From contig CAJJAV010000012.1 of the NCBI GenBank assembly GCA_905182125.1, forward strand, positions 1 through 64,000: a stretch of 64,000 nucleotides of DNA, given 5' to 3'. Shown piece after piece: positions 1 to 64,000 of the stretch (the stretch's first letter is position 1; every line of letters starts with the position of its first letter). Below the pieces are notes generated by a model that saw nothing but the letters and a program-made list of their open reading frames with translations, was not told the origin of the DNA and did no database searches. This DNA is from an uncultured Candidatus Poseidoniales archaeon (GTDB lineage Archaea; Thermoplasmatota; Poseidoniia; Poseidoniales; Poseidoniaceae). Position numbers and translations under genes: made by a program.

Positions 1-2
1 AC

Positions 3-392
3 ACGTTGTTCGGGGGCCGCCTTCTTTCAATTATGGACAAAGCTGGCGGGATCGCTTGCTCCAAATTCGCGCACAGGGAATTTGTTACAATTTCCATCGA
101 TACGCTGAAATTCATCGCTCCAGCACGTCAAGGAGACCTTTTGGAAGTCACTGGTAAAGTGGTGTTTACAAGCACGCACACAGCTTGCACAAAGGTGACT
201 GCTATGGCAGTGGACAAAGCAACATGGAAGAAAAAGAAGATCTGTGAAGGGTACTTTTTCTTCGTAGCCATCGACTCGATGATGCGTCCAATTCCAATCC
301 CTCAGTTGACTGTTGAAAACGAAGAAGAGCAAAAGGATTGGGACCAAGCAAAGCGCATCAAAGCACAAATGCGCAGCAACACTGAGCAATGA
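3..392 (+). CDS. Acyl-CoA thioesterase, hotdog fold (5' end missing)
   Basis: The gene runs off the left edge. The visible 129 codons begin inside the family's GT-L-FGG loop (TLFGGRLLSIMDKAGG), and continue with the FVTISIDTLKFIAPARQGDLLEVTGKV strand region typical of YciA/BFIT-type acyl-CoA hydrolases, which cleave fatty acyl-CoA to free acid and CoA. Only some 15-20 N-terminal residues, including the usual Asn of the N-H-x-G-T loop, should be missing. The C-terminus is a charged lysine/glutamate tail. The TTG at position 6 is an internal leucine codon, not the start. The next gene on the same strand starts about 40 bases downstream. The fold assignment is firm; the chain-length specificity is not knowable from here. 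Confidence 0.8.
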   Translation, partial: TLFGGRLLSIMDKAGGIACSKFAHREFVTISIDTLKFIAPARQGDLLEVTGKVVFTSTHTACTKVTAMAVDKATWKKKKICEGYFFFVAIDSMMRPIPIPQLTVENEEEQKDWDQAKRIKAQMRSNTEQ

Positions 393-432
393 GCACCCCT
401 ACATTGATGTGGGCCTCGTTGGTGGCGAAGTC

Positions 433-1455
433 ATGCCTGTTCTCAATATAGCCATGGTTGGCAGCGACGATTTGGCCCGTGAAATTGCAAAACCCACTGA
501 CCAACGCGACGTGCACACCTACGTCCACAAGGAAGCAGGCAGCGATGGACCGCGCATTCTCTCACTGATTCGTCCTGCCAAGTATCCCGAACGTCTTCGT
601 CCATTCCTGAACGCACTTTCAGCTGCGCGAGTTGGAATCATCGAAGTGACCGCAGTTGATGCAACCCTTGGAGAAGCGCTTGTTGCTTTCGCAAGTTCAA
701 GCCTTCCACATGGAATCGCCATCATCAACCCACCAGAAGGTGAATGGGTCGATGAAGACCAAGTCAAGATGTTATTTACACAGGCTGGACTCGGTGGGTG
801 GACCTTTGCCAAGGGCGATGGCATTGAATTGCGCAAGAAGTTGTACGACCTCATGGATGCGATTTCTGATGAATTGAAAGCAAGTGCTGAAGCCCCATTA
901 GTGATTCCCGTCGACCAACATTTCAACGTCAAAGGCATCGGTTTGGTTGCGATTGGCTATGTCCAATCAGGCACCGTGAATGTTCATGACGAACTTGTTC
1001 TTCTCCCGGCAAACGGCGCTGGGAGCGCCAAATCCTTGCAAGTCATGGATGACGACGTGCAGGCAGCTCGAGCCGGAGACCGTGTTGGTCTCGCCCTCCG
1101 TAACGCTAAGGAAGATCACTTGGGCAGCGGCACGTTGCTTGTCCGCCCTGCCGTCGAGGATAAGAAAACCAACACAACAATTCCTTTGGCAGTGGTTGCA
1201 CATCACCGATCGAAGTTGGATTTAACCCGTTCACCTTTCCAAAAGCGCGTCTTGACTGAAGGGGATGTAATTCACGCAAGCGTCGATTTACAGTTTGTTG
1301 TTGGACGGGTTGCCTCTGTTGATGGAAGCACTGCAATTGTGGCATGGGAAAACCCCTTGTTCATTCGAAGAGAAAACCCCGAACCCACATTGATTGCCCA
1401 ACTAGACTCAAAGCCTCGAATCATGGGGAGTGCGCTCCTCGAATGCCTCGAATGA
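433..1455 (+). CDS. EF-Tu/SelB-like protein with a degenerate G domain
   Basis: 340 residues. The C-terminal half aligns by eye with translation-factor domains 2 and 3: residues about 155-230 contain a core of the form V-D-Q-H-F-N-V-K-G-I-G followed by GTVNVHDELVLLP and ARAGDRVGLAL, as in EF-Tu/SelB domain 2. The N-terminal half begins NIAMVGSDDLAREI where a P-loop (GHVDHGKT) should be. It has no DxxG, and its NKxD position reads INPP, so GTP binding is unlikely. Such degenerate EF-Tu/SelB paralogues are known in archaea but their role is unclear. ATG 433 is chosen because homologous sequence begins just there; GTG 409 is a possible alternative. It is co-directional with the thioesterase. Confidence 0.7.
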   Translation: MPVLNIAMVGSDDLAREIAKPTDQRDVHTYVHKEAGSDGPRILSLIRPAKYPERLRPFLNALSAARVGIIEVTAVDATLGEALVAFASSSLPHGIAIINPPEGEWVDEDQVKMLFTQAGLGGWTFAKGDGIELRKKLYDLMDAISDELKASAEAPLVIPVDQHFNVKGIGLVAIGYVQSGTVNVHDELVLLPANGAGSAKSLQVMDDDVQAARAGDRVGLALRNAKEDHLGSGTLLVRPAVEDKKTNTTIPLAVVAHHRSKLDLTRSPFQKRVLTEGDVIHASVDLQFVVGRVASVDGSTAIVAWENPLFIRRENPEPTLIAQLDSKPRIMGSALLECLE

Positions 1456-1458
1456 GGC

Positions 1459-1623
1459 TCAAAGGAACCAGAAATAGTAGATGCCGCACCCAATAAAAGG
1501 GGAAATCAATACAAAGTACCTCAGTGGTTTCCACCACCAGCGATTCGTATAGCGCTCTGTTTGATTGCCAACTTCCTCAAGGACTCCTTCAACCAAAGCG
1601 GTTTCTGTTAGCAACTCAATCAT
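1459..1623 (-). CDS. Small single-pass membrane protein
   Basis: 54 residues from ATG 1623: an acidic N-terminal half, then W-W-W-K-P-L-R followed by a hydrophobic stretch (YFVLISPFIGCGIYYFWFL) that would span the membrane to the very C-terminus. An AGGCG sequence a few bases upstream of the ATG could bind the ribosome. It lies tail-to-tail with the preceding gene, 3 bases away. I do not recognise the family. The reading frame extends further upstream to 1719, but that part has no clear start or domain. Confidence is moderate because the gene is short. Confidence 0.45.
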   Translation of the reverse strand: MIELLTETALVEGVLEEVGNQTERYTNRWWWKPLRYFVLISPFIGCGIYYFWFL

Positions 1624-1798
1624 AATTTCGCCTATGCAAGCCGCCTGATAAAGCAATACCCGGTCTGAGAGTGCTGTGTTGGCATTTGACGCGATAATGC
1701 ACTGATTCGGCGCTTGCAAAAGGGTCGGAATTCGCCGCCCAACAACCCATCAGCAGTCGGTGGTTTGATAACCAACTACGGGCCCTTTGCGGACTGGG

Positions 1799-3457
1799 AT
1801 GCGCATTACTGGACAGGAGGAAGGTCCACGGAGTGCTGAAGACCTTGAGGTCTTCAAAGGATTGCACTTGGTGGGGACACCCGGGAGGGTTCAAATTACA
1901 GTCTCTGAGCGCAAGCTTTCCATCGAACAAAAAACGGGCCACTGCCTGGACATCGCTCATGAATGGGTGATGAGGCTCAATCACACTCACAAACCCTTAG
2001 TCCCCAATGGTTACGCCTTCATGGGCGGTATTTTCCTTTGGTTCGGGCTGCGGGGAATGGTGCTTGGGACTGCAGTCCAAGCCTTCACAATTGTCGTTGG
2101 TTTGTCGCTCCTCATTGGCCGGTTTGGAGCGCGTCGCCCAACATTGACCATCGAAACTCAGGCTCAAGATTGCCACACCCTAACTGGAAACGATGCAACC
2201 TTGATGCGGCTATGTGAACTCCACAACCGATTGAGCGATGGAATGAGCCTTGAACACGCCCGTATTGGCCTTGATCAGCTGCATCGAGACGTTGATTATC
2301 CGCGCTCACAAGCCACCCCTCTCCTGCCTTCTGAACCGGTCCACCTTGAATCTCCTCTTTCGATTGCGACATTGCTTTCAAACCACGGCGAAGCTGATGC
2401 CCTCCCCGAATCCATTGCCCCCCTCGAATTCCATGGCCATGATCAACCGTTGGATTTAGATTTTGGAGAACCTGAAACAGCGGGGTGGATGTTTGGAGAA
2501 CCTGAATCACAGCCCGCAATGGGGACGATGTCAACTGAGCATGGCTTGATCGAAAGAGGAAGAGCAAATGCACGTCATCGTCGTACTGCTCTGACTCACA
2601 CCGGGCCTGAGTTGGCAGAAACAAGAGTCACACATCACCCAGCACACCCATACCCTTCACCACAACCGAGGGAGATGGAACGGTCGTTCAGCAGGATCTT
2701 TGGAGACGAAGAACACATCCCTCAACAGCCCATGGTTGGCCAACTGAGTGAAGCGCCCCCCACCTATCTTCCGAGTTTCATGGGCCCAGATGGCGCCCAT
2801 GTACCTCAAAAGAGACCCGAAACAATCACCCCTGAGCCCGTGCTCGAAGATATGTTCGGAGACATATTCGCAGATGAAGGCCCTGCTTCTTTGGTTGATG
2901 TTGCCCGACGAGAAGAAACGGTTCTCGAAGCTGAAATCGTCCCTGAAGAACCACCAGCACCGCCCACTCAAACACGTAGCCAATACGGAATTGAACCACG
3001 TACATCGAGCTACGACAACCCACGCTTCCAAGTTCGTAGGAGCAGAAGTGCAACAGCCTCTCGTGTGCAGTCGGTCGTTCAAGGTCTAACTCGCAGCGCA
3101 ACCTTAGCCGGAAGACTCCTCACTGGGGCACATCCAATCGACCAAACCACTCCCATAGAGACCGAGAGCGGCCAAGAACTTCGTGATCGCTCATCCCGAA
3201 CGCATCAAGAAGAAATTGTCAACAGTGTGGCGAACCTTTCGGACCAGCGTGGAGGCTCACTTCCTCAAGAAGAACTCGACCGCCTAACCGAACACATCAC
3301 GCGCCGAAACACACTTGCCGAGCAAATTCAGCAAGAACGACAAGCACAAACAGAAACCAAAGATCTGGATGAACTCGCCTTTGATGAGTTGACTGAAAGC
3401 GATGAGCGAAACCGAGCAACATCGGGTGTTTCAGGATTAGCAAGGATTGATTTTTAA
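1799..3457 (+). CDS. Membrane protein with long disordered cytoplasmic tail, unknown function
   Basis: 552 residues from ATG 1799. Residues about 20-60 look like a small beta-rich domain (GRVQITVSERKLSIEQKTG), followed by two close hydrophobic helices around residues 72-105 (GGIFLWFGLRGMVLGTAVQAF and IVVGLSLLIGRF) and a short domain at about 110-165. The remaining 380 residues are low-complexity, rich in Pro, Glu, Arg and Ser, with repeated F-G-E-P-E and M-F-G-D-I-F segments, and end in a charged helical stretch. No catalytic motif is visible. The layout resembles a membrane-tethered scaffold, but that is inference only. It ends back-to-back with the PfkB kinase with no intergenic base. Confidence 0.6.
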   Translation: MRITGQEEGPRSAEDLEVFKGLHLVGTPGRVQITVSERKLSIEQKTGHCLDIAHEWVMRLNHTHKPLVPNGYAFMGGIFLWFGLRGMVLGTAVQAFTIVVGLSLLIGRFGARRPTLTIETQAQDCHTLTGNDATLMRLCELHNRLSDGMSLEHARIGLDQLHRDVDYPRSQATPLLPSEPVHLESPLSIATLLSNHGEADALPESIAPLEFHGHDQPLDLDFGEPETAGWMFGEPESQPAMGTMSTEHGLIERGRANARHRRTALTHTGPELAETRVTHHPAHPYPSPQPREMERSFSRIFGDEEHIPQQPMVGQLSEAPPTYLPSFMGPDGAHVPQKRPETITPEPVLEDMFGDIFADEGPASLVDVARREETVLEAEIVPEEPPAPPTQTRSQYGIEPRTSSYDNPRFQVRRSRSATASRVQSVVQGLTRSATLAGRLLTGAHPIDQTTPIETESGQELRDRSSRTHQEEIVNSVANLSDQRGGSLPQEELDRLTEHITRRNTLAEQIQQERQAQTETKDLDELAFDELTESDERNRATSGVSGLARIDF

Positions 3458-4378
3458 TCATCCGAGCATGCTTTCAAACTGGGTGATTCGTAGGTCAAAG
3501 GCATCCGCACTCATACTTTTCAGGGCCTCAACCCCGAACGATTGCAAGGTGAAACTGGCAGAGACTGTTGCAGCAACAAGCGCAGCACGCAACTCGTTGC
3601 GATCCAGTGGCCCCTCACCTGCTGCGATGTAGGCTGCCAAGGTGCCGGCGAAGGTATCGCCGCACCCGGTTGGGTCTCGAACATCGGCGGTTGGAAAGGC
3701 TGGCAATGCAATGATTTCTTCACCGTGGAAGGCAAGAACACCGTGTTCACCTCGTTTGACAACCAAGGTTGAAGCAGAAGTCATCAAACGAACAGCATGC
3801 GCTGCTCGAATTAAGTTTTCATCTCCAGCCAACATTCTGACCTCTCCATCATTGATGATGATGAGATCCACGCGTTGCATCACTTCGAGCAACGGTTCTC
3901 GAGCGATGTCAATCCAGAGGTTCATGGAATCCAACATCGAGAGCCGTTGTGGCGTTGTTTGATCTAAGACACTCGCTTGAAGCGCAGGATGAAGGTTTGC
4001 GCAAAACGTGACTTTGGGGGTTCGAGCGTGCTCAGGAACCTTTGGTTGAAAGTGTTCAAAGACATTCAGGTGGGTGGCATGAGTTTCAGCCTCCGCCATC
4101 GAACCTTGGTAAGCACCTTCCCAACGGAAGGTTTCTCCTGGAGCAGTTTCGATACCAGAGACGTCCGTGCCATGATGTGCGAGAACCAATCGGTCTTCAT
4201 CGGCAAAATCCTCACCGACAACGCCAACCAATCCCACTTGGCCAAGGCCCAAACGTTTGGCATGAAATGAACTCGCAAGGCCGCCATAGGTCGCCGAACC
4301 ACCCAGGGTCCTTTCGACTTGACCGGCCGGTGAAGTAACTGAATCATAGGCGATGCTGCCAACCAAAAGGACATCCAT
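3458..4378 (-). CDS. PfkB-family carbohydrate/nucleoside kinase
   Basis: 306 residues, the usual size for the ribokinase/PfkB family. The N-terminal MDVLLVGSIAYDSV strand, the GGSATYGG di-glycine switch (about residues 26-33) and the C-terminal anion-hole motif DPTGCGDTFAG with its catalytic Asp (about residue 245) are all present. The enzyme transfers ATP phosphate to a sugar, nucleoside or related alcohol; the substrate cannot be told from sequence. ATG 4378 is chosen because the family's N-terminal strand begins there; the frame extends upstream without homology. It lies downstream of the biotin carboxylase gene on the same strand, with a 117-base gap. Confidence 0.85.
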   Translation of the reverse strand: MDVLLVGSIAYDSVTSPAGQVERTLGGSATYGGLASSFHAKRLGLGQVGLVGVVGEDFADEDRLVLAHHGTDVSGIETAPGETFRWEGAYQGSMAEAETHATHLNVFEHFQPKVPEHARTPKVTFCANLHPALQASVLDQTTPQRLSMLDSMNLWIDIAREPLLEVMQRVDLIIINDGEVRMLAGDENLIRAAHAVRLMTSASTLVVKRGEHGVLAFHGEEIIALPAFPTADVRDPTGCGDTFAGTLAAYIAAGEGPLDRNELRAALVAATVSASFTLQSFGVEALKSMSADAFDLRITQFESMLG

Positions 4379-4495
4379 AGCCCAACCAAATGGGGGCGCT
4401 ACTTCAAGGTGCCACCACGGACAGAGATCAAGAAATGTGCAACAGAGTTGAGGAAAGGTCGCACACATCAACAAAGCCGTCGGATGGGTTCGAGT

Positions 4496-5836
4496 TCACC
4501 CAAGCAACTCTTGATGCATATCGATGTATTGAATCGTGATGTTTCGGTCGAGGAAATCTTGCTCGTCCATGATTCGTCGATGCAAAGGAATGAGATGCTC
4601 GACGCCGGTGATCATGGTTTCATCAAGGGCGGTTCGCATGCGACGAACTGCATCATCTCGGTCCCGCCCCCAGACAAGCAACTTAGCCAAGAGGGAATCA
4701 AAACAACCTGGCATCTCGTACCCGGGGTGCGCATGAGTGTCGACTCGGACACCATAGCCGGATGGGAAGTGGCATTCCCACAACCGTCCTGGGCTCGGTA
4801 TGAATTTACGAGGATCTTCAGCATTGAGGCGGCATTGAATCGCATGGCCGTTCCAAGTCACGTCTTCCTGTCCGAAGGGCAACGCCTCCCCTTGAGCAAC
4901 ACGGATTCCTAATTCCACGAGGTTATGACCAGTGATCATTTCTGTCACCGTGTGTTCGACTTGGACCCTAGGATTCACTTCGAGGAAGTAAAAATCCCCT
5001 TTCGCATCCCGGAGGAATTCGAAGGTTGCAAGGCCCTTGTAGCCAACAGATTCTGCCCCACGGCAAACCATGTCGCCTATTTCTTGGCGCTTGGCATCGT
5101 CCAACCAAGGACCTTCCTCGACCAGCTTTTGATGGCGTCGCTGAATGGAGCAGAAGCGTTCACCGAAGTGGATGGCATTCTTTCCGTCACCAAGCACTTG
5201 GAATTCGACGTGTTGAGCCCCTTGAATGTATTTTTCGACAAAGACACGCTCATCCCCAAAGGCCGACTTGGCACGAGACTGACAGAGCCTGAGTGCACCT
5301 TCAAACTCCGAGGATTGTTCAACGATCTGCATACCGATACCACCGCCGCCTGCTGCGGCTTTGATGATGACTGGATAGCCTATTTCTTCGGCTAATTCCG
5401 AGGCAACCCCCGCATCAGAGATGGATTCAGAAGAGCCTTTTGCTGTCGGAAGGCCTGCCGCTTCCATAGCAGCGCGGGCTTGGATTTTGTCCCCCAGCAA
5501 CGTGATGACGTCTGCTGAGGGGCCGATGAAGGTGATGCCTTCTTCTTGTAAACGCCTGACGAAGGTCGCATTCTCAGCAAGGAACCCATACCCAGGATGG
5601 ACCGCGTCGCAACCCATTTCCTTTGCCGCAGTGATCACCGATTCAATGTCCAAGTACGTGTCGAGTGGATTGGTTTTGTTGTTAGCATAAGCCACATCTG
5701 CAAGTCGAACTGGCAGTGAAAGACGATCCTCACGACCATGAATAATTGCTGCTTCAATGCCCATGTCGCGCAGGGTACGGAGTATTCGAAGAGCGATTTC
5801 CCCACGGTTCGCAATCAGCACTCGCTTGAAGGTCAT
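4496..5836 (-). CDS. Biotin carboxylase subunit (acetyl-/propionyl-CoA or pyruvate carboxylase)
   Basis: 446 residues, the length of a bacterial AccC-type subunit. It starts MTFKRVLIANRGEIALRILR, carries the ATP-grasp glycine-rich loop KAAAGGGGIGM (about residues 155-165), FGERFCSIQRRHQKLVEEGP (about 230-250) and the metal-binding E-V-N-P-R-V-Q-V-E-H motif (about 280-290). It would carboxylate biotin using ATP and bicarbonate. It contains no biotin-carrier domain, and no carrier or carboxyltransferase gene is adjacent, so its partner must be encoded elsewhere. It is distinct from the methylcrotonyl-CoA carboxylase subunit at 43329-44834. ATG 5836 is chosen over the longer frame because the family N-terminus begins there. 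Confidence 0.9.
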   Translation of the reverse strand: MTFKRVLIANRGEIALRILRTLRDMGIEAAIIHGREDRLSLPVRLADVAYANNKTNPLDTYLDIESVITAAKEMGCDAVHPGYGFLAENATFVRRLQEEGITFIGPSADVITLLGDKIQARAAMEAAGLPTAKGSSESISDAGVASELAEEIGYPVIIKAAAGGGGIGMQIVEQSSEFEGALRLCQSRAKSAFGDERVFVEKYIQGAQHVEFQVLGDGKNAIHFGERFCSIQRRHQKLVEEGPWLDDAKRQEIGDMVCRGAESVGYKGLATFEFLRDAKGDFYFLEVNPRVQVEHTVTEMITGHNLVELGIRVAQGEALPFGQEDVTWNGHAIQCRLNAEDPRKFIPSPGRLWECHFPSGYGVRVDTHAHPGYEMPGCFDSLLAKLLVWGRDRDDAVRRMRTALDETMITGVEHLIPLHRRIMDEQDFLDRNITIQYIDMHQELLG

Positions 5837-6038
5837 GGTTGCTCGAGGAGGAATTACCCTATGATGCCAACGGTTGAAACTCAATCAGAACTGGTATTTT
5901 CTAGACTGCAGACGGCGGGTGGTGCTGAACCAAAAAGGACCTTAAAACTTCCACAATACGGAAAGAAATTACAAGAATAGTGCTAAAATCATGCAAATTA
6001 GTGGGAGAGTTCATATCAATGTACGATGTTCGTTAAAC

Positions 6039-6500
6039 ATGACGCCGACACCTCAAACTGGAGCCGAAGCCCTCGACCGGCTCGCTGGCCGTGACTTAAA
6101 CGCAGATGGACGAATTGTGAATTTGGTTATTTGTGGAAACTCTAAATTTTATAATTATTCATGGTTGGAAAACGCCATTGATGAGTGGGTTGAAGTCAAC
6201 GCCTATCCCGACATGATCATCCTCGGTGGAGCGAGTGGAGTCGATTACCTTGCAGAACGATGGTGCGATAACAACAACATTCCCCTTGCTGTATTCACCG
6301 AAGCATGGTCTGCACCTCGGCCAAACATATCGACCGACACTGGAAGGCCGGAAGCGAAAGCAACCCTGGCTGACCAAATGCTCGAACGCGCAACTCACAT
6401 GCTTGCGTTCCCAGGGCCAGACTCCGTTTGGACCAAGAAGATGGAAGATGCTGCAAAAGCATGTGGCATCCCTGTTTCGAGCGTTCCGATCCCAGTTTGA
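6039..6500 (+). CDS. SLOG-superfamily protein (DUF2493/YspA-like)
   Basis: 153 residues. The core reads NLVICGNSKFYNYSWLENAIDEW, then MIILGGASGVDYLAERWC and later MLERATHMLAFPG, which is the Rossmann-like layout of SLOG proteins (DprA/LOG/YspA relatives), with the GGASGVD loop as the presumed nucleotide-binding site. Members bind nucleotides or nucleotide-derived signals; the ligand of this clade is unknown. The longer frame starts at ATG 5991, but the domain begins after ATG 6039. It is divergent from the biotin carboxylase across about 200 AT-rich bases. Confidence 0.6.
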   Translation: MTPTPQTGAEALDRLAGRDLNADGRIVNLVICGNSKFYNYSWLENAIDEWVEVNAYPDMIILGGASGVDYLAERWCDNNNIPLAVFTEAWSAPRPNISTDTGRPEAKATLADQMLERATHMLAFPGPDSVWTKKMEDAAKACGIPVSSVPIPV

Positions 6501-6553
6501 ACAGCACCGTTGATTTCCATTGAATTTGAAGGCTCGAGTGGCTGAAAGTATCA

Positions 6554-6559
6554 TTTTTT
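6554..6559 (+). terminator. T6 tract after the SLOG gene
   Basis: A run of six T lies about 55 bases after the stop of the SLOG-like gene, in an AT-rich gap between convergent genes. Oligo-T tracts are the common transcription termination signal in euryarchaea. No hairpin precedes it. Confidence 0.4.
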
Positions 6560-6698
6560 AGTTCCAGTTTCAAACAAGGCGTTGAAAAACACACCGATTT
6601 GCCATAAAACAGCCTAACACCGCCAAAAATTCACTTCCCACCCCTCCGCCAGTACATACTGTACAAATGAGCTAACAAGCGCTCTCTAGGGAAGGGCC

Positions 6699-6703
6699 AA
6701 AAA
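6699..6703 (-). terminator. Oligo-T tract (minus strand) after the flavin reductase gene
   Basis: Five A on the + strand, so U5 in the minus-strand transcript, lie 11 bases past the reductase stop codon. Further A runs follow down to about 6580. This is a plausible archaeal termination region for the minus-strand transcript. The rest of 6501-6713 shows no gene. Confidence 0.3.
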
Positions 6704-6713
6704 TTATCGAAAA

Positions 6714-7964
6714 TCAGTACACGTCACGCAAGTAACGCTTTTGTTCCCGCATCATGGTTTTCTCGATGAAGTGGGTCGCGTCTTCGTTGGACATGCCACC
6801 GTGTTCTTCTGCAATCGAAATGAGGGCACGATGAACGTCTTTGGCCATGTAGGTTTTATCGCCACAAATGTAGAAGTATGCTCCATTTTCGAACCATTGC
6901 CAAATTTCGGCACCGTGCTCAATGAGGCGGTGTTGGACATAGATTTTCTCTGCCTGGTCACGTGACCAAGCGGTTGTGAACCTGAACAGATCGCCGCTGT
7001 CCATCCACCCTTCAATGGTTTCTTGATAGTAGAATTCGGTCTTTGAGGATTGATCGCCAAAGAACAACCAATTGCGTCCTTTGCCTCCATCGAACACACG
7101 CTGCTCCATGAAGGCTCTGAACGGTGCGATACCTGTTCCTGGACCAACCATGATGATGTCGATGTCCTTATTTTCTGGGAGTATGAACGACTTGGTCGGT
7201 GACATGAACACACCAATCGGTGCACCTGATGTATCAATCTCATCAGCCATGAACTGAGTGCACAAGCCGCCTCGTACACGTCCGTTGTATTCAAATCGGA
7301 CAATACCAACGGTGAGTTCGACGAATCCGGGGTGGGCATCATGGGAAGAGGCAATCGAGTAGAGGCGAGGTTTCAGACGATCGGCCAGCTCGAGGAATTC
7401 TTCAGGTGTGTACTTCACATCAAATTCACGCATGATGTCGACATAGTCTCGAGTCCAAAGGTAGTCTTCGATGGCTTTGGCATCAACAACAAGAGCCTCG
7501 ACCTTAGCCACGGGGTCATCGGAGGGTTGGCCAGGTGAAAGACCAGGTGGCAAATCGCCTTCGTCATCGGCCGACCATTCTTCTCCATTTCGGGAACGGG
7601 CTACGATGGAAAGGGAGATACGCATACCACTTGCAACAACCTTGTGTGCAAGGGATTGGACGAATTTCTTGTTTGCCATGTGCACTTCAAAATCCTTCTT
7701 GAGTGCAGTGTATACATCTCGCTCTCCGTTGTGTGTAGAAACGAGTTGATTGCGATCCCAGCCTTGAACCTGAATCAATTCTTCAACAATGTGTGGGGGG
7801 TTTTCAGAAAGCACGCCAAGGGCGTCTCCGACCTTGTAATCGAGGCCTGAGTCGCCAAGAGCGAAGACAATGTGGCGGGTTTCTTTCTTCGACCCTTTGC
7901 CGTTCAAGACATAGTTTTCCGTGATTTGGCTCATATATGGGTTCTTCAAACTCCAATCGCTCAT
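6714..7964 (-). CDS. CysJ-like FAD/NADPH oxidoreductase lacking the flavodoxin domain
   Basis: 416 residues. It matches the C-terminal part of sulfite reductase flavoprotein and cytochrome P450 reductase: a connecting domain, the FAD motif RLYSIASS (about residues 215-222), RGGLCTQFMAD, the pyridine-nucleotide motif MVGPGTGIAPFRAFMEQR (about 275-292), and a C-terminal YFYICGDKTYMAKDVHRAL region ending in a tyrosine that could stack on FAD. There is no FMN/flavodoxin domain, so electrons must pass to a separate carrier such as ferredoxin or flavodoxin, or to a hemoprotein. ATG 7964 is chosen because the conserved sequence begins there. It is divergent from crtI, with a perfect inverted repeat 20 bases upstream of its start. 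Confidence 0.8.
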   Translation of the reverse strand: MSDWSLKNPYMSQITENYVLNGKGSKKETRHIVFALGDSGLDYKVGDALGVLSENPPHIVEELIQVQGWDRNQLVSTHNGERDVYTALKKDFEVHMANKKFVQSLAHKVVASGMRISLSIVARSRNGEEWSADDEGDLPPGLSPGQPSDDPVAKVEALVVDAKAIEDYLWTRDYVDIMREFDVKYTPEEFLELADRLKPRLYSIASSHDAHPGFVELTVGIVRFEYNGRVRGGLCTQFMADEIDTSGAPIGVFMSPTKSFILPENKDIDIIMVGPGTGIAPFRAFMEQRVFDGGKGRNWLFFGDQSSKTEFYYQETIEGWMDSGDLFRFTTAWSRDQAEKIYVQHRLIEHGAEIWQWFENGAYFYICGDKTYMAKDVHRALISIAEEHGGMSNEDATHFIEKTMMREQKRYLRDVY

Positions 7965-7984
7965 GGTATCACCGTGCAACCTAA

Positions 7985-8010
7985 GGCTGTGATTTGGTCC
8001 AATCACAGCC
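7985..8010. promoter_or_regulatory. Perfect 10-bp inverted repeat between reductase and crtI
   Basis: GGCTGTGATT at 7985-7994 and its exact reverse complement AATCACAGCC at 8001-8010 are separated by six bases. The element sits 20 bases upstream of the reductase ATG and about 125 bases upstream of the crtI ATG. It could be a dimeric repressor operator at the divergent promoter, or a hairpin in the reductase leader. The symmetry is direct observation; the regulatory role is inference. Confidence 0.5.
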
Positions 8011-8135
8011 TCCTTAAGATGCTTAGCACCCAGAGCGATGCCTTCACCTATTCACTGTGTTCTATGGCTTAGCAAACGGCGTTTTGACAAGGATGGATAC
8101 GGCCCTTTATATGGAGACCCCGGTGGTTGTGAGCC

Positions 8136-9746
8136 ATGTCAACCATCAAAGCGCCGACCGCAATCATCGTAGGCTCGGGTCCCGGAGGCCTCGCATCGGC
8201 CCTCCTCCTCGCCCATTCAGGCGTCGACGTGACCGTGCTCGAAAAAGCAGAAGCCGTCGGCGGCAGAACTCGATTGTTCAAGAAAGACGGGTTCACTTTT
8301 GACCGTGGACCAACGTTTTTCCACTACCCAGAAGTCATTGAAGAGATCTTCCAAGCCATCGGCCTCGACGCTCACAAAGAACTCGGTTTGATGCCCCTTG
8401 ACCCAATGTACCGACTCGTTTTCGGAGCAGGTGGACACATTGATGCAACCAGCAACCTTGAGGAAATGACCGAACGAATCCGTGAACTGTCCGGCGACAA
8501 GAACGCAACTGGTTTCGAGAATTACGTTAAGCAAAACAGAAAGAAGCTCGACTTCTCAAAGCAATGCCTCCAAACCCCATGGTCAAGCCCCCTCAATGTT
8601 TTCTCGAAGCGAGCCATTCGAGTTGCAACCATTCTCAAGCCTTGGTCAAGCGTTGCCGGCGATTTGAGCAAGCACTTCGATGACCAACGGGTGCGACTGG
8701 CAATGTCGTTCCAAACCAAATACCTCGGAATGAGCCCCTTCCACGCACCATCGCTGTTCACGATCCTTTCCTTCCTCGAATATGAGCACGGTATTTTCCA
8801 CGCCAAAGGCGGACTTGGAAGCATCACGGCACGGATGGGGAAAATCGCAGAAGGCCTGGGTGTCAAAATCCACTTGAACACGCCGGTGAAGTCCCTGATC
8901 TATGAAGGGAAAACAGTCACAGGTGTACGAATCGAAGGCAAAGAAATCATGGCTGACAAGGTCGTCATCAACGCCGACTTCGCTCACGCAATGACGACAC
9001 TCGTTCCCGATGAAAAGCGCAAGAAGTGGTCGAACAAGAAGCTCGAGAAGAAAGGCTACTCCTGTTCAACGTTCATGCTCTACCTCGGTGTCGACAAGGA
9101 ATACACACACCCGCATCATCAAATCTACGCATCGTCCGCATATGAGGACAATCTGGAAGACATCACCAACCACCGTCTTACGTGGGACGACCCGTCGGTC
9201 TATGTCCAAAACGCATCGATCACCGATGACACCCTTGCACCAAAGGGACAGTCAACCATCTACGTCCTTGTTCCAGTTCCAAACCAACACGAATCCATTG
9301 TTTGGGATGACATCAAAGACGACTTCCGCGACACCATCGTCAAACAATTGGGCAAACTCGGCTACGATGACATCGCCGACCACATCGTGTCAGAAACCGT
9401 GATCACACCTGATGATTGGGGCGCCTCTGACATCTACCGTGGAGCCGTTTTCAATTTGACTCACGACCTCAAGCAAATGCTATGGCGCCGCCCACACAAC
9501 CGATTTGAAGAAGCCAACAACCTCTACATCGTCGGTGGAGGAACACACCCTGGAAGCGGACTGCCAACCATCTTCGAAAGCGCACGAATCAGCAGCAAAC
9601 TAGTGCTCGCAGACCTCGGAATGCGCCCAGATTGGAATGGCATGGATACATGGTTCAAAGATGTCAAGCGCCCACGTGTCGCCGTTCGACCATCCGTTCA
9701 ACCCAAAGCACTTGGGTCGGCAACCGGTGAAGAACATGCGGCATGA
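8136..9746 (+). CDS. crtI: Phytoene desaturase-family carotenoid oxidoreductase
   Basis: 536 residues, within the range of CrtI-type desaturases. It begins with the FAD dinucleotide motif IIVGSGPGGLASALLLAHSG, then VLEKAEAVGGRTR and FTFDRGPTFFHYP. It ends with the family signature NNLYIVGGGTHPGSGLPTIFESARISSKLV (about residues 465-495). CrtI enzymes desaturate phytoene stepwise toward lycopene; in planktonic archaea carotenoids may feed retinal synthesis for rhodopsin, but no rhodopsin or beta-carotene cleavage gene lies in this window. A related desaturase or isomerase step is possible. The last 60 residues are a basic extension after the family core. Its 3' end overlaps the start of the next gene by 11 bases, suggesting co-transcription. 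Confidence 0.85.
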   Translation: MSTIKAPTAIIVGSGPGGLASALLLAHSGVDVTVLEKAEAVGGRTRLFKKDGFTFDRGPTFFHYPEVIEEIFQAIGLDAHKELGLMPLDPMYRLVFGAGGHIDATSNLEEMTERIRELSGDKNATGFENYVKQNRKKLDFSKQCLQTPWSSPLNVFSKRAIRVATILKPWSSVAGDLSKHFDDQRVRLAMSFQTKYLGMSPFHAPSLFTILSFLEYEHGIFHAKGGLGSITARMGKIAEGLGVKIHLNTPVKSLIYEGKTVTGVRIEGKEIMADKVVINADFAHAMTTLVPDEKRKKWSNKKLEKKGYSCSTFMLYLGVDKEYTHPHHQIYASSAYEDNLEDITNHRLTWDDPSVYVQNASITDDTLAPKGQSTIYVLVPVPNQHESIVWDDIKDDFRDTIVKQLGKLGYDDIADHIVSETVITPDDWGASDIYRGAVFNLTHDLKQMLWRRPHNRFEEANNLYIVGGGTHPGSGLPTIFESARISSKLVLADLGMRPDWNGMDTWFKDVKRPRVAVRPSVQPKALGSATGEEHAA

Positions 9747-10344
9747 GCACTTCGTTCTCACCTGCATTTGCCTTGGTTTGGTCACAGGATGCATTGCACC
9801 TCAGGCCATCGATGACGGCGGCGTCTCAACAGCCCCGATTCACATGACCTTCGAGGCACCAACACTTGATCGCACCGAAGACGCTGGTGCTACATTCGAC
9901 CTCAAGGAAACCTTGGTCGATGGGCCAGTGATGCTCCTATGGATTGGAGCAGGGTGCTCCGGGTGCCATGATTGGACCAAAATGATCAGAAATTCGATGG
10001 ATGAAGGACGGTTTAATGCTTCCAACATCACCGTAGTCAGTGTCCACAGATGGGCACAATTTGAGACAGCACAAGATGTCATGGACACGTTTGCAACAGA
10101 TTCGAACAAAACGCATTACACACCCTGGACCGTTGTAATTCCATCCCTGGCCACGCCCACTTACGAATTCAATTCAGAACAAAACACGGGCCTCCCCCTC
10201 TATGAAGCATATGGCAACCCGAGCACACCTACCCTCCAACTGATCGACCAAAGCGGAGCACTCGCTTGGCAATCCAAGACTTATTGGGCCAATGAAACGG
10301 TCCTTGAAGAAGGACTTTCATTCTTTGATCAAACTACAGCGTGA
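9736..10344 (+). CDS. Thioredoxin-like lipoprotein with CxxC
   Basis: 202 residues. The N-terminus is a short lipoprotein signal peptide ending in the lipobox LVTGC (Cys19), so the mature protein should be lipid-anchored on the outer face of the membrane. WIGAGCSGCHDW places a redox-type C74-x-x-C77 after a beta strand, as in thioredoxin-fold proteins. The later GNPSTPTLQLIDQSG fits the cis-Pro loop and the following strand. A role in extracytoplasmic disulfide or heme-thiol chemistry is plausible. ATG 9736 overlaps the crtI stop and gives a clean signal peptide; the longer frame from 9637 is inside crtI. Confidence is good for fold and location, low for partner. Confidence 0.7.
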   Translation: MRHEHFVLTCICLGLVTGCIAPQAIDDGGVSTAPIHMTFEAPTLDRTEDAGATFDLKETLVDGPVMLLWIGAGCSGCHDWTKMIRNSMDEGRFNASNITVVSVHRWAQFETAQDVMDTFATDSNKTHYTPWTVVIPSLATPTYEFNSEQNTGLPLYEAYGNPSTPTLQLIDQSGALAWQSKTYWANETVLEEGLSFFDQTTA

Positions 10345-10397
10345 ACGAGACACTGCGACTTGAGGTACAAACAATGCGAATGGTGAACCTCAAAGAC

Positions 10398-10411
10398 CCC
10401 AGCGTGCTGGG
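10398..10411. repeat. Short palindrome upstream of sdhC
   Basis: CCCAGC and GCTGGG flank two bases, giving a 14-bp palindrome in the 102-base gap before sdhC, about 36 bases from its ATG. It could be a small hairpin or an operator. I see no other element in this gap; a 26-codon frame (10375-10455) runs through it but has no support. Confidence 0.25.
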
Positions 10412-10446
10412 TAAATACAGGCGTCCTCGGACGGTGGGTGAGATAG

Positions 10447-11265
10447 ATGGGTGAAGGCATTAAACTTCCAGTCCTGAATGGGCTGGGTCGCACTGACCGA
10501 ATCGACAATTGGTTGTCGCAACCCTTGATGATGGGCATCGCTCTCACCATCACTCTGCTTTACACCGTAGGCAGGTTGTTTTTGTACCCCGACACGGTTC
10601 AATACGACATTAACGGCGCTACCGTCATGTCACCTATTTTTTCTCCAAACGTCCTCGAGTGGAGCCTTTTCGGCCTCAATGAATGGGAACACCCTGGCTG
10701 GGTCAACGCAGCTGTGCTGGTGCTCTGGATCCCCTTCGGCTTCCGTGGAACATGCTATTACATGCGCCGAGTGTACTACCGCACCTTCTTCGCCAGCCCT
10801 GTAGCTTGCTGGGTCGACGAACCTGAGATCAACAAGAAATTGGGTTACAAAGGTGAGAAGCGCCTTTTCATCGTCAACAACCTCCATCGATATTTCCTCT
10901 ATGCGGCAATGGTCATCTTAGCCATCAAATGGTGGGATGTCACTCACACATTGCACTTCACTGAAGGAGCATCCCAAGGGTGGGGCATCTGCATCGGCAC
11001 CCTCGTCATGGGCTTCGAAGCCTTTCTCTTGACCATGTACGTCACCTCTTGTCACGCCTTGCGCCACCTTACAGGCGGCGTTCTTGACCGATGGACTTCC
11101 CCCATTTCGCGCCTTCGGGGCAAGTTGTTCGGCGGCATCACAGCCCTCAACCGTTCCCACGGGTTCTGGTTCTGGACTTCGTTGACGTTCGTATTCCTGG
11201 GTGACCTTTGGGTCTTAGCGGTTGACGCCGATGTCTTGAGCGACATGGTGCTCTTTGCTCTTTGA
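10447..11265 (+). CDS. sdhC: Succinate dehydrogenase membrane anchor / cytochrome b-like subunit
   Basis: 272 residues with about five hydrophobic segments (near residues 28-46, 77-97, 142-162, 178-202 and 240-262). The histidines of NNLHRYFLYAAM and TSCHALRHL are candidate heme ligands. It is directly followed by SdhA and SdhB genes, which is the main ground for the call. It would anchor the enzyme and pass electrons to quinone. No separate SdhD exists here, so this looks like a single-subunit anchor, as in the fused type found in several archaea and actinobacteria. A GGTGA sequence lies 5 bases upstream of ATG 10447. Confidence 0.75.
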   Translation: MGEGIKLPVLNGLGRTDRIDNWLSQPLMMGIALTITLLYTVGRLFLYPDTVQYDINGATVMSPIFSPNVLEWSLFGLNEWEHPGWVNAAVLVLWIPFGFRGTCYYMRRVYYRTFFASPVACWVDEPEINKKLGYKGEKRLFIVNNLHRYFLYAAMVILAIKWWDVTHTLHFTEGASQGWGICIGTLVMGFEAFLLTMYVTSCHALRHLTGGVLDRWTSPISRLRGKLFGGITALNRSHGFWFWTSLTFVFLGDLWVLAVDADVLSDMVLFAL

Positions 11266-11276
11266 GGTGATGATGT

Positions 11277-13130
11277 ATGGCTGAAGAATACACCAAACAC
11301 GAATATGATGTTGTTGTCATTGGCGCCGGTGGCGCTGGCCTACGTGCTGCGATTGAAGCCGCTCGAAGCGGAGCAAAAACCGCAATGATCACTAAATCAC
11401 TGCTCGGTAAAGCCCACACCGTCATGGCTGAAGGTGGCTGTGCAGCTGCCCTACAGAATGCTGACCCACGGGATGGATGGAAAGTCCACTTCCATGACAC
11501 CATGAAAGGCAGCAAGTGGCTTGCCGATTGGCGTATGGCAGAACTCCATGCAAAAGAAGCACCTGACCGAGTTCGTGAACTTGAGCAATGGGGGGCTGTG
11601 TTCGACAGAACACCGAACAACCTGATCAATCAACGAAACTTTGGCGGCCACACCTTCCCGCGTCTAGCCCACGTCGGCGACGCTACAGGTCTCGAACTGA
11701 TTCGTACCTTGCAAGAGCGAGGCATCCACGAGGGCATTGATATCTTCATGGAATACACCGTCCGACACCTCCTCAAAGAGGGAGATCGTGTCACTGGATG
11801 CGTCGCATACACTCGCGTGGATGGAGAGTTCCACGCATTCTCAGCGAAATCAGTGATCCTAGCAACAGGCGGAATCACTCGATGCTGGTCTGTTTGCTCG
11901 GGATCTTGGGAATACACCGGAGACGGTCACGCCCTCGCCCTTTGGGCTGGCGCAGAACTTCGTGACATGGAGTTTGTTCAATTCCACCCAACAGGAATGG
12001 TTTGGCCACCATCTGTCCGAGGTATCCTCGTCACTGAAGGTGTGCGAGGTGAAGGTGGACGGCTGACGAACTCTGAGGATGAGCGATTCATGTTCAACTA
12101 TGTTCCAGAAATGTTCGCAGGCGATCACGCAGACACCATTGAAGAAAGCGATCAGTGGGTCGAAGAAGTCGTTTCAGGAAAACTTGCAACCGTTCGAAGG
12201 CCACCAGAATTGCTCACCCGAGACGTTGTTGCAAAAGCCATCAACTCGGAAGTCAAGGCAGGCCGTGGTTCCCCACACGGCGGTGCGTTCCTCGACATTT
12301 CCCATCGTGGAGAAGAAGCGATTCTGAAGAAACTCCCTTCGATGCATCACCAATTCAAGGAACTCGCTGGCGTCGACATTTCGAAAGAACCTATGGAAGT
12401 TGGTCCAACGGCCCACTATGTCATGGGTGGCGTCCGAGTCAATGCAGAGACACAGGAATGCAACGTACCCGGTCTCTTTGCTTGCGGTGAAGTCGCTTCA
12501 GGCCTTCACGGAGCAAACAGACTCGGAGGCAATTCACTCTCCGACCTCATCACCTTCGGAAAGCGAGCCGGCGAACACGCAGCAAAGCGATCCGAAAAAC
12601 TCGCCCAACCAGGCATTGAGGATGCTCAAGTTCAATCCGCCATCGAAGTGATGCTGGCGCCACTCAACCGAGAGGGCGGCGAAAACCCCGGTAAAATCTA
12701 CGATGAGATGCGGGACATGATGCAAGCCAAGGTCGGTATCATTCGAACGAAGGAAGAAATGACCGAAGCATTGGATGACCTTCGTGCATTCGACGAACGT
12801 CAAGATACCTGTTTCCCGGGTTCTTCTCGCAAATACAACTCTGGATGGCATCAGGCACTGGACTTGAAGAACATGGTCGATGTCTCAACAGCCGCCACAT
12901 TAGCAGCCCTGACCCGTGAAGAGAGTCGAGGCGGCCACACCCGTGACGATTTCCCTGGCGAACTCGAAGAATGGGGCTCACTCATCAATATCATCTACAT
13001 GGCAAACGGCGAAATCAAAGTCCGTCAAGAGAACATCGAGCCAATGAGAGAAGACCTTGATGGGGTCATCAAGGAAGTCAAATCAATGATTGCAGAACGA
13101 GCTGCTGAACAAGCAGGGGGTGGAAAATGA
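11277..13130 (+). CDS. sdhA: Succinate dehydrogenase/fumarate reductase flavoprotein subunit
   Basis: 617 residues. It starts with the FAD-binding VVVIGAGGAGLRAAIEAARSG, carries SLLGKAHTVMAEGGCAA and NFGGHTFPRLAHVGD (the family's histidyl-FAD region), then MEFVQFHPTGM, GVRGEGGRLTN and the active-site helix with R (LLTRDVVAKAI). HYVMGGVRVN and GLFACGEVASGLHGANRLGGNSL close the FAD site. The C-terminal helical domain contains the usual TREESRGGHTRDDFP. It oxidises succinate to fumarate on the cytoplasmic side of the membrane. A GAGGTGATG sequence precedes ATG 11277, and its stop overlaps the sdhB start by 4 bases. Confidence 0.93.
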   Translation: MAEEYTKHEYDVVVIGAGGAGLRAAIEAARSGAKTAMITKSLLGKAHTVMAEGGCAAALQNADPRDGWKVHFHDTMKGSKWLADWRMAELHAKEAPDRVRELEQWGAVFDRTPNNLINQRNFGGHTFPRLAHVGDATGLELIRTLQERGIHEGIDIFMEYTVRHLLKEGDRVTGCVAYTRVDGEFHAFSAKSVILATGGITRCWSVCSGSWEYTGDGHALALWAGAELRDMEFVQFHPTGMVWPPSVRGILVTEGVRGEGGRLTNSEDERFMFNYVPEMFAGDHADTIEESDQWVEEVVSGKLATVRRPPELLTRDVVAKAINSEVKAGRGSPHGGAFLDISHRGEEAILKKLPSMHHQFKELAGVDISKEPMEVGPTAHYVMGGVRVNAETQECNVPGLFACGEVASGLHGANRLGGNSLSDLITFGKRAGEHAAKRSEKLAQPGIEDAQVQSAIEVMLAPLNREGGENPGKIYDEMRDMMQAKVGIIRTKEEMTEALDDLRAFDERQDTCFPGSSRKYNSGWHQALDLKNMVDVSTAATLAALTREESRGGHTRDDFPGELEEWGSLINIIYMANGEIKVRQENIEPMREDLDGVIKEVKSMIAERAAEQAGGGK

Positions 13131-13897
13131 TGGTACTCAAAGGAAAAACACAAGATTTCAAGATCCTCAGAGGCGAAGGCGATGATGCTAAACTTGAATC
13201 ATTCAGCATTGAACTGGACGAAGGCATGGTCGTGCTTGATTGCGTCCACAGAATCCAACACGAACAGCAACCAGATTTGGCCGTCCGCTGGAACTGTAAA
13301 GCTGGAAAGTGTGGTTCGTGCTCTGCTGAAATCAATGGTCGTCCTCGCTTAATGTGCATGACGCGAATGAGCGATGTTGTCGCCGAAACACCCGAAGGTC
13401 AAGCGATTGAAATCCGCCCAATGAAGGCTTTCCCGCATGTCAAGGATTTGGTCACAGATGTTTCCTGGAACTATGATGTTGCAAAGCGAATCAAACCAAT
13501 CAATGGCCCAGCAACCATGGATTGGGAATTCAATCAAATGGAAGCAGACCGAGTTCAGCAATTCCGAGAGTGCATTGAGTGCTTCTTGTGTGTCAACACG
13601 TGCCACGTGCTCCGAGATCATGCTCTGTTCGATGGCTTTGCTGGCCCACGAAACCTTGTTCGCTTAGCCCAGTATGAAATGCACCCGCTTGATACAGAGG
13701 ATCGTATCCCTGAAATCAAAAAGGAATTCGGCATTGAATATTGTAACATTACACGCTGCTGCACAGAAGTGTGCCCTGCAGGCATTCAGATAACCGACGA
13801 TGCAATCATTCAATTGAAGGAACGTGTGGTCGACAGGTATTACGATCCACTGCAGCGTATTTGGCGCACCATCACCCGTCAAAACGTTCGTTACTGA
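13127..13897 (+). CDS. sdhB: Succinate dehydrogenase/fumarate reductase iron-sulfur subunit
   Basis: 256 residues. The N-terminal ferredoxin-like domain has Cys57, Cys62, Cys65 and Cys77 (WNCKAGKCGSC and LMC) for the 2Fe-2S cluster. The C-terminal domain has CIECFLCVNTC (Cys149, 152, 155, 159), CNITRCC (Cys206, 211, 212) and EVCP (Cys216), supplying the 4Fe-4S and the third cluster. It wires SdhA to the membrane anchor. The start ATG overlaps the sdhA stop as ATGA, typical of translational coupling; the second codon is also ATG. The order sdhC-sdhA-sdhB is complete. Confidence 0.93.
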   Translation: MMVLKGKTQDFKILRGEGDDAKLESFSIELDEGMVVLDCVHRIQHEQQPDLAVRWNCKAGKCGSCSAEINGRPRLMCMTRMSDVVAETPEGQAIEIRPMKAFPHVKDLVTDVSWNYDVAKRIKPINGPATMDWEFNQMEADRVQQFRECIECFLCVNTCHVLRDHALFDGFAGPRNLVRLAQYEMHPLDTEDRIPEIKKEFGIEYCNITRCCTEVCPAGIQITDDAIIQLKERVVDRYYDPLQRIWRTITRQNVRY

Positions 13898-13908
13898 ACG
13901 TGATTGCT

Positions 13909-14328
13909 ATGGCGTCAATGCTTGAACGCTTACGCACTGGATTTGCACTCTTCCTCGGTGCGGCTTTTTTTTGGATTGGTGTTCAACACTTTACTGGCCC
14001 TGAATTCTTTGAACCGATTGTACCAGACCTTCTCGGTCATGCTACATTCTGGGTGTACGCAAGCGGCGTGGTTGAAATCGCAATCGGTGCAGCGATGATG
14101 ATTCCTGTGTCACGATCGCATGCTGGGAAAGCCATGGCGGTGTTTCTCATCGTGTTGTATTGGGCGAACCTCAACATGTGGCTCAATGATATTCCCCTGA
14201 TGGGCACCACATTCAGCAACACGGCTCATATGGCACGCGCTGTGGCACAACTAGGAATGATTGCATTGGCTCTTTTCATTGCGCGAGGCACGCCGAATCA
14301 AGTGCAAAGAATAGAAGAAGAAGGTTGA
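13909..14328 (+). CDS. DoxX-like small membrane protein
   Basis: 139 residues with four predicted membrane helices: FALFLGAAFFWIGVQHF, HATFWVYASGVVEIAIGAAMMI, AMAVFLIVLYWANLNMW and ARAVAQLGMIALALFIA. The size, helix spacing and the G-x-x-F-x-x-G-x-x-H-F start resemble DoxX/DoxD-like quinone-associated membrane proteins. It begins 11 bases after sdhB, so it is probably in the sdh operon. Function is unproven. ATG 13909 is the first start after the sdhB stop. Confidence 0.55.
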   Translation: MASMLERLRTGFALFLGAAFFWIGVQHFTGPEFFEPIVPDLLGHATFWVYASGVVEIAIGAAMMIPVSRSHAGKAMAVFLIVLYWANLNMWLNDIPLMGTTFSNTAHMARAVAQLGMIALALFIARGTPNQVQRIEEEG

Positions 14329-14337
14329 GAGCCTTTT

Positions 14338-14355
14338 CCGCCTCCGAAGAGGCGG
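14338..14355 (+). terminator. Stem-loop after the sdh operon
   Basis: CCGCCTC and GAGGCGG form a perfect 7-bp stem with a CGAA tetraloop, 9 bases after the DoxX-like stop codon and between convergent genes. It looks like an operon-end hairpin that could terminate transcription or protect the 3' end. No T tract follows it, so intrinsic termination of the bacterial type is doubtful. Confidence 0.4.
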
Positions 14356-14429
14356 TAAGGCGGCTACCCTTTCGGGAACGGACGAAGCTTCACTCCATCC
14401 GAAGGTCATTCAGGATGATGGTATCGAAC

Positions 14430-14693
14430 TCAAAGGTGTTCGATGCCGGTCTTCTTGACGTTGGCCTTCTTGATCTTATCAGGAAGCCATGCAGGACCGT
14501 TCGCTGGCTTTGGTACCATTGCGATGCTGCCTTTGAAGCAGTGAACACGCTTGGTGCCACGCTCTCGTAGGCGGATGGTCGTATGTCCGCGGGTTGCTGC
14601 TTTTAGGGCTGCGCCACGGGGTTGTTTGCTTGCAAAAACCTGGCTCGTATCTTTTCCGTTCTCCATGAGAACAAAGTATTTTTTATCAGACAT
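14430..14693 (-). CDS. MC1-family chromosomal architectural protein
   Basis: 87 residues, close to the 93 of methanogen MC1. The sequence follows the family along its length: YFVLMENGKDTSQVF, then KQPRGAALKAATRG, TTIRLRERGTKRVHCFKG, NGPAWLPDKIKKANVKK and a final IEHL. MC1 is a monomeric DNA-bending protein that binds in the minor groove and helps compact archaeal chromosomes. A strong ribosome site (GGAGGT, 8 bases before the ATG) and a TATA box upstream suggest high expression, as expected for a chromatin protein. It lies downstream of the RAM-domain gene on the same strand but has its own promoter. Confidence 0.88.
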   Translation of the reverse strand: MSDKKYFVLMENGKDTSQVFASKQPRGAALKAATRGHTTIRLRERGTKRVHCFKGSIAMVPKPANGPAWLPDKIKKANVKKTGIEHL

Positions 14694-14730
14694 TTTGGAT
14701 TACCTCCGGTAAGGTTTGTATCACACTGAG

Positions 14731-14740
14731 TATATAGTAT
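14731..14740 (-). promoter_or_regulatory. TATA box of the MC1 gene
   Basis: On the minus strand the sequence reads ATACTATATA, a good euryarchaeal TATA element, 38-47 bases upstream of the MC1 ATG. Transcription would start near 14708, leaving a leader of about 15 bases that just contains the GGAGGT ribosome site. This is inference from spacing. Confidence 0.5.
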
Positions 14741-14794
14741 TATTGCCGAACAAAGGCAACACTGCTCGGTATAGGGAGCGCAGTACACCATTCC

Positions 14795-14806
14795 AAAGGG
14801 CCCTTT
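14795..14806. repeat. 12-bp perfect palindrome AAAGGGCCCTTT
   Basis: A self-complementary 12-mer lies in the 174-base gap between the RAM-domain gene and the MC1 promoter, about 55 bases upstream of the TATA box. It may be an operator or a small hairpin at the end of the RAM transcript. It is short enough to be chance. Confidence 0.25.
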
Positions 14807-14867
14807 CGAGCCGTAAAGCCCCAGTACATCGGTTTCAAAATCGGGAGCTCACGTGAAAGAATTTCTC

Positions 14868-15101
14868 TCAGAGTTCTGCCCCGGCGAGGGTCTTGGTGTC
14901 GATGATCCCTGGCACCTGCCGAATGTCCTCAACAACCGACTTGGCAATGGTTGCTAAACTGTCTGCTTCAAGTTTGATAATCAAATCATGATCACCGAAC
15001 AACAGCGTCGCATCTGCAACGAAATCCATGTCCTTCACTGCGAGGTAAACCTCGTGTTCCTTTCCAGGTGCGACATTGACGAGTACGTATCCAACTGCCA
15101 T
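14868..15101 (-). CDS. Stand-alone Lrp/AsnC ligand-binding (RAM) domain protein
   Basis: 77 residues from ATG 15101. The sequence MAVGYVLVNVAPGKEHEVYLAV, then DATLLFGDHDLIIKLEAD and VVEDIRQVPGIIDTKTL, follows the alpha-beta RAM domain of Lrp/AsnC regulators, but there is no helix-turn-helix. Such stand-alone RAM proteins form oligomers that bind amino acids and may modulate full-length Lrp proteins. It lies 32 bases downstream of the giant surface-protein gene on the same strand. The frame extends to 15137 without further homology. Confidence 0.8.
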   Translation of the reverse strand: MAVGYVLVNVAPGKEHEVYLAVKDMDFVADATLLFGDHDLIIKLEADSLATIAKSVVEDIRQVPGIIDTKTLAGAEL

Positions 15102-15133
15102 GGTAATCAACCATAGCGGTACGCCAAAGGACT

Positions 15134-18100
15134 TCAAGTCTTCTCTGCTCCATTAACCGTCAAATGTTCGAAAAAAGGCATCTGCCCTTCACAGAAGGCA
15201 ACCCATTGAAGATTTGACCAACCATCTGGGGCAGGCCCTGTTAACCATTCAAGATAAGCCTCCGCAGACCATCCTGCTGGTATTTCAGACCCTTCAAGCA
15301 TCGCCAATGGCAAAGCCTCATCCGATGCGACAGGGGATTCTTCTTCAAGGGACCAAAGTGGAGCAATCGTTTCACCCGAGCCTCGTTTCAGCTGAACCGT
15401 AGCACCAAGGGCAACAAGAGCAAGGACAACAATGAGTCCGAACAGCCAAGGCCCAACCTGTCCAAGAACATCGGCCTGGGTTGATCCCGCATCAGAAAGG
15501 GCACAATCAATGCAGGGTGGTTTTGGAGCAAGGGTCGTCTCAGTCCAAACAGAGGCCGTTTGACCCCAACCATCTTCACAACTGAAATTGAAGCGGAGGG
15601 TTGAGTTGCCCAGCGCAGAAGTCGTTGGGAACACAAAGGACAACGAAGCATTGGTTTGAGAGGTGCCATCCATTTGCGCCTCAAGAGAGAAATTTGCTAA
15701 CGCTGTACCATTGTTCAGAACAACCGCCTGGCATTCAACGTCAGTCAGTCCGTCCAAGTCATGAACATAAGCGACCGGCTCGAGGCGATCACCTGCTGTC
15801 GCGTTTGTAATCGCCTCTATTGTAAGGGATGGGGCAGCATGGAAGAAGTCGATTGGGATCATCAATGAACTCGACAAGCCATCGATGTCACGAACGGTCA
15901 GCATAATTTGCCCCTCACCATCGATGAAGGAACCATCAAGGCGCAATCGGAACCCAACAAGGTACTGATTCGGAGTCGAAGAGGTGGCGTTCGGCGTCAA
16001 GCAATCAAGGGGGTGTTCGTCGAAAACAGTTGAATCAACCAATTTAGGAGCGTTCACAGACCAACCTAATTGGGACATGGACGCCTGCAGAATTTCAAGA
16101 GAGCGTTCACTCTCAATAGAAGCGTACAACGTAAGTGTTTCACCGAAACGTAAGGATTGGACCTGTCCTGTAGCATCGCACACACCTGCTTCAGCAATCA
16201 GCGGGGGTGTGAGCATGAAGGTGAAGCGTTGTTCCATAACGATGTTGGCACCATGGCGCCCAGTCGCATCAACAATGACCCTCAGCTCCCCAGATTCAAG
16301 CGGCTGTTCGATGGAACTCAATTCCACAACCAATGGAGTACCAATATCTGCAACATCCACCGATAGCAGAAGTTGTGAAGCCCCCGGCCATTCAACGGTG
16401 AGGTCACCAGTCACTGCGGAGATGGGGTCGTCGAGGTCTGTGAAGGTCAATTGAAGGAACTCACCACCCCCTCCCCGGACCCGATCGAGTGGTGCTCCAT
16501 TGGCATCAATCAATTCAATCAAGACCTGGGGTTCGATGTCTTCGATGCCAATCAAGCGTGAACTGAGCAGGGCGCCAGAAGAAGAACGCACTTCCAAGGA
16601 GGTCTTCTCGAGCGAAACCCCTGGCTCAAGGAAGAGCGATCCTGAGTAGCAATGATGGTTCACATCGTTTTGAGGCTGATGTATCCAGTTCGCGGTAATA
16701 CCACGCGAAGAGAGAACCGAAGGTGCTTCGGATACTGGATCGTGGTCTGCATCGAGAACGCAAACCTTCAGCGGCGTGGTTTCTCCGCGTGCAAAGCCAC
16801 CAGTGGGGGCGTACGCCAGTGGTGTCGCACCTGACCAAGCCTCAGAATCAACACCGCTCACATGAGGGCCAAACCACTGGGCTTGGGCATCGACCACGCT
16901 TGCGACCTCTGGAACGACCAAGAGCGTCTCCTGCATGCTTTCATCCTCAGCAATCGCTTGAATGGCCAGCCAACCGAGTGTGAGGTTTGTTGGTAATGTG
17001 ATCGAAGTTTGCCACCGCACAGCATCCAGAATGCCGAGGCTTTGGCTGACCCATGAAGCATTCGACAAATTTGAGGAATCTTCAACCACGGCCCATGCTA
17101 AGTTCACTGCCGTCACGCCAACATCGTCGCTGGCTTCAACCGTGCAGATGAAACTGTCACCTCGGGCGTAAATCGATGAGTCACAGTAAATCGAATCCAC
17201 TTGAGGCGGCTCATTGACCCACAGGCGGAGGGTTTTGAGGTTGTTCGAAAGAACACGCTCTGTTGCGTTTGCATCACTGTCGTAACGAATCCGGAGGTCC
17301 ATCCATCCGGTCTTCTGGGGGACAATGGTGATGTTGAGAATGAGACTTGAGCCTTGAAGATTGCCTGCTGGAATGGAAAGTAGACCGTTGTACAATTCAA
17401 CATTCCCTTGTACACCTTGAATCAACAATGACCCATTTGCGGAAGCCATACCCCTGTTCTCAATGGCCAGTTGAATGGTTGTGTTGGTACCAAAGGAGGC
17501 ATTGTCAGGCACGCGCACATCAATGATGTTGACATCGTGAATCAGGTTGGCATAAGGTGCCATTTTCGGATCCCCAACCGTCACGCCCATCCAACTGGTT
17601 TGCAAGTTTGCCGCTGCGTGGGATTCGGCCAAATTGTACCCACTAGCGTAACTCGTCATCAGCACACTTGACAGTCCAACTGCTTGGAGGTATGGTTCGT
17701 AAACATAACCCTTGACGCCAGAAACGCCATCTTCGAGGAGATCAGCGATCAGAGATTGACCGTAGGACGTGCCTTGGGCGAAAGAACGCGCCCCCGTGGA
17801 AACCGCAGTTTCTGCAATCGAACCATTCACCCAAGAATGATTGGGGCGGATTGGATGGATGTTAATCGAGTCGAGGAAGACCGAACCATCGGTCGAAGTT
17901 GCCACCAAATCAAGAGGGATGGTGATTCGCAATTCAACCGCATCTTCATTTGGCTCAAACCTCATTGTGAGCGACGACCATGAAGTCCCGAATTCCGTTG
18001 AGGAAGACACATTGGAAGAAACCACTGTGCCGTTGACATCCAGTCCTTCGATGAGGACCTCAAAGGTCCCAAAGACATCCCCCGTGCGTCTGCCTTGTGC

Positions 18101-20422
18101 TGATGTTAGCCACCCCTGACCCTCGATAAGGGGTCCAATCGCAAAGGTTTGTTGTACGCTCGCAGCCGCTTGACCATTGCCGGAATATGCAGCACAGTCA
18201 AGGAATATATCACGATTCAATGTGGTCACTTCCCCATCGCTTAGAGCGCTGTTCCAAATCATCACTTCATCGATCATTCCTTCAAAATAGCTGCTTCCTG
18301 CACGGTTGACGCCTAAACGATAGGATTCGATGCTGTCAACGCTTCCTTGAGGGAAATTTGTGGTTCGAACCAGCACGCCATCGAGGTACTGGTGAACCGC
18401 CCCGTTATCGAACACGGTCACAAGATGGGTCCAGTTTTGGGCATCAACCGCGCCAAAGGAGTGGGTTTGATTGTTGTGAAGGCGCCACTCCCCGCTGAAC
18501 ACGGCGTGTTGGAAAGAGGCATTGGAACCTGCTTGGCTTCCGACTGCGAACACAGAGCTGTAATTTGGAAGATTTGTTGTGTTAGCCCAAACCCATTGAC
18601 TGACAGTAAAATTGCCACTCCAGTCTTGAACATCGACCTCAAGGAAGTCATCCACTCCATCGTACCACAAGCATCCGCCATCAACGCAAGTTCTCCAATT
18701 GCTCGAATTCATGTTGTTGAGGGTAAAGTTGGCGCTTCCTGATGCGGAATCGCCAGCGGTGGAACCGGTCGTTTCTTCAAAAGACCAGTGATGTTGAAGG
18801 TTTGAAGAGGCTGGAATGTAATCGCCTGCCAAAAAGAAGGATGGTGCCGGAATCACTGTTTTGCTTTGATTGGGCCCTTCCCAGTGCAAGATCAAACCGT
18901 GAGGACCCCCGCCCTGAAAGAACTCAATCCTAAAGTCGTGGACGCCTGCACCAAGGGTGATGATTCCTGAGCGCTCCCGCATACCATGGCTGCCATAATT
19001 CGTAGCAAGGCTGGTATCGTTGACCCAAAGTTCAGAACCATCGTCGCTGGTCAAGTAAAAAGTCCAATTGCCCGCCTCTGGAACGTCGATGAGGCCGCTA
19101 AAGCGGGCGCCCCAATCGCTTTGAAAACGGTTGTCGAGACCGGGATAGGCGCTGTATCGCGAAGTGTAATCGAGTTGTGATTCAATGCGGGTATGGTCGG
19201 GAACACGGTTGATGAGCGATGGCATCGAGGCTGTGTTGAAACTCACACCAGCGTTGTCGAAAAATTCTGCAAAGATGCCTTGGACTCCGTGACCTGCTTC
19301 TGGCATGCATTCAGCCGCAACAGCTGCTTCCATAGCAGAACTACCGGCATGGGTCACGTCATTTTGCAGGCTCCAATTGAACGAATCACCAGTGGAAAGG
19401 TTCGGCAGCGTCACGTCCCAAAGGTCAGCACCACTGGACCACGAAGTGTTGGCCGTGTCAAACCCGCCGTTTGGCAGAACATTGCTCGACCAGCTATCGT
19501 CATTCGATCCCCATGACGCATAGCCCATGACGTTGGAGAGGTTGGTCAAGAAGGTTGAAGTTTCATCGAATCGGGTGTCCATGCCAAACGTACCATTCAG
19601 GGAGGTGTTGGCAACATAGAGGTCATCGTTCCAGAATTTGTAACCTGAGCCGTTTCGATTGGTCGCCAGATCAAGAGCGAAAATACCACGGTTGCCCAGG
19701 CTGTTGTTGGCTTTTTCAATGAGACCGAGGGCTGTTTCAACGGTGTAACCAGTGAGGCGAGTGACCAAAAAGAAACCATAAGTTTCGCGGCTAAAGGCTT
19801 CCATGCTCCCACCTGCGAGTGGGCCATACCCGTGATCAACCCAAGATCCAGCACCTACGCTTCCGTTGTAAAGACCGCCGAGCAATGACAACTCCTGATC
19901 AAAACTGGCTTTGTTATCGCCGCCGTTAACCCTGAGCGGTATGCCTTTTGTTGTGACAAGGTAGTTGATGCTTGAAGCATTCGTTCGGTTCTGGAGCATT
20001 TCGAGGAAAGGTTCTGCGAAGTAGGTGTTGAATTCATCGCGATTGATGGTTTCTTTTGTTGGGGCACTGCTGTTGTTGAAGATGAACACACGGTCCATCG
20101 TGATGTTTCGAGCTGATATGAATGCCCAACCGATGGTCCGACTCGCTTCTGAATTGTTGTTGATCATCACCCCAACATCGCTGTAGTCATACACTGAGAG
20201 GAAGTCAAAACCAGATGGCATAGCGATCGAAGGCCATGGCGTTTGATTCCACACACCTGCTTCAGACTCGGTGCTGAATCCAGCAAAGGCGGCGCTGAGG
20301 TGAACTTCCTCTGCGGTTTCGACTGAATCAGCCTCCATTTGCCCCCGTGGTACCAACCCCAACAAGGGGGATGAAAGGAGCAAAATGACGAAAGCCAAAG
20401 CAGTCAGCCTCGAGTTCATCAT
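15134..20422 (-). CDS. Giant cell-surface protein: TIGR03790-like, PA14 and LamG domains, C-terminal membrane anchor
   Basis: 1762 residues. A signal peptide (MMNSRLTALAFVILLLSSPLLGL) is followed by a region like the TIGR03790 family: INYLVTTKGIPLRV, D-Q-E-L-S-L-L-G-G, then GYASWGSNDDSW (about residues 60-330). A PA14 domain follows (about 390-530, with NWTFYLTSDDGSELWVND and LHWEGP), then a concanavalin-type LamG domain (about 540-720, HHWSFEETTG to IDEVMIWNSALSDGE). Ig-like modules occupy the centre. A single helix near residue 1670 (WLFGLIVVLALVALGATV) precedes a roughly 80-residue cytoplasmic tail rich in Trp, Glu and Pro. It is probably a surface carbohydrate-binding or adhesion protein. 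It is divergent from the macro-domain gene. Confidence 0.75.
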   Translation of the reverse strand: MMNSRLTALAFVILLLSSPLLGLVPRGQMEADSVETAEEVHLSAAFAGFSTESEAGVWNQTPWPSIAMPSGFDFLSVYDYSDVGVMINNNSEASRTIGWAFISARNITMDRVFIFNNSSAPTKETINRDEFNTYFAEPFLEMLQNRTNASSINYLVTTKGIPLRVNGGDNKASFDQELSLLGGLYNGSVGAGSWVDHGYGPLAGGSMEAFSRETYGFFLVTRLTGYTVETALGLIEKANNSLGNRGIFALDLATNRNGSGYKFWNDDLYVANTSLNGTFGMDTRFDETSTFLTNLSNVMGYASWGSNDDSWSSNVLPNGGFDTANTSWSSGADLWDVTLPNLSTGDSFNWSLQNDVTHAGSSAMEAAVAAECMPEAGHGVQGIFAEFFDNAGVSFNTASMPSLINRVPDHTRIESQLDYTSRYSAYPGLDNRFQSDWGARFSGLIDVPEAGNWTFYLTSDDGSELWVNDTSLATNYGSHGMRERSGIITLGAGVHDFRIEFFQGGGPHGLILHWEGPNQSKTVIPAPSFFLAGDYIPASSNLQHHWSFEETTGSTAGDSASGSANFTLNNMNSSNWRTCVDGGCLWYDGVDDFLEVDVQDWSGNFTVSQWVWANTTNLPNYSSVFAVGSQAGSNASFQHAVFSGEWRLHNNQTHSFGAVDAQNWTHLVTVFDNGAVHQYLDGVLVRTTNFPQGSVDSIESYRLGVNRAGSSYFEGMIDEVMIWNSALSDGEVTTLNRDIFLDCAAYSGNGQAAASVQQTFAIGPLIEGQGWLTSAQGRRTGDVFGTFEVLIEGLDVNGTVVSSNVSSSTEFGTSWSSLTMRFEPNEDAVELRITIPLDLVATSTDGSVFLDSINIHPIRPNHSWVNGSIAETAVSTGARSFAQGTSYGQSLIADLLEDGVSGVKGYVYEPYLQAVGLSSVLMTSYASGYNLAESHAAANLQTSWMGVTVGDPKMAPYANLIHDVNIIDVRVPDNASFGTNTTIQLAIENRGMASANGSLLIQGVQGNVELYNGLLSIPAGNLQGSSLILNITIVPQKTGWMDLRIRYDSDANATERVLSNNLKTLRLWVNEPPQVDSIYCDSSIYARGDSFICTVEASDDVGVTAVNLAWAVVEDSSNLSNASWVSQSLGILDAVRWQTSITLPTNLTLGWLAIQAIAEDESMQETLLVVPEVASVVDAQAQWFGPHVSGVDSEAWSGATPLAYAPTGGFARGETTPLKVCVLDADHDPVSEAPSVLSSRGITANWIHQPQNDVNHHCYSGSLFLEPGVSLEKTSLEVRSSSGALLSSRLIGIEDIEPQVLIELIDANGAPLDRVRGGGGEFLQLTFTDLDDPISAVTGDLTVEWPGASQLLLSVDVADIGTPLVVELSSIEQPLESGELRVIVDATGRHGANIVMEQRFTFMLTPPLIAEAGVCDATGQVQSLRFGETLTLYASIESERSLEILQASMSQLGWSVNAPKLVDSTVFDEHPLDCLTPNATSSTPNQYLVGFRLRLDGSFIDGEGQIMLTVRDIDGLSSSLMIPIDFFHAAPSLTIEAITNATAGDRLEPVAYVHDLDGLTDVECQAVVLNNGTALANFSLEAQMDGTSQTNASLSFVFPTTSALGNSTLRFNFSCEDGWGQTASVWTETTLAPKPPCIDCALSDAGSTQADVLGQVGPWLFGLIVVLALVALGATVQLKRGSGETIAPLWSLEEESPVASDEALPLAMLEGSEIPAGWSAEAYLEWLTGPAPDGWSNLQWVAFCEGQMPFFEHLTVNGAEKT

Positions 20423-20566
20423 TGAAGTTGGCTGATGAGGGTAGGGTTTAGCAGTACCGCCCTGAGGTCTACTCGCGAGGTGGAAAAAAGAGTGGCTTTT
20501 TGGCAGTGTTGCCACAGTGGAAACGTCGATATTTGGCCATTTTATCACCGCTTTGGCGAACTTGAT

Positions 20567-20585
20567 AAGTAAGGTGGCCTTACTT
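20567..20585. promoter_or_regulatory. Perfect 8-bp inverted repeat before the macro-domain/dacZ operon
   Basis: AAGTAAGG (20567-20574) and CCTTACTT (20578-20585) flank three bases, ending 9 bases before the ATG of the macro-domain gene. It could be an operator for the c-di-AMP operon or a leader hairpin that hides the AAGGTGG stretch, which itself could pair with 16S rRNA. The symmetry is observed; the role is inferred. Confidence 0.45.
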
Positions 20586-20594
20586 GGTTGACTG

Positions 20595-21218
20595 ATGGCA
20601 GAACTTTACATGGCGCGAACATGCAAATGGGGAACGCTACGAGTTGTCGGAGGCGACATCTGGAATTACGAGGGCGATGTCCTTGTCACACCAGCCAACA
20701 ACAGGCTCTCCGGACGCGAAGGGCTTGACGCTCAAATCCACAACAAAGCCGGCCAAGAATTGACCGATGTGACACGGAATATTTGCCTCGATATGCGAAA
20801 GATCAACGCACCACCTTGCGCAGTCACAAAGAACGTCGTCACCGAACCTTTCCAATTGGCGTCGCAATTCAAGCATATCATTCACGTCGTTGGCCCTGAT
20901 TGCCGTCGGCCAAACCAAGACGAAGCACGACGTGTATTGCTTCCTGAAACATACGCCAATATGTTCGAAAGCATCTCAGCATTGGACATAAAATCCATTG
21001 TCGCACCTCCACTTTCGATGGGAATCTTCGCATACCCGCACCGAGAAGGTGCTCGCCTTACCCTTGAAATCATCCTCGGCCTCTTGGACGGTGCTGAGGA
21101 TCCTGGATTCAGTGAATACACAATGGTCGTCAAAGAGCGAAACTTCATTTCCAATATGCGTACAGTCTATCGAGAAACCGAAGATCAGTTGCCTGGCGAA
21201 GACACAACCACAGCGTGA
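20595..21218 (+). CDS. Macro-domain protein
   Basis: 207 residues. The ADP-ribose-binding layout of macro domains is clear: GDIWNYEGDVLVTPANNRLSGREGLDAQIHNKAG in the first third (about residues 19-52), HIIHVVGPD, an RVLLPETYANMFESI helix, and the phosphate loop APPLSMGIFAYP (about residues 137-148). Macro domains bind or hydrolyse ADP-ribose, its acetyl esters or other adenine nucleotide derivatives. The stop codon overlaps the GTG start of the c-di-AMP synthase (GTGA), so the two are translationally coupled and may share a nucleotide-signalling role; that link is inference. Confidence 0.82.
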   Translation: MAELYMARTCKWGTLRVVGGDIWNYEGDVLVTPANNRLSGREGLDAQIHNKAGQELTDVTRNICLDMRKINAPPCAVTKNVVTEPFQLASQFKHIIHVVGPDCRRPNQDEARRVLLPETYANMFESISALDIKSIVAPPLSMGIFAYPHREGARLTLEIILGLLDGAEDPGFSEYTMVVKERNFISNMRTVYRETEDQLPGEDTTTA

Positions 21219-22075
21219 GTGAGCCCATGGTTGACCTTGCGGCAATGGTGAGCAGCACCCTTGCAGCAGACCGAAAGCCGTTCAATGCTGTGTTGATGAT
21301 GGCGAGCAACGCCCGCAAAGTTCGTCTCGTTGCTGATGTCCTACCTGACGGTATTCCACTCACCGTCTTGACAAGCCAAAACCGGGTGGCCGAACACTTG
21401 GAAGAAGCAGGGATTGAATGCACACTGCTTGAAGCGAGTTTGAGTGCGCACGGCCTTGGCGTCCTCAATCAAATGCATGACTTGGTCCTCCAAGCCATCG
21501 GCGAGGGGCGCCTCTCAAGGGGTGAGCGCCTGTTGGTCGTCTTGGCTGAACCAATCGATGGCGTGATGGTGATCGACACCACAATGCTCAACACCAACCG
21601 GTTTGCGAACCTTGCTCAAGAATTCAACATCGACCTCGAGGTGTTAACACAATTGATGAAGCTGGCCCGTCACCTTGGTGGACGTGGACGTGAAGGCCAT
21701 GCTGTGGGGGCTTTGTTCGCCATTGGGAGCCTTCCGTCATTGCGCAAACATTCCACAGCGTTGGTGTTGAACCCGTTCAAAGGCCACCCGCCAGAAAAAC
21801 GAACAATTCTTGATGAAGCAAACCACGAGACTTTAGCTGAATTCGCTTGGCTTGATGGAGCCATACTGTTCAACAAAGAAGGCGTTGCAAGCGATGCAGG
21901 ACGTTACATCCAGGTGCCAGCAGGCCTTTCACCCAAAGCAGGAGAAGGCGGACGTCACTTGGCCGCTCGTGCGATATCCTCCCTTTCACAAGGCCTTGCA
22001 ATCTGTGTCTCATCTTCTGGTACAATCACACTCTATGCCAACGGAAGGGACCGCTACAAGGTCCGTTTGGGTTGA
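21215..22075 (+). CDS. dacZ: Diadenylate cyclase (c-di-AMP synthase), archaeal DacZ type
   Basis: 286 residues. The C-terminal half is a DAC (DisA_N) domain: GREGHAVGALFAIG, NPFKGHPPEKRTILDEANHET, the catalytic WLDGA (Asp214-Gly215-Ala216) and GGRHLAARAIS (Arg247-His248, with Leu where DisA has the second Arg). It ends with GLAICVSSSGTITLYANG. The N-terminal 130 residues are an alpha/beta domain as in archaeal DacZ. The enzyme condenses two ATP to c-di-AMP, which in haloarchaea is essential and linked to osmotic balance. GTG 21215 overlaps the macro-gene stop; ATG 21227 is an alternative. Confidence 0.85.
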   Translation: MSEPMVDLAAMVSSTLAADRKPFNAVLMMASNARKVRLVADVLPDGIPLTVLTSQNRVAEHLEEAGIECTLLEASLSAHGLGVLNQMHDLVLQAIGEGRLSRGERLLVVLAEPIDGVMVIDTTMLNTNRFANLAQEFNIDLEVLTQLMKLARHLGGRGREGHAVGALFAIGSLPSLRKHSTALVLNPFKGHPPEKRTILDEANHETLAEFAWLDGAILFNKEGVASDAGRYIQVPAGLSPKAGEGGRHLAARAISSLSQGLAICVSSSGTITLYANGRDRYKVRLG

Positions 22076-22699
22076 TCACTCTTCTTCGCTGGAACGGTTT
22101 CTCGGGTTCAGCCCTGATTCAGCAGAAACAAGGCGTTCCTTTACCAGTTCGAGTTCCGATTGGGCGTGGGTTAAGCGCGCTTGATTGAGGTTTCGCTCAA
22201 TGCTTAATTTGCTCCGATTGATGCTGCTGAGCCTCTGGTTGCGGTCTTTGGGCTTCAGTGCTTCGCCGCGTTGTTGCATCAGCCATTCCTCAAGCAAGGC
22301 CTGACCCCATTCAGGAGCTCGAAGACGAGCAGAAAGAGTAATTTCTGAAGATCGGTGGCGAAAGCGAACACGACCCTCATTGGTCCGATGGGCTTGGACT
22401 GATCCAGGGTTCCAGCGGTCTTGTGGGATGTGAAGGTGTTCTTCACATTGTAATTCACCATCGGAATTCATGGCAAAATCGGCGATGAGGACCCCTCGAT
22501 TGAGTTTGATGAACACCTGAAGGACATCGTCATGCGCCGCCCATTCCGATATTTGTAGCGGAACTTGTCCCCATGCCTCCTCACACCATGTTTCAAGAGC
22601 GAACCGATGGGACACCATGCCCCTTGGTTCAATCGAACCGTTTTCAACTTTGTTCAAGACCCAACAAGGCAATTCGCTTAGGTTGAAGGCGGAAGACAT
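22076..22699 (-). CDS. Uncharacterised protein with C-terminal coiled coil
   Basis: 207 residues from ATG 22699. The first 140 residues look like a mixed alpha/beta domain (LNKVENGSIEPRGMVSHRFALETW, VLQVFIKLNRGVLIADF). The last 60 are charged and helical (RLSSINRSKLSIERNLNQ followed by ARLTHAQSELELVKERLVSAE), probably a coiled coil. No family is recognised. It lies tail-to-tail with dacZ with no intervening base, and its start is only 12 bases from the divergent protease start. Confidence 0.55.
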   Translation of the reverse strand: MSSAFNLSELPCWVLNKVENGSIEPRGMVSHRFALETWCEEAWGQVPLQISEWAAHDDVLQVFIKLNRGVLIADFAMNSDGELQCEEHLHIPQDRWNPGSVQAHRTNEGRVRFRHRSSEITLSARLRAPEWGQALLEEWLMQQRGEALKPKDRNQRLSSINRSKLSIERNLNQARLTHAQSELELVKERLVSAESGLNPRNRSSEEE

Positions 22700-22711
22700 G
22701 TTGGCATAGCC

Positions 22712-24169
22712 ATGGATGGAGCGTGGGGGTCGGTGCAAGCCGATTGGAAACTTGGGCTTCTCCTCATACTTCTGTGGTACATACTTCTCAGAACTTGGGA
22801 ACGAAATGGAACCCTCGATAAGTGGAACGCAAGCAGAGTTTTTGGATTCGTACTGATGATTCGAGGGACCTACGGCCTGAAAATACTCGAGAAGGTTTCC
22901 AAGCCACGACGCTTTTGGCGCATCTATGGAGAAGTTGCTTTGTGGATTTGCGTTGGGTCCATGCTCTTAGTCGGCCTTTTGATGGGGTTGGCCTTCATTG
23001 GGGCAGTGCTCTCACCGCCGACCACGCCGCCACCCTCCGCAAGTGAATTGGTGGCCATTCCCGGACTGAACCCAATGATCCCCCTTGGATGGGGTGCTAT
23101 GGCGTTCATTGTGGCGTTGGTGATTCACGAATTTGGACATGGCTTACTTGCCCGTGCCCACGGTATGCGAATACGAGCGTTCGGGTTGTTGCAACTTGGA
23201 CCCTTGCCGCTGGGTGCCTTTGCAGAACCGCAGTATGAAGAATTGCATCGGGCACCTCGTCGGGAACGAATGCGAATGTTTGCAGCAGGCCCTGCGACCA
23301 ACCTTTTTGCCGCCTTTGTTTGCCTTTTGATGCTCGGTGGACTCGCAGGGCAAGTGGTTTCCACGACACCACACCCGCACGTGCGGGGACTTGTTGTGGA
23401 CGGCGGTGCTGAAGCCGCAGGCATGCAACCGTGGGACATCATCATCGCCATCAACGGGTCCGAAGTGATTGGACTCGAGGGTTTTAGAGACGAACTCAAC
23501 CTGTATTCAGCCAACGAAACGATCCTCATGGAAGTTCAGCATGAAGATGGGCAAGTGGAAACGCTTAGCGTTGTCCTGGGTGACAAATACCTGTATTACC
23601 AAGACCTTGGATGGACCGAGAAAACCTTGGAAGCCATGGAAATTCAACCTGAGGACCCATTTTTAGGCGTGGAAGGGCTTGGGGCGGGTACGGAAGGTAT
23701 CGATCGCTTAGCTGGACCATTTTCCCCTCGCTTTGAAGGCGGGATGTTGATCAAGGGGATTTATGCCCCGTTCCACATCCTCACCATCATGATTGTGCCG
23801 TTCCAACTCCAAGGCGTATCGATGTACCCAATGGAAGAAGCAATGCTCACTGCAGCTGATGATGGGCTTGGAGCAATGTTAGGAACAGGCGGCATCATGT
23901 TCATGATCAATTTCTTCTTCTGGTTGATGTGGGTGAACATTCTCTTGGGCTTCACCAACCTCATCCCCATGGTACCATTTGATGGAGGTCACCTGTTCAA
24001 AGACACCCTCCATGGCACCCTTTCTGCCGTCAAGAAGCTTGGTAAGAAAACAAAATTATGGGACATTCACCCGATGTGGGTGGATCATATTTCGAGCAAG
24101 GCGTCAAGCCTTTCTTCACTCGCATTGTTGCTGATGCTGGTGTTTATCATCGCTGTCCCTTACTTTTGA
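22712..24169 (+). CDS. M50 (site-2-type) intramembrane metalloprotease with PDZ domain
   Basis: 485 residues. A membrane helix carries the zinc motif HEFGH (His139, Glu140, His143), and the third ligand is Asp424 in PFDGGHLF. Between them lies a PDZ domain (about residues 220-295: VRGLVVDGGAEAAGMQPWDIIIAINGSEV). N-terminal helices at about 9-25 and 75-100 and C-terminal helices around 390-420 and 460-480 complete a polytopic protein. Site-2 proteases cut membrane-embedded regulators or clear signal peptides. No obvious substrate (anti-sigma-like) gene is adjacent. ATG 22712 leaves only 12 bases to the divergent gene, so leader and promoter are unusual. Confidence 0.82.
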   Translation: MDGAWGSVQADWKLGLLLILLWYILLRTWERNGTLDKWNASRVFGFVLMIRGTYGLKILEKVSKPRRFWRIYGEVALWICVGSMLLVGLLMGLAFIGAVLSPPTTPPPSASELVAIPGLNPMIPLGWGAMAFIVALVIHEFGHGLLARAHGMRIRAFGLLQLGPLPLGAFAEPQYEELHRAPRRERMRMFAAGPATNLFAAFVCLLMLGGLAGQVVSTTPHPHVRGLVVDGGAEAAGMQPWDIIIAINGSEVIGLEGFRDELNLYSANETILMEVQHEDGQVETLSVVLGDKYLYYQDLGWTEKTLEAMEIQPEDPFLGVEGLGAGTEGIDRLAGPFSPRFEGGMLIKGIYAPFHILTIMIVPFQLQGVSMYPMEEAMLTAADDGLGAMLGTGGIMFMINFFFWLMWVNILLGFTNLIPMVPFDGGHLFKDTLHGTLSAVKKLGKKTKLWDIHPMWVDHISSKASSLSSLALLLMLVFIIAVPYF

Positions 24170-24172
24170 GGC

Positions 24173-24862
24173 CTACGAGGAACGGCGTCGAGCCAATTCT
24201 GCAAGCACGTTCGTTTGAGTTCGAGCTCGCAAGACTGGTGTCAAGGGTGCTGGTAGTGGAAGGTTGTCGGATGTATTCGGCAGACTGCTTGATGCGGGAA
24301 GAGAGCCGGCGCGTGCAGTCAAGCCTGCAAGTGTGGCCGCTTCAGAACCCGCTTTGGAACAGAGCAGTGCGACAAGTTGGTTCAATGGCATGCCATCCTC
24401 CCAATTGAGGTAGTTGGAACCGTTTCTCGTTTTTGGAAAGGGCGGGATCCATTTTTCCAATTGCCTCAAACGTCCAGTCAGGTTTGAAGTCTCGACACGG
24501 AAGATCCGCCATGAATCGCCACGAACCCCTTTCAGACGATGAGCGTACAGGGGCATCAGATGGCAACGTTCCCCTTCATTGACCATCGCATCGTACTGGT
24601 GTTTGGTTCGCCCAGAAAGGTAGAGTTTGTTGGCTTTGGTGCTTTTCACCTCAATCGGGAAGCACATATCGCCACGGAGAACAAGTAAATCGCCAGTCCC
24701 TTCCATGCCCGAACCCGCAGCACGCACGACCAAAAAGGGCCGTTGAAGAACCAAACGCATGCGTTCTTTTTCTTCCGGGGTGCATGACCTGATGACGGCT
24801 TCGACGCCCTTGTTCACGCCAGCGAGCACCTGTCTCAACTCTCGTTCATACTGGCTGGACAC
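24173..24862 (-). CDS. Hjc-like Holliday junction resolvase with C-terminal extension
   Basis: 229 residues, against about 130 for typical Hjc. Catalytic residues of the archaeal resolvase fold are visible: Glu6/Glu8 in QYERELRQVL, Asp58 in GSGMEGTGDLLVL, and Glu71-x-Lys73 in CFPIEVKST. The Asp-to-Glu spacing of 13 matches the 13 residues I recall for Hjc. The first Glu-to-Asp gap is about 25 residues longer than usual, and the last 100 residues (Ser/Pro/Ala-rich, ending ELARRRSS) are an extension of unknown role. Hjc cuts four-way junctions symmetrically during recombination and repair. The start is GTG 24862, because an in-frame stop lies just upstream. It is divergent from the RNase H-like gene. 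Confidence 0.72.
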   Translation of the reverse strand: MSSQYERELRQVLAGVNKGVEAVIRSCTPEEKERMRLVLQRPFLVVRAAGSGMEGTGDLLVLRGDMCFPIEVKSTKANKLYLSGRTKHQYDAMVNEGERCHLMPLYAHRLKGVRGDSWRIFRVETSNLTGRLRQLEKWIPPFPKTRNGSNYLNWEDGMPLNQLVALLCSKAGSEAATLAGLTARAGSLPASSSLPNTSDNLPLPAPLTPVLRARTQTNVLAELARRRSS

Positions 24863-25016
24863 AGTGTCTCATCAATGTCAATCGTTCTTGATGACTTCGG
24901 CGAAAGTCCCACCCTACACGACCAGAAGAGATCCTCCGCCACGCCACCAAAATGCACAAACTTCCTTGAACCTCCTCTGCTGTTCAACCATTGTGGCAAG
25001 GCTTGCGGTCCGAACA

Positions 25017-25730
25017 ATGGATTTCCGATTGGCGTTTCAGCTGATGCAAACCCTCAAGCAACGAGGGATCAAATTCGATCTCCTCGATTATCACGCACCT
25101 CTCGCCCACAACGATACCGTTTGGATGGCGACAGAGTTGGAAACCTCTGAACGATGCGATGAGGGGCAGCCGGTAGCCGCAACCATGGAATCAATCGATG
25201 GTGCCGTTGAACGGGCCATCCAACATCTTCGCGGCGTTCACCAGATTCATGAATTGACTTTTGGAGTCGATCCCGGACCACGCCCCGGTGTGGCATGGAT
25301 GGGTGACGGGGTGTTGTTGGGCATGGCTCAACTGGAATCAGTAGACGAGGTTGTCACCCACATTCGAAGCATCGAAAAGGCGGTGCAGCACGCATCGGCA
25401 GTGATCCGAATTGGTGACGGTGCCCCCATTCTGCGAGACCACATCATCAACGAGTGCCTGGCAGAAGGTCTGTTGATCGAACAGGTCGATGAAGCGAAAA
25501 CCTCGAAAGGTTTGCTGCGCCACAATCACGTCCTATCCGCTGTCCGCATCGCACTGCTTGTTGGTTTGCGGGTGTGGGAACAGCGCAGCATTTCCCCCAC
25601 GATGGGAGAGCTGAAAGAGATACAACGTCAAAGCCGAAAATTAAGCCAGGGACGAAAAACAATCTCGACAAAATTAGCCCTTGCTGTTGCTCGGCGTGAA
25701 CTCAACCTGCACGAAGCTTTGACTTCTTGA
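25017..25730 (+). CDS. Putative RNase H-fold (RuvC-like) protein
   Basis: 237 residues from ATG 25017. After an N-terminal helical region, residues about 84-105 read ELTFGVDPGPRPGVAWMGDGVLLG. This is the first strand, turn and second strand of an RNase H/RuvC-like fold, with a candidate catalytic Asp in VDPG. Further acidic residues occur in IGDGAPILRDHI and IEQVDEAKTS, and a basic C-terminal helix (RQSRKLSQGRKTISTK) could bind nucleic acid. I do not recognise the exact family, so activity is a hypothesis. The upstream frame to 24759 lies inside the divergent resolvase gene and is not used. Tail-to-tail with signal peptidase. Confidence 0.55.
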   Translation: MDFRLAFQLMQTLKQRGIKFDLLDYHAPLAHNDTVWMATELETSERCDEGQPVAATMESIDGAVERAIQHLRGVHQIHELTFGVDPGPRPGVAWMGDGVLLGMAQLESVDEVVTHIRSIEKAVQHASAVIRIGDGAPILRDHIINECLAEGLLIEQVDEAKTSKGLLRHNHVLSAVRIALLVGLRVWEQRSISPTMGELKEIQRQSRKLSQGRKTISTKLALAVARRELNLHEALTS

Positions 25731-26747
25731 TCACTCTTCTTCGAGTTCCTCAGCCGCAATTTTAATTTCCGGCGCGCCTTTTATGATTCGACGGAGCACT
25801 GGTTCCAATGCCAACGGCGCAAGAAGCACGCCTGCAACCAATATGAACAGGGCCAGATAGGATGAATTTGGAACATAGATTGTGCCCGGAGATGCTGAGT
25901 CGACGTTCAATGCCAATTTGACGGTTCCAAGCCACGGTAGTTCCCCACCGGCAACACCAATCAACCATGAATCCCGAATTGGACGAACCACGCCTGATTC
26001 GCTGTGAACACCGACCGACCCGTTCACCACCGACGAGCCTTGGTCGACGGAGCAATTGTTGTTGTCGCCCAAGGTCACCAAACCTGCTTGTGAAGGGGTC
26101 CAATTCCAGACCACGAGGTGAGGTTCAACATTGGCATGCGTCATGCGATCGCAGTCGTAGTACCCCGCCTGGATGCCGTCAAAAGCAATCGAGATGCTTG
26201 AAGCGTTGACGATATCAGTCCCTGGCACATTCCATGTCAACACACAAGTTCCTCGACCACCATCGACATCGAGAAGCGCATCATCGTAACTTCCCCCGTC
26301 CGGGCAATGGACCGCGCTAGGTGAATCGGCAGCAACCTCTCGGTCCGGGGACTGTGTCATTTGAGCGACGACTTTGAGGATCGCCCGATGAATAATCGGC
26401 GTGCCCCCTTCACCGTTTTTATCGTAAATAATCACATCGCCGGCCATACCGTGTTTCTCGTATCCATAATCCGGGTGCGAAGGGTCGCTTGCTTCAGCGA
26501 AGGTGACGACGGTGCTCATTGGCCGGTCGTGAACAAGCACCAAATCTCCAGCATCAATGCTCCCGATGGCACCGTTCTCTTCATGGACCATGGATGAGGA
26601 TTCAACGACGACAAGGGGTGGCATTGAGCCTGTGTGAGCGTACAGCCCAAGCACCAAGATGCCAATCATACCGGCAGCGAGGACCATTTCGCGCAACAAC
26701 GAGGACAATGGATCGTTTTGCGTCAACGGTGCTCCCCTCTGACTCAC
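25731..26747 (-). CDS. Signal peptidase I, archaeal/Sec11 type
   Basis: 338 residues. An N-terminal membrane helix (MVLAAGMIGILVLGLYA) is followed by VVVESSSMVHEE, with the catalytic Ser52 next to Met53. SIDAGDLVLVHDR and GDVIIYDKNGEGGTPIIHRAI follow, with His in place of the bacterial Lys, as in Sec11-type enzymes. The long middle section is larger than in most archaeal homologues, and a second membrane helix lies near the C-terminus (LALFILVAGVLLAPLAL). It removes signal peptides from exported proteins, of which several large ones are encoded nearby. The GTG start overlaps the upstream gene's stop by 4 bases (GTGA). Confidence 0.85.
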   Translation of the reverse strand: MSQRGAPLTQNDPLSSLLREMVLAAGMIGILVLGLYAHTGSMPPLVVVESSSMVHEENGAIGSIDAGDLVLVHDRPMSTVVTFAEASDPSHPDYGYEKHGMAGDVIIYDKNGEGGTPIIHRAILKVVAQMTQSPDREVAADSPSAVHCPDGGSYDDALLDVDGGRGTCVLTWNVPGTDIVNASSISIAFDGIQAGYYDCDRMTHANVEPHLVVWNWTPSQAGLVTLGDNNNCSVDQGSSVVNGSVGVHSESGVVRPIRDSWLIGVAGGELPWLGTVKLALNVDSASPGTIYVPNSSYLALFILVAGVLLAPLALEPVLRRIIKGAPEIKIAAEELEEE

Positions 26748-27130
26748 CGTCGGAGTCCCTTGCTTTCAAGGAATGCCGTCCATGTTGCTTCATGCCCTGC
26801 ACCAAGGACGGTTGCTGATTCGTCACCTTCTGCTTTTCTTCGGCGCAGTTCAGACATCGAATCGATTTCATGCAATTCTTCAAGCAGCAAAGCATGGCCG
26901 CGCAAGTTGAGGAATTCGGGCAACGCGATCAAGAGGAAGAGTCCTGAAAGCACCCCTAAACCGATCGCTCCACCGGTAAAATCACCCCATGTGGACTCGT
27001 TTTGTAGGAAAAGCACCTGACTTGCACATAACAAAAACAGGATGCCTGCGGCTCCAGAAGCGGCGGCGGCGTAACCCAATTGACGTCCGTGTTGTGCAGC
27101 CCACCATTTTGAAATCATACCAAGTACCAT
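26744..27130 (-). CDS. Two-helix membrane protein coupled to signal peptidase
   Basis: 128 residues from ATG 27130 (ATG 27118 is an alternative). Two hydrophobic helices (YAAAASGAAGILFLLCASQVLFL and GGAIGLGVLSGLFLLIALPEF) are followed by a charged cytoplasmic-type tail (EELHEIDSMSELRRRKAEG). Its stop overlaps the signal-peptidase start, so the two are co-translated; it may assist or anchor the peptidase. No family is recognised. Divergent from the 1712-residue surface protein across 132 bases. Confidence 0.6.
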   Translation of the reverse strand: MVLGMISKWWAAQHGRQLGYAAAASGAAGILFLLCASQVLFLQNESTWGDFTGGAIGLGVLSGLFLLIALPEFLNLRGHALLLEELHEIDSMSELRRRKAEGDESATVLGAGHEATWTAFLESKGLRR

Positions 27131-27262
27131 GCTTCGCCCTGACGAGACATGCCCCCCACAACTTCTTGAGGCTTCCTTCCCGATGTGACATAATGGGGCG
27201 AAGTTGAAATGCTTTGACGGGGGGTTGGGCAAAGGCCCATTGAGGGACACCTGGTGATTTTC

Positions 27263-30200
27263 ATGCAAAAAGCATTATTTCTAACCCTGATTTTCCTCAC
27301 TTCTTTGATGGCCCCACTTGCTGCTGGAGCGACCACTGAGACGCAATTCCGCAACGGGACGACCACCTACAGCCAGACATTTAGCGGCAGTGGGAACGGC
27401 ACCGCTGGAGACCTCGCAATACCGTTCGGAGCGGAAGTGACCGGAGCTGAGTTCAAACTGCGCGGTGATGCAAGCAAAACCACGTACACCAACTTCACCA
27501 CTGACAGCCATTTCGGTGGTTCGGGTGACGGTGCGTGGGTTGGAAGTGGACCGTCCCCTTTCACCTCTGGCAGCCGCGATAAAATTAACGTGGATTCCCA
27601 GCAAATGGAACTGAAAGGTAATCCATCCCTCATCGATCTTGACATGGGCCGAACCCAACAAGTCCAATCAAAAGGCTCTGCAGTGCAAAACACGACAGGG
27701 CAATTCATGGCCAATGGCGATCAAGGCTATACTGGCTTGACCAAAACATTCCCAACCCTTAGCGTAAGCACCACTGCTGGCTGGAATTACATCGGAGTCG
27801 TCGTGCAAGTGGGTGATGAATACCACGTCATGCGCTACACTTCCTCTGGTTTGTACAGCTTGCCAGTGATCCTCCGGATCAACGCCACAACCGGCGCTTA
27901 CCTCGGGACGGCAAGCGTTGATGTCAACAGCAACGGATGCACTTCGAGTCAGTATTACCGTATGACCGATGCAACCGTGGATGGAAACACAGTCTACACT
28001 GCCCACAATTCGTACTATTACCTGACTAAATGGACGGTTCGTGATATTGACACCAACAACGACGGGAACAAAGATGGACGCCAATGGAAATGTGAGAAGT
28101 CTTGGTCGTTCAGTCCGAATTATGTCACCGGTGTAGACATCGATGAATCAACAGGAAAAATGTGGGTTTCAACCTACAGCTACTCCGCAAGAGCTCACTA
28201 CCTCAATGAGGTGAACAAGAATTCACCAACCTCTGTCAACGGTACGTGGACGCTTGGAACATCCTCGACCATTCCAACACAATACGGAGCAGGGCTCGTG
28301 GTCAATTACCCAACCATTGTTTACAATGAATATGACCAATCTTACAAAAGCGGCGTGGGCTACATTTACGACAGTTACCATCACTATTTGACTTTCAACG
28401 GAAATTTCATCGAACACATGGGCGTTCTACCTGTTCAAGAAGGAGGTCACTACGGCCTTGTAGAAGCCGGTGATGGCAAACTTAGTTTTGCTTGCTCATA
28501 CTACAGCACAACATACTGTTCAAGTTCGTCTCGGCACAAAATCTACAGCCATGGTGACGGGGCTTTGTATGACGCTCGAACACCAACCTCAACCTCGAAC
28601 ATGATCGAGGGTGCAGCAGTATCGCTGTCCAAACCAATTTCAGAATACATGGTGACAGGGATCATTGGCTACCTACCGAGCGGTACCAGCATCGATGTGG
28701 ATTTGTCGAACGACGGTGGCAGCACTTGGCGACATGTCTCTGCCGGCCAAAGCATAACATTCCCGACCGCAACCAGCAGCCTGCTCTGGCGGGCAACGCT
28801 GAATGGAACCACAACAGCCACCCCCATTTTAGATGGCATTGGCATCGAATACACCACTTCGTATGTGAATTCGGCATACATGTACGTCAATCAATATGTG
28901 GGAAGTGGCGTCAAAAACACAGTTGCAGCCACGATTTCTTGGAACGCAACTGTTCCATCTGGGACTTCCGTGAAGATCAACTATGGCTATTCCTCTTCTT
29001 CGATTTGTACATCTGGAAGCGCTGGTGTTCAAACCTGGACCACAACACAATCTGGTCAAACCAAACCCCTCAGCCCAACGGGTTACTACATGTGCCTACG
29101 GGTTGAATTGTCAACATCAAATTCACAAAATACCCCCTCGGTTTCGAACATTATCGTTGCTCAGCACGCTGATGCACCAGAAGAATCAGGGATTGAAATT
29201 GGTGGTTTACTCGATCCGGACAAAGATGTTTGGACGACACCAACGTGTTGGAAGAAGCCTGCATCGGACGGCCCCTTACTTGGCCCAATCACGGTGACAG
29301 ACCAAACGGTTTCTGCTGGAGTCAACAACCTCCTCAAATGCCTCAACGACCGAATTCCAGACAATGGCGCAGGGATTGCGAACCTTTCGATTGGTTTGGT
29401 CTCTGCATCTTCTGGAGTGCTAACGTTGGAATCGTTTTCGATCACCTACACAGTCAATACCATCAATCTTGACATCCAAATACCGGTTGGCGAAGTGCTC
29501 CATGAGCGCCTTCAACCCTACGAAGTCATCACCCGGCACATCATCGGTGAAGACGCAACAGACATGGCTGAAGCCACACTTACCTTGCAAACCAATTCCA
29601 TCGCCAAGAATCCAACCATGACCTGGCAGAGCGGAGACGTCTTCCCAGATCCAAACGATCCTGAAGATTACATCGAAATGGATGCACGCTCGTGGTCAGC
29701 CGAAAATAACGGAATCCTTGAAATTCACTGGGTGTTCCACGTCACGTCTGAATTCCCTGACCAAAATGCAGTCCGGTTCAAGACTGGATGCCTCGACAAC
29801 AGTGGCTCTGCAGGCTATTCACCAGTTGATCTACTCAGCGATTACACAATGGAAGTCAACCGTAGTTTCGGCCTCGGTTGGCTCAAGGTGAGGGACAATG
29901 ATGGTGAACTTACTATGGATGACGTGCCTGACAACACATGGGTTGCAGCAGGAGAAACCCTCTACTTCCAAGGAGCAATGTGGTTCCAAAACACAGAAGA
30001 CGCACCGAAAGACAGCGCCTTTGACGTTCGCATTTCCCGAAACGGTTGGGTGGAAAGCACAGCCCGCGACACGACCAACAACAACGGTACGTTCTTCATC
30101 GGCATCGACCTTCCAGAAATTGATGTTCCAGACGGCTTGACCTATGAGGTGCAGACCTACAACGAACGCGAACCAACCCATGTGATGGCTCCCAACAGCG

Positions 30201-32401
30201 ATTGGCAACGCACCTACAAGGTCGATGCTACATCGCCCGAGCGAATGGACAACGCACCTGTTGACGACGGCTATGAGGCGGCAAGCACCCAACAAGAAAT
30301 CAAGGTCATGGTCAATGACGACGTTGGCCATCCCATGAGCCTTGACCTCATGTATTGGGTTGAAGCAGATCATGACAGCAACAGGAACGGTGAAGCAGAT
30401 CCTCAAGAATACGCTCTAAAGACCGTACACAACACCACTGAAGCAAAGAACAAGTGGTTCATCACAACCATTGACCACTCACGGAATCCAAACATGGGCC
30501 GAGTGTCCTACTTTTGGACCGGTGGCGACCAAGCTGGTAATTCCTTGTTCTTTACCGCCATTGGCAACGATGATGAAGTCATGATGTTTGAATCCGAAGC
30601 TGGATTTGACAGCGATGATGCAACCTTCCGAACCCGTAAGGATTCCAGTGCAGTGTACACCGGATTGGAATGGGTTGGCCACCAAGACAATGCCCCGATT
30701 TTTGCAGGCATGGAACAAACGATCACGCTTGGTTTCATTGACGCAAACACAGCCATTGATTTCGAACACATTTCCCTTGTCTTTGACTTCGAAGGACCAA
30801 ACCCGCTGAGGGATGCACAACGCATCTCCTATTCGGGCATGAACGACACCTTCTGGTCTGAAAGTGACTTCATCACCTTGATGTCGACAAGTGCCATGCA
30901 TGAAACAACAAACGAATCCGGGCTACCATGGATACAATTGGCCTTCCACTTCGAAATTGGATGGGATTGGCCAGATGAAGAAATGGGTGATGTCGCTTTG
31001 ATTTACAAAGAACGAGGGTCCCCCTTCGAAGACCGAATTTTGCTTCTCGAGCACACCTTCCGAGTTGAAAATGATCTGATGTTGGCGCCAAGCGATTACC
31101 TCGTCGAAGACATCAGTGAACCCCGAACAGGACAGGTCGCTGATGGCAGCCGTGTTCGTAAGGACGACCGGTTAGCATTCACTGGAACTGTGGTCTATGA
31201 GGGGAGCAGTGTACCTGCACCTCGAGACGTCGGTATCCTTGTCGAAGTGTTTGACGGAGAGAAAATGTGGAGCGATGGTTCCCTCACCGCCCAAGGTGAA
31301 TACTCTGTTGAAGTGCCTCTTTCAGCTGCCAGCACCCTTCAATCATCCCCGACACGGACCTGCTTGATCTCCATCACCAACATCCCTGGACGCGGTGAAG
31401 ACATGACGGGTACGTTGGTGTCAACCACGCTTCAAGTCACTGTGGATGACGCGGCACCACGTGTGGTAAAGCGAACAAGTCCGCTCAACATCATCGATAT
31501 CTCTGCCAACAATGACCTGACGTTTGTCCCTGTTGAATTCCACGGCACAGAAGATGCCGATCTTACAGGATCGAGGCAAATGGTCCACTGGGTCATGCGT
31601 GACGCGACCCGAACGGTTACCATTGGTGCAGGGTCGACCCTGCTCGGTATGCAACAAGAAGGACAAAATGTCATTTGGACAGGTGCTGTTGACCTCACAG
31701 ACGGTGGACGCATCACGCCTCAAGTCGGCGACTTTGTTGGCTTCTATGTCAGCGGCTACGATGCGGCAGGCAACCAATTCCCGGTCGTGTCCAATTCTGA
31801 AGCAAGCCCTGTGCCCGAACTGGCAGTCGATGACACTGACTTTGAACGGCAATGGATTCGATTGGGCGCAGTTGGACCAGAGTTGCGTGTTCGATCAATC
31901 GATCTTTCTGATGACCACGTCTCGCCCGGCTCAAGCGTCGATGTCACCGCCAAAGTAATCAACACAGGCGGCGAGACCAACGCTTCATTCAAGGTCAGTT
32001 TCTATGCTGGCGATGAGGACAAACCGTTTGATGAAATCACATTAACCGGTATCGACTCTGGTGAAATCATCGAGGTCACCTCCACTTGGAAAGCCACAAG
32101 CGTCGATCGCTTGCGTGTCGTAGTGGACCGAGACAATGTGATTGTCGAAGTCAACGATGATGACAACAGCGCCGAGCATTCTGTTGAACTCGCCTATCCA
32201 ATGTACCTTGGCTGGTTCGATTCTCCACGGGAAAGCCCGTTGGTTTGGATCTTCGTCTTGACGTCCATACTCGTCTTGATTGGTGTTGCTACCATTGCTG
32301 CCCGTACCAGCATCGACCACAGCGAAGGCCTCTTCGAAGAAGAAGAAGATTGGGAAGAAGAAGATGACCAAGAAGATGAAGACGAATTCGATGATGACTG
32401 A
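27263..32401 (+). CDS. Giant cell-surface protein with CARDB domain and acidic cytoplasmic tail
   Basis: 1712 residues. A signal peptide (MQKALFLTLIFLTSLMAPLAAG) begins at ATG 27263, preceded by GGTGA; GTG 27254 is less likely. The exterior part is Thr/Ser/Asn-rich and beta-rich. Residues about 40-380 look like a sheet-rich or propeller-like domain. The middle holds Ig-like repeats (TYKVDATSPERMDNAPVD, VDDAAPRVVKR). Residues about 1535-1650 are a CARDB adhesion domain (ELRVRSIDLSDDHVSPGSS, VDVTAKVINTGGETNASF). One membrane helix near the end (PLVWIFVLTSILVLIGVATIAA) is followed by a tail of almost only Glu and Asp. It probably forms part of the cell envelope or binds particles; the exact function is unknown. 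Confidence 0.72.
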   Translation: MQKALFLTLIFLTSLMAPLAAGATTETQFRNGTTTYSQTFSGSGNGTAGDLAIPFGAEVTGAEFKLRGDASKTTYTNFTTDSHFGGSGDGAWVGSGPSPFTSGSRDKINVDSQQMELKGNPSLIDLDMGRTQQVQSKGSAVQNTTGQFMANGDQGYTGLTKTFPTLSVSTTAGWNYIGVVVQVGDEYHVMRYTSSGLYSLPVILRINATTGAYLGTASVDVNSNGCTSSQYYRMTDATVDGNTVYTAHNSYYYLTKWTVRDIDTNNDGNKDGRQWKCEKSWSFSPNYVTGVDIDESTGKMWVSTYSYSARAHYLNEVNKNSPTSVNGTWTLGTSSTIPTQYGAGLVVNYPTIVYNEYDQSYKSGVGYIYDSYHHYLTFNGNFIEHMGVLPVQEGGHYGLVEAGDGKLSFACSYYSTTYCSSSSRHKIYSHGDGALYDARTPTSTSNMIEGAAVSLSKPISEYMVTGIIGYLPSGTSIDVDLSNDGGSTWRHVSAGQSITFPTATSSLLWRATLNGTTTATPILDGIGIEYTTSYVNSAYMYVNQYVGSGVKNTVAATISWNATVPSGTSVKINYGYSSSSICTSGSAGVQTWTTTQSGQTKPLSPTGYYMCLRVELSTSNSQNTPSVSNIIVAQHADAPEESGIEIGGLLDPDKDVWTTPTCWKKPASDGPLLGPITVTDQTVSAGVNNLLKCLNDRIPDNGAGIANLSIGLVSASSGVLTLESFSITYTVNTINLDIQIPVGEVLHERLQPYEVITRHIIGEDATDMAEATLTLQTNSIAKNPTMTWQSGDVFPDPNDPEDYIEMDARSWSAENNGILEIHWVFHVTSEFPDQNAVRFKTGCLDNSGSAGYSPVDLLSDYTMEVNRSFGLGWLKVRDNDGELTMDDVPDNTWVAAGETLYFQGAMWFQNTEDAPKDSAFDVRISRNGWVESTARDTTNNNGTFFIGIDLPEIDVPDGLTYEVQTYNEREPTHVMAPNSDWQRTYKVDATSPERMDNAPVDDGYEAASTQQEIKVMVNDDVGHPMSLDLMYWVEADHDSNRNGEADPQEYALKTVHNTTEAKNKWFITTIDHSRNPNMGRVSYFWTGGDQAGNSLFFTAIGNDDEVMMFESEAGFDSDDATFRTRKDSSAVYTGLEWVGHQDNAPIFAGMEQTITLGFIDANTAIDFEHISLVFDFEGPNPLRDAQRISYSGMNDTFWSESDFITLMSTSAMHETTNESGLPWIQLAFHFEIGWDWPDEEMGDVALIYKERGSPFEDRILLLEHTFRVENDLMLAPSDYLVEDISEPRTGQVADGSRVRKDDRLAFTGTVVYEGSSVPAPRDVGILVEVFDGEKMWSDGSLTAQGEYSVEVPLSAASTLQSSPTRTCLISITNIPGRGEDMTGTLVSTTLQVTVDDAAPRVVKRTSPLNIIDISANNDLTFVPVEFHGTEDADLTGSRQMVHWVMRDATRTVTIGAGSTLLGMQQEGQNVIWTGAVDLTDGGRITPQVGDFVGFYVSGYDAAGNQFPVVSNSEASPVPELAVDDTDFERQWIRLGAVGPELRVRSIDLSDDHVSPGSSVDVTAKVINTGGETNASFKVSFYAGDEDKPFDEITLTGIDSGEIIEVTSTWKATSVDRLRVVVDRDNVIVEVNDDDNSAEHSVELAYPMYLGWFDSPRESPLVWIFVLTSILVLIGVATIAARTSIDHSEGLFEEEEDWEEEDDQEDEDEFDDD

Positions 32402-32501
32402 AGACCAGTCAGCCATTTTTCGTTGAAATCGCCAACCATGGGGCACTGCAAATCCTCAAAAGAGGTCGGCACGAGGACCACTCGAAGAGGGTGGGGAGAG
32501 T

Positions 32502-35500
32502 ATGTCTGGTGTGTTTTCAATCCTCGATAAACGTCTCGCGGATTCCCTCCAAGAGCGTGGATGGGTTCCGACACCCGTTCAAACAGCTGCTTTGCCAGAG
32601 TTATGCGCTGGTGAAGATCGCATCATTATCGCACCAACGGGGTCTGGAAAGACGCTGACTGCCGTCCTACCTGTGCTCCACCGCTGCCTGAGTGAAGCCT
32701 GGGATCCATTGGCCATTCTCTACATTACGCCGTTACGAGCACTCAACCGAGACGTTGACCGAAGACTGGAAGAAATCGCCGGTGCTGTTGGGCTCAAGGT
32801 TGGGTTGCGTCACGGCGACACGACCCAGAGCGAACGAGCGAGGCAGACCCGTAAACCACCGCACTTGCTCGTCACCACTCCCGAAACATTTCAGCTGATG
32901 TTCACTGGGAAAAACCTGCGAAAACTGTTGGGAAGCGTTCGTGCCGTCATCATCGACGAAGTGCACGATTTGGCTGCCAGTGAACGGGGTTGGCAATTGT
33001 CCCTCGGCCTCGCTCGATTGGAGGCACTCTCTGGAAGAACCGTACAACGTATTGGACTTTCAGCGACGGTTGGAAACCCTGAAGCGGTTGCGAAATGGCT
33101 TTCGCCCAAACGGGGTGAAGCCATCATCGCAATGGGGGACCGCAGCACTGAAATCACCGTTGAGTGCGCACAACCGCTCGCTGAAGATGAAGTCGGTGGG
33201 ATTGAACTCGGCGTCACGCCACGGGTTCACGCTAGTTTTCGGCGTTTGATTCAAGTTCTTCGGACCGAACCGCCGTGTTTGGTGTTCGTCAACAGCAGAA
33301 ACGATGCAGAAACCATCGCAAACAGACTCCAAAAAATGGCTCCTGATGTCCAAATTGGGGTTCATCATGGTTCGCTTGCTGCCGAGACACGCCAAGACAT
33401 GGAAGACCGGTTGAGGGCAGGGGACCTTGCCGGACTGGTGTGCACATCAAGCCTTGAACTCGGAATCGATGTTGGAAAGATTCAACGCATTGTCCAAGTC
33501 AAAAGCCCCCGCTCTGTTGACCGAATGCTGCAACGGGTTGGACGAGCAGATCACCGATTGGGTGGTGTTGGTCGAGGTCATTTACTCGCTTGGGACGCCG
33601 ATGAAATCGCCGAAGGAGCCGTTGTGGCTCGCCGTGCTATGTGTGGTGAAATCGAACCTGTGGAATGGCGCGACCGTCCAAAAACCGTGGTTGCCAATCA
33701 GCTGGTCTTGATGGCCCATTCGCACAATGCAGTCCCCATCGACACGGCCACTGAAATCATCGGCAATGCCAGTCAGTTTCAAGGTTGGAACCGCCATGAC
33801 ACTGAAGCAATCCTCAAGGTTCTCGCAGACAGTTGGATCATCCGTCACACACCCGATCCAAAGGAAGTCCCATGGTACAGATGGCCGGCAAAGGTGTACG
33901 CCCTCGCACAAGCTGAGGCTTTGGCCAAAAAATTGACCTTACCAGAAGAGCGTCCCAGGTACAATGTTCCCGATGAAGAAATTTCGAAGGAAATTAAATC
34001 GCTCGAGGTCCCTGTTCCCGAACTGTTCGCCAAGGGATGGTTCTCAACCGCAGGTCGAACCCGGCAATGGGTGAGCAATCACCTCTCGATGATTCCTGAC
34101 AAGCAGTCCTACCGCGTGCGGGATGCCGTCACCCGTCGAACCCTTGGAAACGTCGATGAAGCGTTTGTTCTGTCCCTCAATGACAGCGGGGAAGATGACG
34201 ATGGGCATCGACGTCAGTTTGTCATGGCAGGACGCACATGGATGATCATTGATGCTGACCCCGAGCAATCAGAACTCCTTGTCACGCCGGTTTCAGACCA
34301 AGCCAACGCTCCTCAATGGGTTGGAGAATTGCCGCCGGTCCCAAAAGCCATCGCTAGGGACATTGGTCGTTTGCGGCATCTGGTCGCAGAAGACCTTGGT
34401 TTGTACGAATCAGATCTCGAAGACACATCTGATGCGATTGACGTCAATGCCCTGTTTGCAGACCGGAATTCAACCCTTCGCGAACACCCAATCGATGACG
34501 AAGCATTGGGCCTGATGGCTGAAACCATTACCAACCATATTGAGGCAACTGGCGTGCTAGCCACCGACCGGAAAATGACCATTGAGGAACGAGATGATGC
34601 AATCGTCATCAACTCCTGCCATGGTTCTCGAATCAACGAAGCGCTTGGCCATTTCCTCATGGCGATGGCTTCGACCAAAACCGGAAAGTGGGGGCGTTTG
34701 GTCAATGAACCAACCCGAATTAGCCTGCAAACTGGCGACATACATGCTGAACACATCGTGGGGTGGCTGAAGGAAACGCCGCCTGATGCATTGCAAGGTC
34801 TGCTGAGCGTGACACTGCCCAATTCAAGGCAAGTCCGCTGGAGGTTTGCCCAAGTTGCCAAGACCTTTGGCATCCTAAGGCATGGTGTTGATCCCCGGAA
34901 AATCAATCTTCAAGCCCTGCTCCGAAAGTACCGTGGTACCGTCGTCATGGAGGAAGTGCTCGACAAATTATTCCACGAACGCATGGATGTCCTCGGAGCA
35001 CGCGATGTGTTGCATGCCATTCAAACAGGCTTGATCGTGATCGAAGTGTCAGCGAGCGGTCCAATGGGTGTTTCCAACCGCTCAAGCAGGGATTTACTGC
35101 TGCCCAATTGGGACAATGCCGCCGTTCGTGAAAAATTGAAGACACGCCTGATCAATGAACGTGCAGTTCTATGCTGCCTTCGATGCAAGAACATTCGGAG
35201 GTTCCGTGTGGCTCGATTCAATGAAATAAAGGACATTAAACGATGCTCAAAGTGTTCCGGTACCATGCTTGCATGCGCTCGAGAAGGCATGCAAACCATG
35301 CTCGAAGGCTGGGTTGCTTCGGAAGATGAAAAAGATCAGGGGCGAATGATGAAAAACGCAGCTATCGTTCAAAATCGAGGCTATGAAGCAGTGGTTTGTT
35401 TGATGGGTAGAGGCGTGGGTGAAGCAACTGCTCAACGTCTGTTACGAAAAGTCCAGCGCAACAACATGGAAGGATTGCTGGAAGCCATTCACAACGCTGA

Positions 35501-35537
35501 GATCGAATACGCCCGAACCCGAAGGTTCTGGGCTTAA
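32502..35537 (+). CDS. lhr: Lhr-family superfamily 2 helicase
   Basis: 1011 residues. Helicase motifs are in order: Q-like TPVQTAALPEL, Walker A APTGSGKT (about residues 46-53), ITPLRALNRDV, TTPETFQ, Walker B DEVH (about 151-154), LSATVGNP, then VFVNSRNDAETIANRL, SSLELGIDVGKI and QRVGRADH. The long Lhr C-terminal region follows. Near the end, CLRCKNIRRF...CSKC could be a zinc ribbon and GRGVGEATAQRLLRKV a helix-hairpin-helix. Lhr proteins translocate on single-stranded DNA and unwind forks or hybrids in repair. The last bases overlap the convergent PLC-like gene by 4. ATG 32502 has a GGTGGGGAG stretch just upstream. Confidence 0.87.
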   Translation: MSGVFSILDKRLADSLQERGWVPTPVQTAALPELCAGEDRIIIAPTGSGKTLTAVLPVLHRCLSEAWDPLAILYITPLRALNRDVDRRLEEIAGAVGLKVGLRHGDTTQSERARQTRKPPHLLVTTPETFQLMFTGKNLRKLLGSVRAVIIDEVHDLAASERGWQLSLGLARLEALSGRTVQRIGLSATVGNPEAVAKWLSPKRGEAIIAMGDRSTEITVECAQPLAEDEVGGIELGVTPRVHASFRRLIQVLRTEPPCLVFVNSRNDAETIANRLQKMAPDVQIGVHHGSLAAETRQDMEDRLRAGDLAGLVCTSSLELGIDVGKIQRIVQVKSPRSVDRMLQRVGRADHRLGGVGRGHLLAWDADEIAEGAVVARRAMCGEIEPVEWRDRPKTVVANQLVLMAHSHNAVPIDTATEIIGNASQFQGWNRHDTEAILKVLADSWIIRHTPDPKEVPWYRWPAKVYALAQAEALAKKLTLPEERPRYNVPDEEISKEIKSLEVPVPELFAKGWFSTAGRTRQWVSNHLSMIPDKQSYRVRDAVTRRTLGNVDEAFVLSLNDSGEDDDGHRRQFVMAGRTWMIIDADPEQSELLVTPVSDQANAPQWVGELPPVPKAIARDIGRLRHLVAEDLGLYESDLEDTSDAIDVNALFADRNSTLREHPIDDEALGLMAETITNHIEATGVLATDRKMTIEERDDAIVINSCHGSRINEALGHFLMAMASTKTGKWGRLVNEPTRISLQTGDIHAEHIVGWLKETPPDALQGLLSVTLPNSRQVRWRFAQVAKTFGILRHGVDPRKINLQALLRKYRGTVVMEEVLDKLFHERMDVLGARDVLHAIQTGLIVIEVSASGPMGVSNRSSRDLLLPNWDNAAVREKLKTRLINERAVLCCLRCKNIRRFRVARFNEIKDIKRCSKCSGTMLACAREGMQTMLEGWVASEDEKDQGRMMKNAAIVQNRGYEAVVCLMGRGVGEATAQRLLRKVQRNNMEGLLEAIHNAEIEYARTRRFWA

Positions 35538-36484
35538 ACGGGCGATTCCATCTGGTTGATGGCGAGGGCTGCGGCCACGACATCGCCGTCTTCCCACCAG
35601 TCAACAGCAATGAAGGTCGGCCGCTTTCCATGCTGAATCCAGCAATCGGTTGCCCGTTCAATCAAGAAATCGACGTCATTCGCTTCAGATCCACGGCTCG
35701 GGTCTGAAAGACCAAGAGGACCTCGCAACCAGTTGTTCATGTGATAGACTTCCTGCTCAGGGTCACCACGAAGAGGGTCGCAATTCATGTCCTCCGTGTT
35801 TTCTTCTGCAAAATTGGTCGTCCAACTGTGGGTAAGGAAGTCATGAATCCAAGGATGAGCCAAATCGGGCCCCTGTTCCCAGAAAACAACAAGCGGTGTC
35901 TGTTCAGCGATCAATTCGCCCAGCGTTGGCCAGGGGTCGTTCATGGAATGAACAAACGCAAGGTCGTACATTGCTGCATTCTCAAACACAGTCTTGAGGT
36001 GATCTGGTTGAACATAGTTCTCAACCAGCAAGGTTACCACATCGTTTGGAGAGCCATCCATAAGTCCTTTCAGCTGAGACAACCAAGACTCTGCGTCTAC
36101 ATTTCCATAGGTGCAGGGGCTGAAGCCACGATCATCATCGCCATGGCAGAGACGGACGGTTTCAACGCGCTCATCACCAAGGTTTTCGTAATGGGTATCG
36201 ATCATGAACGCTCGCATTCCGGCGTTCCATTGTGCCAGCAAACCGGTTTGATGGTTCGCAGCTGGATAGAAAATACCGTCATCGTGGGTCGAAAAGGCAT
36301 TGTGGGTTTCGGGGAAGGTGACTTCATCATACATTCGAGCGCACAAGACGACTAAGCCATTGCATGCATTTTCATCCACCATTGGTGCGTCGTCTTCCGC
36401 CGTGTTAAGGGGCACAGTGGGTGTAACACATCCGGACATCAGCAGCAGGGCGGTGAGGCACAGCACCCGCGCACAACCCTGCAT
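35534..36484 (-). CDS. PI-PLC X-domain-like phosphodiesterase lipoprotein
   Basis: 316 residues. The start MQGCARVLCLTALLLMSGC is a lipoprotein signal with Cys19 as lipid attachment site. The mature part has the phosphatidylinositol-phospholipase C layout: FPETHNAF with His61, GMRAFMIDTHYE, RLCHGDDD with His114 (the two histidines of general acid/base catalysis), then LKGLMDGSPNDVVTLLVENY, and a C-terminal FIAVDWW strand. Similar secreted bacterial enzymes act on phosphoinositol or glycosyl phosphodiesters; the archaeal substrate is unknown. It is tail-to-tail with lhr, overlapping by 4 bases. Confidence 0.72.
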   Translation of the reverse strand: MQGCARVLCLTALLLMSGCVTPTVPLNTAEDDAPMVDENACNGLVVLCARMYDEVTFPETHNAFSTHDDGIFYPAANHQTGLLAQWNAGMRAFMIDTHYENLGDERVETVRLCHGDDDRGFSPCTYGNVDAESWLSQLKGLMDGSPNDVVTLLVENYVQPDHLKTVFENAAMYDLAFVHSMNDPWPTLGELIAEQTPLVVFWEQGPDLAHPWIHDFLTHSWTTNFAEENTEDMNCDPLRGDPEQEVYHMNNWLRGPLGLSDPSRGSEANDVDFLIERATDCWIQHGKRPTFIAVDWWEDGDVVAAALAINQMESPV

Positions 36485-36531
36485 GAACCGTCCTTTGGCT
36501 ATGGGTGCATGAAACCCTCGGTTGGAAGGGC

Positions 36532-36981
36532 TCAGACCGGTTGGTCGACTGTTCGAACGACCAAACCAGCTTCCAAGAGCATACCATTCGAAGTTTCAAA
36601 GTCATCCAACCAGCGTTCAGGAATGTTCACTGGCGTTGGATAAACGACCTCTTTGATTCCTGCCTGGATGAGGGAGCGAGCGCATCTCGAACATGGAGGC
36701 CACGTCACAAAAGCACTGCTGCCTTTGAGTGAAACCCCGATGCGGGCGGCATGCATGATGGCGTTTTCTTCAGCGTGACAGATCAATGGATACTTTTTTT
36801 CTCGGTTGGTCAAACGTTCGTTATCGTCGCTTATACCACGCGGGAAGCCATTGAAGCCTGTCGAACGGATTTCCCGATCTTCACCGACGACGACACAACC
36901 AACCTTTGTCGATGGATCTTTGCTCCACCCGGAGAGGTGCTTGGCCAGGTCAAGAAAACGCTGATCCCACTTGTTGCTCAT
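36532..36981 (-). CDS. Deoxycytidylate (dCMP) deaminase
   Basis: 149 residues, typical for the family. The zinc site is formed by His69 and the catalytic Glu71 in CHAEENAI and by Cys97/Cys100 in PPCSRC. The NGFPRGISDDNERL loop (residues about 44-57) is typical of dCMP deaminases rather than cytidine or guanine deaminases. It makes dUMP for thymidylate synthesis. ATG 36981 starts the conserved MSNKWDQRFLDLA; the longer frame enters the folC gene. It lies 34 bases downstream of folC, which provides folate cofactors for the same thymidylate step, a sensible operon. Confidence 0.88.
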   Translation of the reverse strand: MSNKWDQRFLDLAKHLSGWSKDPSTKVGCVVVGEDREIRSTGFNGFPRGISDDNERLTNREKKYPLICHAEENAIMHAARIGVSLKGSSAFVTWPPCSRCARSLIQAGIKEVVYPTPVNIPERWLDDFETSNGMLLEAGLVVRTVDQPV

Positions 36982-37015
36982 TGGCTCACCAACCCGCTCA
37001 CAGCGGTGCTTGCTA

Positions 37016-38320
37016 TCATTGCTTCGCCAGCAACGACAGGTGTTCATCGCTGGTGTGTCCGAAGCATTCAAGCAAATTCCCTTGCAAGTAAAGAGAACCT
37101 AGGCTGATGATCAGTCCAACACTCTCTGGGGTTTGGGTCGAGAAGTATTCGACAGCATCGCTTGGCAGGGCGATTGCTCTGACTGTGCTGCAAGGCCATG
37201 TTAGTGCGTGTAAAGTGGCATTCGGAACAGCAGGGTATCGGCCCCCTTGGGGTTCAGTGAGCACAATTTTTCGGGGTGGATAACGTGCACAAAGGGACAT
37301 GAGAGGTTGGCAGAAAGTGGTAAGATCATGTTGGGGAGAGGTGCCAAAGAGGAGACTCCAACCTGGCCCTCCATCTTCGGATGTGGCTTTGATGCGCTGT
37401 TCCAGTTGGGCAAGAACCCGTTGCAACCCTGAAGGATTGTGTGCTGCGTCCAACAGGTAGGGATGCGAACCTGATGCTTGTGAAGAGATGTCTTGGAAAC
37501 GGGCAGGCCAATTGACTTGAGAGTAGGCTGTTTCCAAACTGTCCCTCGGCAAGCCGACAGCAGCAAACAGCGCATCTGCCAGCACCAAAGCCTCCCTGCG
37601 TACCGATGTCGATGCATCGATTGTGACGAAGGTCTCAAACGCCTTCCCGGGTGTTTCTCCAAGTTCGGTTTGACCCGCCATGGTGACTTCACCAAGCAGG
37701 GCTTGTTCAACCAATGTGTCCTCAGGATATCGCAAAATGATAGGGCAGCCCGGTCGAGCAATCGCCGCTTTTTCTCGAGCAATTTGGGCCAAGTCATCGC
37801 CCAATATATCACGGTGTTCGGTGCTGATTGAGGTGACCAGTGAAGCGGTTGCTGGACCGGACCTTGTGGCATCTTTTCGCCCCCCTAATCCAGTTTCAAG
37901 TATCAGGACGTCAACGTTGGAGTTGCTGGCGCATTGCATTGCGGCTAGGTATGTGACTTCAAAAAAAGTCAAACCTACTTCTGGATGAACAATCGAGGCG
38001 CTGTGAACCGCCAGCAAAGCCCTTTCAAACTCTTCAGAACCAACGGGAACACCGTTCACCCGAATTCGTTCCTCAACTCGAATCAAATGCGGTGAAGAAA
38101 AGAGCAGGTTGGGGATGTTCGAAATCGTCAGAGAACCGGCCATTAAAGCGCAAACTGTGCCCTTTCCGTTGCTTCCTGCAACATGGAGGATGTGCGCTGG
38201 TCTGTGGGGCAATTGAAGGCGATCGAGGACGGTCTTCGTGTGCTTAAGGCCAAGCGCCATTCCGCGCTTTTTTGTGGCTTCGAGCCAAGCCATTACATCG
38301 CTCAATCCAAACCCCCTCAT
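37016..38320 (-). CDS. folC: Folylpolyglutamate / dihydrofolate synthase
   Basis: 434 residues. The Mur-ligase-type P-loop AGSNGKGT (about residues 46-53), the SPHLIRVEERIRVNG segment, TFFEVTYLAAM, LETGLGGRKDATR and STEHRDILGDDLAQIAREKAAI are all present, and LLDAAHNPSGL begins the C-terminal domain. The enzyme adds glutamate to (dihydro)folate using ATP. The start at ATG 38320 gives the MRGFGLSDVMAWL opening. Divergent from the presenilin-type protease across 120 bases that contain a G/C-rich palindrome. Confidence 0.87.
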   Translation of the reverse strand: MRGFGLSDVMAWLEATKKRGMALGLKHTKTVLDRLQLPHRPAHILHVAGSNGKGTVCALMAGSLTISNIPNLLFSSPHLIRVEERIRVNGVPVGSEEFERALLAVHSASIVHPEVGLTFFEVTYLAAMQCASNSNVDVLILETGLGGRKDATRSGPATASLVTSISTEHRDILGDDLAQIAREKAAIARPGCPIILRYPEDTLVEQALLGEVTMAGQTELGETPGKAFETFVTIDASTSVRREALVLADALFAAVGLPRDSLETAYSQVNWPARFQDISSQASGSHPYLLDAAHNPSGLQRVLAQLEQRIKATSEDGGPGWSLLFGTSPQHDLTTFCQPLMSLCARYPPRKIVLTEPQGGRYPAVPNATLHALTWPCSTVRAIALPSDAVEYFSTQTPESVGLIISLGSLYLQGNLLECFGHTSDEHLSLLAKQ

Positions 38321-38378
38321 GCTGCTCGACACCGCCTTTGGTGAATAGCCTCTTGCTTTGTCCTGACAAGCAGTTTAT

Positions 38379-38395
38379 CGCCCCCGTAGGGGGCG
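38379..38395. promoter_or_regulatory. Perfect 7-bp GC palindrome between folC and the presenilin-type gene
   Basis: CGCCCCC and GGGGGCG flank three bases in the 120-base divergent gap. It could be an operator serving either gene or a stable hairpin in the leader of the protease transcript, whose ATG lies 45 bases on. Symmetry is observed, function inferred. Confidence 0.4.
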
Positions 38396-38440
38396 TTGAG
38401 ATACACCATACTGATATGCAAACGCGAACTCCGAGTTCAC

Positions 38441-40645
38441 ATGAGCGAACAAAAGATGCCCTCCACCCCCTCGAAAAAGGTGTCAAAAGAATTCGAGGCT
38501 GTTCAAGCCGAACTTCGGCGAGAGGACAGCCTGTTTTACCTCATGAAGGAACAGATGGTTTCCATGCTTGGTATGGTGGGCATGTTCATCCTAACCATTG
38601 CCATATCGCTGTTTATTCGCCCGTGGTATGACGTCGCTGGTCTGCATGCATTTGGCGAATCCGGTGCTACCCAAGTGCGGTACATCGCTCTTGAATTGGT
38701 CATGATCTTCATTTTTACTGCCTGTATCTTGGCCCTCGCCAAATACAAGAAAGACTGGGTGATCAAATACGGAATCATGGGCGTATTAGCCCTTGCCTTG
38801 ATGTATTCAACCGTTCCATTGGCTCACATGGTCATGATTGACCTCGACTCGGAACCGTACGCTGTTGAGACAACTGAAACATACGATGCATCTCTGCTCG
38901 GGCATGCGGGACTTGACGGGCACCTCATGACCCAATTGACGGGTGGATCCGGTACATGGGGCGACAACATCAGCTTCTACCAGGGCCACAACATGTCCAC
39001 TGGCACTCCAGCATGGACCAACAGCCATGAACGCTATCCTGCAGGGGACGGCGACCGTATTCAAGCCACGATCGATGATGATGTGTTCACCTTTGCCAAC
39101 GGTGCATGGGTGTGGTACGTCGATGCCGAGACCGGAGAAACGATCGATTCCTTCGCATGCCACGAATTTGCAACAAATGAAGACGGTGAAAACTACTCGC
39201 AAATCCTCCCCGAAATTGGTACTGCATGCATGCTTGCCTTCCATACGAATGGAGGCATGTACATCGTTGATGAGGGGAATTTCCTTCACCGCTTCAACAC
39301 CTTTGAAGACAGCCCTGGACTGATGGTCAAGCAAGCAACATGGCGACTTCCTATCGGCCTTGATGCGCACATGGCGACCCTTCACGCCGAAGTAATTGCA
39401 GAGGATAAAGTGATGATTGCCGCGCCAAACATGGCCGTTGTCCTCTTGCTCGAAGAAACCGCACCAGCCTTCGATCTAAACCTCCCTGAAGTCGACAACT
39501 TCGCCACGGTGTTGTTCCAACACAACGCTACGAGCAACATCACTTCAGCTGACTTCGGCCTCTCGCCCTGGTCGAATTCAACCCTTGAAACTCAAACCTC
39601 GACTGAGGGGTTGATCCTCTTGGGTGAGGAGAATGGCGATGTTCGAGGATTCGAATGGAACGCAACTCTTGATACAGCCTTCTCCGAACAATCTGGGATG
39701 AAGTTGCTTGGTTTCGGAGACTCCATCCAATCAGTTCGCCTTTCCGACCGAGATGCTTCAGGCTACACGGACTTGCTCATCACCACTCAAGATCAAGCAC
39801 ATTGGTTGTGGACAACTTCACTTTTAGACAAAATTAGTCTGGATGTCAAAGACGGTTTCCAAACAGGATGGTTTTCCATGGATGATGACGGAGCAACCCA
39901 CTTCAACGCAATGTATGCGAACGGGGTTCAGTCGGTTGAAACTGGCGTAATCACGCCAGAGATGGATATTGTGAGTGGAATTCAAATGTACGATGTACCG
40001 CTTGCTCTTGGTGTTCTTGTCGCACTCGTTTTGATGGTGCTCTTGTACCTTCACAGCGAATGGTACGTCGTCAACACCGTCGGAGTTCTCGTTGGTTCAG
40101 GTGTCATCGTGATGCTTGGAGTGGCGTTTGTACCGACCCTGATCATCGTGTTCATGATCGCTGCAGCAATCTATGATGCTTGGGCCGTGTATAAGTCAAA
40201 GCACATGCTCGATTTAGCCGATACCATGATCAATTTGCGGCTTCCAATTCTCCTTGTTGCACCTCAAGAAAAAGGATACTCCTTTGTTGAAGAGACCACA
40301 TCAATGCGAGGCAAGAACGCACCTCCCGCTCCACCGAGTAAGAACGCTCAGAAGAAAAAGAAGAAGGGCAAGAACGCTATGTTCATGGGTCTTGGCGACG
40401 TTATTTTCCCAGGTATGCTGGTCCTTTCCGCTGCGCAGTGGCTTGACCACAGCGGTGCTTTTGCAGTAGCCATTTCTACCCTCATCGGTGGTATCGTCGG
40501 CTATTTTGCACTGATGACTTATGTCGCCCGTGGCAAGGCACAAGCTGGCCTACCACTCCTCAATGGTGGTTCGATTCTTGGTTACATCATCGGCGGCTAC
40601 ATCTTCGTTGGTTCAGCGATTTTTGAATTTGGAATTTCGTTCTGA
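38441..40645 (+). CDS. Presenilin/SPP-type GxGD aspartyl protease with large ectodomain
   Basis: 734 residues. The catalytic core is C-terminal: Asp579 in the helix AAAIYDAWAVYKS, Asp653 in FMGLGDVIFPG, and the PAL-like motif at Pro705 (GLPLLNGG). These are the three signatures of presenilin, signal peptide peptidase and archaeal PSH. Helices 1-3 lie at about residues 40-130. A roughly 390-residue soluble segment (about 131-520), with SVRLSDRDASGYTDLLI resembling a beta-propeller blade, is inserted before helix 4. A Lys/Pro-rich cytoplasmic loop separates the two catalytic helices. PSH enzymes cut within membrane helices. The ectodomain may gate or recognise substrates. ATG 38441 is chosen over the unsupported upstream 15 codons. 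Confidence 0.8.
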   Translation: MSEQKMPSTPSKKVSKEFEAVQAELRREDSLFYLMKEQMVSMLGMVGMFILTIAISLFIRPWYDVAGLHAFGESGATQVRYIALELVMIFIFTACILALAKYKKDWVIKYGIMGVLALALMYSTVPLAHMVMIDLDSEPYAVETTETYDASLLGHAGLDGHLMTQLTGGSGTWGDNISFYQGHNMSTGTPAWTNSHERYPAGDGDRIQATIDDDVFTFANGAWVWYVDAETGETIDSFACHEFATNEDGENYSQILPEIGTACMLAFHTNGGMYIVDEGNFLHRFNTFEDSPGLMVKQATWRLPIGLDAHMATLHAEVIAEDKVMIAAPNMAVVLLLEETAPAFDLNLPEVDNFATVLFQHNATSNITSADFGLSPWSNSTLETQTSTEGLILLGEENGDVRGFEWNATLDTAFSEQSGMKLLGFGDSIQSVRLSDRDASGYTDLLITTQDQAHWLWTTSLLDKISLDVKDGFQTGWFSMDDDGATHFNAMYANGVQSVETGVITPEMDIVSGIQMYDVPLALGVLVALVLMVLLYLHSEWYVVNTVGVLVGSGVIVMLGVAFVPTLIIVFMIAAAIYDAWAVYKSKHMLDLADTMINLRLPILLVAPQEKGYSFVEETTSMRGKNAPPAPPSKNAQKKKKKGKNAMFMGLGDVIFPGMLVLSAAQWLDHSGAFAVAISTLIGGIVGYFALMTYVARGKAQAGLPLLNGGSILGYIIGGYIFVGSAIFEFGISF

Positions 40646-40656
40646 GGTGATTTAGT

Positions 40657-41949
40657 ATGCTCGACATCAACATGTTCCGAACAACGCCTGAAATGATCCG
40701 TAAGGACCACGACAAGCGTGGTATCCCTCACGATCACATCGACAAGGTCATTGAGTTGGATCAAACATGGATCAACCTTCAACACGAGACAAACCAACTG
40801 CGTGCAACAAAAAACACTGCTGCGCGTGGCATTGGAGCAGCAAAGAAATCAGGTGATCAAGCCGCTGCACAGCGAATATTGGCAGAGGTTGCTGACTTAG
40901 GGGCTCAAATTACCGAACTTGAAAAACAAACAGAGGAAGCCATAGCAGAGCGGGATCGACTCCGAATGCGCATCCCAAATATCCTGCATGAGGACGTTCC
41001 TGTAGGAGCTGATGAATCTGGCAACACCGTCCACAGCGTGCACGGTGTAAAACCAGAGTTCACTTTTGATGCACGCACTCATAACGAGCTCATTGAGATG
41101 AACAAATGGGTCGACCTCAAGCGTGCTGCGAAAATTGCTGGCAGTCGCTTCTTCTTCCTGAAAGGAGACCTTGCGAGGTTAGAACTCGCTCTTCAGCAGT
41201 ACGCAGTTGACTTTATTCGAGCACGCGGTTACACCTTCGTTCAACCACCCCTCATGATGAACCGAGAGGCGTATGAAGGCGTCACAGACCTCGCAGACTT
41301 TGAAACCGTGATGTACGGTGTGGAGCCAGACAACTTCTACATGATCGCAACAGCAGAACACCCCTTGACGGCGATGTTCATGAATGAAACAATTCCTGAG
41401 GCTGACCTTCCCCTTCGAATCGTCGGTGTCTCACCGTGCTTCCGCAGGGAAGTCGGCTCCCATGGTCAATCCGACATGGGCATCTGGCGAGTTCACCAAT
41501 TCACCAAAATCGAACAGATCATCATTGCAAAACCAGAACAATCGTGGGCATTGCAGGAAGAACTGCTCCAGAATTGCGTCGATTTGTGGGACGCTCTTGG
41601 AATGCATTACGAAGTTGTCAACATCTGTACGGGTGACATGGGAACTGTCGCAGCTCGCAAGTACGATCTTGAAGCATGGATTCCAGGTGCACATCAGTAC
41701 AAAGAAATTGTATCATGTTCGAACTGCACAGACTACCAAGCCAACCGATTGCAGATCCGTTATGGCCAGCCAGGGCACGCCTCCCAGCCGATTGCTCACA
41801 CTCTAAACTCGACCGCAGTCGCCACTTCTCGGGCCTTGGTCGCGATCATGGAACAGAATCAACGAGAGGATGGGCGCGTGAATGTACCTGATGTCCTTCA
41901 ACCATTGATGGGCGGCCAAACCGTACTCGAACCTTGTCAATGGGGCTAA
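40657..41949 (+). CDS. serS: Seryl-tRNA synthetase (common, bacterial/eukaryotic-like type)
   Basis: 430 residues. An N-terminal coiled coil (about residues 28-100) binds the long variable arm of tRNA-Ser. Class II motifs are present: motif 2 SPCFRREVGSHGQSDMGIWRVHQF and motif 3 NSTAVATSRALVAIMEQNQ. TAEHPLTAMF and EIVSCSNCTDYQANR complete the active site. It is the common type, not the zinc-dependent methanogen type. A GAGGTGATTT ribosome site lies just before ATG 40657, 11 bases after the protease stop, so the two are probably co-transcribed. Confidence 0.95.
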   Translation: MLDINMFRTTPEMIRKDHDKRGIPHDHIDKVIELDQTWINLQHETNQLRATKNTAARGIGAAKKSGDQAAAQRILAEVADLGAQITELEKQTEEAIAERDRLRMRIPNILHEDVPVGADESGNTVHSVHGVKPEFTFDARTHNELIEMNKWVDLKRAAKIAGSRFFFLKGDLARLELALQQYAVDFIRARGYTFVQPPLMMNREAYEGVTDLADFETVMYGVEPDNFYMIATAEHPLTAMFMNETIPEADLPLRIVGVSPCFRREVGSHGQSDMGIWRVHQFTKIEQIIIAKPEQSWALQEELLQNCVDLWDALGMHYEVVNICTGDMGTVAARKYDLEAWIPGAHQYKEIVSCSNCTDYQANRLQIRYGQPGHASQPIAHTLNSTAVATSRALVAIMEQNQREDGRVNVPDVLQPLMGGQTVLEPCQWG

Positions 41950-41988
41950 GCGAGCGGTTTGATATACCGTTGAGGGCTTCTTACTTTG

Positions 41989-42870
41989 ATGGCGGAAGAT
42001 GAATCGACCCTGTATTTTGGATACGGCTCCAACCTTGACATCGATGATTGGAACATCTGGTGCGAGGAAAAGGGGGTTGACCCGTCTGGCATTGTCGAAC
42101 TTGGACCGTGCTGGTTGCCTGATCATCGATTGAAATTCCACTATCGTTCGTTCCGAAGGGAAGGGGGGGCTGCAGATGTGATCCCTGCTGGATGCGGACA
42201 TGCAGTGCCTGGTGTTCTGTTTTCTTTGACTGAGAATGCTCTTGCCAACATGGACCGTAAAGAAGGCCATCCAAACACATACCGAAGAACAACCGTGAAC
42301 GTCATTCTACCTGACGGGGCTTCAACTGAAGCCATCACTTATCGACTTCAACCTGCCAAACAAGGCGAATATGTACCGCCAACATCGTATTATGTCAGCC
42401 TTATTGAAGGGGGGCTTAACAAAAGAAAACTTCCAATTGGAGATTTAAAAAACGCAATTGAAAACTCCGACTATTCATACCCCGTAAAGCATCTCTTTGT
42501 CTATGGTACATTGATGCAAGATCAAGTGCGCTACGAAACCTTGAGACAGCACACCACAGAAGGCCATCGGAACGCACATGCCCCGGGTACACTGTATCAC
42601 CTGGGTGCTTACCCTGGCATGCTAACGCAACCTGAAGGACGCGTTTTGGGCGAAGTACATGAACTAAGTAACGTATTTCTCGGTCTGCAATCGCTTGATC
42701 GTGTCGAAGGCTTCTATGGATTTGATTCCACAGATTCGTTGTTCCAACGCACACTTATGGAAATCGAAGTTGCTGGCGAGAAGGCTTGGGCGTGGACCTA
42801 CATTTACAACGGTACCATGGACGACGCTGTCGTTCTAGCCTCTGGAGATTGGCGAACTGCCAACTCATGA
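41989..42870 (+). CDS. Tandem gamma-glutamylcyclotransferase-fold protein
   Basis: 293 residues made of two copies of the same fold. Copy 1 (about 1-140) has YFGYGSNL (the phosphate-loop-like YGSN) and the candidate catalytic Glu92 in MDRKEGHPNTY. Copy 2 (about 163-290) has FVYGTLM and Glu239 in LDRVEGFYGF. Each copy thus keeps both key elements. The family releases 5-oxoproline from gamma-glutamyl peptides or amines; copy 1 resembles eukaryotic-type GGCT and copy 2 the shorter GGACT/YtfP type. The ATG at 41989 is preferred to the TTG just before it. Tail-to-tail overlap of 6 bases with the biotin-carrier gene. Confidence 0.78.
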   Translation: MAEDESTLYFGYGSNLDIDDWNIWCEEKGVDPSGIVELGPCWLPDHRLKFHYRSFRREGGAADVIPAGCGHAVPGVLFSLTENALANMDRKEGHPNTYRRTTVNVILPDGASTEAITYRLQPAKQGEYVPPTSYYVSLIEGGLNKRKLPIGDLKNAIENSDYSYPVKHLFVYGTLMQDQVRYETLRQHTTEGHRNAHAPGTLYHLGAYPGMLTQPEGRVLGEVHELSNVFLGLQSLDRVEGFYGFDSTDSLFQRTLMEIEVAGEKAWAWTYIYNGTMDDAVVLASGDWRTANS

Positions 42871-43329
42871 TTCTTCGAGCGCCAACAGGGCAACGCCTTG
42901 TTCGACTTGATCACCTGCACCGAAGTGTACTGCGGTGACGGTTCCATCGTTTGCAGCAACGATTCGATGTTCCATCTTCATCGCTTCAAGAACCATGAGC
43001 GTGGTCCCAGCGGACACCGATTGACCAACGTCCACAAGCACTTGCAAAACCTTCCCGGGCATTGGAGCCGTCAAGCCACCACCATCGTCGGTATCAGAAG
43101 CTCCGGGTTCAACCCGTTCCAACTTGAACGTATGACCTTGAACGTGAACCCACCATACATCGCCAACTTTGACGAGGTGAGCGAACATGACCGTGCCATC
43201 ATCGTTGAGGATACGGAGACGCCCATCAGACATGGGTGTTGCTTCAAGCGAACCGAGGTACCAAGATTCTCCTTGCCTCGCCACAGTCACCTCAATTGGC
43301 CCATCCGGACTCCTGAATTGGTGATGCAT
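42865..43329 (-). CDS. Biotin carboxyl carrier protein of methylcrotonyl-CoA carboxylase
   Basis: 154 residues. The C-terminal biotinyl domain (about 83-152) has the LEAMKMEH motif with Lys118 as biotin site. The N-terminal 75 residues (MHHQFRSPDGPIEVTVARQG, VWWVHVQGHTFKLERVE) look like the BT linker found within MccA and PccA enzymes. The start overlaps the stop of the biotin carboxylase gene (TGATG); a GTG one codon upstream is equally possible. In most bacteria this region is fused to the carboxylase, so the gene pair is a split form of one subunit. Confidence 0.85.
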   Translation of the reverse strand: MHHQFRSPDGPIEVTVARQGESWYLGSLEATPMSDGRLRILNDDGTVMFAHLVKVGDVWWVHVQGHTFKLERVEPGASDTDDGGGLTAPMPGKVLQVLVDVGQSVSAGTTLMVLEAMKMEHRIVAANDGTVTAVHFGAGDQVEQGVALLALEES

Positions 43330-44834
43330 CACGGGAACCTCCTGTGAAGCGTAGCAAAGGGACTGACTGGCCCAGAGGACGTTCCAGTCACCGCTGATCG
43401 AGTTCGATGGAGGCCAGCGCTTTCACCAACTGCTGCGCTCATCAATGCTGCATCTTCGATTGAACGAGGAACGGAAGGACTCCACCCATCGGGCCACAAC
43501 CGGTCGATTGTGGTAGTATCTGTGTGCCCAGTAACAACTTCAGGTTCATCACAAAGTTCACGAAGGAATCGGATGTTTGTGGTCGTTCCAAGAACAACAA
43601 ACTCGTCCAAGGCTCGCCGCATGCGTTGGAGCGCCTCAGTTCTTGACGGCGCCCATACGATCAATTTCGCCAGCATTGGATCGTAATTGGGGGTGACTGA
43701 ATCACCCTCGCGCACGCCGGTGTCAAGACGGACACCTGGACCTTCAGGAGGGCGGAACACCGCTAAAGGACCAATGGCTGGTAGGAAATTATTTTCCGCA
43801 TCTTCCGCATAGAGCCGGACTTCAATCGCGTGACCACGAATCATCAGCGGCCCACACGACATGGGTTCACCGGCGGCAATTCGAAGTTGCTCCCTCACCA
43901 AATCAACGCCAGTAACGAGTTCGGTCACTGGATGTTCGACTTGGATCCGAGTGTTCATTTCCAAAAAGAAAAACTCGCCTGTGGGTGCAAGCAAGAACTC
44001 GACAGTCCCTGCCCCTTCGTAACTGACGGCTTCTGCTGCTGCGACAGCTGCTTGGCCCATCGCCTCTCGAAGTTCTGCAGTCATTGTGGCGCAAGGCGCT
44101 TCTTCGAACACCTTCTGATGACGTCGTTGAACGCTGCATTCGCGCTCTCCAAGATGGACAGTGCGACCATGACGGTCGGCAAGAACTTGAATTTCTACGT
44201 GCTTTGAACCTGTAAGCAGTCGTTCGATGTAAACACGGCCATCGCCAAATGCTGCGATTGCTTCACGACGGGCCCCTTTAGCAGATTCAATCAAATCCTC
44301 AGGCGAATGTACGGCACGCATACCTTTACCACCACCACCTGAAGAAGCCTTGAGGAGCAACGGGTAGCCTACGCGATGGGAAGCAGACTCGATTGCTGCC
44401 AGCGCTTCAGATTCTTCTTCCTGTTCAATTTCTTCTCCAGGTATGACGGGGACGCCTGCGGCTCTCATGGTGATCCGAGCGGTCATTTTGTCGCCCATCT
44501 GCTCAATTGCTTCGGGACTTGGTCCGACCCATTGGAGGCCGGCTTCACCAACTGCGCGAGCGAAGTCGGCTCGTTCTGAAAGAAAACCAAAGCCTGGATG
44601 AATTGCATCGGCACCTGTGGCCTTCGCAATTGCTAAAATTTGCTGTTGGTCGAGGTAGGTTTCCCCAATCGTTTCGCCTTCGAGCAGGACCGCTTGGTCT
44701 GCGAGTTCAAGAAACATCGAAGTTGCATCGTTCGCAGCATAAATGGCAACGCTCGATAGGCCTGCCTCGTTGCATGCTCGGAGAATTCGACATGCGATTT
44801 CTCCTCGGTTTGCAACCAAGACCTTGCTGACCAT
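43329..44834 (-). CDS. Methylcrotonyl-CoA carboxylase, biotin carboxylase subunit
   Basis: 501 residues. It has MVSKVLVANRGEIACRILRACNEAG, the ATP-grasp loop KASSGGGGKGM, HLGERECSVQRRHQKVFEEAP and EMNTRIQVEHPVTELVTG. After the carboxylase core (about 450 residues) comes a 50-residue linker but no biotin domain, which is supplied by the next gene. It charges biotin with carbon dioxide for the carboxyltransferase encoded upstream. ATG 44834 has a GAGGAG ribosome site 8 bases ahead; the GTG at 44843 falls within that site. Substrate is assigned from context with MccB and the hydratase. Confidence 0.88.
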   Translation of the reverse strand: MVSKVLVANRGEIACRILRACNEAGLSSVAIYAANDATSMFLELADQAVLLEGETIGETYLDQQQILAIAKATGADAIHPGFGFLSERADFARAVGEAGLQWVGPSPEAIEQMGDKMTARITMRAAGVPVIPGEEIEQEEESEALAAIESASHRVGYPLLLKASSGGGGKGMRAVHSPEDLIESAKGARREAIAAFGDGRVYIERLLTGSKHVEIQVLADRHGRTVHLGERECSVQRRHQKVFEEAPCATMTAELREAMGQAAVAAAEAVSYEGAGTVEFLLAPTGEFFFLEMNTRIQVEHPVTELVTGVDLVREQLRIAAGEPMSCGPLMIRGHAIEVRLYAEDAENNFLPAIGPLAVFRPPEGPGVRLDTGVREGDSVTPNYDPMLAKLIVWAPSRTEALQRMRRALDEFVVLGTTTNIRFLRELCDEPEVVTGHTDTTTIDRLWPDGWSPSVPRSIEDAALMSAAVGESAGLHRTRSAVTGTSSGPVSPFATLHRRFP

Positions 44835-44846
44835 CGAATCCACTCC

Positions 44847-45704
44847 TCATTCTGGTTTCCAGTTGGCAGAGCGCTTCTCAAGGAAGGAAGACAAGCCCTC
44901 TTGCCCTTCAGTGGAACCACGCATCTTGCTGGTAAAATCTAGAGTCCAGTCTCGCAGAGCTTCATCTGAACTGGTCCAGCGGTCGAAGTTAAGGGTCAAT
45001 TCCTTGGCCAGGGTCACGGCGCTGGGCCCCGTGGTGAGCACTTCATCGAGAAGGGTTTGGACCGCACTTTCAAGATTGTCAACGGTTTCAACGACATGTT
45101 CGATGAATCCGATGCGAAGTGCTTCTTCGGAACCAATCTTGCTCGCTTGCATTGCAAGACGGCGGAAGCAGGCGGAACCAAGACGACGGTACACATAGGG
45201 GCCAATCACAGCAGGCAGGATGCCGAGTTTCCCCTCCGAAAGTGCAAGTTTGATGTTTTTCGTTGCGATGACATGGTCCAGACAAGCAACCAATCCAGCA
45301 CCACCACCAAGGGCAACCCCTTGGATGGCACCGACGGTGAAACACGGGTGAGACCAGAGGCTGTTGAACAGACGATCCAACCGTTTTGAGTCCGTTCGGT
45401 TCTCTTCAGGCGTGTTCGCACCGGCATCGCGCATCATGTTGATGTCAGCACCTGCACAGAAGTGACGGCCAGCCCCTGAGAGAACAAGCGAGCGGAGATA
45501 GGGGGTGCCGTTGGCATCGTGCAGCGCATCAAGCGCCCCGGAACTTCGGGCTGCCGTCCAATCCAAGAGGTCGCACAACTCGGTGATGAGTTGAACATTC
45601 AGGGCGTTGAATTTGCCTTCCCTGTTGAGGCGAAGGTTGGCACGGGACCCATCGATGGTCATGGTCACCAGTTCAGTCGAAGGGGGGTATTCCATGGTTA
45701 TCAT
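44847..45704 (-). CDS. Enoyl-CoA hydratase, probably methylglutaconyl-CoA hydratase
   Basis: 285 residues of the crotonase fold. The oxyanion-hole regions GAGRHFCAGADINMMRDAG (about residues 80-98) and IQGVALGGGAGLVACLDHVIA (about 125-145) are clear, as is LSEGKLGILPAVIGPYVYRRLG with the second catalytic acidic residue. Its position between the two methylcrotonyl-CoA carboxylase subunit genes points to hydration of 3-methylglutaconyl-CoA to HMG-CoA in leucine breakdown. A GGAGA sequence precedes ATG 45704; ATG 45695 is possible. Confidence 0.85.
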   Translation of the reverse strand: MITMEYPPSTELVTMTIDGSRANLRLNREGKFNALNVQLITELCDLLDWTAARSSGALDALHDANGTPYLRSLVLSGAGRHFCAGADINMMRDAGANTPEENRTDSKRLDRLFNSLWSHPCFTVGAIQGVALGGGAGLVACLDHVIATKNIKLALSEGKLGILPAVIGPYVYRRLGSACFRRLAMQASKIGSEEALRIGFIEHVVETVDNLESAVQTLLDEVLTTGPSAVTLAKELTLNFDRWTSSDEALRDWTLDFTSKMRGSTEGQEGLSSFLEKRSANWKPE

Positions 45705-45748
45705 CGTAAATTCTCCAATTGCATTTTTGATTTTTCAATTAGCGTTCA

Positions 45749-47359
45749 TCACATACGGAAAACGCCGAATCGGTCGTTTGGCAAAGGTGCGTTTCGAGCG
45801 GTTGCAATGCACAAGCCAAGCACATCCCTGGTGTCACGTGGATCGATGATGCCATCGTCCCAAAGGCGTGCTGTGGAATAGTAAGGGCTGCCTTCAGTTT
45901 CATACTGCTCGAGGATTGGTGCACGGAACGCCTCGAGTTCTTCACCCATCATGGGCTCGAGACCTTCTCGAGCGCGTTGATCTTGCTTGACCGTCGTGAG
46001 TACATCAGCTGCTTGGGGGCCGCCCATGACCGAGATTCGGCTGTTTGGCCACATGAACAAGAACCGAGGATCATACGCTCTACCGCACATGCCATAGTTG
46101 CCGGCGCCATGCGACCCACCGATGATGACGGTGAACTTTGGGACATTGACGCAGGAAACCGCAGTGACAAGTTTGGCACCATCTTTGGCGATGCCACCTG
46201 CCTCATACGCCTTACCGACCATGAATCCAGTGATGTTCTGCAAGAACACCAGGGGGATGCCCCGCTGGCCACACAATTCGACGAAGTGTGCGCCTTTGAG
46301 AGAGGATTCGGAGAACAGAATACCGTTGTTGGCGACAACACCGACCTTATGCCCGTGGATGTGAGCGAAACCGCACACCAAGGTGGTGCCGTACCGTGCT
46401 TTAAATTCGTGGAAACGTGAACCATCGACGATTCGGCCAATAATTTCCTTGATGTCCACAGGTGTTCGGTTGTCGCTTGGGATAAGCCCCAGAAGGTCTT
46501 CGATTTCATGGGCTGGTGCTTCAACAGGGGCGCTGGCTGCGGGAGCAAGCGTTCGTGGACCAATGTTTTCGACAACATTGCGCACCATGCGCAACGCTTC
46601 TGCTTCATCTTCTGCGAAATGATCGGCGACACCTGATTGAACGGTGTGAACTTCGGCACCTCCAAGTTCTTCTGCGCTCACTTCCTCCCCAGTAGCGGCT
46701 TTGACCAACGGAGGCCCGGCCAAGAAAATGGTCCCATTGCCCTTGACAATGATCGATTCATCTGACATTGCCGGGACATATGCCCCACCAGCAGTGCATG
46801 AACCAAGGACAGCAGCAATCTGTGGAATTTTATCACCCGACATCCGTGCTTGGTTGCGAAAAATCCTACCAAAATGGCCAATATCGGGAAACACCTCATC
46901 CTGCATTGGCAAAAATGCCCCACCTGAATCGACGAGGTAGATGCATGGAAGGTTGTTTTCGTGGGCCACGGTTTGAGCCCGAATGTGCTTTTTCACAGTC
47001 ATAGGATAGTATGAACCGCCCTTAACGGTCGCATCGTTGGCGACAAAGAGGCATTCTCGGCCATGGACCATCCCAACACCAGTGACGATACCAGCAGAGT
47101 GTGCTCGACCGTCATACAATTCAAAAGCAGCCAATGGAGATAATTCCAAAAAAGCAGTTCCAGGATCGACAATATGTTCGATTCGCTCACGAGCAAGAAG
47201 CTTCCCCCGACTGCGATGACGGTCGACGTATTTGCCGCCGCCGCCCATGGAGGCGACGTTCAATCTTTCACGGAGTGTGTCGATCAGTTGAGCATTGAAT
47301 GACTTGCGCTCAGCAAAGTCAGGGTCGGCTCGATTGACTCGTGTTGGTAATCGGTCCAT
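45749..47359 (-). CDS. Methylcrotonyl-CoA carboxylase, carboxyltransferase subunit
   Basis: 536 residues, the usual MccB length. Strong family signatures: [103 protein letters not shown], and a C-terminal [23 protein letters not shown]. It moves carboxylate from biotin to 3-methylcrotonyl-CoA. It is the first gene of the minus-strand set mccB - hydratase - mccA - carrier (spacings 44, 12 and overlap), a leucine degradation operon. Isovaleryl-CoA dehydrogenase and HMG-CoA lyase are not in this window. ATG 47359 follows a GAGGGGTGG stretch. Confidence 0.93.
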
Positions 47360-47427
47360 TTCCACCCCTCGTTTGAAGGCAGGCAGGGGGGACATTTAAC
47401 CCTATTACAACCAAGGCGTCGTCGGCA

Positions 47428-48813
47428 TCAAACGCCAAGGGTCAATCGTCCAATGTCCCGTAAGCCTGGTGCGAGACCAACAATTAGGACAGCCAATACA
47501 ATCAGAAGGCGAAGATGACGTTGACGTTGCTCGACCCGCATCTCTGTAAAGAGCCAAACGATTGCACCAATCAAGGTAATTTTCACAGCCGTGAAGAACC
47601 AAGCACCCTCGCCATATTCGATCCCAACGAAATCATTGATGCGACCACCAAGGAGGATCACTTCATTGCTCACGGGGTGCTTTTCCCCATAACCAAATGA
47701 ATCGATGCCAACCATCGTAGCAAATCCATCGCAGAGTTGACCGAACACCATAGCCAAAACCATCGGTGTTGCTAGCAGGCCCTTCTTTGAAAGCAAGGAC
47801 ACTGGGTGAGCCTTCACAAGATCACCTGCATCTTCCCATGTGGTCAGACGCACACCTTCTGGCAAAACTCCTGCTTCATGGCCACAGAGTTTCAACTGCC
47901 TCAAATCTTCAATGCCGGAGGTATAGAGAACAACGCAAACCAGTGCTGGCAGACCTAAAACCACAAACAAAGGCCAGATTGGAGTGGTTTCGAGGACACG
48001 AGAACTTTCCTGGGCCCATGGTGTTGCAAGGAATTGAGCCCAGTGACCAAGTCCAAGCACGACTGCTGCTGAGCCAAATGAAAGCATACCACGGGTCATT
48101 GCCGGCCAGTTACGAGTCTTCAATAGAACTGCAATCAGCACAATGAATGAAGCAATCGCTCCCAAAAGAATCCAAAAGAAACCAATGGCATCATGGCCGA
48201 TGTAAGCGGGTTGATACAGGAAACCCCAGTGGAAGAGCAAGGTAATCATAAGGATCGGAAGCAACGCCACCCTGATCTTATTTTCTTGACGGTCGGTTGT
48301 GGCCCCATCCCACTGACCGGCAAACCACTGGGAGATGACAGCGATGAAAATGAGCCATGCTGCAAGATGAAGATGAATCAGTGGAGAGATGAATAAGACA
48401 TCCATTTCACTGGTAAAAAAATCCGCATCTTCGAGAACCCGAAGGACTGGAGCGAGGCAGACCCAGACGACGAGCGCCACAGTCATACGATCGTCACAAG
48501 GGACATTGACTCGACGGAACAAGGCTTGAAGAATGACAACGCAGACAAGCATCGAGCCGGTGTAAATGGCAGTGTTCTGAGGCGAGTATCCAGCATCACC
48601 TGCAACGCCAGCGTCTTTGACAATTGGATCCCACACAATGGGTTTGAGTCCTTCGTCCCAAACTGCTTCATTGGCCAGAACAAGTCCAGTCACAATGGTG
48701 GCAATCAATACAAGAACGGCCCAGATGGCAATTCTTTCAGCACCAGAATACGCGACATCTGGCAAAGCAGCATCGGCGCTTTCCAAGTGTTCGTTGAGTG
48801 CAGTGCTTGACAT
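47428..48813 (-). CDS. DUF63 family polytopic membrane protein
   Basis: 461 residues with roughly ten membrane helices. Features of the archaeal DUF63 family include GYSPQNTAIYTGSMLVCVVILQALFRR, APVLRVLEDADFF, VFGQLCDGFATMVGIDSFGYGEKHPVSN and a final helix pair. Conserved Asp, Glu and His residues sit inside membrane segments, hinting at an enzyme or transporter, but no function is established. It lies upstream of mccB on the same strand with a 68-base gap, and 82 bases downstream of the FKBP gene. Confidence 0.78.
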   Translation of the reverse strand: MSSTALNEHLESADAALPDVAYSGAERIAIWAVLVLIATIVTGLVLANEAVWDEGLKPIVWDPIVKDAGVAGDAGYSPQNTAIYTGSMLVCVVILQALFRRVNVPCDDRMTVALVVWVCLAPVLRVLEDADFFTSEMDVLFISPLIHLHLAAWLIFIAVISQWFAGQWDGATTDRQENKIRVALLPILMITLLFHWGFLYQPAYIGHDAIGFFWILLGAIASFIVLIAVLLKTRNWPAMTRGMLSFGSAAVVLGLGHWAQFLATPWAQESSRVLETTPIWPLFVVLGLPALVCVVLYTSGIEDLRQLKLCGHEAGVLPEGVRLTTWEDAGDLVKAHPVSLLSKKGLLATPMVLAMVFGQLCDGFATMVGIDSFGYGEKHPVSNEVILLGGRINDFVGIEYGEGAWFFTAVKITLIGAIVWLFTEMRVEQRQRHLRLLIVLAVLIVGLAPGLRDIGRLTLGV

Positions 48814-48895
48814 GTTTGAGCCTCAGCCTGGGGTGTGCGTCATCCTCAATATTCTTTGGGAGTCAGTGTGAACGCAGGCCAGAAGGCCCACGTGT

Positions 48896-49753
48896 TCACT
48901 CTTCTTCTTGGGAAAGTCGGGCAACGAGGTCTGCTTTCTTGCCACCGACTGGGAGGCCGGCAGCTTTGCAGCGTTCCTTGAGTTGAGCAACTGAAAGGGA
49001 TGAGAGGTCTTCACCATGATCGTGGTCGTGATCGTGATCGTGGTCGTGGTCGTGGTCGTCTTCTTCAACACCGAATCCACGAGGTTCGTGGACTTCAATG
49101 AACGATACTTTACCGCATTCGACTGCGTCCCGGATGGTTGTGACCAAACGGAATTTGAGCATAGCAGCGTTGGTATCAAACAGCATTGTTTGAGGAAGAA
49201 CGATGAGCAAATCTTCGCCATCGAAACTGACTTCGAAACCACTGTGACCGGTGTTCGCTTGGAGGAGAGCGACCACTTGGTCTTCCTTTCCTTCGACAAC
49301 GTCAACGATGTTGAATGAATACTTGAGGGACTTTCCAGCCATTGGATGATTGTAATCGATGCGGGCTCGGCCAGCAGCAAGGTACGAGAGGTAGCCTTGG
49401 CGGTTACCAATGGTGACTGGAGCACCGATGTAGAGAGCGTTTGGATCCTGCACAGCACGCATCAATTTGTCGATGCTGATGGTCTCAATTTGGGAAATGT
49501 CCTTTTCACCGTAAGCTTCTGCTGGTTCGATGACAATTTCAGTTTCCTTTCCTTTCTTTGCCTCTCCGAGGGCTTTATCGAAGCCTGGAATGAGTTGACC
49601 GCCACCGATGACGCAAACCATTGGTTCGTAGGTTCTGCTCTCTTGGTGAGCATCATGTTCCTTGGCGACTGCTTCACGGGTGGTCTCGATGAGGTCACCT
49701 GTTTCGTTGTTGTAGAGTTCATAATCGACGTGTACAATTGTTCCATCATCCAT
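48896..49753 (-). CDS. SlyD-like FKBP peptidyl-prolyl isomerase fused to a His/Asp repeat and a SAP domain
   Basis: 285 residues. An FKBP domain with inserted flap occupies about 1-160 (MDDGTIVHVDYELYNNETGDLIETT, VIGGGQLIPGFDKALGEAKKGKE, AYGEKD). A second alpha/beta domain (about 165-230) is as in long archaeal FKBPs. Then comes an alternating Asp-His run (seven His) that could bind nickel or zinc, and finally a SAP motif (LSVAQLKERCKAAGLPVGGKKADLVARL), a helix-extension-helix usually found in DNA- or RNA-binding proteins. The enzyme isomerises prolyl bonds and acts as a chaperone. ATG 49753 has a strong GGGAGGT ribosome site. The SAP fusion is unexpected. Confidence 0.83.
   Translation of the reverse strand: MDDGTIVHVDYELYNNETGDLIETTREAVAKEHDAHQESRTYEPMVCVIGGGQLIPGFDKALGEAKKGKETEIVIEPAEAYGEKDISQIETISIDKLMRAVQDPNALYIGAPVTIGNRQGYLSYLAAGRARIDYNHPMAGKSLKYSFNIVDVVEGKEDQVVALLQANTGHSGFEVSFDGEDLLIVLPQTMLFDTNAAMLKFRLVTTIRDAVECGKVSFIEVHEPRGFGVEEDDHDHDHDHDHDHDHGEDLSSLSVAQLKERCKAAGLPVGGKKADLVARLSQEEE
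49016..49060 (-). repeat. Hexanucleotide-like repeat coding Asp-His
   Basis: Fifteen codons alternating between Asp (GAC/GAT) and His (CAC/CAT) inside the FKBP-SAP gene. Such tracts can expand or contract by slippage, so length may vary between strains. The protein segment is a likely divalent-metal ligand, as in SlyD tails. Confidence 0.8.
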
Positions 49754-49823
49754 AGTAATACCTCCCTTTCGGGTAGTCCGGCGACCGTCGCCCCCTTGAT
49801 AATTCCATTGGAGAGCCCTTGGC

Positions 49824-52433
49824 TTACTCTTCGGCATCAGATTCGGCTGAATATTGGCGCAGGCTCTTGGTTTTGCTGACATCTCCCGCCACAACAATCG
49901 CCATACCGATGAGCATCGTCGACCAGCCGAGCCACACTGAATGTGAAGCAGGCAGGTCGTAGACAGTCACGCGCACTGTTTGAACCGAAGATTCACCGCC
50001 TTCAACCGCTTGACTCATCAGACCGGCAGCTTGACTCCCGTCGAAAATGAACACGATGTCACCGCTCCAACGCGTCAACGTATCAACTTCAGAGCGAGCA
50101 GTGGCAGTGGAGTCGAACCGAATCATACCGGGTTCAACCTCACCGATTCGGTCCCCAATTGCGCCATTTTCAAGTTCATAGACTGTGATTTGAACCCCAA
50201 CGTAACCATCGCCAACCTCAAGATCATCAGACTGGAAGCGAAGGCCATTGAATTCATAGCCATAATTACCGTCAATCACCACTTCATCACGAATCATAGT
50301 GATGCGATGACTTGCATCCCCTCGGTCGACAAGGACGGTGGTGTAGACGTGCCCGATCAACAGCAACACGAGCCCAAGGTGGACCACATGGGCGCCGAAA
50401 GGAATCCTACGCCACAGAGGCTGTTTTGATTTGCGGCTCCGCTGACTCTGGACTTCTCGAATCAAAGGAAGGACGATGATGAACAGCATTGGCAACATCA
50501 ACCAAGCCAGCGTCCCACGCACAATGAGGGAGGACATGCTGGTATCTGCATCCATGCCAAAAGCGCCTGGCTGCCATATAGCGAGAACAAAAGAAACGAC
50601 GAGGGTGGCAACAACCAGCCATGCGTTTCGTACAGAATCGCCTTTGCGTCCGGTGTAGATCACCATGGCAGTAGCAAATGCAAGGATGAACGGTGCGCCA
50701 TAGACTTCATGAGCGTCAAAATTCACCGCATCAATGCTGGCTAAAAGCAGGACAAGGGTCAACACAAGGTACATGCTCACCAGAACAACGGATGCCCAAA
50801 GAGCAATCTGCATCTGGTGTTTTCTTTCAAACAATGAAAATGATTTTGATTTCGCTTCGGTTTCTGGAGCGAACAGCCACGGGGCCACGAACAGAAGCAT
50901 GGTGACGCCTGCCGTGAGCACGGTCACCAACTCAGCCCATGCACCCGAAAGGCTCAGCATCACACCGGCAGCAGCCCAAGGCCAAGCCTTGGTGGCATCG
51001 GGAGCATAGAAGAGGGGCGTGAAGAACAACAGCGCCAGCGCTCCGAAGAACACATTTTCTGACAACAATGTGATGGCGACAAAGAACAGCAGGAGACTGA
51101 GCAGGGTCACGACAGATTGTGAGGAGACCGACTGAGCTGATTTTCGAATCATCGACTGATAACTCCAGCCACCTTCCCCCTCGGTTGGCGTTCGTTCCCG
51201 AGTGAAAACATCCAACGTGAGAGGAAGCAAAAGCAACAACGGGAAAGCCGCACTCGGAACGAATGCATAGACATCAGACCCTGGAAGAATTGAGGACCCA
51301 TCCCCAAGGCTACCGAGCATGGCGATGACAGCACCGATCAAAGGGAGGGCAAACAGCCAAGCTCCTTTCATGGAAGGGTCCGTTGAACTTCGTGCTCGTT
51401 GATGCTGGACCCACAGACCAACAAAGAGCAGCAAGAGAATCATGTACGACATCACTTCAACACCGGCAAAGGTATCGTTTTTCAGCAGAACCATGCGCGA
51501 GAAGGCATCGGTTGGTGCGGTCCCTTCGTCTGATGCGACAAAGGTGTGGACGGATGAGGCCCAAACGCCACCAGCACGTGTGACAAGGGTGGCAAATAAC
51601 GCCAATCCGCCAGCAGCAAGCCCGCCTCCAATCCATGCGCTATCGCTTGTCTTCCCAGGTCGAGTGCGGAGGTGAGCAAGAAGGACAAGCGCAAGCCATG
51701 GCAAGAACGAACCTGTTTCGACAGGGTCCCAAGCCCAGTAGCCGCCCCAGTCGAGGATGAGGTAAGCCCACAGCCCACCAAGGCCAATTCCGAGGGTAGC
51801 GACAAATAAACCGGGTCGAACGGTTGTCAGCATTCGATCTTTGATCCCTTTCGCATCTGTGAACATTGAAGAAAAGGCGATAGCGCTGGCGTGCAAACAA
51901 AAAGAATAGGCGAGGAAAATCAGGGGTGGATGAATGACCATGAGATCGGTTTGAAGCAATTCATTCAGACCGCGACCCATGAAGTAGGGCGAAGCGGCCT
52001 TGAATGGATCAAGGGTCTGAGCGTTGAGGAGCACTAAGAGGCTGAAGCCGTGAATCAATCGGAGGCGAAGGGCGTGGGTCACTTCCGATTCATTGGCCAT
52101 GGGCCGATGCCACAACCAGGCCAAGACCGTCATCCAAGCCACCCATAGCAGCAAGGGGCCTTCCCGGGCGGCCCAAGTGGCTGCAAACCGATACTTTAGC
52201 GGGAGAGCAGCGCCTCCGTAAGCAACGACGTGCTGGATGCTGATGTCATTGACCAAAAACCGACTGGCGAGGGCTATGAATGGAACAAGCAGCAAACCAT
52301 GCAACAACAACGATGTGATTTTCGAACGTTCGTGGATGAGTGGGCGAAAAACCAGCACAGCGGCCGCAATGATGGCCAGCCACAATGTCACCCCCCACAT
52401 GCATGAGGACCAAAGGGCATCCTTCAAGGACAT
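49824..52433 (-). CDS. CcmF-type cytochrome c heme lyase / CcsA-family protein
   Basis: 869 residues with about fifteen membrane helices. The heme-handling WWD motif WGGYWAWDPVE is in the first half (about residues 225-240), and HPPLIFLAY and REGPLLLW match CcmF/NrfE. The C-terminal 200 residues form an extracytoplasmic beta-rich domain followed by a last membrane helix. The protein presents heme for attachment to CXXCH sites of cytochromes c. No other ccm gene lies nearby. The start is taken as ATG 52433; the frame extends upstream to a TTG at 52487, but that would overlap the geranylgeranyl reductase gene. Confidence 0.85.
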   Translation of the reverse strand: MSLKDALWSSCMWGVTLWLAIIAAAVLVFRPLIHERSKITSLLLHGLLLVPFIALASRFLVNDISIQHVVAYGGAALPLKYRFAATWAAREGPLLLWVAWMTVLAWLWHRPMANESEVTHALRLRLIHGFSLLVLLNAQTLDPFKAASPYFMGRGLNELLQTDLMVIHPPLIFLAYSFCLHASAIAFSSMFTDAKGIKDRMLTTVRPGLFVATLGIGLGGLWAYLILDWGGYWAWDPVETGSFLPWLALVLLAHLRTRPGKTSDSAWIGGGLAAGGLALFATLVTRAGGVWASSVHTFVASDEGTAPTDAFSRMVLLKNDTFAGVEVMSYMILLLLFVGLWVQHQRARSSTDPSMKGAWLFALPLIGAVIAMLGSLGDGSSILPGSDVYAFVPSAAFPLLLLLPLTLDVFTRERTPTEGEGGWSYQSMIRKSAQSVSSQSVVTLLSLLLFFVAITLLSENVFFGALALLFFTPLFYAPDATKAWPWAAAGVMLSLSGAWAELVTVLTAGVTMLLFVAPWLFAPETEAKSKSFSLFERKHQMQIALWASVVLVSMYLVLTLVLLLASIDAVNFDAHEVYGAPFILAFATAMVIYTGRKGDSVRNAWLVVATLVVSFVLAIWQPGAFGMDADTSMSSLIVRGTLAWLMLPMLFIIVLPLIREVQSQRSRKSKQPLWRRIPFGAHVVHLGLVLLLIGHVYTTVLVDRGDASHRITMIRDEVVIDGNYGYEFNGLRFQSDDLEVGDGYVGVQITVYELENGAIGDRIGEVEPGMIRFDSTATARSEVDTLTRWSGDIVFIFDGSQAAGLMSQAVEGGESSVQTVRVTVYDLPASHSVWLGWSTMLIGMAIVVAGDVSKTKSLRQYSAESDAEE

Positions 52434-52452
52434 TCCTAAGCAAAAGGCCGAT

Positions 52453-53691
52453 TCACCAGCCGAAATGCTTGGCTCGAGAATAGCCAAAAGAAAGGAGAAC
52501 GGGTATCACTCGCTTGGTGAGGAGGATCGGTTTACGGACCAATATTTTCAGACCGATACCAATTTTTTGCAGAGGCGTCATGTTGCCCAATTCTTCAGGA
52601 AGGCATTTCGCCATCACTGACATTTCTTCATCAGTCAGGTCGTAGAGCGCCGTTTTTCCTTTGAGAATCTTGTGGTATGGAGGGAAGCGCTTCTTCCATG
52701 CCTTTTGGTAAACTAAGAGGCGTTTTTCAGACATGTCGCCTTCTGAGAGTGCCTTAGCGATTGTTTGAGCCGCTTCTCGACCGGACCAGAGGGCCAAGTG
52801 AGAGCCACCTTCGAACAGCGGCGAAGTAAATCCAGCCGCATCACCAACAAGGATCACGCCGTCTGCAACGGTGCGTGAGCGTGGTCCAGAAATCGGGATG
52901 GTCCCCCCGAAGGGTCGTACTTTGACACCATTCGCACGCCATGGGGGGTTGACGGTTGGTTTACCGTCCAAGTAGGTATCTTCGATGAAGGAATTGAGGT
53001 ACTTAATCGCACCTCGTTTATCGGTCGTGACCAAGCCGACGTTCGCTCTACCGCCCGCTTTGGGGATCATCCAGACATAGCCGTGGGGGGAGTATTTTGG
53101 CCACAGGTAGAAATCAAGGTAGCCGTCGTTTGGAACGTCCAACATTTCATACTGGAATCCTGCAATAACTTCGACTTCCGTGCCCATGTCCAGGAGTTTT
53201 GATGCTGCGCCAGAAACGCCTGACGCATCGATCACTGATTTGCACTCGATTGGGAAGCCATCTCCCTTCCCATCAATTTTCCAATATGAAAATTGATTTT
53301 CGCTATTCAAAACCCGCTCCATGGATGTCACTCGATGGTGAAGGAGAAGCGTCGCGCCTTCTTTTCCTGCTTCATCGCACAACCAACGTTCGAAAAGGTG
53401 CTTTTCCAACACATAGCCCTTTTCCGTTAACAGTTTCTCTGTACCGTCTGGGAAGATGACACGAATGCCCGTGACATCGAGGGCTTTGACATGATCTGGT
53501 ATCTCAAGGTCAAGGTTTTCCACAGCCAGATGGCTGAGGCATTCTCCGCAGTGGACTGGCGTCCCTACTTCTGGGTCTGCTTCGACGATTATTGTCTTCA
53601 AACCGGCCCTTGCGGCATGCAAGCCAGCGGAACCACCCCCCGGACCGGCACCGATGACCAAGACATCGCACTGTTGCGCTGCTTCGCCCAT
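52453..53691 (-). CDS. Geranylgeranyl reductase family FAD protein
   Basis: 412 residues. The FAD-binding start CDVLVIGAGPGGGSAGLHAARAG, VHCGECLSH (the family's Cys loop), VIDASGVSG, and the late motif VADGVILVGDAAGFTSPLFEGGSHLALWSGREAAQTI identify the family. In archaea these enzymes saturate the isoprenoid chains of membrane lipids or of quinones; which one applies here cannot be decided. ATG 53691 gives the MGEAAQQCDVLV opening. Just upstream of the ccmF-like gene (19-base gap), probably co-transcribed with it. Confidence 0.85.
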   Translation of the reverse strand: MGEAAQQCDVLVIGAGPGGGSAGLHAARAGLKTIIVEADPEVGTPVHCGECLSHLAVENLDLEIPDHVKALDVTGIRVIFPDGTEKLLTEKGYVLEKHLFERWLCDEAGKEGATLLLHHRVTSMERVLNSENQFSYWKIDGKGDGFPIECKSVIDASGVSGAASKLLDMGTEVEVIAGFQYEMLDVPNDGYLDFYLWPKYSPHGYVWMIPKAGGRANVGLVTTDKRGAIKYLNSFIEDTYLDGKPTVNPPWRANGVKVRPFGGTIPISGPRSRTVADGVILVGDAAGFTSPLFEGGSHLALWSGREAAQTIAKALSEGDMSEKRLLVYQKAWKKRFPPYHKILKGKTALYDLTDEEMSVMAKCLPEELGNMTPLQKIGIGLKILVRKPILLTKRVIPVLLSFGYSRAKHFGW

Positions 53692-53743
53692 GGTATGATT
53701 GAGTCGGGGGAAGCCCATGAAGCAAACGGTTGGTTCGCTTGCT

Positions 53744-54238
53744 TCATTCAGTGCGGCGAGCGGCAAACGCTGCTGCGAACGTTGTCACCATGATGCTGCT
53801 CATGAAGGACACCGAGGGGGTGTTTTCGACAGGGAGTTCTTCTTGGATTTCTTCGACAACCTCCACCGGGGCTGCTTCGACTGTGATGGTTCCGACCATA
53901 CCGACGCTTTCGTGAGGTTCACAAACGAAGGCGTGCGTGCCAGCAGTGCCAACTTCAAAGACAAACCTGTAGTCAACGTCCCGGGCAGGTTCACCCGACT
54001 CGAACAAGCCATCATCAGCGACGGCGTTGTGTGGCAGGGCTTGACCGCTCCACATGAAACGGACGGCTTGACCCTCAGTGAGGGTGACTTCAGAAGGACT
54101 GAATCTCAAACTCGAGCTGTCCACGGTGATGACAACATCCGATTCATTCGTAGCGGTCGCACCGGCAACTGAAGTTGAGATCAGCATCAGGCAAACCAGT
54201 ACCAAAAGTTCCCTAAGCATACCTCGTATCAGAACCAT
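53744..54238 (-). CDS. Membrane-anchored cupredoxin (blue copper-like protein)
   Basis: 164 residues. A signal peptide (LLVLVCLMLISTSVAGA) is followed by a plastocyanin-like domain with candidate copper ligands His70 (LPHNAV), Cys106, His109 (CEPHESVGM) and Met114, the standard H-C-H-M type-1 set. A Glu/Pro linker and a hydrophobic C-terminal helix (MSSIMVTTFAAAFAA) tether it to the membrane. It probably carries electrons on the outer face, for example to a terminal oxidase. Start could be ATG 54238 or 54220. It lies upstream of the geranylgeranyl reductase gene on the same strand and divergent from the UbiD gene. Confidence 0.8.
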   Translation of the reverse strand: MVLIRGMLRELLVLVCLMLISTSVAGATATNESDVVITVDSSSLRFSPSEVTLTEGQAVRFMWSGQALPHNAVADDGLFESGEPARDVDYRFVFEVGTAGTHAFVCEPHESVGMVGTITVEAAPVEVVEEIQEELPVENTPSVSFMSSIMVTTFAAAFAARRTE

Positions 54239-54310
54239 GTGCCTATCAATGCATGTATCGGGCCCCCGACCTGTTGGAAAAATATCCCAAGCAGAAATAC
54301 GACGGTTCAA

Positions 54311-56296
54311 ATGAAGGCCACCCTACGCACAAGTGTGGCGTGGCGTACTTCCAAGCGGTGGCTCGAGCATCTCGAGCAGCGAGGCGAGGTGCTGCGCATC
54401 GACCGCCCGGTTGATGTCAAATTCGAAGCGGGGGCCATCGCAGACTTGTTGGTCAAAAACGACGGGCCCGCTGTTGTCTTCGAACAACCTCGGTTGCCGG
54501 ACGGCACCATCAGCCCGATCCCGTTGGCAATGAACCTCTTCGGAGGTCAAGACAGGACAATGCGAGCGCTCGGTGCACGTCACCCAACAGAGGTTGGTGA
54601 CCGAATGGTTGCTATGATGAAGCCGGATATTGGACTCTTTATGCGAAAGCCATGGAAAGCATTGCCTCTGCTCCGAGATGCATTGGCCATGCCACCCAAG
54701 AAGAAACGAAAGGGGAACGCTCAGCGAATCCGATTGCCGAATGATTTGACCCGCCTCCCAATCCCAACGACCTGGCCCAAAGACGGTGGCCCCTTTGTCA
54801 CCCTCCCATTGGTGGTTACAAAGAATCCAAAGAATGGAGAACACAACCTTGGAATGTACCGTGCGCAGGTGTTCGGACCAAAGGAAATCGGTCTGCATTG
54901 GCAAATTCACAAGCACGGTGCAGAACACGCTGCGGCAGCCGAGGCCTCAGGAAAAGAGGTACGAATGCCAGTGGCCATTTGCATGGGAGGCCCACCAGAA
55001 CTCATCTTCTCAGCGATTTCCCCCCTACCAGACAACCTCACTGAATACCAATTTGCTGGTATTCTCGGCAGGAAATCGTTGCCCATCACCAAAGCACTGA
55101 CTCAGGACCTCATGGTCCCTGCAGAAGCTGACATCATCATCGAAGGCTATTGTATTCCAGGAAAAACTCGCCTCGAAGGCCCATTCGGAGATCATTTTGG
55201 ATTTTATTCACTGACCGGGCAGTACCCAGTCATGCACGTGACGGCGATCACATGCCGCAAAGATGCCATGCTCGCTGCGACCATCGTGGGACTTCCACCA
55301 ATGGAGGACGGGCACCTCGGTGAAGCGATTGGCCAACAATTCTCTCCGGTTCTCAATTTCCAGCACCGTGACGTGAAGAGCGTTCACCTCCCAATGGAGA
55401 CTGGATTCCACAACCTCGCGGTTGTGGCTTCGAAGCAGCGTTACCCACGTCAGGGCCGGAAGACCGCAATTGGCTTGCTCGGAGCGGGCCAAATGATGTT
55501 CCTCAAAACCATCATAGCAGTCGACGAAAAGCAAGACCCAAAGGATCTCGATGCACTGTTAGATGCCCTCAATGGAAAAGTGGACATAGCGACCGATGTC
55601 ATCGTTCTCGACGGAATGGTTGCTGATTCACTCGAGGCTGCAAGTCCGTATGAGAACGTCCACAGCAAACTGCTGATCGATGCCACCTCATTACCTGCGA
55701 GTGACCCCCGGTCTCCACAACCACCGCTTGAAGGATCTTACAGCCAACACACGCCTGCATGGCGTCAAGGAGGAATTGAGCCACCTTCCTTCGATCACCT
55801 CGAAGATGTTCTTTCGATGGAGGTGGTCGCAGACGCTCGGATGTTACGCAGTGGCATCATGGTTGTCACCGTAGACATCGATGGGACCCCCACACCAGAA
55901 GAAGGGGCAGAAACCGGGAACGATCGAGCAGAATCGAAACGGAAGAAGACAATCCTTCAATTGAAAAATTCAATTTGGCAATTGGACTCCGAATCCTCAC
56001 TCAGATGGCTTTTCATCACCAACAATGATCTCGATCTTCACTGTGAGAAGGCCCGCAGACGCTTACTCTGGCAGTTGACCTCCCGTTTCGACGTCGGACG
56101 TGGACTCTCGTTTGATAAGAAACGAGCGCGACTGTGTTGGGATGCGACAACGCCGATACCGTCAAAGAAACATGGTGTCCGCCGATGGCCCTCAATCACC
56201 CTCCACAGTCAGGAAACCTTGGAAAAGGTCGCTAAACATCCGGAACTTGCTAAGTACCAATGGCCAGCGCATCTTTCCTTTGGAGGCAAGAATTAA
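54311..56296 (+). CDS. UbiD-family prenylated-FMN decarboxylase
   Basis: 661 residues, longer than the about 490 of typical UbiD. Family features: HNLGMYRAQVFGPKEIGLHWQIHKHG (with the conserved Asn and Arg), PVAICMGGPPELIFSAISPLPDNL, EGPFGDHFGFYSLTGQYPVMHVTAITCRKDA and GHLGEAIGQQFSPVL. It needs prenylated FMN made by UbiX, which is not here. A UbiA-type prenyltransferase gene follows with a TAATG overlap, so the pair most likely works in quinone synthesis, probably menaquinone by the futalosine route. The archaeal mevalonate-pathway UbiD relative is shorter, so that alternative is less likely. ATG 54311 begins the conserved region. Confidence 0.8.
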   Translation: MKATLRTSVAWRTSKRWLEHLEQRGEVLRIDRPVDVKFEAGAIADLLVKNDGPAVVFEQPRLPDGTISPIPLAMNLFGGQDRTMRALGARHPTEVGDRMVAMMKPDIGLFMRKPWKALPLLRDALAMPPKKKRKGNAQRIRLPNDLTRLPIPTTWPKDGGPFVTLPLVVTKNPKNGEHNLGMYRAQVFGPKEIGLHWQIHKHGAEHAAAAEASGKEVRMPVAICMGGPPELIFSAISPLPDNLTEYQFAGILGRKSLPITKALTQDLMVPAEADIIIEGYCIPGKTRLEGPFGDHFGFYSLTGQYPVMHVTAITCRKDAMLAATIVGLPPMEDGHLGEAIGQQFSPVLNFQHRDVKSVHLPMETGFHNLAVVASKQRYPRQGRKTAIGLLGAGQMMFLKTIIAVDEKQDPKDLDALLDALNGKVDIATDVIVLDGMVADSLEAASPYENVHSKLLIDATSLPASDPRSPQPPLEGSYSQHTPAWRQGGIEPPSFDHLEDVLSMEVVADARMLRSGIMVVTVDIDGTPTPEEGAETGNDRAESKRKKTILQLKNSIWQLDSESSLRWLFITNNDLDLHCEKARRRLLWQLTSRFDVGRGLSFDKKRARLCWDATTPIPSKKHGVRRWPSITLHSQETLEKVAKHPELAKYQWPAHLSFGGKN

Positions 56297-57204
56297 TGAA
56301 CATCAAACAGGTTCTTTCTTTCATTAAAATAGAACACACCCTCTTCTCGTTGCCCTTTGTCCTGATTGGCTACATCCTCGCACACAACGAGTTCGTCGCA
56401 AACCAACAAAGCGGCATGTTTGACTGGATTGCTCCGGACCTTGCTTGGATCCTTATCGCAGCCGTTGGTGCGCGTGGACTCGCTATGGGCCTCAACCGCA
56501 TCATCGACAGAGAAGTTGACGCCGAGAACCCCCGGACAGCCGGGCGTCACCTTGCTTCGGGGTCGATGTCAATGAAGACCGCATGGACCCTTTGTGGAGT
56601 GTTCCTCTGTATGCTGCTGGTGAGCGCGGGCATGCTCAACGAAGTTGCATTGATGATGGCATGGCTCCCCGTTGTGGTTTTTGTCGTCTACCCCTACCTG
56701 AAGCGCTACACCTGGCTATGCCATTTCTGGCTCGGCCTTTGCTTGGGATTGGCTCCCGCCGGGGCTTGGATTGCGATCGCTGCAGACTCCCTTGGATGGA
56801 GTGCGATAACGGGCACAGGCTGGTATCCTGGCGTCTTTTTCATCGCTCTCGGGGTTGCCCTTTGGATTGCAGCCTTTGATTTAAACTACGCACGAATGGA
56901 TGCAGAAAGTGACAAGGAAAATGGCATCCATTCATTCCCCTCTCAGTTTGGCGATGAAGTCACGACCCGTACATCGATTCAACTCACACTAGCTTGGTTT
57001 GCATGCTTCGCCATAGCCAACCCAATGCCAGAGCCTTTCTTCTTGGTCGCAGCAGGCGCGATGGCCATCACCAACATCGTCGTCATCCTACGTCGCCTGC
57101 AGTGGAATGATTTCCAAACCACACTGTTTCGTACATCCATGTTGACTGGGTGGGTTCTGCTCGTGGCAGTGATGCTAATGGAACCGACTCAAGCCGTGGT
57201 ATGA
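56296..57204 (+). CDS. UbiA-family prenyltransferase, probable MqnP-like
   Basis: 302 residues with about eight membrane helices. Two Asp-rich motifs that bind prenyl diphosphate through magnesium are clear: NRIIDREVDAENPRTAGR (about residues 75-92) and FDLNYARMDAESDKENGIHSFP (about 202-223), the second being of the menaquinone/ubiquinone type rather than the digeranylgeranylglyceryl phosphate synthase type. It would prenylate an aromatic acid such as a 6-hydroxynaphthoate, which the UbiD partner then decarboxylates. Start and stop overlap the UbiD gene as TAATG. Confidence 0.82.
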   Translation: MNIKQVLSFIKIEHTLFSLPFVLIGYILAHNEFVANQQSGMFDWIAPDLAWILIAAVGARGLAMGLNRIIDREVDAENPRTAGRHLASGSMSMKTAWTLCGVFLCMLLVSAGMLNEVALMMAWLPVVVFVVYPYLKRYTWLCHFWLGLCLGLAPAGAWIAIAADSLGWSAITGTGWYPGVFFIALGVALWIAAFDLNYARMDAESDKENGIHSFPSQFGDEVTTRTSIQLTLAWFACFAIANPMPEPFFLVAAGAMAITNIVVILRRLQWNDFQTTLFRTSMLTGWVLLVAVMLMEPTQAVV

Positions 57205-57256
57205 TTCAACAGCCCACCCTGCAACGTTCAAGGGCCGAGCGCACTGAGGGCAATGC

Positions 57257-57637
57257 ATGAACCCAATGGTCACATCGCTGCTCGAATTCAATGAAGCCTT
57301 TGACATCCCCAAACTCGATCGTCCAGGGCTGGGCACGGAAGAAATGATTGAACTACGAATCAAATTGTTGCGTGAAGAAGTCGAAGAGTATGCAGAGGCC
57401 GCCCGTGCGGGTGACATGGTCGAAGTGCTTGATGCCCTTGCCGACATTGGCTACATCCTCGCTGGAACGATCATCAACCACGGCATGCAACACATCTACG
57501 ATGATGCATTTAACGAAGTTCACCGCTCAAACATGGCCAAAGTGGTTGATGGAAAGGTCATCCGCAGAGAAGATGGAAAGGTGCTCAAGCCTGAAGGCTG
57601 GCAGGCACCACAACTCGCTCAATTCCTCGATGAGTGA
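57257..57637 (+). CDS. MazG-like NTP pyrophosphohydrolase
   Basis: 126 residues of the all-alpha NTP pyrophosphatase superfamily (MazG / HisE type). The metal motif is REEVEEYAEAARAGDMVEVLDALADIGYI (about residues 38-66), with E-E-x-x-E and E-x-x-D. The C-terminal part EVHRSNMAKVVDGKVIRREDGKVLKPEGWQAP is typical of the group that hydrolyses non-canonical or phosphoribosyl NTPs. The last 32 bases including the stop codon are repeated exactly at 61829-61860. It follows the UbiA gene on the same strand by 52 bases. Confidence 0.85.
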   Translation: MNPMVTSLLEFNEAFDIPKLDRPGLGTEEMIELRIKLLREEVEEYAEAARAGDMVEVLDALADIGYILAGTIINHGMQHIYDDAFNEVHRSNMAKVVDGKVIRREDGKVLKPEGWQAPQLAQFLDE

Positions 57638-57639
57638 GC
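57608..57639 (+). repeat. Left copy of 32-bp direct repeat
   Basis: Covers the last nine codons, stop and two further bases of the NTP pyrophosphatase gene. An exact copy in the same orientation lies 4221 bases downstream at 61829-61860. The two bracket the LDLRA-like surface protein gene. Confidence 0.85.
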
Positions 57640-57731
57640 TCAGCCTCTCGGCAGTGCTCATTGCAACCGGAGCACATTGACCCTGCTTGCGCAAAGCCAA
57701 CGTGCATCGATGTATTCACCGTCAAACAGGT

Positions 57732-59033
57732 TCACTCGTTCTTGCGAACAAGGAGTGCTGCACCGAGCATCGAGATGATACCGAGTGCGGCTGTGAATCC
57801 AGGAAGCACAACTTCAGGGTTCTCATCAGCGTAGGCCATGCCCTTTGCCAATCGAACTGCGTTCCAGTCTTCCATGGTTTCAAGGTCTTCAGTGATCATG
57901 AACATGTCTCCATCGGTGAGCGTACCGCTTTCATCAGCGTCAAAGAATTCAATGCCAACGACGTTACCTGCTGCAAGATCAACAAATGACCAGCGTTCAA
58001 CATCGTCGCCACAGTCTTCGGCAGCGCTAAGTTCGCCTTCGTCACCATCAATTGTGTTGAAGGAGTCACACATCGAGAGAACAAGGTCCATACCGTCCGC
58101 ACTTGTTGCATCAGTGAGTGATCCTCCGTTCCATTCAATGAGGTCGCCGGCAGCGATGCCGACTGCTCCAACCATGTAATCACCGTAGCCGTGACCTTGG
58201 CCTGCGCCTTCGTCAGAACCGTCTTCACAATCATTGTAATCGTCGTTGACCCATGACATGTAGATGGAATCAGATCCATCAGCACAGTAGAAGGAGTTCA
58301 TGTCTTCTCCTTCCTGGAATTCAGGTTCATCTTCACCATCTGCACAATCCATGTTGTCATCGCTCACCATGTCAAGGGTGATCGTGGTCCCATCATTGCA
58401 ATCGAAGTTTGAAGTAAGGACTTCGTCAGATCCATCCTCACAGTCTGCGTATCCGTCAGAGACCGAAGAAAGAGAAATATATGTACTCTCATCGGCGCAC
58501 ATCCAGTAACTCACTTCTTCTTCATCGTAATCTGGTTCATCTTCTTCATCAGTGCAGTCATAAGCGCCGTCGTTGAGAAGAGCAAACTCGATGATTGTGC
58601 CATCGTTGCACTCAAAAGTTGCCTCTTGAATTGCCTCGCCATCAAAGCCAACAGCGAATGGAGGTGCGGCTTCTTCGAGGGTCATGTCCATCATGAGGTC
58701 GTGATCGCCGGTTCCGGCTGTGTACAGAGCGGGTTCATCATCCTCGATTTGAAACGAGGCGATCGACATGTCAGAATTAATGTTGATTGTCAAGATACTC
58801 TCATCATCCATGAACATAACAATCATGCTTCCATCATCTTGCATCCCACCCGACCAGATACCTTGTGGCATCGAGTCAGCGCAGGTCCAGAATCCAGCAG
58901 CATCATAGACACAATCAGTCCAGTCTGCTTCCCAGTCAATTTCATCAGAGGCATCCGAACAATCTGCTTCGTCGTCAAAGTAGGAGCTGAGCGGGATTGT
59001 TTCACCGTCAAAGCACGTGAATTCAGCTTGATT
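57732..59033 (-). CDS. C-terminal part of LDLRA-like repeat surface protein, PGF-CTERM tail (frame-shifted)
   Basis: About 433 residues with no start of its own. In the first 20 residues it takes over the repeat pattern from the other frame (QAEFTCFDGETIPLSSYFDDEADCSDASDE). It has five of the 18 two-cysteine C-x-D-G-[..]-D-C-x-D-G-S-D-E repeats, a 100-residue insert (about 35-140) and a Gly/Asp domain. It ends in LPGFTAALGIISMLGAALLVRKNE, a PGF-CTERM sorting signal (PGF, hydrophobic helix, basic end) that an archaeosortase would process. It most likely forms one protein with the open frame upstream. Confidence 0.65.
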   Translation of the reverse strand, partial: NQAEFTCFDGETIPLSSYFDDEADCSDASDEIDWEADWTDCVYDAAGFWTCADSMPQGIWSGGMQDDGSMIVMFMDDESILTININSDMSIASFQIEDDEPALYTAGTGDHDLMMDMTLEEAAPPFAVGFDGEAIQEATFECNDGTIIEFALLNDGAYDCTDEEDEPDYDEEEVSYWMCADESTYISLSSVSDGYADCEDGSDEVLTSNFDCNDGTTITLDMVSDDNMDCADGEDEPEFQEGEDMNSFYCADGSDSIYMSWVNDDYNDCEDGSDEGAGQGHGYGDYMVGAVGIAAGDLIEWNGGSLTDATSADGMDLVLSMCDSFNTIDGDEGELSAAEDCGDDVERWSFVDLAAGNVVGIEFFDADESGTLTDGDMFMITEDLETMEDWNAVRLAKGMAYADENPEVVLPGFTAALGIISMLGAALLVRKNE

Positions 59034-61725
59034 CCTGAGCGTCGGATTCATCGGAGTCATCCTGACAGAAGTAGTAACCAATGTTGACGTATTGAAGCGG
59101 AATTGTGTCGCTTCCATCTGCACATTCGTATGTGTAAGGTTCATCTTCTCCATCATCACAGTCGTTGTCGCCGTTGTTCACCATCGAGAATGCCACTTCA
59201 GTTCCGTCATCGCAGGTAAAGACACTGACTTCTTCGCCCATGTCATACTGTGCTTCGTCTTCACCGCCTTGACAATCGTTGTAGTCATCGTTGAGCCAGC
59301 TGATGTAGATATCTTCGCCATCGTCGCAGGTGAACAACGAAGTTTCCTCGTCATCCCCCATGGGTTCGTCTTCGCCATAATCGCAATCGTAATTTCCATC
59401 ATTCACGAGCGAGAGAGCAATTGTTCCGCCAGAATACCAGCAGTCAAAGGTCGATAGTTCCTGTTGGGTGATTGGATCGTATGATGGCTCATCATCGCCG
59501 TCTCGGCAGTCTTCTGCGCCGTCATTGACCAAGGACAGTGCGATGGTTTCTCCATCATCGCAATCAAAGGTGCTGTATTCGACGTATTCTTCGGATGGTT
59601 CGTCTTCACCATTTGCACAGTCTTCTGCGCCATCATTGGCGAGTGAGAAGTAGATTTGAGTCCCATCTTCACAATCAAACATCGAGGTTTCAGTCATGTC
59701 GTAGACAGGTTCGTCTGATCCGTCCTCACAGTCTTCGTTTTCGTTGTTCACTTCAGAGAGTTCAATCGTAAATTCACCATCAGCACAGTCAAAGGAAGAA
59801 GTCTCTTCTTGTTCCATCACTGGTTCGTCCCCACCGTAGTAGCAGTCATCATAGCCATCATTGACGTATGATAGCGGATACACTTCTCCTGAGTCAGGGC
59901 AAGTGAATTCTGAGGTTTCCTCTCCATCTTCATCGAAAGAAGGTTCATCTTCTCCTTCAGCGCAATCTGCTGCACCGTCGTTGACTTGGGAGAGGTAAAT
60001 ATAGCCTCCATCATTACATTCAAACTCAGTGGTTTCGATCATCTCACCATACACTGGCTCATCATCTGCATCCATGCAATCTTCGATGCCGTCGTTAACT
60101 TGTGAAAGGTAGATTTGACTGCCATCCATGCAGTCGAAGACCGAGAGCTCGGTGACATTGTACATTGGTTCATCCGATTCATCTTCGCAGTCTGCACCGC
60201 CGTCGTTTGCATACAAGAAGGTCACATAGGATCCATCAGCACACTGGAACAACTTGGTCTCGTCTGATCCATCTGCACAGTCTTCTTCTCCATCGTTCAC
60301 ATGGATGAGGCCGATTGTTTCACCGCTCAAGCATGTGTATGAGTACGTTTCTGAGAACTGAGGTTCATCGGAACCATCAGCGCAATCTTCGGTTCCATCA
60401 TTGACATCGTTGCTCATAATGGTTGTTCCATCGGCGCAGGTGTACTGATGTAGAGTTTCAGTGGCGCTGTCAGGGTTACCTTCGGTGAAGTAATCCGATT
60501 CGGAACAGACCCATGTGTTGTCAGAAAGTTCCTCGCAATGCAACAACTCAGGTGAACTCGCCATCGGGTTTTCCATGTACTGGTGGTGAATGAGGACGTG
60601 ATCGTCGACAACGGTGTCCTCGTCAAAGTCGCCTCCCTCTTCTACATAGGATTGGCTCAACTGAATCGTACCGTTGCTGTACAAGTAGGTGATGTTGTAC
60701 ATTTCCTCGCCCTCACTGTCAGCAACGGCTTGGTTGATGAGAAGGGTGTCTTGGGACGGAGCCGATATGATGAGCATCGACATGTAGGCATCAACGGCAC
60801 CATCGCCATCGATGTCCTCTGCAGATGTAGAAGAGAAGTGCCATGTCCCGTTTTCCATGAAGTTGTTCACCATGCCATAGACATCTTCTGCGTCCACGCA
60901 TGTTCCATCATCGAGGTTTGCTTCAGCGTTGAAATTGAAAGCTGCGGTGTTTATGCAGCCTGGGACGTCTTCGTGCTTGCTTGGATCACGTGGGTACATG
61001 TCCTGAGCGTTTGCAGTTCCATCGCCGTCCATGTCATCATCGAGGGCGTCACAGATTGTATCGTTGTCGAGATCTGCTGGAATGCTTGAAGCGTCGAGTG
61101 GATCCGAGCCACACTGTGTTTCTTCATCATCTGAGAAGGAGTCTCCGTCGTCATCAGTGGACACTGAATCACAGATACCATCGCCGTTTTCGTCGACCGG
61201 CATGAGGCTGGCAACGAGTGAGTTGCTGCCACATGCGGTTTCGTCAACATCGGACCAGCCGTCATTGTCGTCGTCAAGGTCCTCGGTGAGGGTGGATTCG
61301 CCAGTGATTGAGTCCGGCATGCCGTCACCATCTGTGTCGGTGGAAGCGGAGGCGTCACGTGGGAAAGCGTCAGCGTCGTTGAACACAGTGTCACCATCGA
61401 CGTCGAAATCGTATTGGTCGCAATCGAAGTCCCCGTCAAGGTCGTCAGGGAAGGAGGTGGCATTGAGCGGATCTGTACCGCACGTGGTTTCCATTGCATC
61501 GAGGAAACCGTCGTTGTCGTCGTCCATGTCCGCCACGAGCGGTGGTGTTGACGTCGATTCGCCGATGAGCTGGTCTGGCAAGCCATCGCCGTCAGTGTCG
61601 AAGAATGCTGCGTCGTCTTCAGGGAACATATCATCCGCATCGATTTTAGCAATATCTTCGTCCGCCATGCCGATGCATCCTGAAAGCAGCAGCATCAAAG
61701 TCAGTAAGAGTGTTTGAATCTTCAT
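59023..61725 (-). CDS. N-terminal part of surface lipoprotein with TSP3-like and 13 LDLRA-like repeats
   Basis: 900 residues before an out-of-frame stop. MKIQTLLLTLMLLLSGC is a lipoprotein signal (Cys17). Residues about 25-240 are Asp-rich TSP3-like calcium repeats (DTDGDGLPDQ, DDDNDGFLDA). A C-x-N-T-A-A-F-N-F-N-A-E-A-N-L-D-D-G-T-C module follows (about 255-276). From about residue 420, 13 repeats of 35-50 residues have the form C-x-D-G-x-x-I-x-L-S-x-V-N-D-G-x-x-D-C-x-D-G-x-D-E-P. They look like LDL-receptor class A modules reduced to one disulfide, with the calcium-binding D-G-S-D-E end kept. The frame breaks near 59034 and continues in the -strand ORF ending at 57732. Confidence 0.72.
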   Translation of the reverse strand: MKIQTLLLTLMLLLSGCIGMADEDIAKIDADDMFPEDDAAFFDTDGDGLPDQLIGESTSTPPLVADMDDDNDGFLDAMETTCGTDPLNATSFPDDLDGDFDCDQYDFDVDGDTVFNDADAFPRDASASTDTDGDGMPDSITGESTLTEDLDDDNDGWSDVDETACGSNSLVASLMPVDENGDGICDSVSTDDDGDSFSDDEETQCGSDPLDASSIPADLDNDTICDALDDDMDGDGTANAQDMYPRDPSKHEDVPGCINTAAFNFNAEANLDDGTCVDAEDVYGMVNNFMENGTWHFSSTSAEDIDGDGAVDAYMSMLIISAPSQDTLLINQAVADSEGEEMYNITYLYSNGTIQLSQSYVEEGGDFDEDTVVDDHVLIHHQYMENPMASSPELLHCEELSDNTWVCSESDYFTEGNPDSATETLHQYTCADGTTIMSNDVNDGTEDCADGSDEPQFSETYSYTCLSGETIGLIHVNDGEEDCADGSDETKLFQCADGSYVTFLYANDGGADCEDESDEPMYNVTELSVFDCMDGSQIYLSQVNDGIEDCMDADDEPVYGEMIETTEFECNDGGYIYLSQVNDGAADCAEGEDEPSFDEDGEETSEFTCPDSGEVYPLSYVNDGYDDCYYGGDEPVMEQEETSSFDCADGEFTIELSEVNNENEDCEDGSDEPVYDMTETSMFDCEDGTQIYFSLANDGAEDCANGEDEPSEEYVEYSTFDCDDGETIALSLVNDGAEDCRDGDDEPSYDPITQQELSTFDCWYSGGTIALSLVNDGNYDCDYGEDEPMGDDEETSLFTCDDGEDIYISWLNDDYNDCQGGEDEAQYDMGEEVSVFTCDDGTEVAFSMVNNGDNDCDDGEDEPYTYECADGSDTIPLQYVNIGYYFCQDDSDESDAQESS

Positions 61726-61743
61726 AATCTAGGGCCACGCCTA

Positions 61744-61858
61744 TGAGGTTATCAACCTTCACCCGTTCGATGGCAAAGTGATTCACCGAGAGGACGGTGA
61801 TCTGCTCAAGCCTGAAGGATGGCAACCGCCACAACTCGCTCAATTCCTCGATGAGTGA
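61744..61858 (+). pseudogene. Remnant 3' end of a second NTP pyrophosphatase gene
   Basis: In frame, the bases encode EVINLHPFDGKVIHRED and then GDLLKPEGWQPPQLAQFLDE and stop, paralogous to the C-terminal 38 residues of the MazG-like protein at 57257-57637. The rest of the gene is absent; upstream frame is open for a few codons without start or metal motif. Substitutions are spread through the first part, while the last 32 bases are identical to the left copy. It lies just downstream of the surface-protein gene start, on the opposite strand. Confidence 0.8.
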
Positions 61859-61860
61859 GC
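61829..61860 (+). repeat. Right copy of 32-bp direct repeat
   Basis: Identical to 57608-57639, same orientation, ending two bases after the stop codon of the gene remnant. Together they look like the flanks of an inserted or duplicated segment. Confidence 0.85.
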
Positions 61861-61928
61861 ACAGCCCACCGTCAAAGAGGCTGAGTCGCTTGGGTGGGAA
61901 TTATCACCGAGGGCCGCTACGCACAAGC

Positions 61929-62660
61929 ATGTCCAGACCTGTGGCGTTGATCACCGGAGGGGGGCGTGGCATTGGAGCCGCTACCGCCAAACGCCTTGCT
62001 GCTGATGGTTATGATGTCCTCCTCACCTACAACCTCTCGTCCAAGCCTGCAGAGATGGTTGTCGATGAAATCCGTGAACGAGGCGACGATGCACTCGCAG
62101 TCAAGGTTGATTGTTCAGACGGAGGCGAGGTCGGTTTGTTAGGAATTCATCCCTGGATGGCACGAGGGATCGATGCATTAGTGTTGAACCACGGCACCTA
62201 CGACCGGGTTTCAGCCACCACGATGTCGATGGACGATTTGCGACGTACAATGTCCGTCAATTTCGAGGGGGCTGTGGCCGTATGGAAAGCCGTTCAGCCT
62301 CACCTCACCAGCAATGCTCGAATGGTTGTGGTTGGATCACAATTAGGCACACGTGGGTCCCCACACGGAGCTGATTACGCCGCTTCGAAAGCAGCATTGG
62401 CTACGTGGGCCCGGTCCCTCGCACAGGCCGTTGGCCCAGAAGGGAAACGAGTCAATGTGCTCGCTCCAGGATTTGTTGACACCGACATCTTAGCAGGCGA
62501 TTCCAGTGAAAAACGAGCGCAACGGGAACAAGAGGTGCCACTCAAGCGAGTTGGTCGTCCCGAAGACATGGCAAACACAATCGCATTCTTAGTCGGTCCG
62601 GATTCAAACTACATCACCGGTGCTGTGCTGCATGTAAACGGTGGATTGTACTTACCCTAA
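61929..62660 (+). CDS. SDR-family short-chain dehydrogenase/reductase (FabG-like)
   Basis: 243 residues. TGGGRGIGAATAKRLAADGYDV is the NAD(P)-binding start (the G-x-x-x-G-x-G pattern at about residues 10-16), LVLNHGTYDR holds the NHG equivalent of NAG, the catalytic set is Ser in VVVGSQLGTRG plus YAASK (about residues 150-154), and APGFVDTDI and ITGAVLHVNGG close the fold. Similarity to 3-oxoacyl-ACP/CoA reductases suggests a role in lipid or polyhydroxy compound metabolism; the substrate is open. ATG 61929 begins the conserved region, while the longer frame runs back over the pseudogene. Confidence 0.85.
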   Translation: MSRPVALITGGGRGIGAATAKRLAADGYDVLLTYNLSSKPAEMVVDEIRERGDDALAVKVDCSDGGEVGLLGIHPWMARGIDALVLNHGTYDRVSATTMSMDDLRRTMSVNFEGAVAVWKAVQPHLTSNARMVVVGSQLGTRGSPHGADYAASKAALATWARSLAQAVGPEGKRVNVLAPGFVDTDILAGDSSEKRAQREQEVPLKRVGRPEDMANTIAFLVGPDSNYITGAVLHVNGGLYLP

Positions 62661-62719
62661 CATCGTTCAACAGCCTTGTATAGGGTCCAGTTAACCACAA
62701 CCCGTAGGAGGCATCACGC

Positions 62720-64000
62720 ATGGTCAAAGAATGGGATAATGATGGTGCTTTTGAAGATCTTGCCAACATCGAAATTGATGAATCAGATCTCGAGGAACGC
62801 GACCCCTTCGACATTTCACGAGCCCTCGAAGGAGCAGCTCTGGAGCACCTCAATCCCGAAGTAAAGCGTTTGGTGCTTCATTCAAAATTCGAACCTTCTG
62901 GCGACCAGCCTAAAGCAATTGAAAAATTAATTACTCAATTGGAAAATGGACAAGAACGCTGTGTGTTGCTGGGCGTCACTGGCAGTGGGAAAACCTACGC
63001 CATGGCACAGGTGATTCAGAAGTTGAATATCCCCACACTCATCATCAGCCATAACAAGACCTTAGCGAGGCAGTTATACCACGAAATGGCAGGGTACTTC
63101 CCAGAAAATGCTGTTGATTATTACGTCTCCCATTATGACTACTACCAGCCTGAGGCCTACTTGTCAAAGCGCGACATGTACATCGAAAAAGAACTCTCTG
63201 TTAACGAGCGCATCGAACAGGAGAGGTTCGCTACAATCGCATCGTTGGTCACCCGTCCTGATTGCGTGATTGTGTCCTCCGTCTCATGCATTTATGGGCT
63301 CAACCCGCCTGAAACATTCCTGGAATACCACGTTCGAGTTCACGTGGGTCAAGAAATCGAAACGAGTGATTTGCTACGCGAACTCATCACCCTCCAATAC
63401 AAGCGGACCACAACCGACCTGACCCGGGGTGATTGCCGTGTACGAGGCGAAGTGGTCGATGTGTGGATGCCAAGTCGCGATGATCCACTTCGTATCCAAT
63501 TTGACTTTAATGGCATTATCAAAGTATCAGTCTGCGACCCAGTCACATGGGAAGTGCTTGACGAACTTGATGAAGCTTGGATTCACCCTCGGCAATTCTA
63601 CATGACAAGTCCCGAGCGTCTTGAGGCAGCATTGGTCTCCATTGAGGATGAACTCGATGACAGGGTTGCCCATTTTGCCAGTGAAGGGCGAGAATTGGAG
63701 AGGCATCGTATCGAACAACGCACCCGATACGATCTGGAAATGATTCGTGAAATTGGACACTGCCAATCCATCGAGAATTATTCCCTCCACTTCGACGGTC
63801 GAAAGAGAGGACAACGACCCCATTGTTTGCTGGACTTCTTTGCTGCATGCGCCAAACAGTTTCACGGCGATCCGAGCAAGTTCCTCGTCATCATGGACGA
63901 ATCCCACGTGACGCTTCCTCAAGTCGGTGGCATGTATTATGGAGACCGATCAAGAAAGGAAAGCCTGATTGATTTCGGATTCAGATTGCCCACTGCAGCA
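62720..64000 (+). CDS. uvrB: Excinuclease ABC subunit B, 5' part
   Basis: 427 codons are visible; the gene runs off the right edge (full proteins have about 670-700). After about 50 non-conserved acidic residues it shows FEPSGDQPKAIEKLI, the Walker A motif GVTGSGKT (about residues 85-92), the beta-hairpin region VDYYVSHYDYYQPEAYL, TLARQLYHEM and the DES(H) box MDESHVT. UvrB verifies DNA damage with UvrA and recruits UvrC in nucleotide excision repair. A good ribosome site (GTAGGAGG) lies 8 bases before ATG 62720. The gene class came to archaea from bacteria. Confidence 0.95.
   Translation, partial: MVKEWDNDGAFEDLANIEIDESDLEERDPFDISRALEGAALEHLNPEVKRLVLHSKFEPSGDQPKAIEKLITQLENGQERCVLLGVTGSGKTYAMAQVIQKLNIPTLIISHNKTLARQLYHEMAGYFPENAVDYYVSHYDYYQPEAYLSKRDMYIEKELSVNERIEQERFATIASLVTRPDCVIVSSVSCIYGLNPPETFLEYHVRVHVGQEIETSDLLRELITLQYKRTTTDLTRGDCRVRGEVVDVWMPSRDDPLRIQFDFNGIIKVSVCDPVTWEVLDELDEAWIHPRQFYMTSPERLEAALVSIEDELDDRVAHFASEGRELERHRIEQRTRYDLEMIREIGHCQSIENYSLHFDGRKRGQRPHCLLDFFAACAKQFHGDPSKFLVIMDESHVTLPQVGGMYYGDRSRKESLIDFGFRLPTAA

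Follow-up and report, generated by a model that had tools for sequence, protein, structure and literature searches.

The interval between the genes for a mazG-like nucleotide pyrophosphatase (mazG) and an SDR-family oxidoreductase (SDR) in this uncultured Marine Group II archaeon appears, from comparison of its sequence with those of congeneric genomes, to behave as a flexible island in which accessory genes are gained, lost and exchanged by homologous recombination without an integrase. The odd second mazG 3' end that lies in the interval, hereafter tail 2, is probably the leftover of one such swap. The island belongs to an already known kind, of which this site is a new case. Archaea of Marine Group II abound in the surface ocean and, to our knowledge, have no cultured member, gene exchange among them being known from sequence alone. 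The locus represents a defined site at which surface-protein, transport and repair genes turn over, its recombination boundary being measurable within a core gene, and it would make testable in metagenomes whether surface-protein swapping tracks viral predation.

The locus and its second mazG end

The window, i.e. the whole stretch of 64,000 nucleotides that was analysed, covers positions 1-64000 of contig C12 (77.4 kb) in an assembly of 1.85 Mb and 31 contigs. The features that concern us are the following.

56260..57204, plus strand: UbiA-family prenyltransferase, the conserved left neighbour (Pfam PF01040, E=3.9e-40; syntenic in relatives)
57257..57637, plus strand: mazG-like NTP pyrophosphatase (PRA-PH fold), intact, the left core gene (Pfam PF01503, E=3.9e-12)
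57548..57645, plus strand: mazG 3' end, copy 1 (W1; direct repeat D7)
57732..61725, minus strand: surface-protein gene (Pfam on its two ORFs)
61763..61866, plus strand: tail 2 (W2), a truncated, diverged mazG 3' end private to this genome, with a stop codon at 61856-61858
61873..61928, plus strand: SDR leader (aggctgagtcgcttgggtgggaattatcaccgag...), common to haplotype contig C11
61929..62660, plus strand: SDR-family oxidoreductase, the conserved right neighbour (Pfam PF13561, E=2e-48; syntenic in relatives)
62720..64000, plus strand: uvrB, running on to 65164 of C12 (from ORFs and sequence; orthologues in relatives)

mazG and the surface gene are convergent and 94 bp apart, and the surface gene alone lies between the two mazG ends, as the initial annotation had it, although it appears in the window as two overlapping ORFs (900 and 475 amino acids) owing to a 1-nt insertion at about 59024-59027. 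The annotation was also right that the interval lacks an integrase: none was recognised in 57638-61765 from ORFs and Pfam, and there is no tRNA in 50000-64000. According to Pfam searches of the two ORFs, the surface protein has a lipobox-like N-terminus, contains TSP3 repeats and numerous repeats of LDL-receptor class A, and ends in PGF-CTERM; that an archaeal protein (57732-61725) combines such a start and end with many LDL-receptor class A repeats is an observation in its own right. In relatives the gene is a single ORF of about 1345 amino acids or more, and alignment with four of them places AGCTGAA on the minus strand of C12 against AGCGAA or AGTGAA at the frameshift site, near which the complete G080 sequence has Ns. 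Relatives with this gene are listed under Candidatus Poseidoniaceae / Poseidoniales and include the complete Marine Group II chromosome CM001443.1.

The exact recurrence of the 32-nt mazG end (57608-57639) at 61829-61860, reported in the initial annotation, is confirmed, and the block forms part of a longer direct repeat of 98 nt (57548-57645 and 61769-61866) that is gapless and 83% identical; no comparable repeat was detected elsewhere in contig C12. Mismatches are clustered, since 17 of them placed at random in 98 nt would leave a mismatch-free run of at least 32 nt with P ~0.01. Likewise, the sequence before the second copy does encode a diverged mazG C-terminus: tail 2 translates as DGKVIHREDGDLLKPEGWQPPQLAQFLDE, ending in a stop codon, and corresponds to residues 98-126 of the protein encoded by mazG. 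Beyond the gene itself, tail 2 alone matches mazG in this assembly, and no second mazG was found in any other genome searched. Its first 20 codons stand at ordinary between-species divergence from copy 1 and its last 32 nt are identical. Differences fall 4/1/11 at codon positions 1/2/3 (11 of 16 third in the coding part; P=0.004 for the excess), a pattern that indicates descent of tail 2 from a mazG whose divergence was under selection on the protein, rather than the simple decay of a recent copy. A recent self-copy of the genome's own mazG was considered and is ruled out by this third-position bias and the clustering of differences. Where tail 2 departs from conserved residues (H, D, L), the change would be due to subsequent decay or to a variant not yet sampled. 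A displaced allele of mazG itself is a better fit than the mostly replaced paralogue that the annotation had offered as one explanation.

The sequences nearest to tail 2 are those of G081 (86% over 92 nt) and then the intact mazG of C12 (83%), a family-wide search yielding no closer source. The peptide (E/D)DGDLLKPEGW is absent from 84,980 species genomes, and the pattern (E)DGDLLKPEGW has no match in genome_contigs or viral_contigs, own-genome records possibly being left out of both. A separate match of 22 nt at 82% links the 3' flank of the surface gene (57717-57738) to the sequence directly after tail 2 (61867-61888); it may be chance, and was not relied on as a hint of a deletion-type empty allele as source, half of it being the SDR leader common to C11.

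Contents of the mazG-SDR site across the genus

Among 63 congeneric genomes, mazG was detected in 45, from which the loci were fetched and neighbours placed by tblastn. The order mazG ... SDR-uvrB is conserved genus-wide wherever contigs reach. The initial annotation had predicted empty sites and other cassettes in relatives, and both were found: SDR follows mazG after 42-46 bp in 14 genomes (of about 45 with mazG), three others carry deletion scars (G070, with 62 C-terminal codons left; G076, with about 6 codons; G074, with a channel remnant), and further genomes carry unrelated transport, repair or channel genes. The surface gene lies between mazG and SDR in the same orientation as here in G065 and G080; in G075, G081 and G064 the contigs are broken and the pieces agree with the same surface gene at the site in that orientation, G064 showing the SDR side. 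The other cargo is listed below; in all, at least six kinds occur, ranging from single genes up to 15 kb.

MGMT, ion channel and photolyase-related protein: G005, G014, G031, G063, G083
Photolyase-related protein alone: G086
ArsP-like permease, in either orientation: G004, G023
Metallo-beta-lactamase-fold protein: G028, G030, G073
K+-type channel: G001, G016, G077, G084
Methyladenine glycosylase: G007 (SDR not reached by the contig)
15-kb island with the surface gene in opposite orientation and a phosphodiesterase: G003 (L034, L122; G003:C5)

The G003 island also holds genes resembling a metal ABC importer and a NikR-like regulator, assigned by eye. No integrase or mobile-element gene was recognised in the window interval or in ten insert proteins searched with Pfam, other insert ORFs being checked as translations. 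Orthologues of the surface gene also occur at other chromosomal places (L119, G083:C10, 7085-11173; L152, 2234-6220; L121, G020:C4, 4575-9354), and hence the gene has also been relocated.

As one explanation of the repeat, the initial annotation had suggested the footprint of an element that brought the surface gene, inserting itself at the mazG 3' end and supplying a second copy of the latter. Like known integrative elements in gene 3' ends, the locus does have a gene-end direct repeat either side of foreign-looking DNA; the repeat, with its exact 32-nt core, encloses one gene, and the second copy adjoins the downstream flank. Unlike such elements, it has no tRNA and no recognised integrase, and the repeat is missing where relatives have the same gene at the same site. 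In G064, G065, G080 and G081, all filled in the same orientation, the start of the surface gene is 122-127 bp from that of SDR with no mazG sequence between, against 203 bp here, the extra length being tail 2. Relatives with other cargo lack a flanking repeat as well, and at 17 other sites only short, chance-level matches to the mazG end were seen. Integration by a site-specific element is, consequently, exceedingly improbable. Since four relatives have the same gene, orientation and site and no right-hand mazG end, tail 2 is private to this genome; by parsimony, it would have arisen in this lineage, with the surface gene occupying the site across the clade. Conclusions about the site lean little on tail 2, because the empty, scarred and alternative sites come from many independent assemblies, one of them complete.

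Recombination signal in mazG and the surface gene

Synonymous codon identity between C12 and four relatives (G065, G080, G075 and G081) has a mean of 0.38-0.43 and a maximum of 0.62-0.74 in windows of the flanking genes. Along mazG it begins at 0.40-0.57 (5' end) and climbs to 0.88-0.96 (3' end), and within the surface gene it is mostly 0.5-0.96, in pair-specific patches, falling to ~0.35 at the N-terminus against G065. Fisher tests on the identity contrast give P values of 3e-5 to 3e-3. The gradient also exists between G070 and G065 or G080. From this gradient it follows that the surface gene and the mazG 3' end were shared among these species more recently than the neighbouring genes were, and we infer recombination as its cause, with mazG (57257..57637) as the putative left recombination zone. 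To this extent the suggestion that surface proteins are exchanged as cassettes at the site stands, in the form of interspecies sharing more recent than that of the neighbours and not of repeat-flanked integration.

An alternative is that synonymous sites at the mazG 3' end are conserved because mazG and the surface gene, which converge, have a terminator in common or constrain each other by antisense; with 94 bp between the two genes, their transcript ends could overlap. This is very unlikely: high identity extends across the surface coding region in patches specific to each pair, G019 also shows 0.81 and has no surface gene, and other genomes lack the 3' rise. Profiles outside the clade are flat along mazG (0.54/0.53/0.47), so that the rise is not a general constraint on the mazG 3' end.

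The gradient is instead the pattern that would be expected of homologous recombination in a flanking core gene, by analogy with replacement islands (PMC4033161) and integrase-less hotspots (PMC5635113). Replacement flexible genomic islands are swapped through homologous recombination in the genes that flank them (Lopez-Perez et al. 2014, PMC4033161), the S-layer island of Haloquadratum walsbyi being an archaeal example. They resemble this locus in their fixed conserved flanks, alternative contents, surface-exposed product, boundary-gene recombination signature and lack of an integrase. They differ in that the genomes compared here are different species of one genus, many sites are empty, and the boundary consists of excess identity (a shared cassette) and not of a substitution peak. 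The hotspots surveyed in bacteria in 2017 (PMC5635113) similarly gain and lose accessory genes within one pair of core genes, with no mobile element recognisable, whereas the host here is archaeal and uncultured and the inserts range from one gene to 15 kb.

On the right-hand (SDR) flank no identity gradient comparable to that of mazG was seen. Against the closest genome, G070, mazG has no clear boundary peak of synonymous change, identity being fairly even and the signal weak. Against the same genome (L098), synonymous identity drops to 0.30 at SDR codons 140-175, compared with 0.57-0.94 elsewhere in the gene, and this dip is a possible separate recombination tract.

Origin of tail 2

Tail 2 is best read as a mazG tip displaced by homology-facilitated illegitimate recombination. 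Surface-gene alleles would travel from one species to another along with the mazG 3' part, the left homology arm of the exchange. In one import at this locus, the left side would have been anchored in mazG and the right side would have ended illegitimately: the imported segment, made up of the 3' part of a mazG, the surface gene and the promoter of the latter, would have been fused to the resident mazG around codon 97-98, and the resident 3' tip, shifted downstream, would have stayed attached to SDR. There is a homologous anchor at the left end, in that relatives have the mazG 3' part in common together with the surface gene; the right joint, abrupt after ..CACCCG (~61762), may be of the non-homologous, microhomology type. 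The position of tail 2 fits a displaced resident remnant, seen in one metagenome-assembled genome (MAG) that is strain-mixed; no sequenced genome among the 84,980 species genomes searched, own-genome records possibly being left out, has the resident allele that would have yielded it. Both the anchored, illegitimate event and the identity of tail 2 with the resident allele are inferred, and we rate the full account, exchange of the site by homologous recombination with one import that displaced the resident tip, at about an even chance.

A comparable process, with displaced 3' genes or tips, has been proposed for Vibrio T6SS immunity arrays and Rhs orphan tips (PMC5361080). As in our proposal, those cases have a one-sided anchor, a non-homologous joint on the other side and the old 3' end downstream of the new module; unlike them, the relic here is the truncated end of a housekeeping gene in a single MAG and not a retained functional immunity gene.

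The assembly itself offers another explanation. Contig C11 of the same MAG (L136, G000:C11) starts in a second surface allele, 72% identical and without tail 2, and between C11 1-8500 and C12 61541-70000 stretches of identity give way repeatedly to others diverged by about 30%, with uvrB frameshifted, a sign of strain-mixed assembly or polishing. The C11 haplotype and the 1-nt frameshift in the C12 surface gene together indicate that the assembly mixes strains at this locus. Reads from a strain in which SDR follows mazG directly might, therefore, have been joined in C12 to reads from a surface-gene strain, such that tail 2 stands beside the surface promoter in no cell. Besides the C11 haplotype and its frameshift-ridden uvrB, this is favoured by the surface-gene frameshift, which looks like two merged alleles (AGC/AGT to AGCT), with Ns nearby in the complete G080, and by the frequency of chimerism among marine MAGs (PMC11247762). 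We consider it a serious rival, though the less likely one: C12 is otherwise clean (greedy ORFs cover 96.6%, with a mean of 355 amino acids) and, at the joint, the surface promoter and mazG have no word in common, the usual joining point of an assembler.

A ~100-nt mazG fragment from another strain could also have entered an already filled site by microhomology, coming to lie between the promoters of the surface gene and SDR and replacing ~20 nt. Relatives and the C11 haplotype are indeed filled and without tail 2, and C12 aligns to them as far as ..CACCCG in the surface promoter and then from the SDR leader onwards, so that only a short segment differs. Yet the foreign fragment would then have to contain the end of its gene by chance and settle next to SDR, the very place in which displacement would leave the resident tip, and ~100 nt is near the upper size limit of short-patch insertions; a literature search on short-patch double illegitimate recombination returned nothing relevant. 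Such an insertion is distinctly unlikely.

Displacement of the resident tip remains the preferred reading. Its extension to Marine Group II as a whole, namely that a large LDL-receptor-A/TSP3 surface protein is exchanged between species at one fixed place in the chromosome by anchoring in the mazG 3' end, and that right-hand crossovers without homology leave orphan mazG tips that mark individual swaps, is advanced more tentatively, at rather less than even odds.
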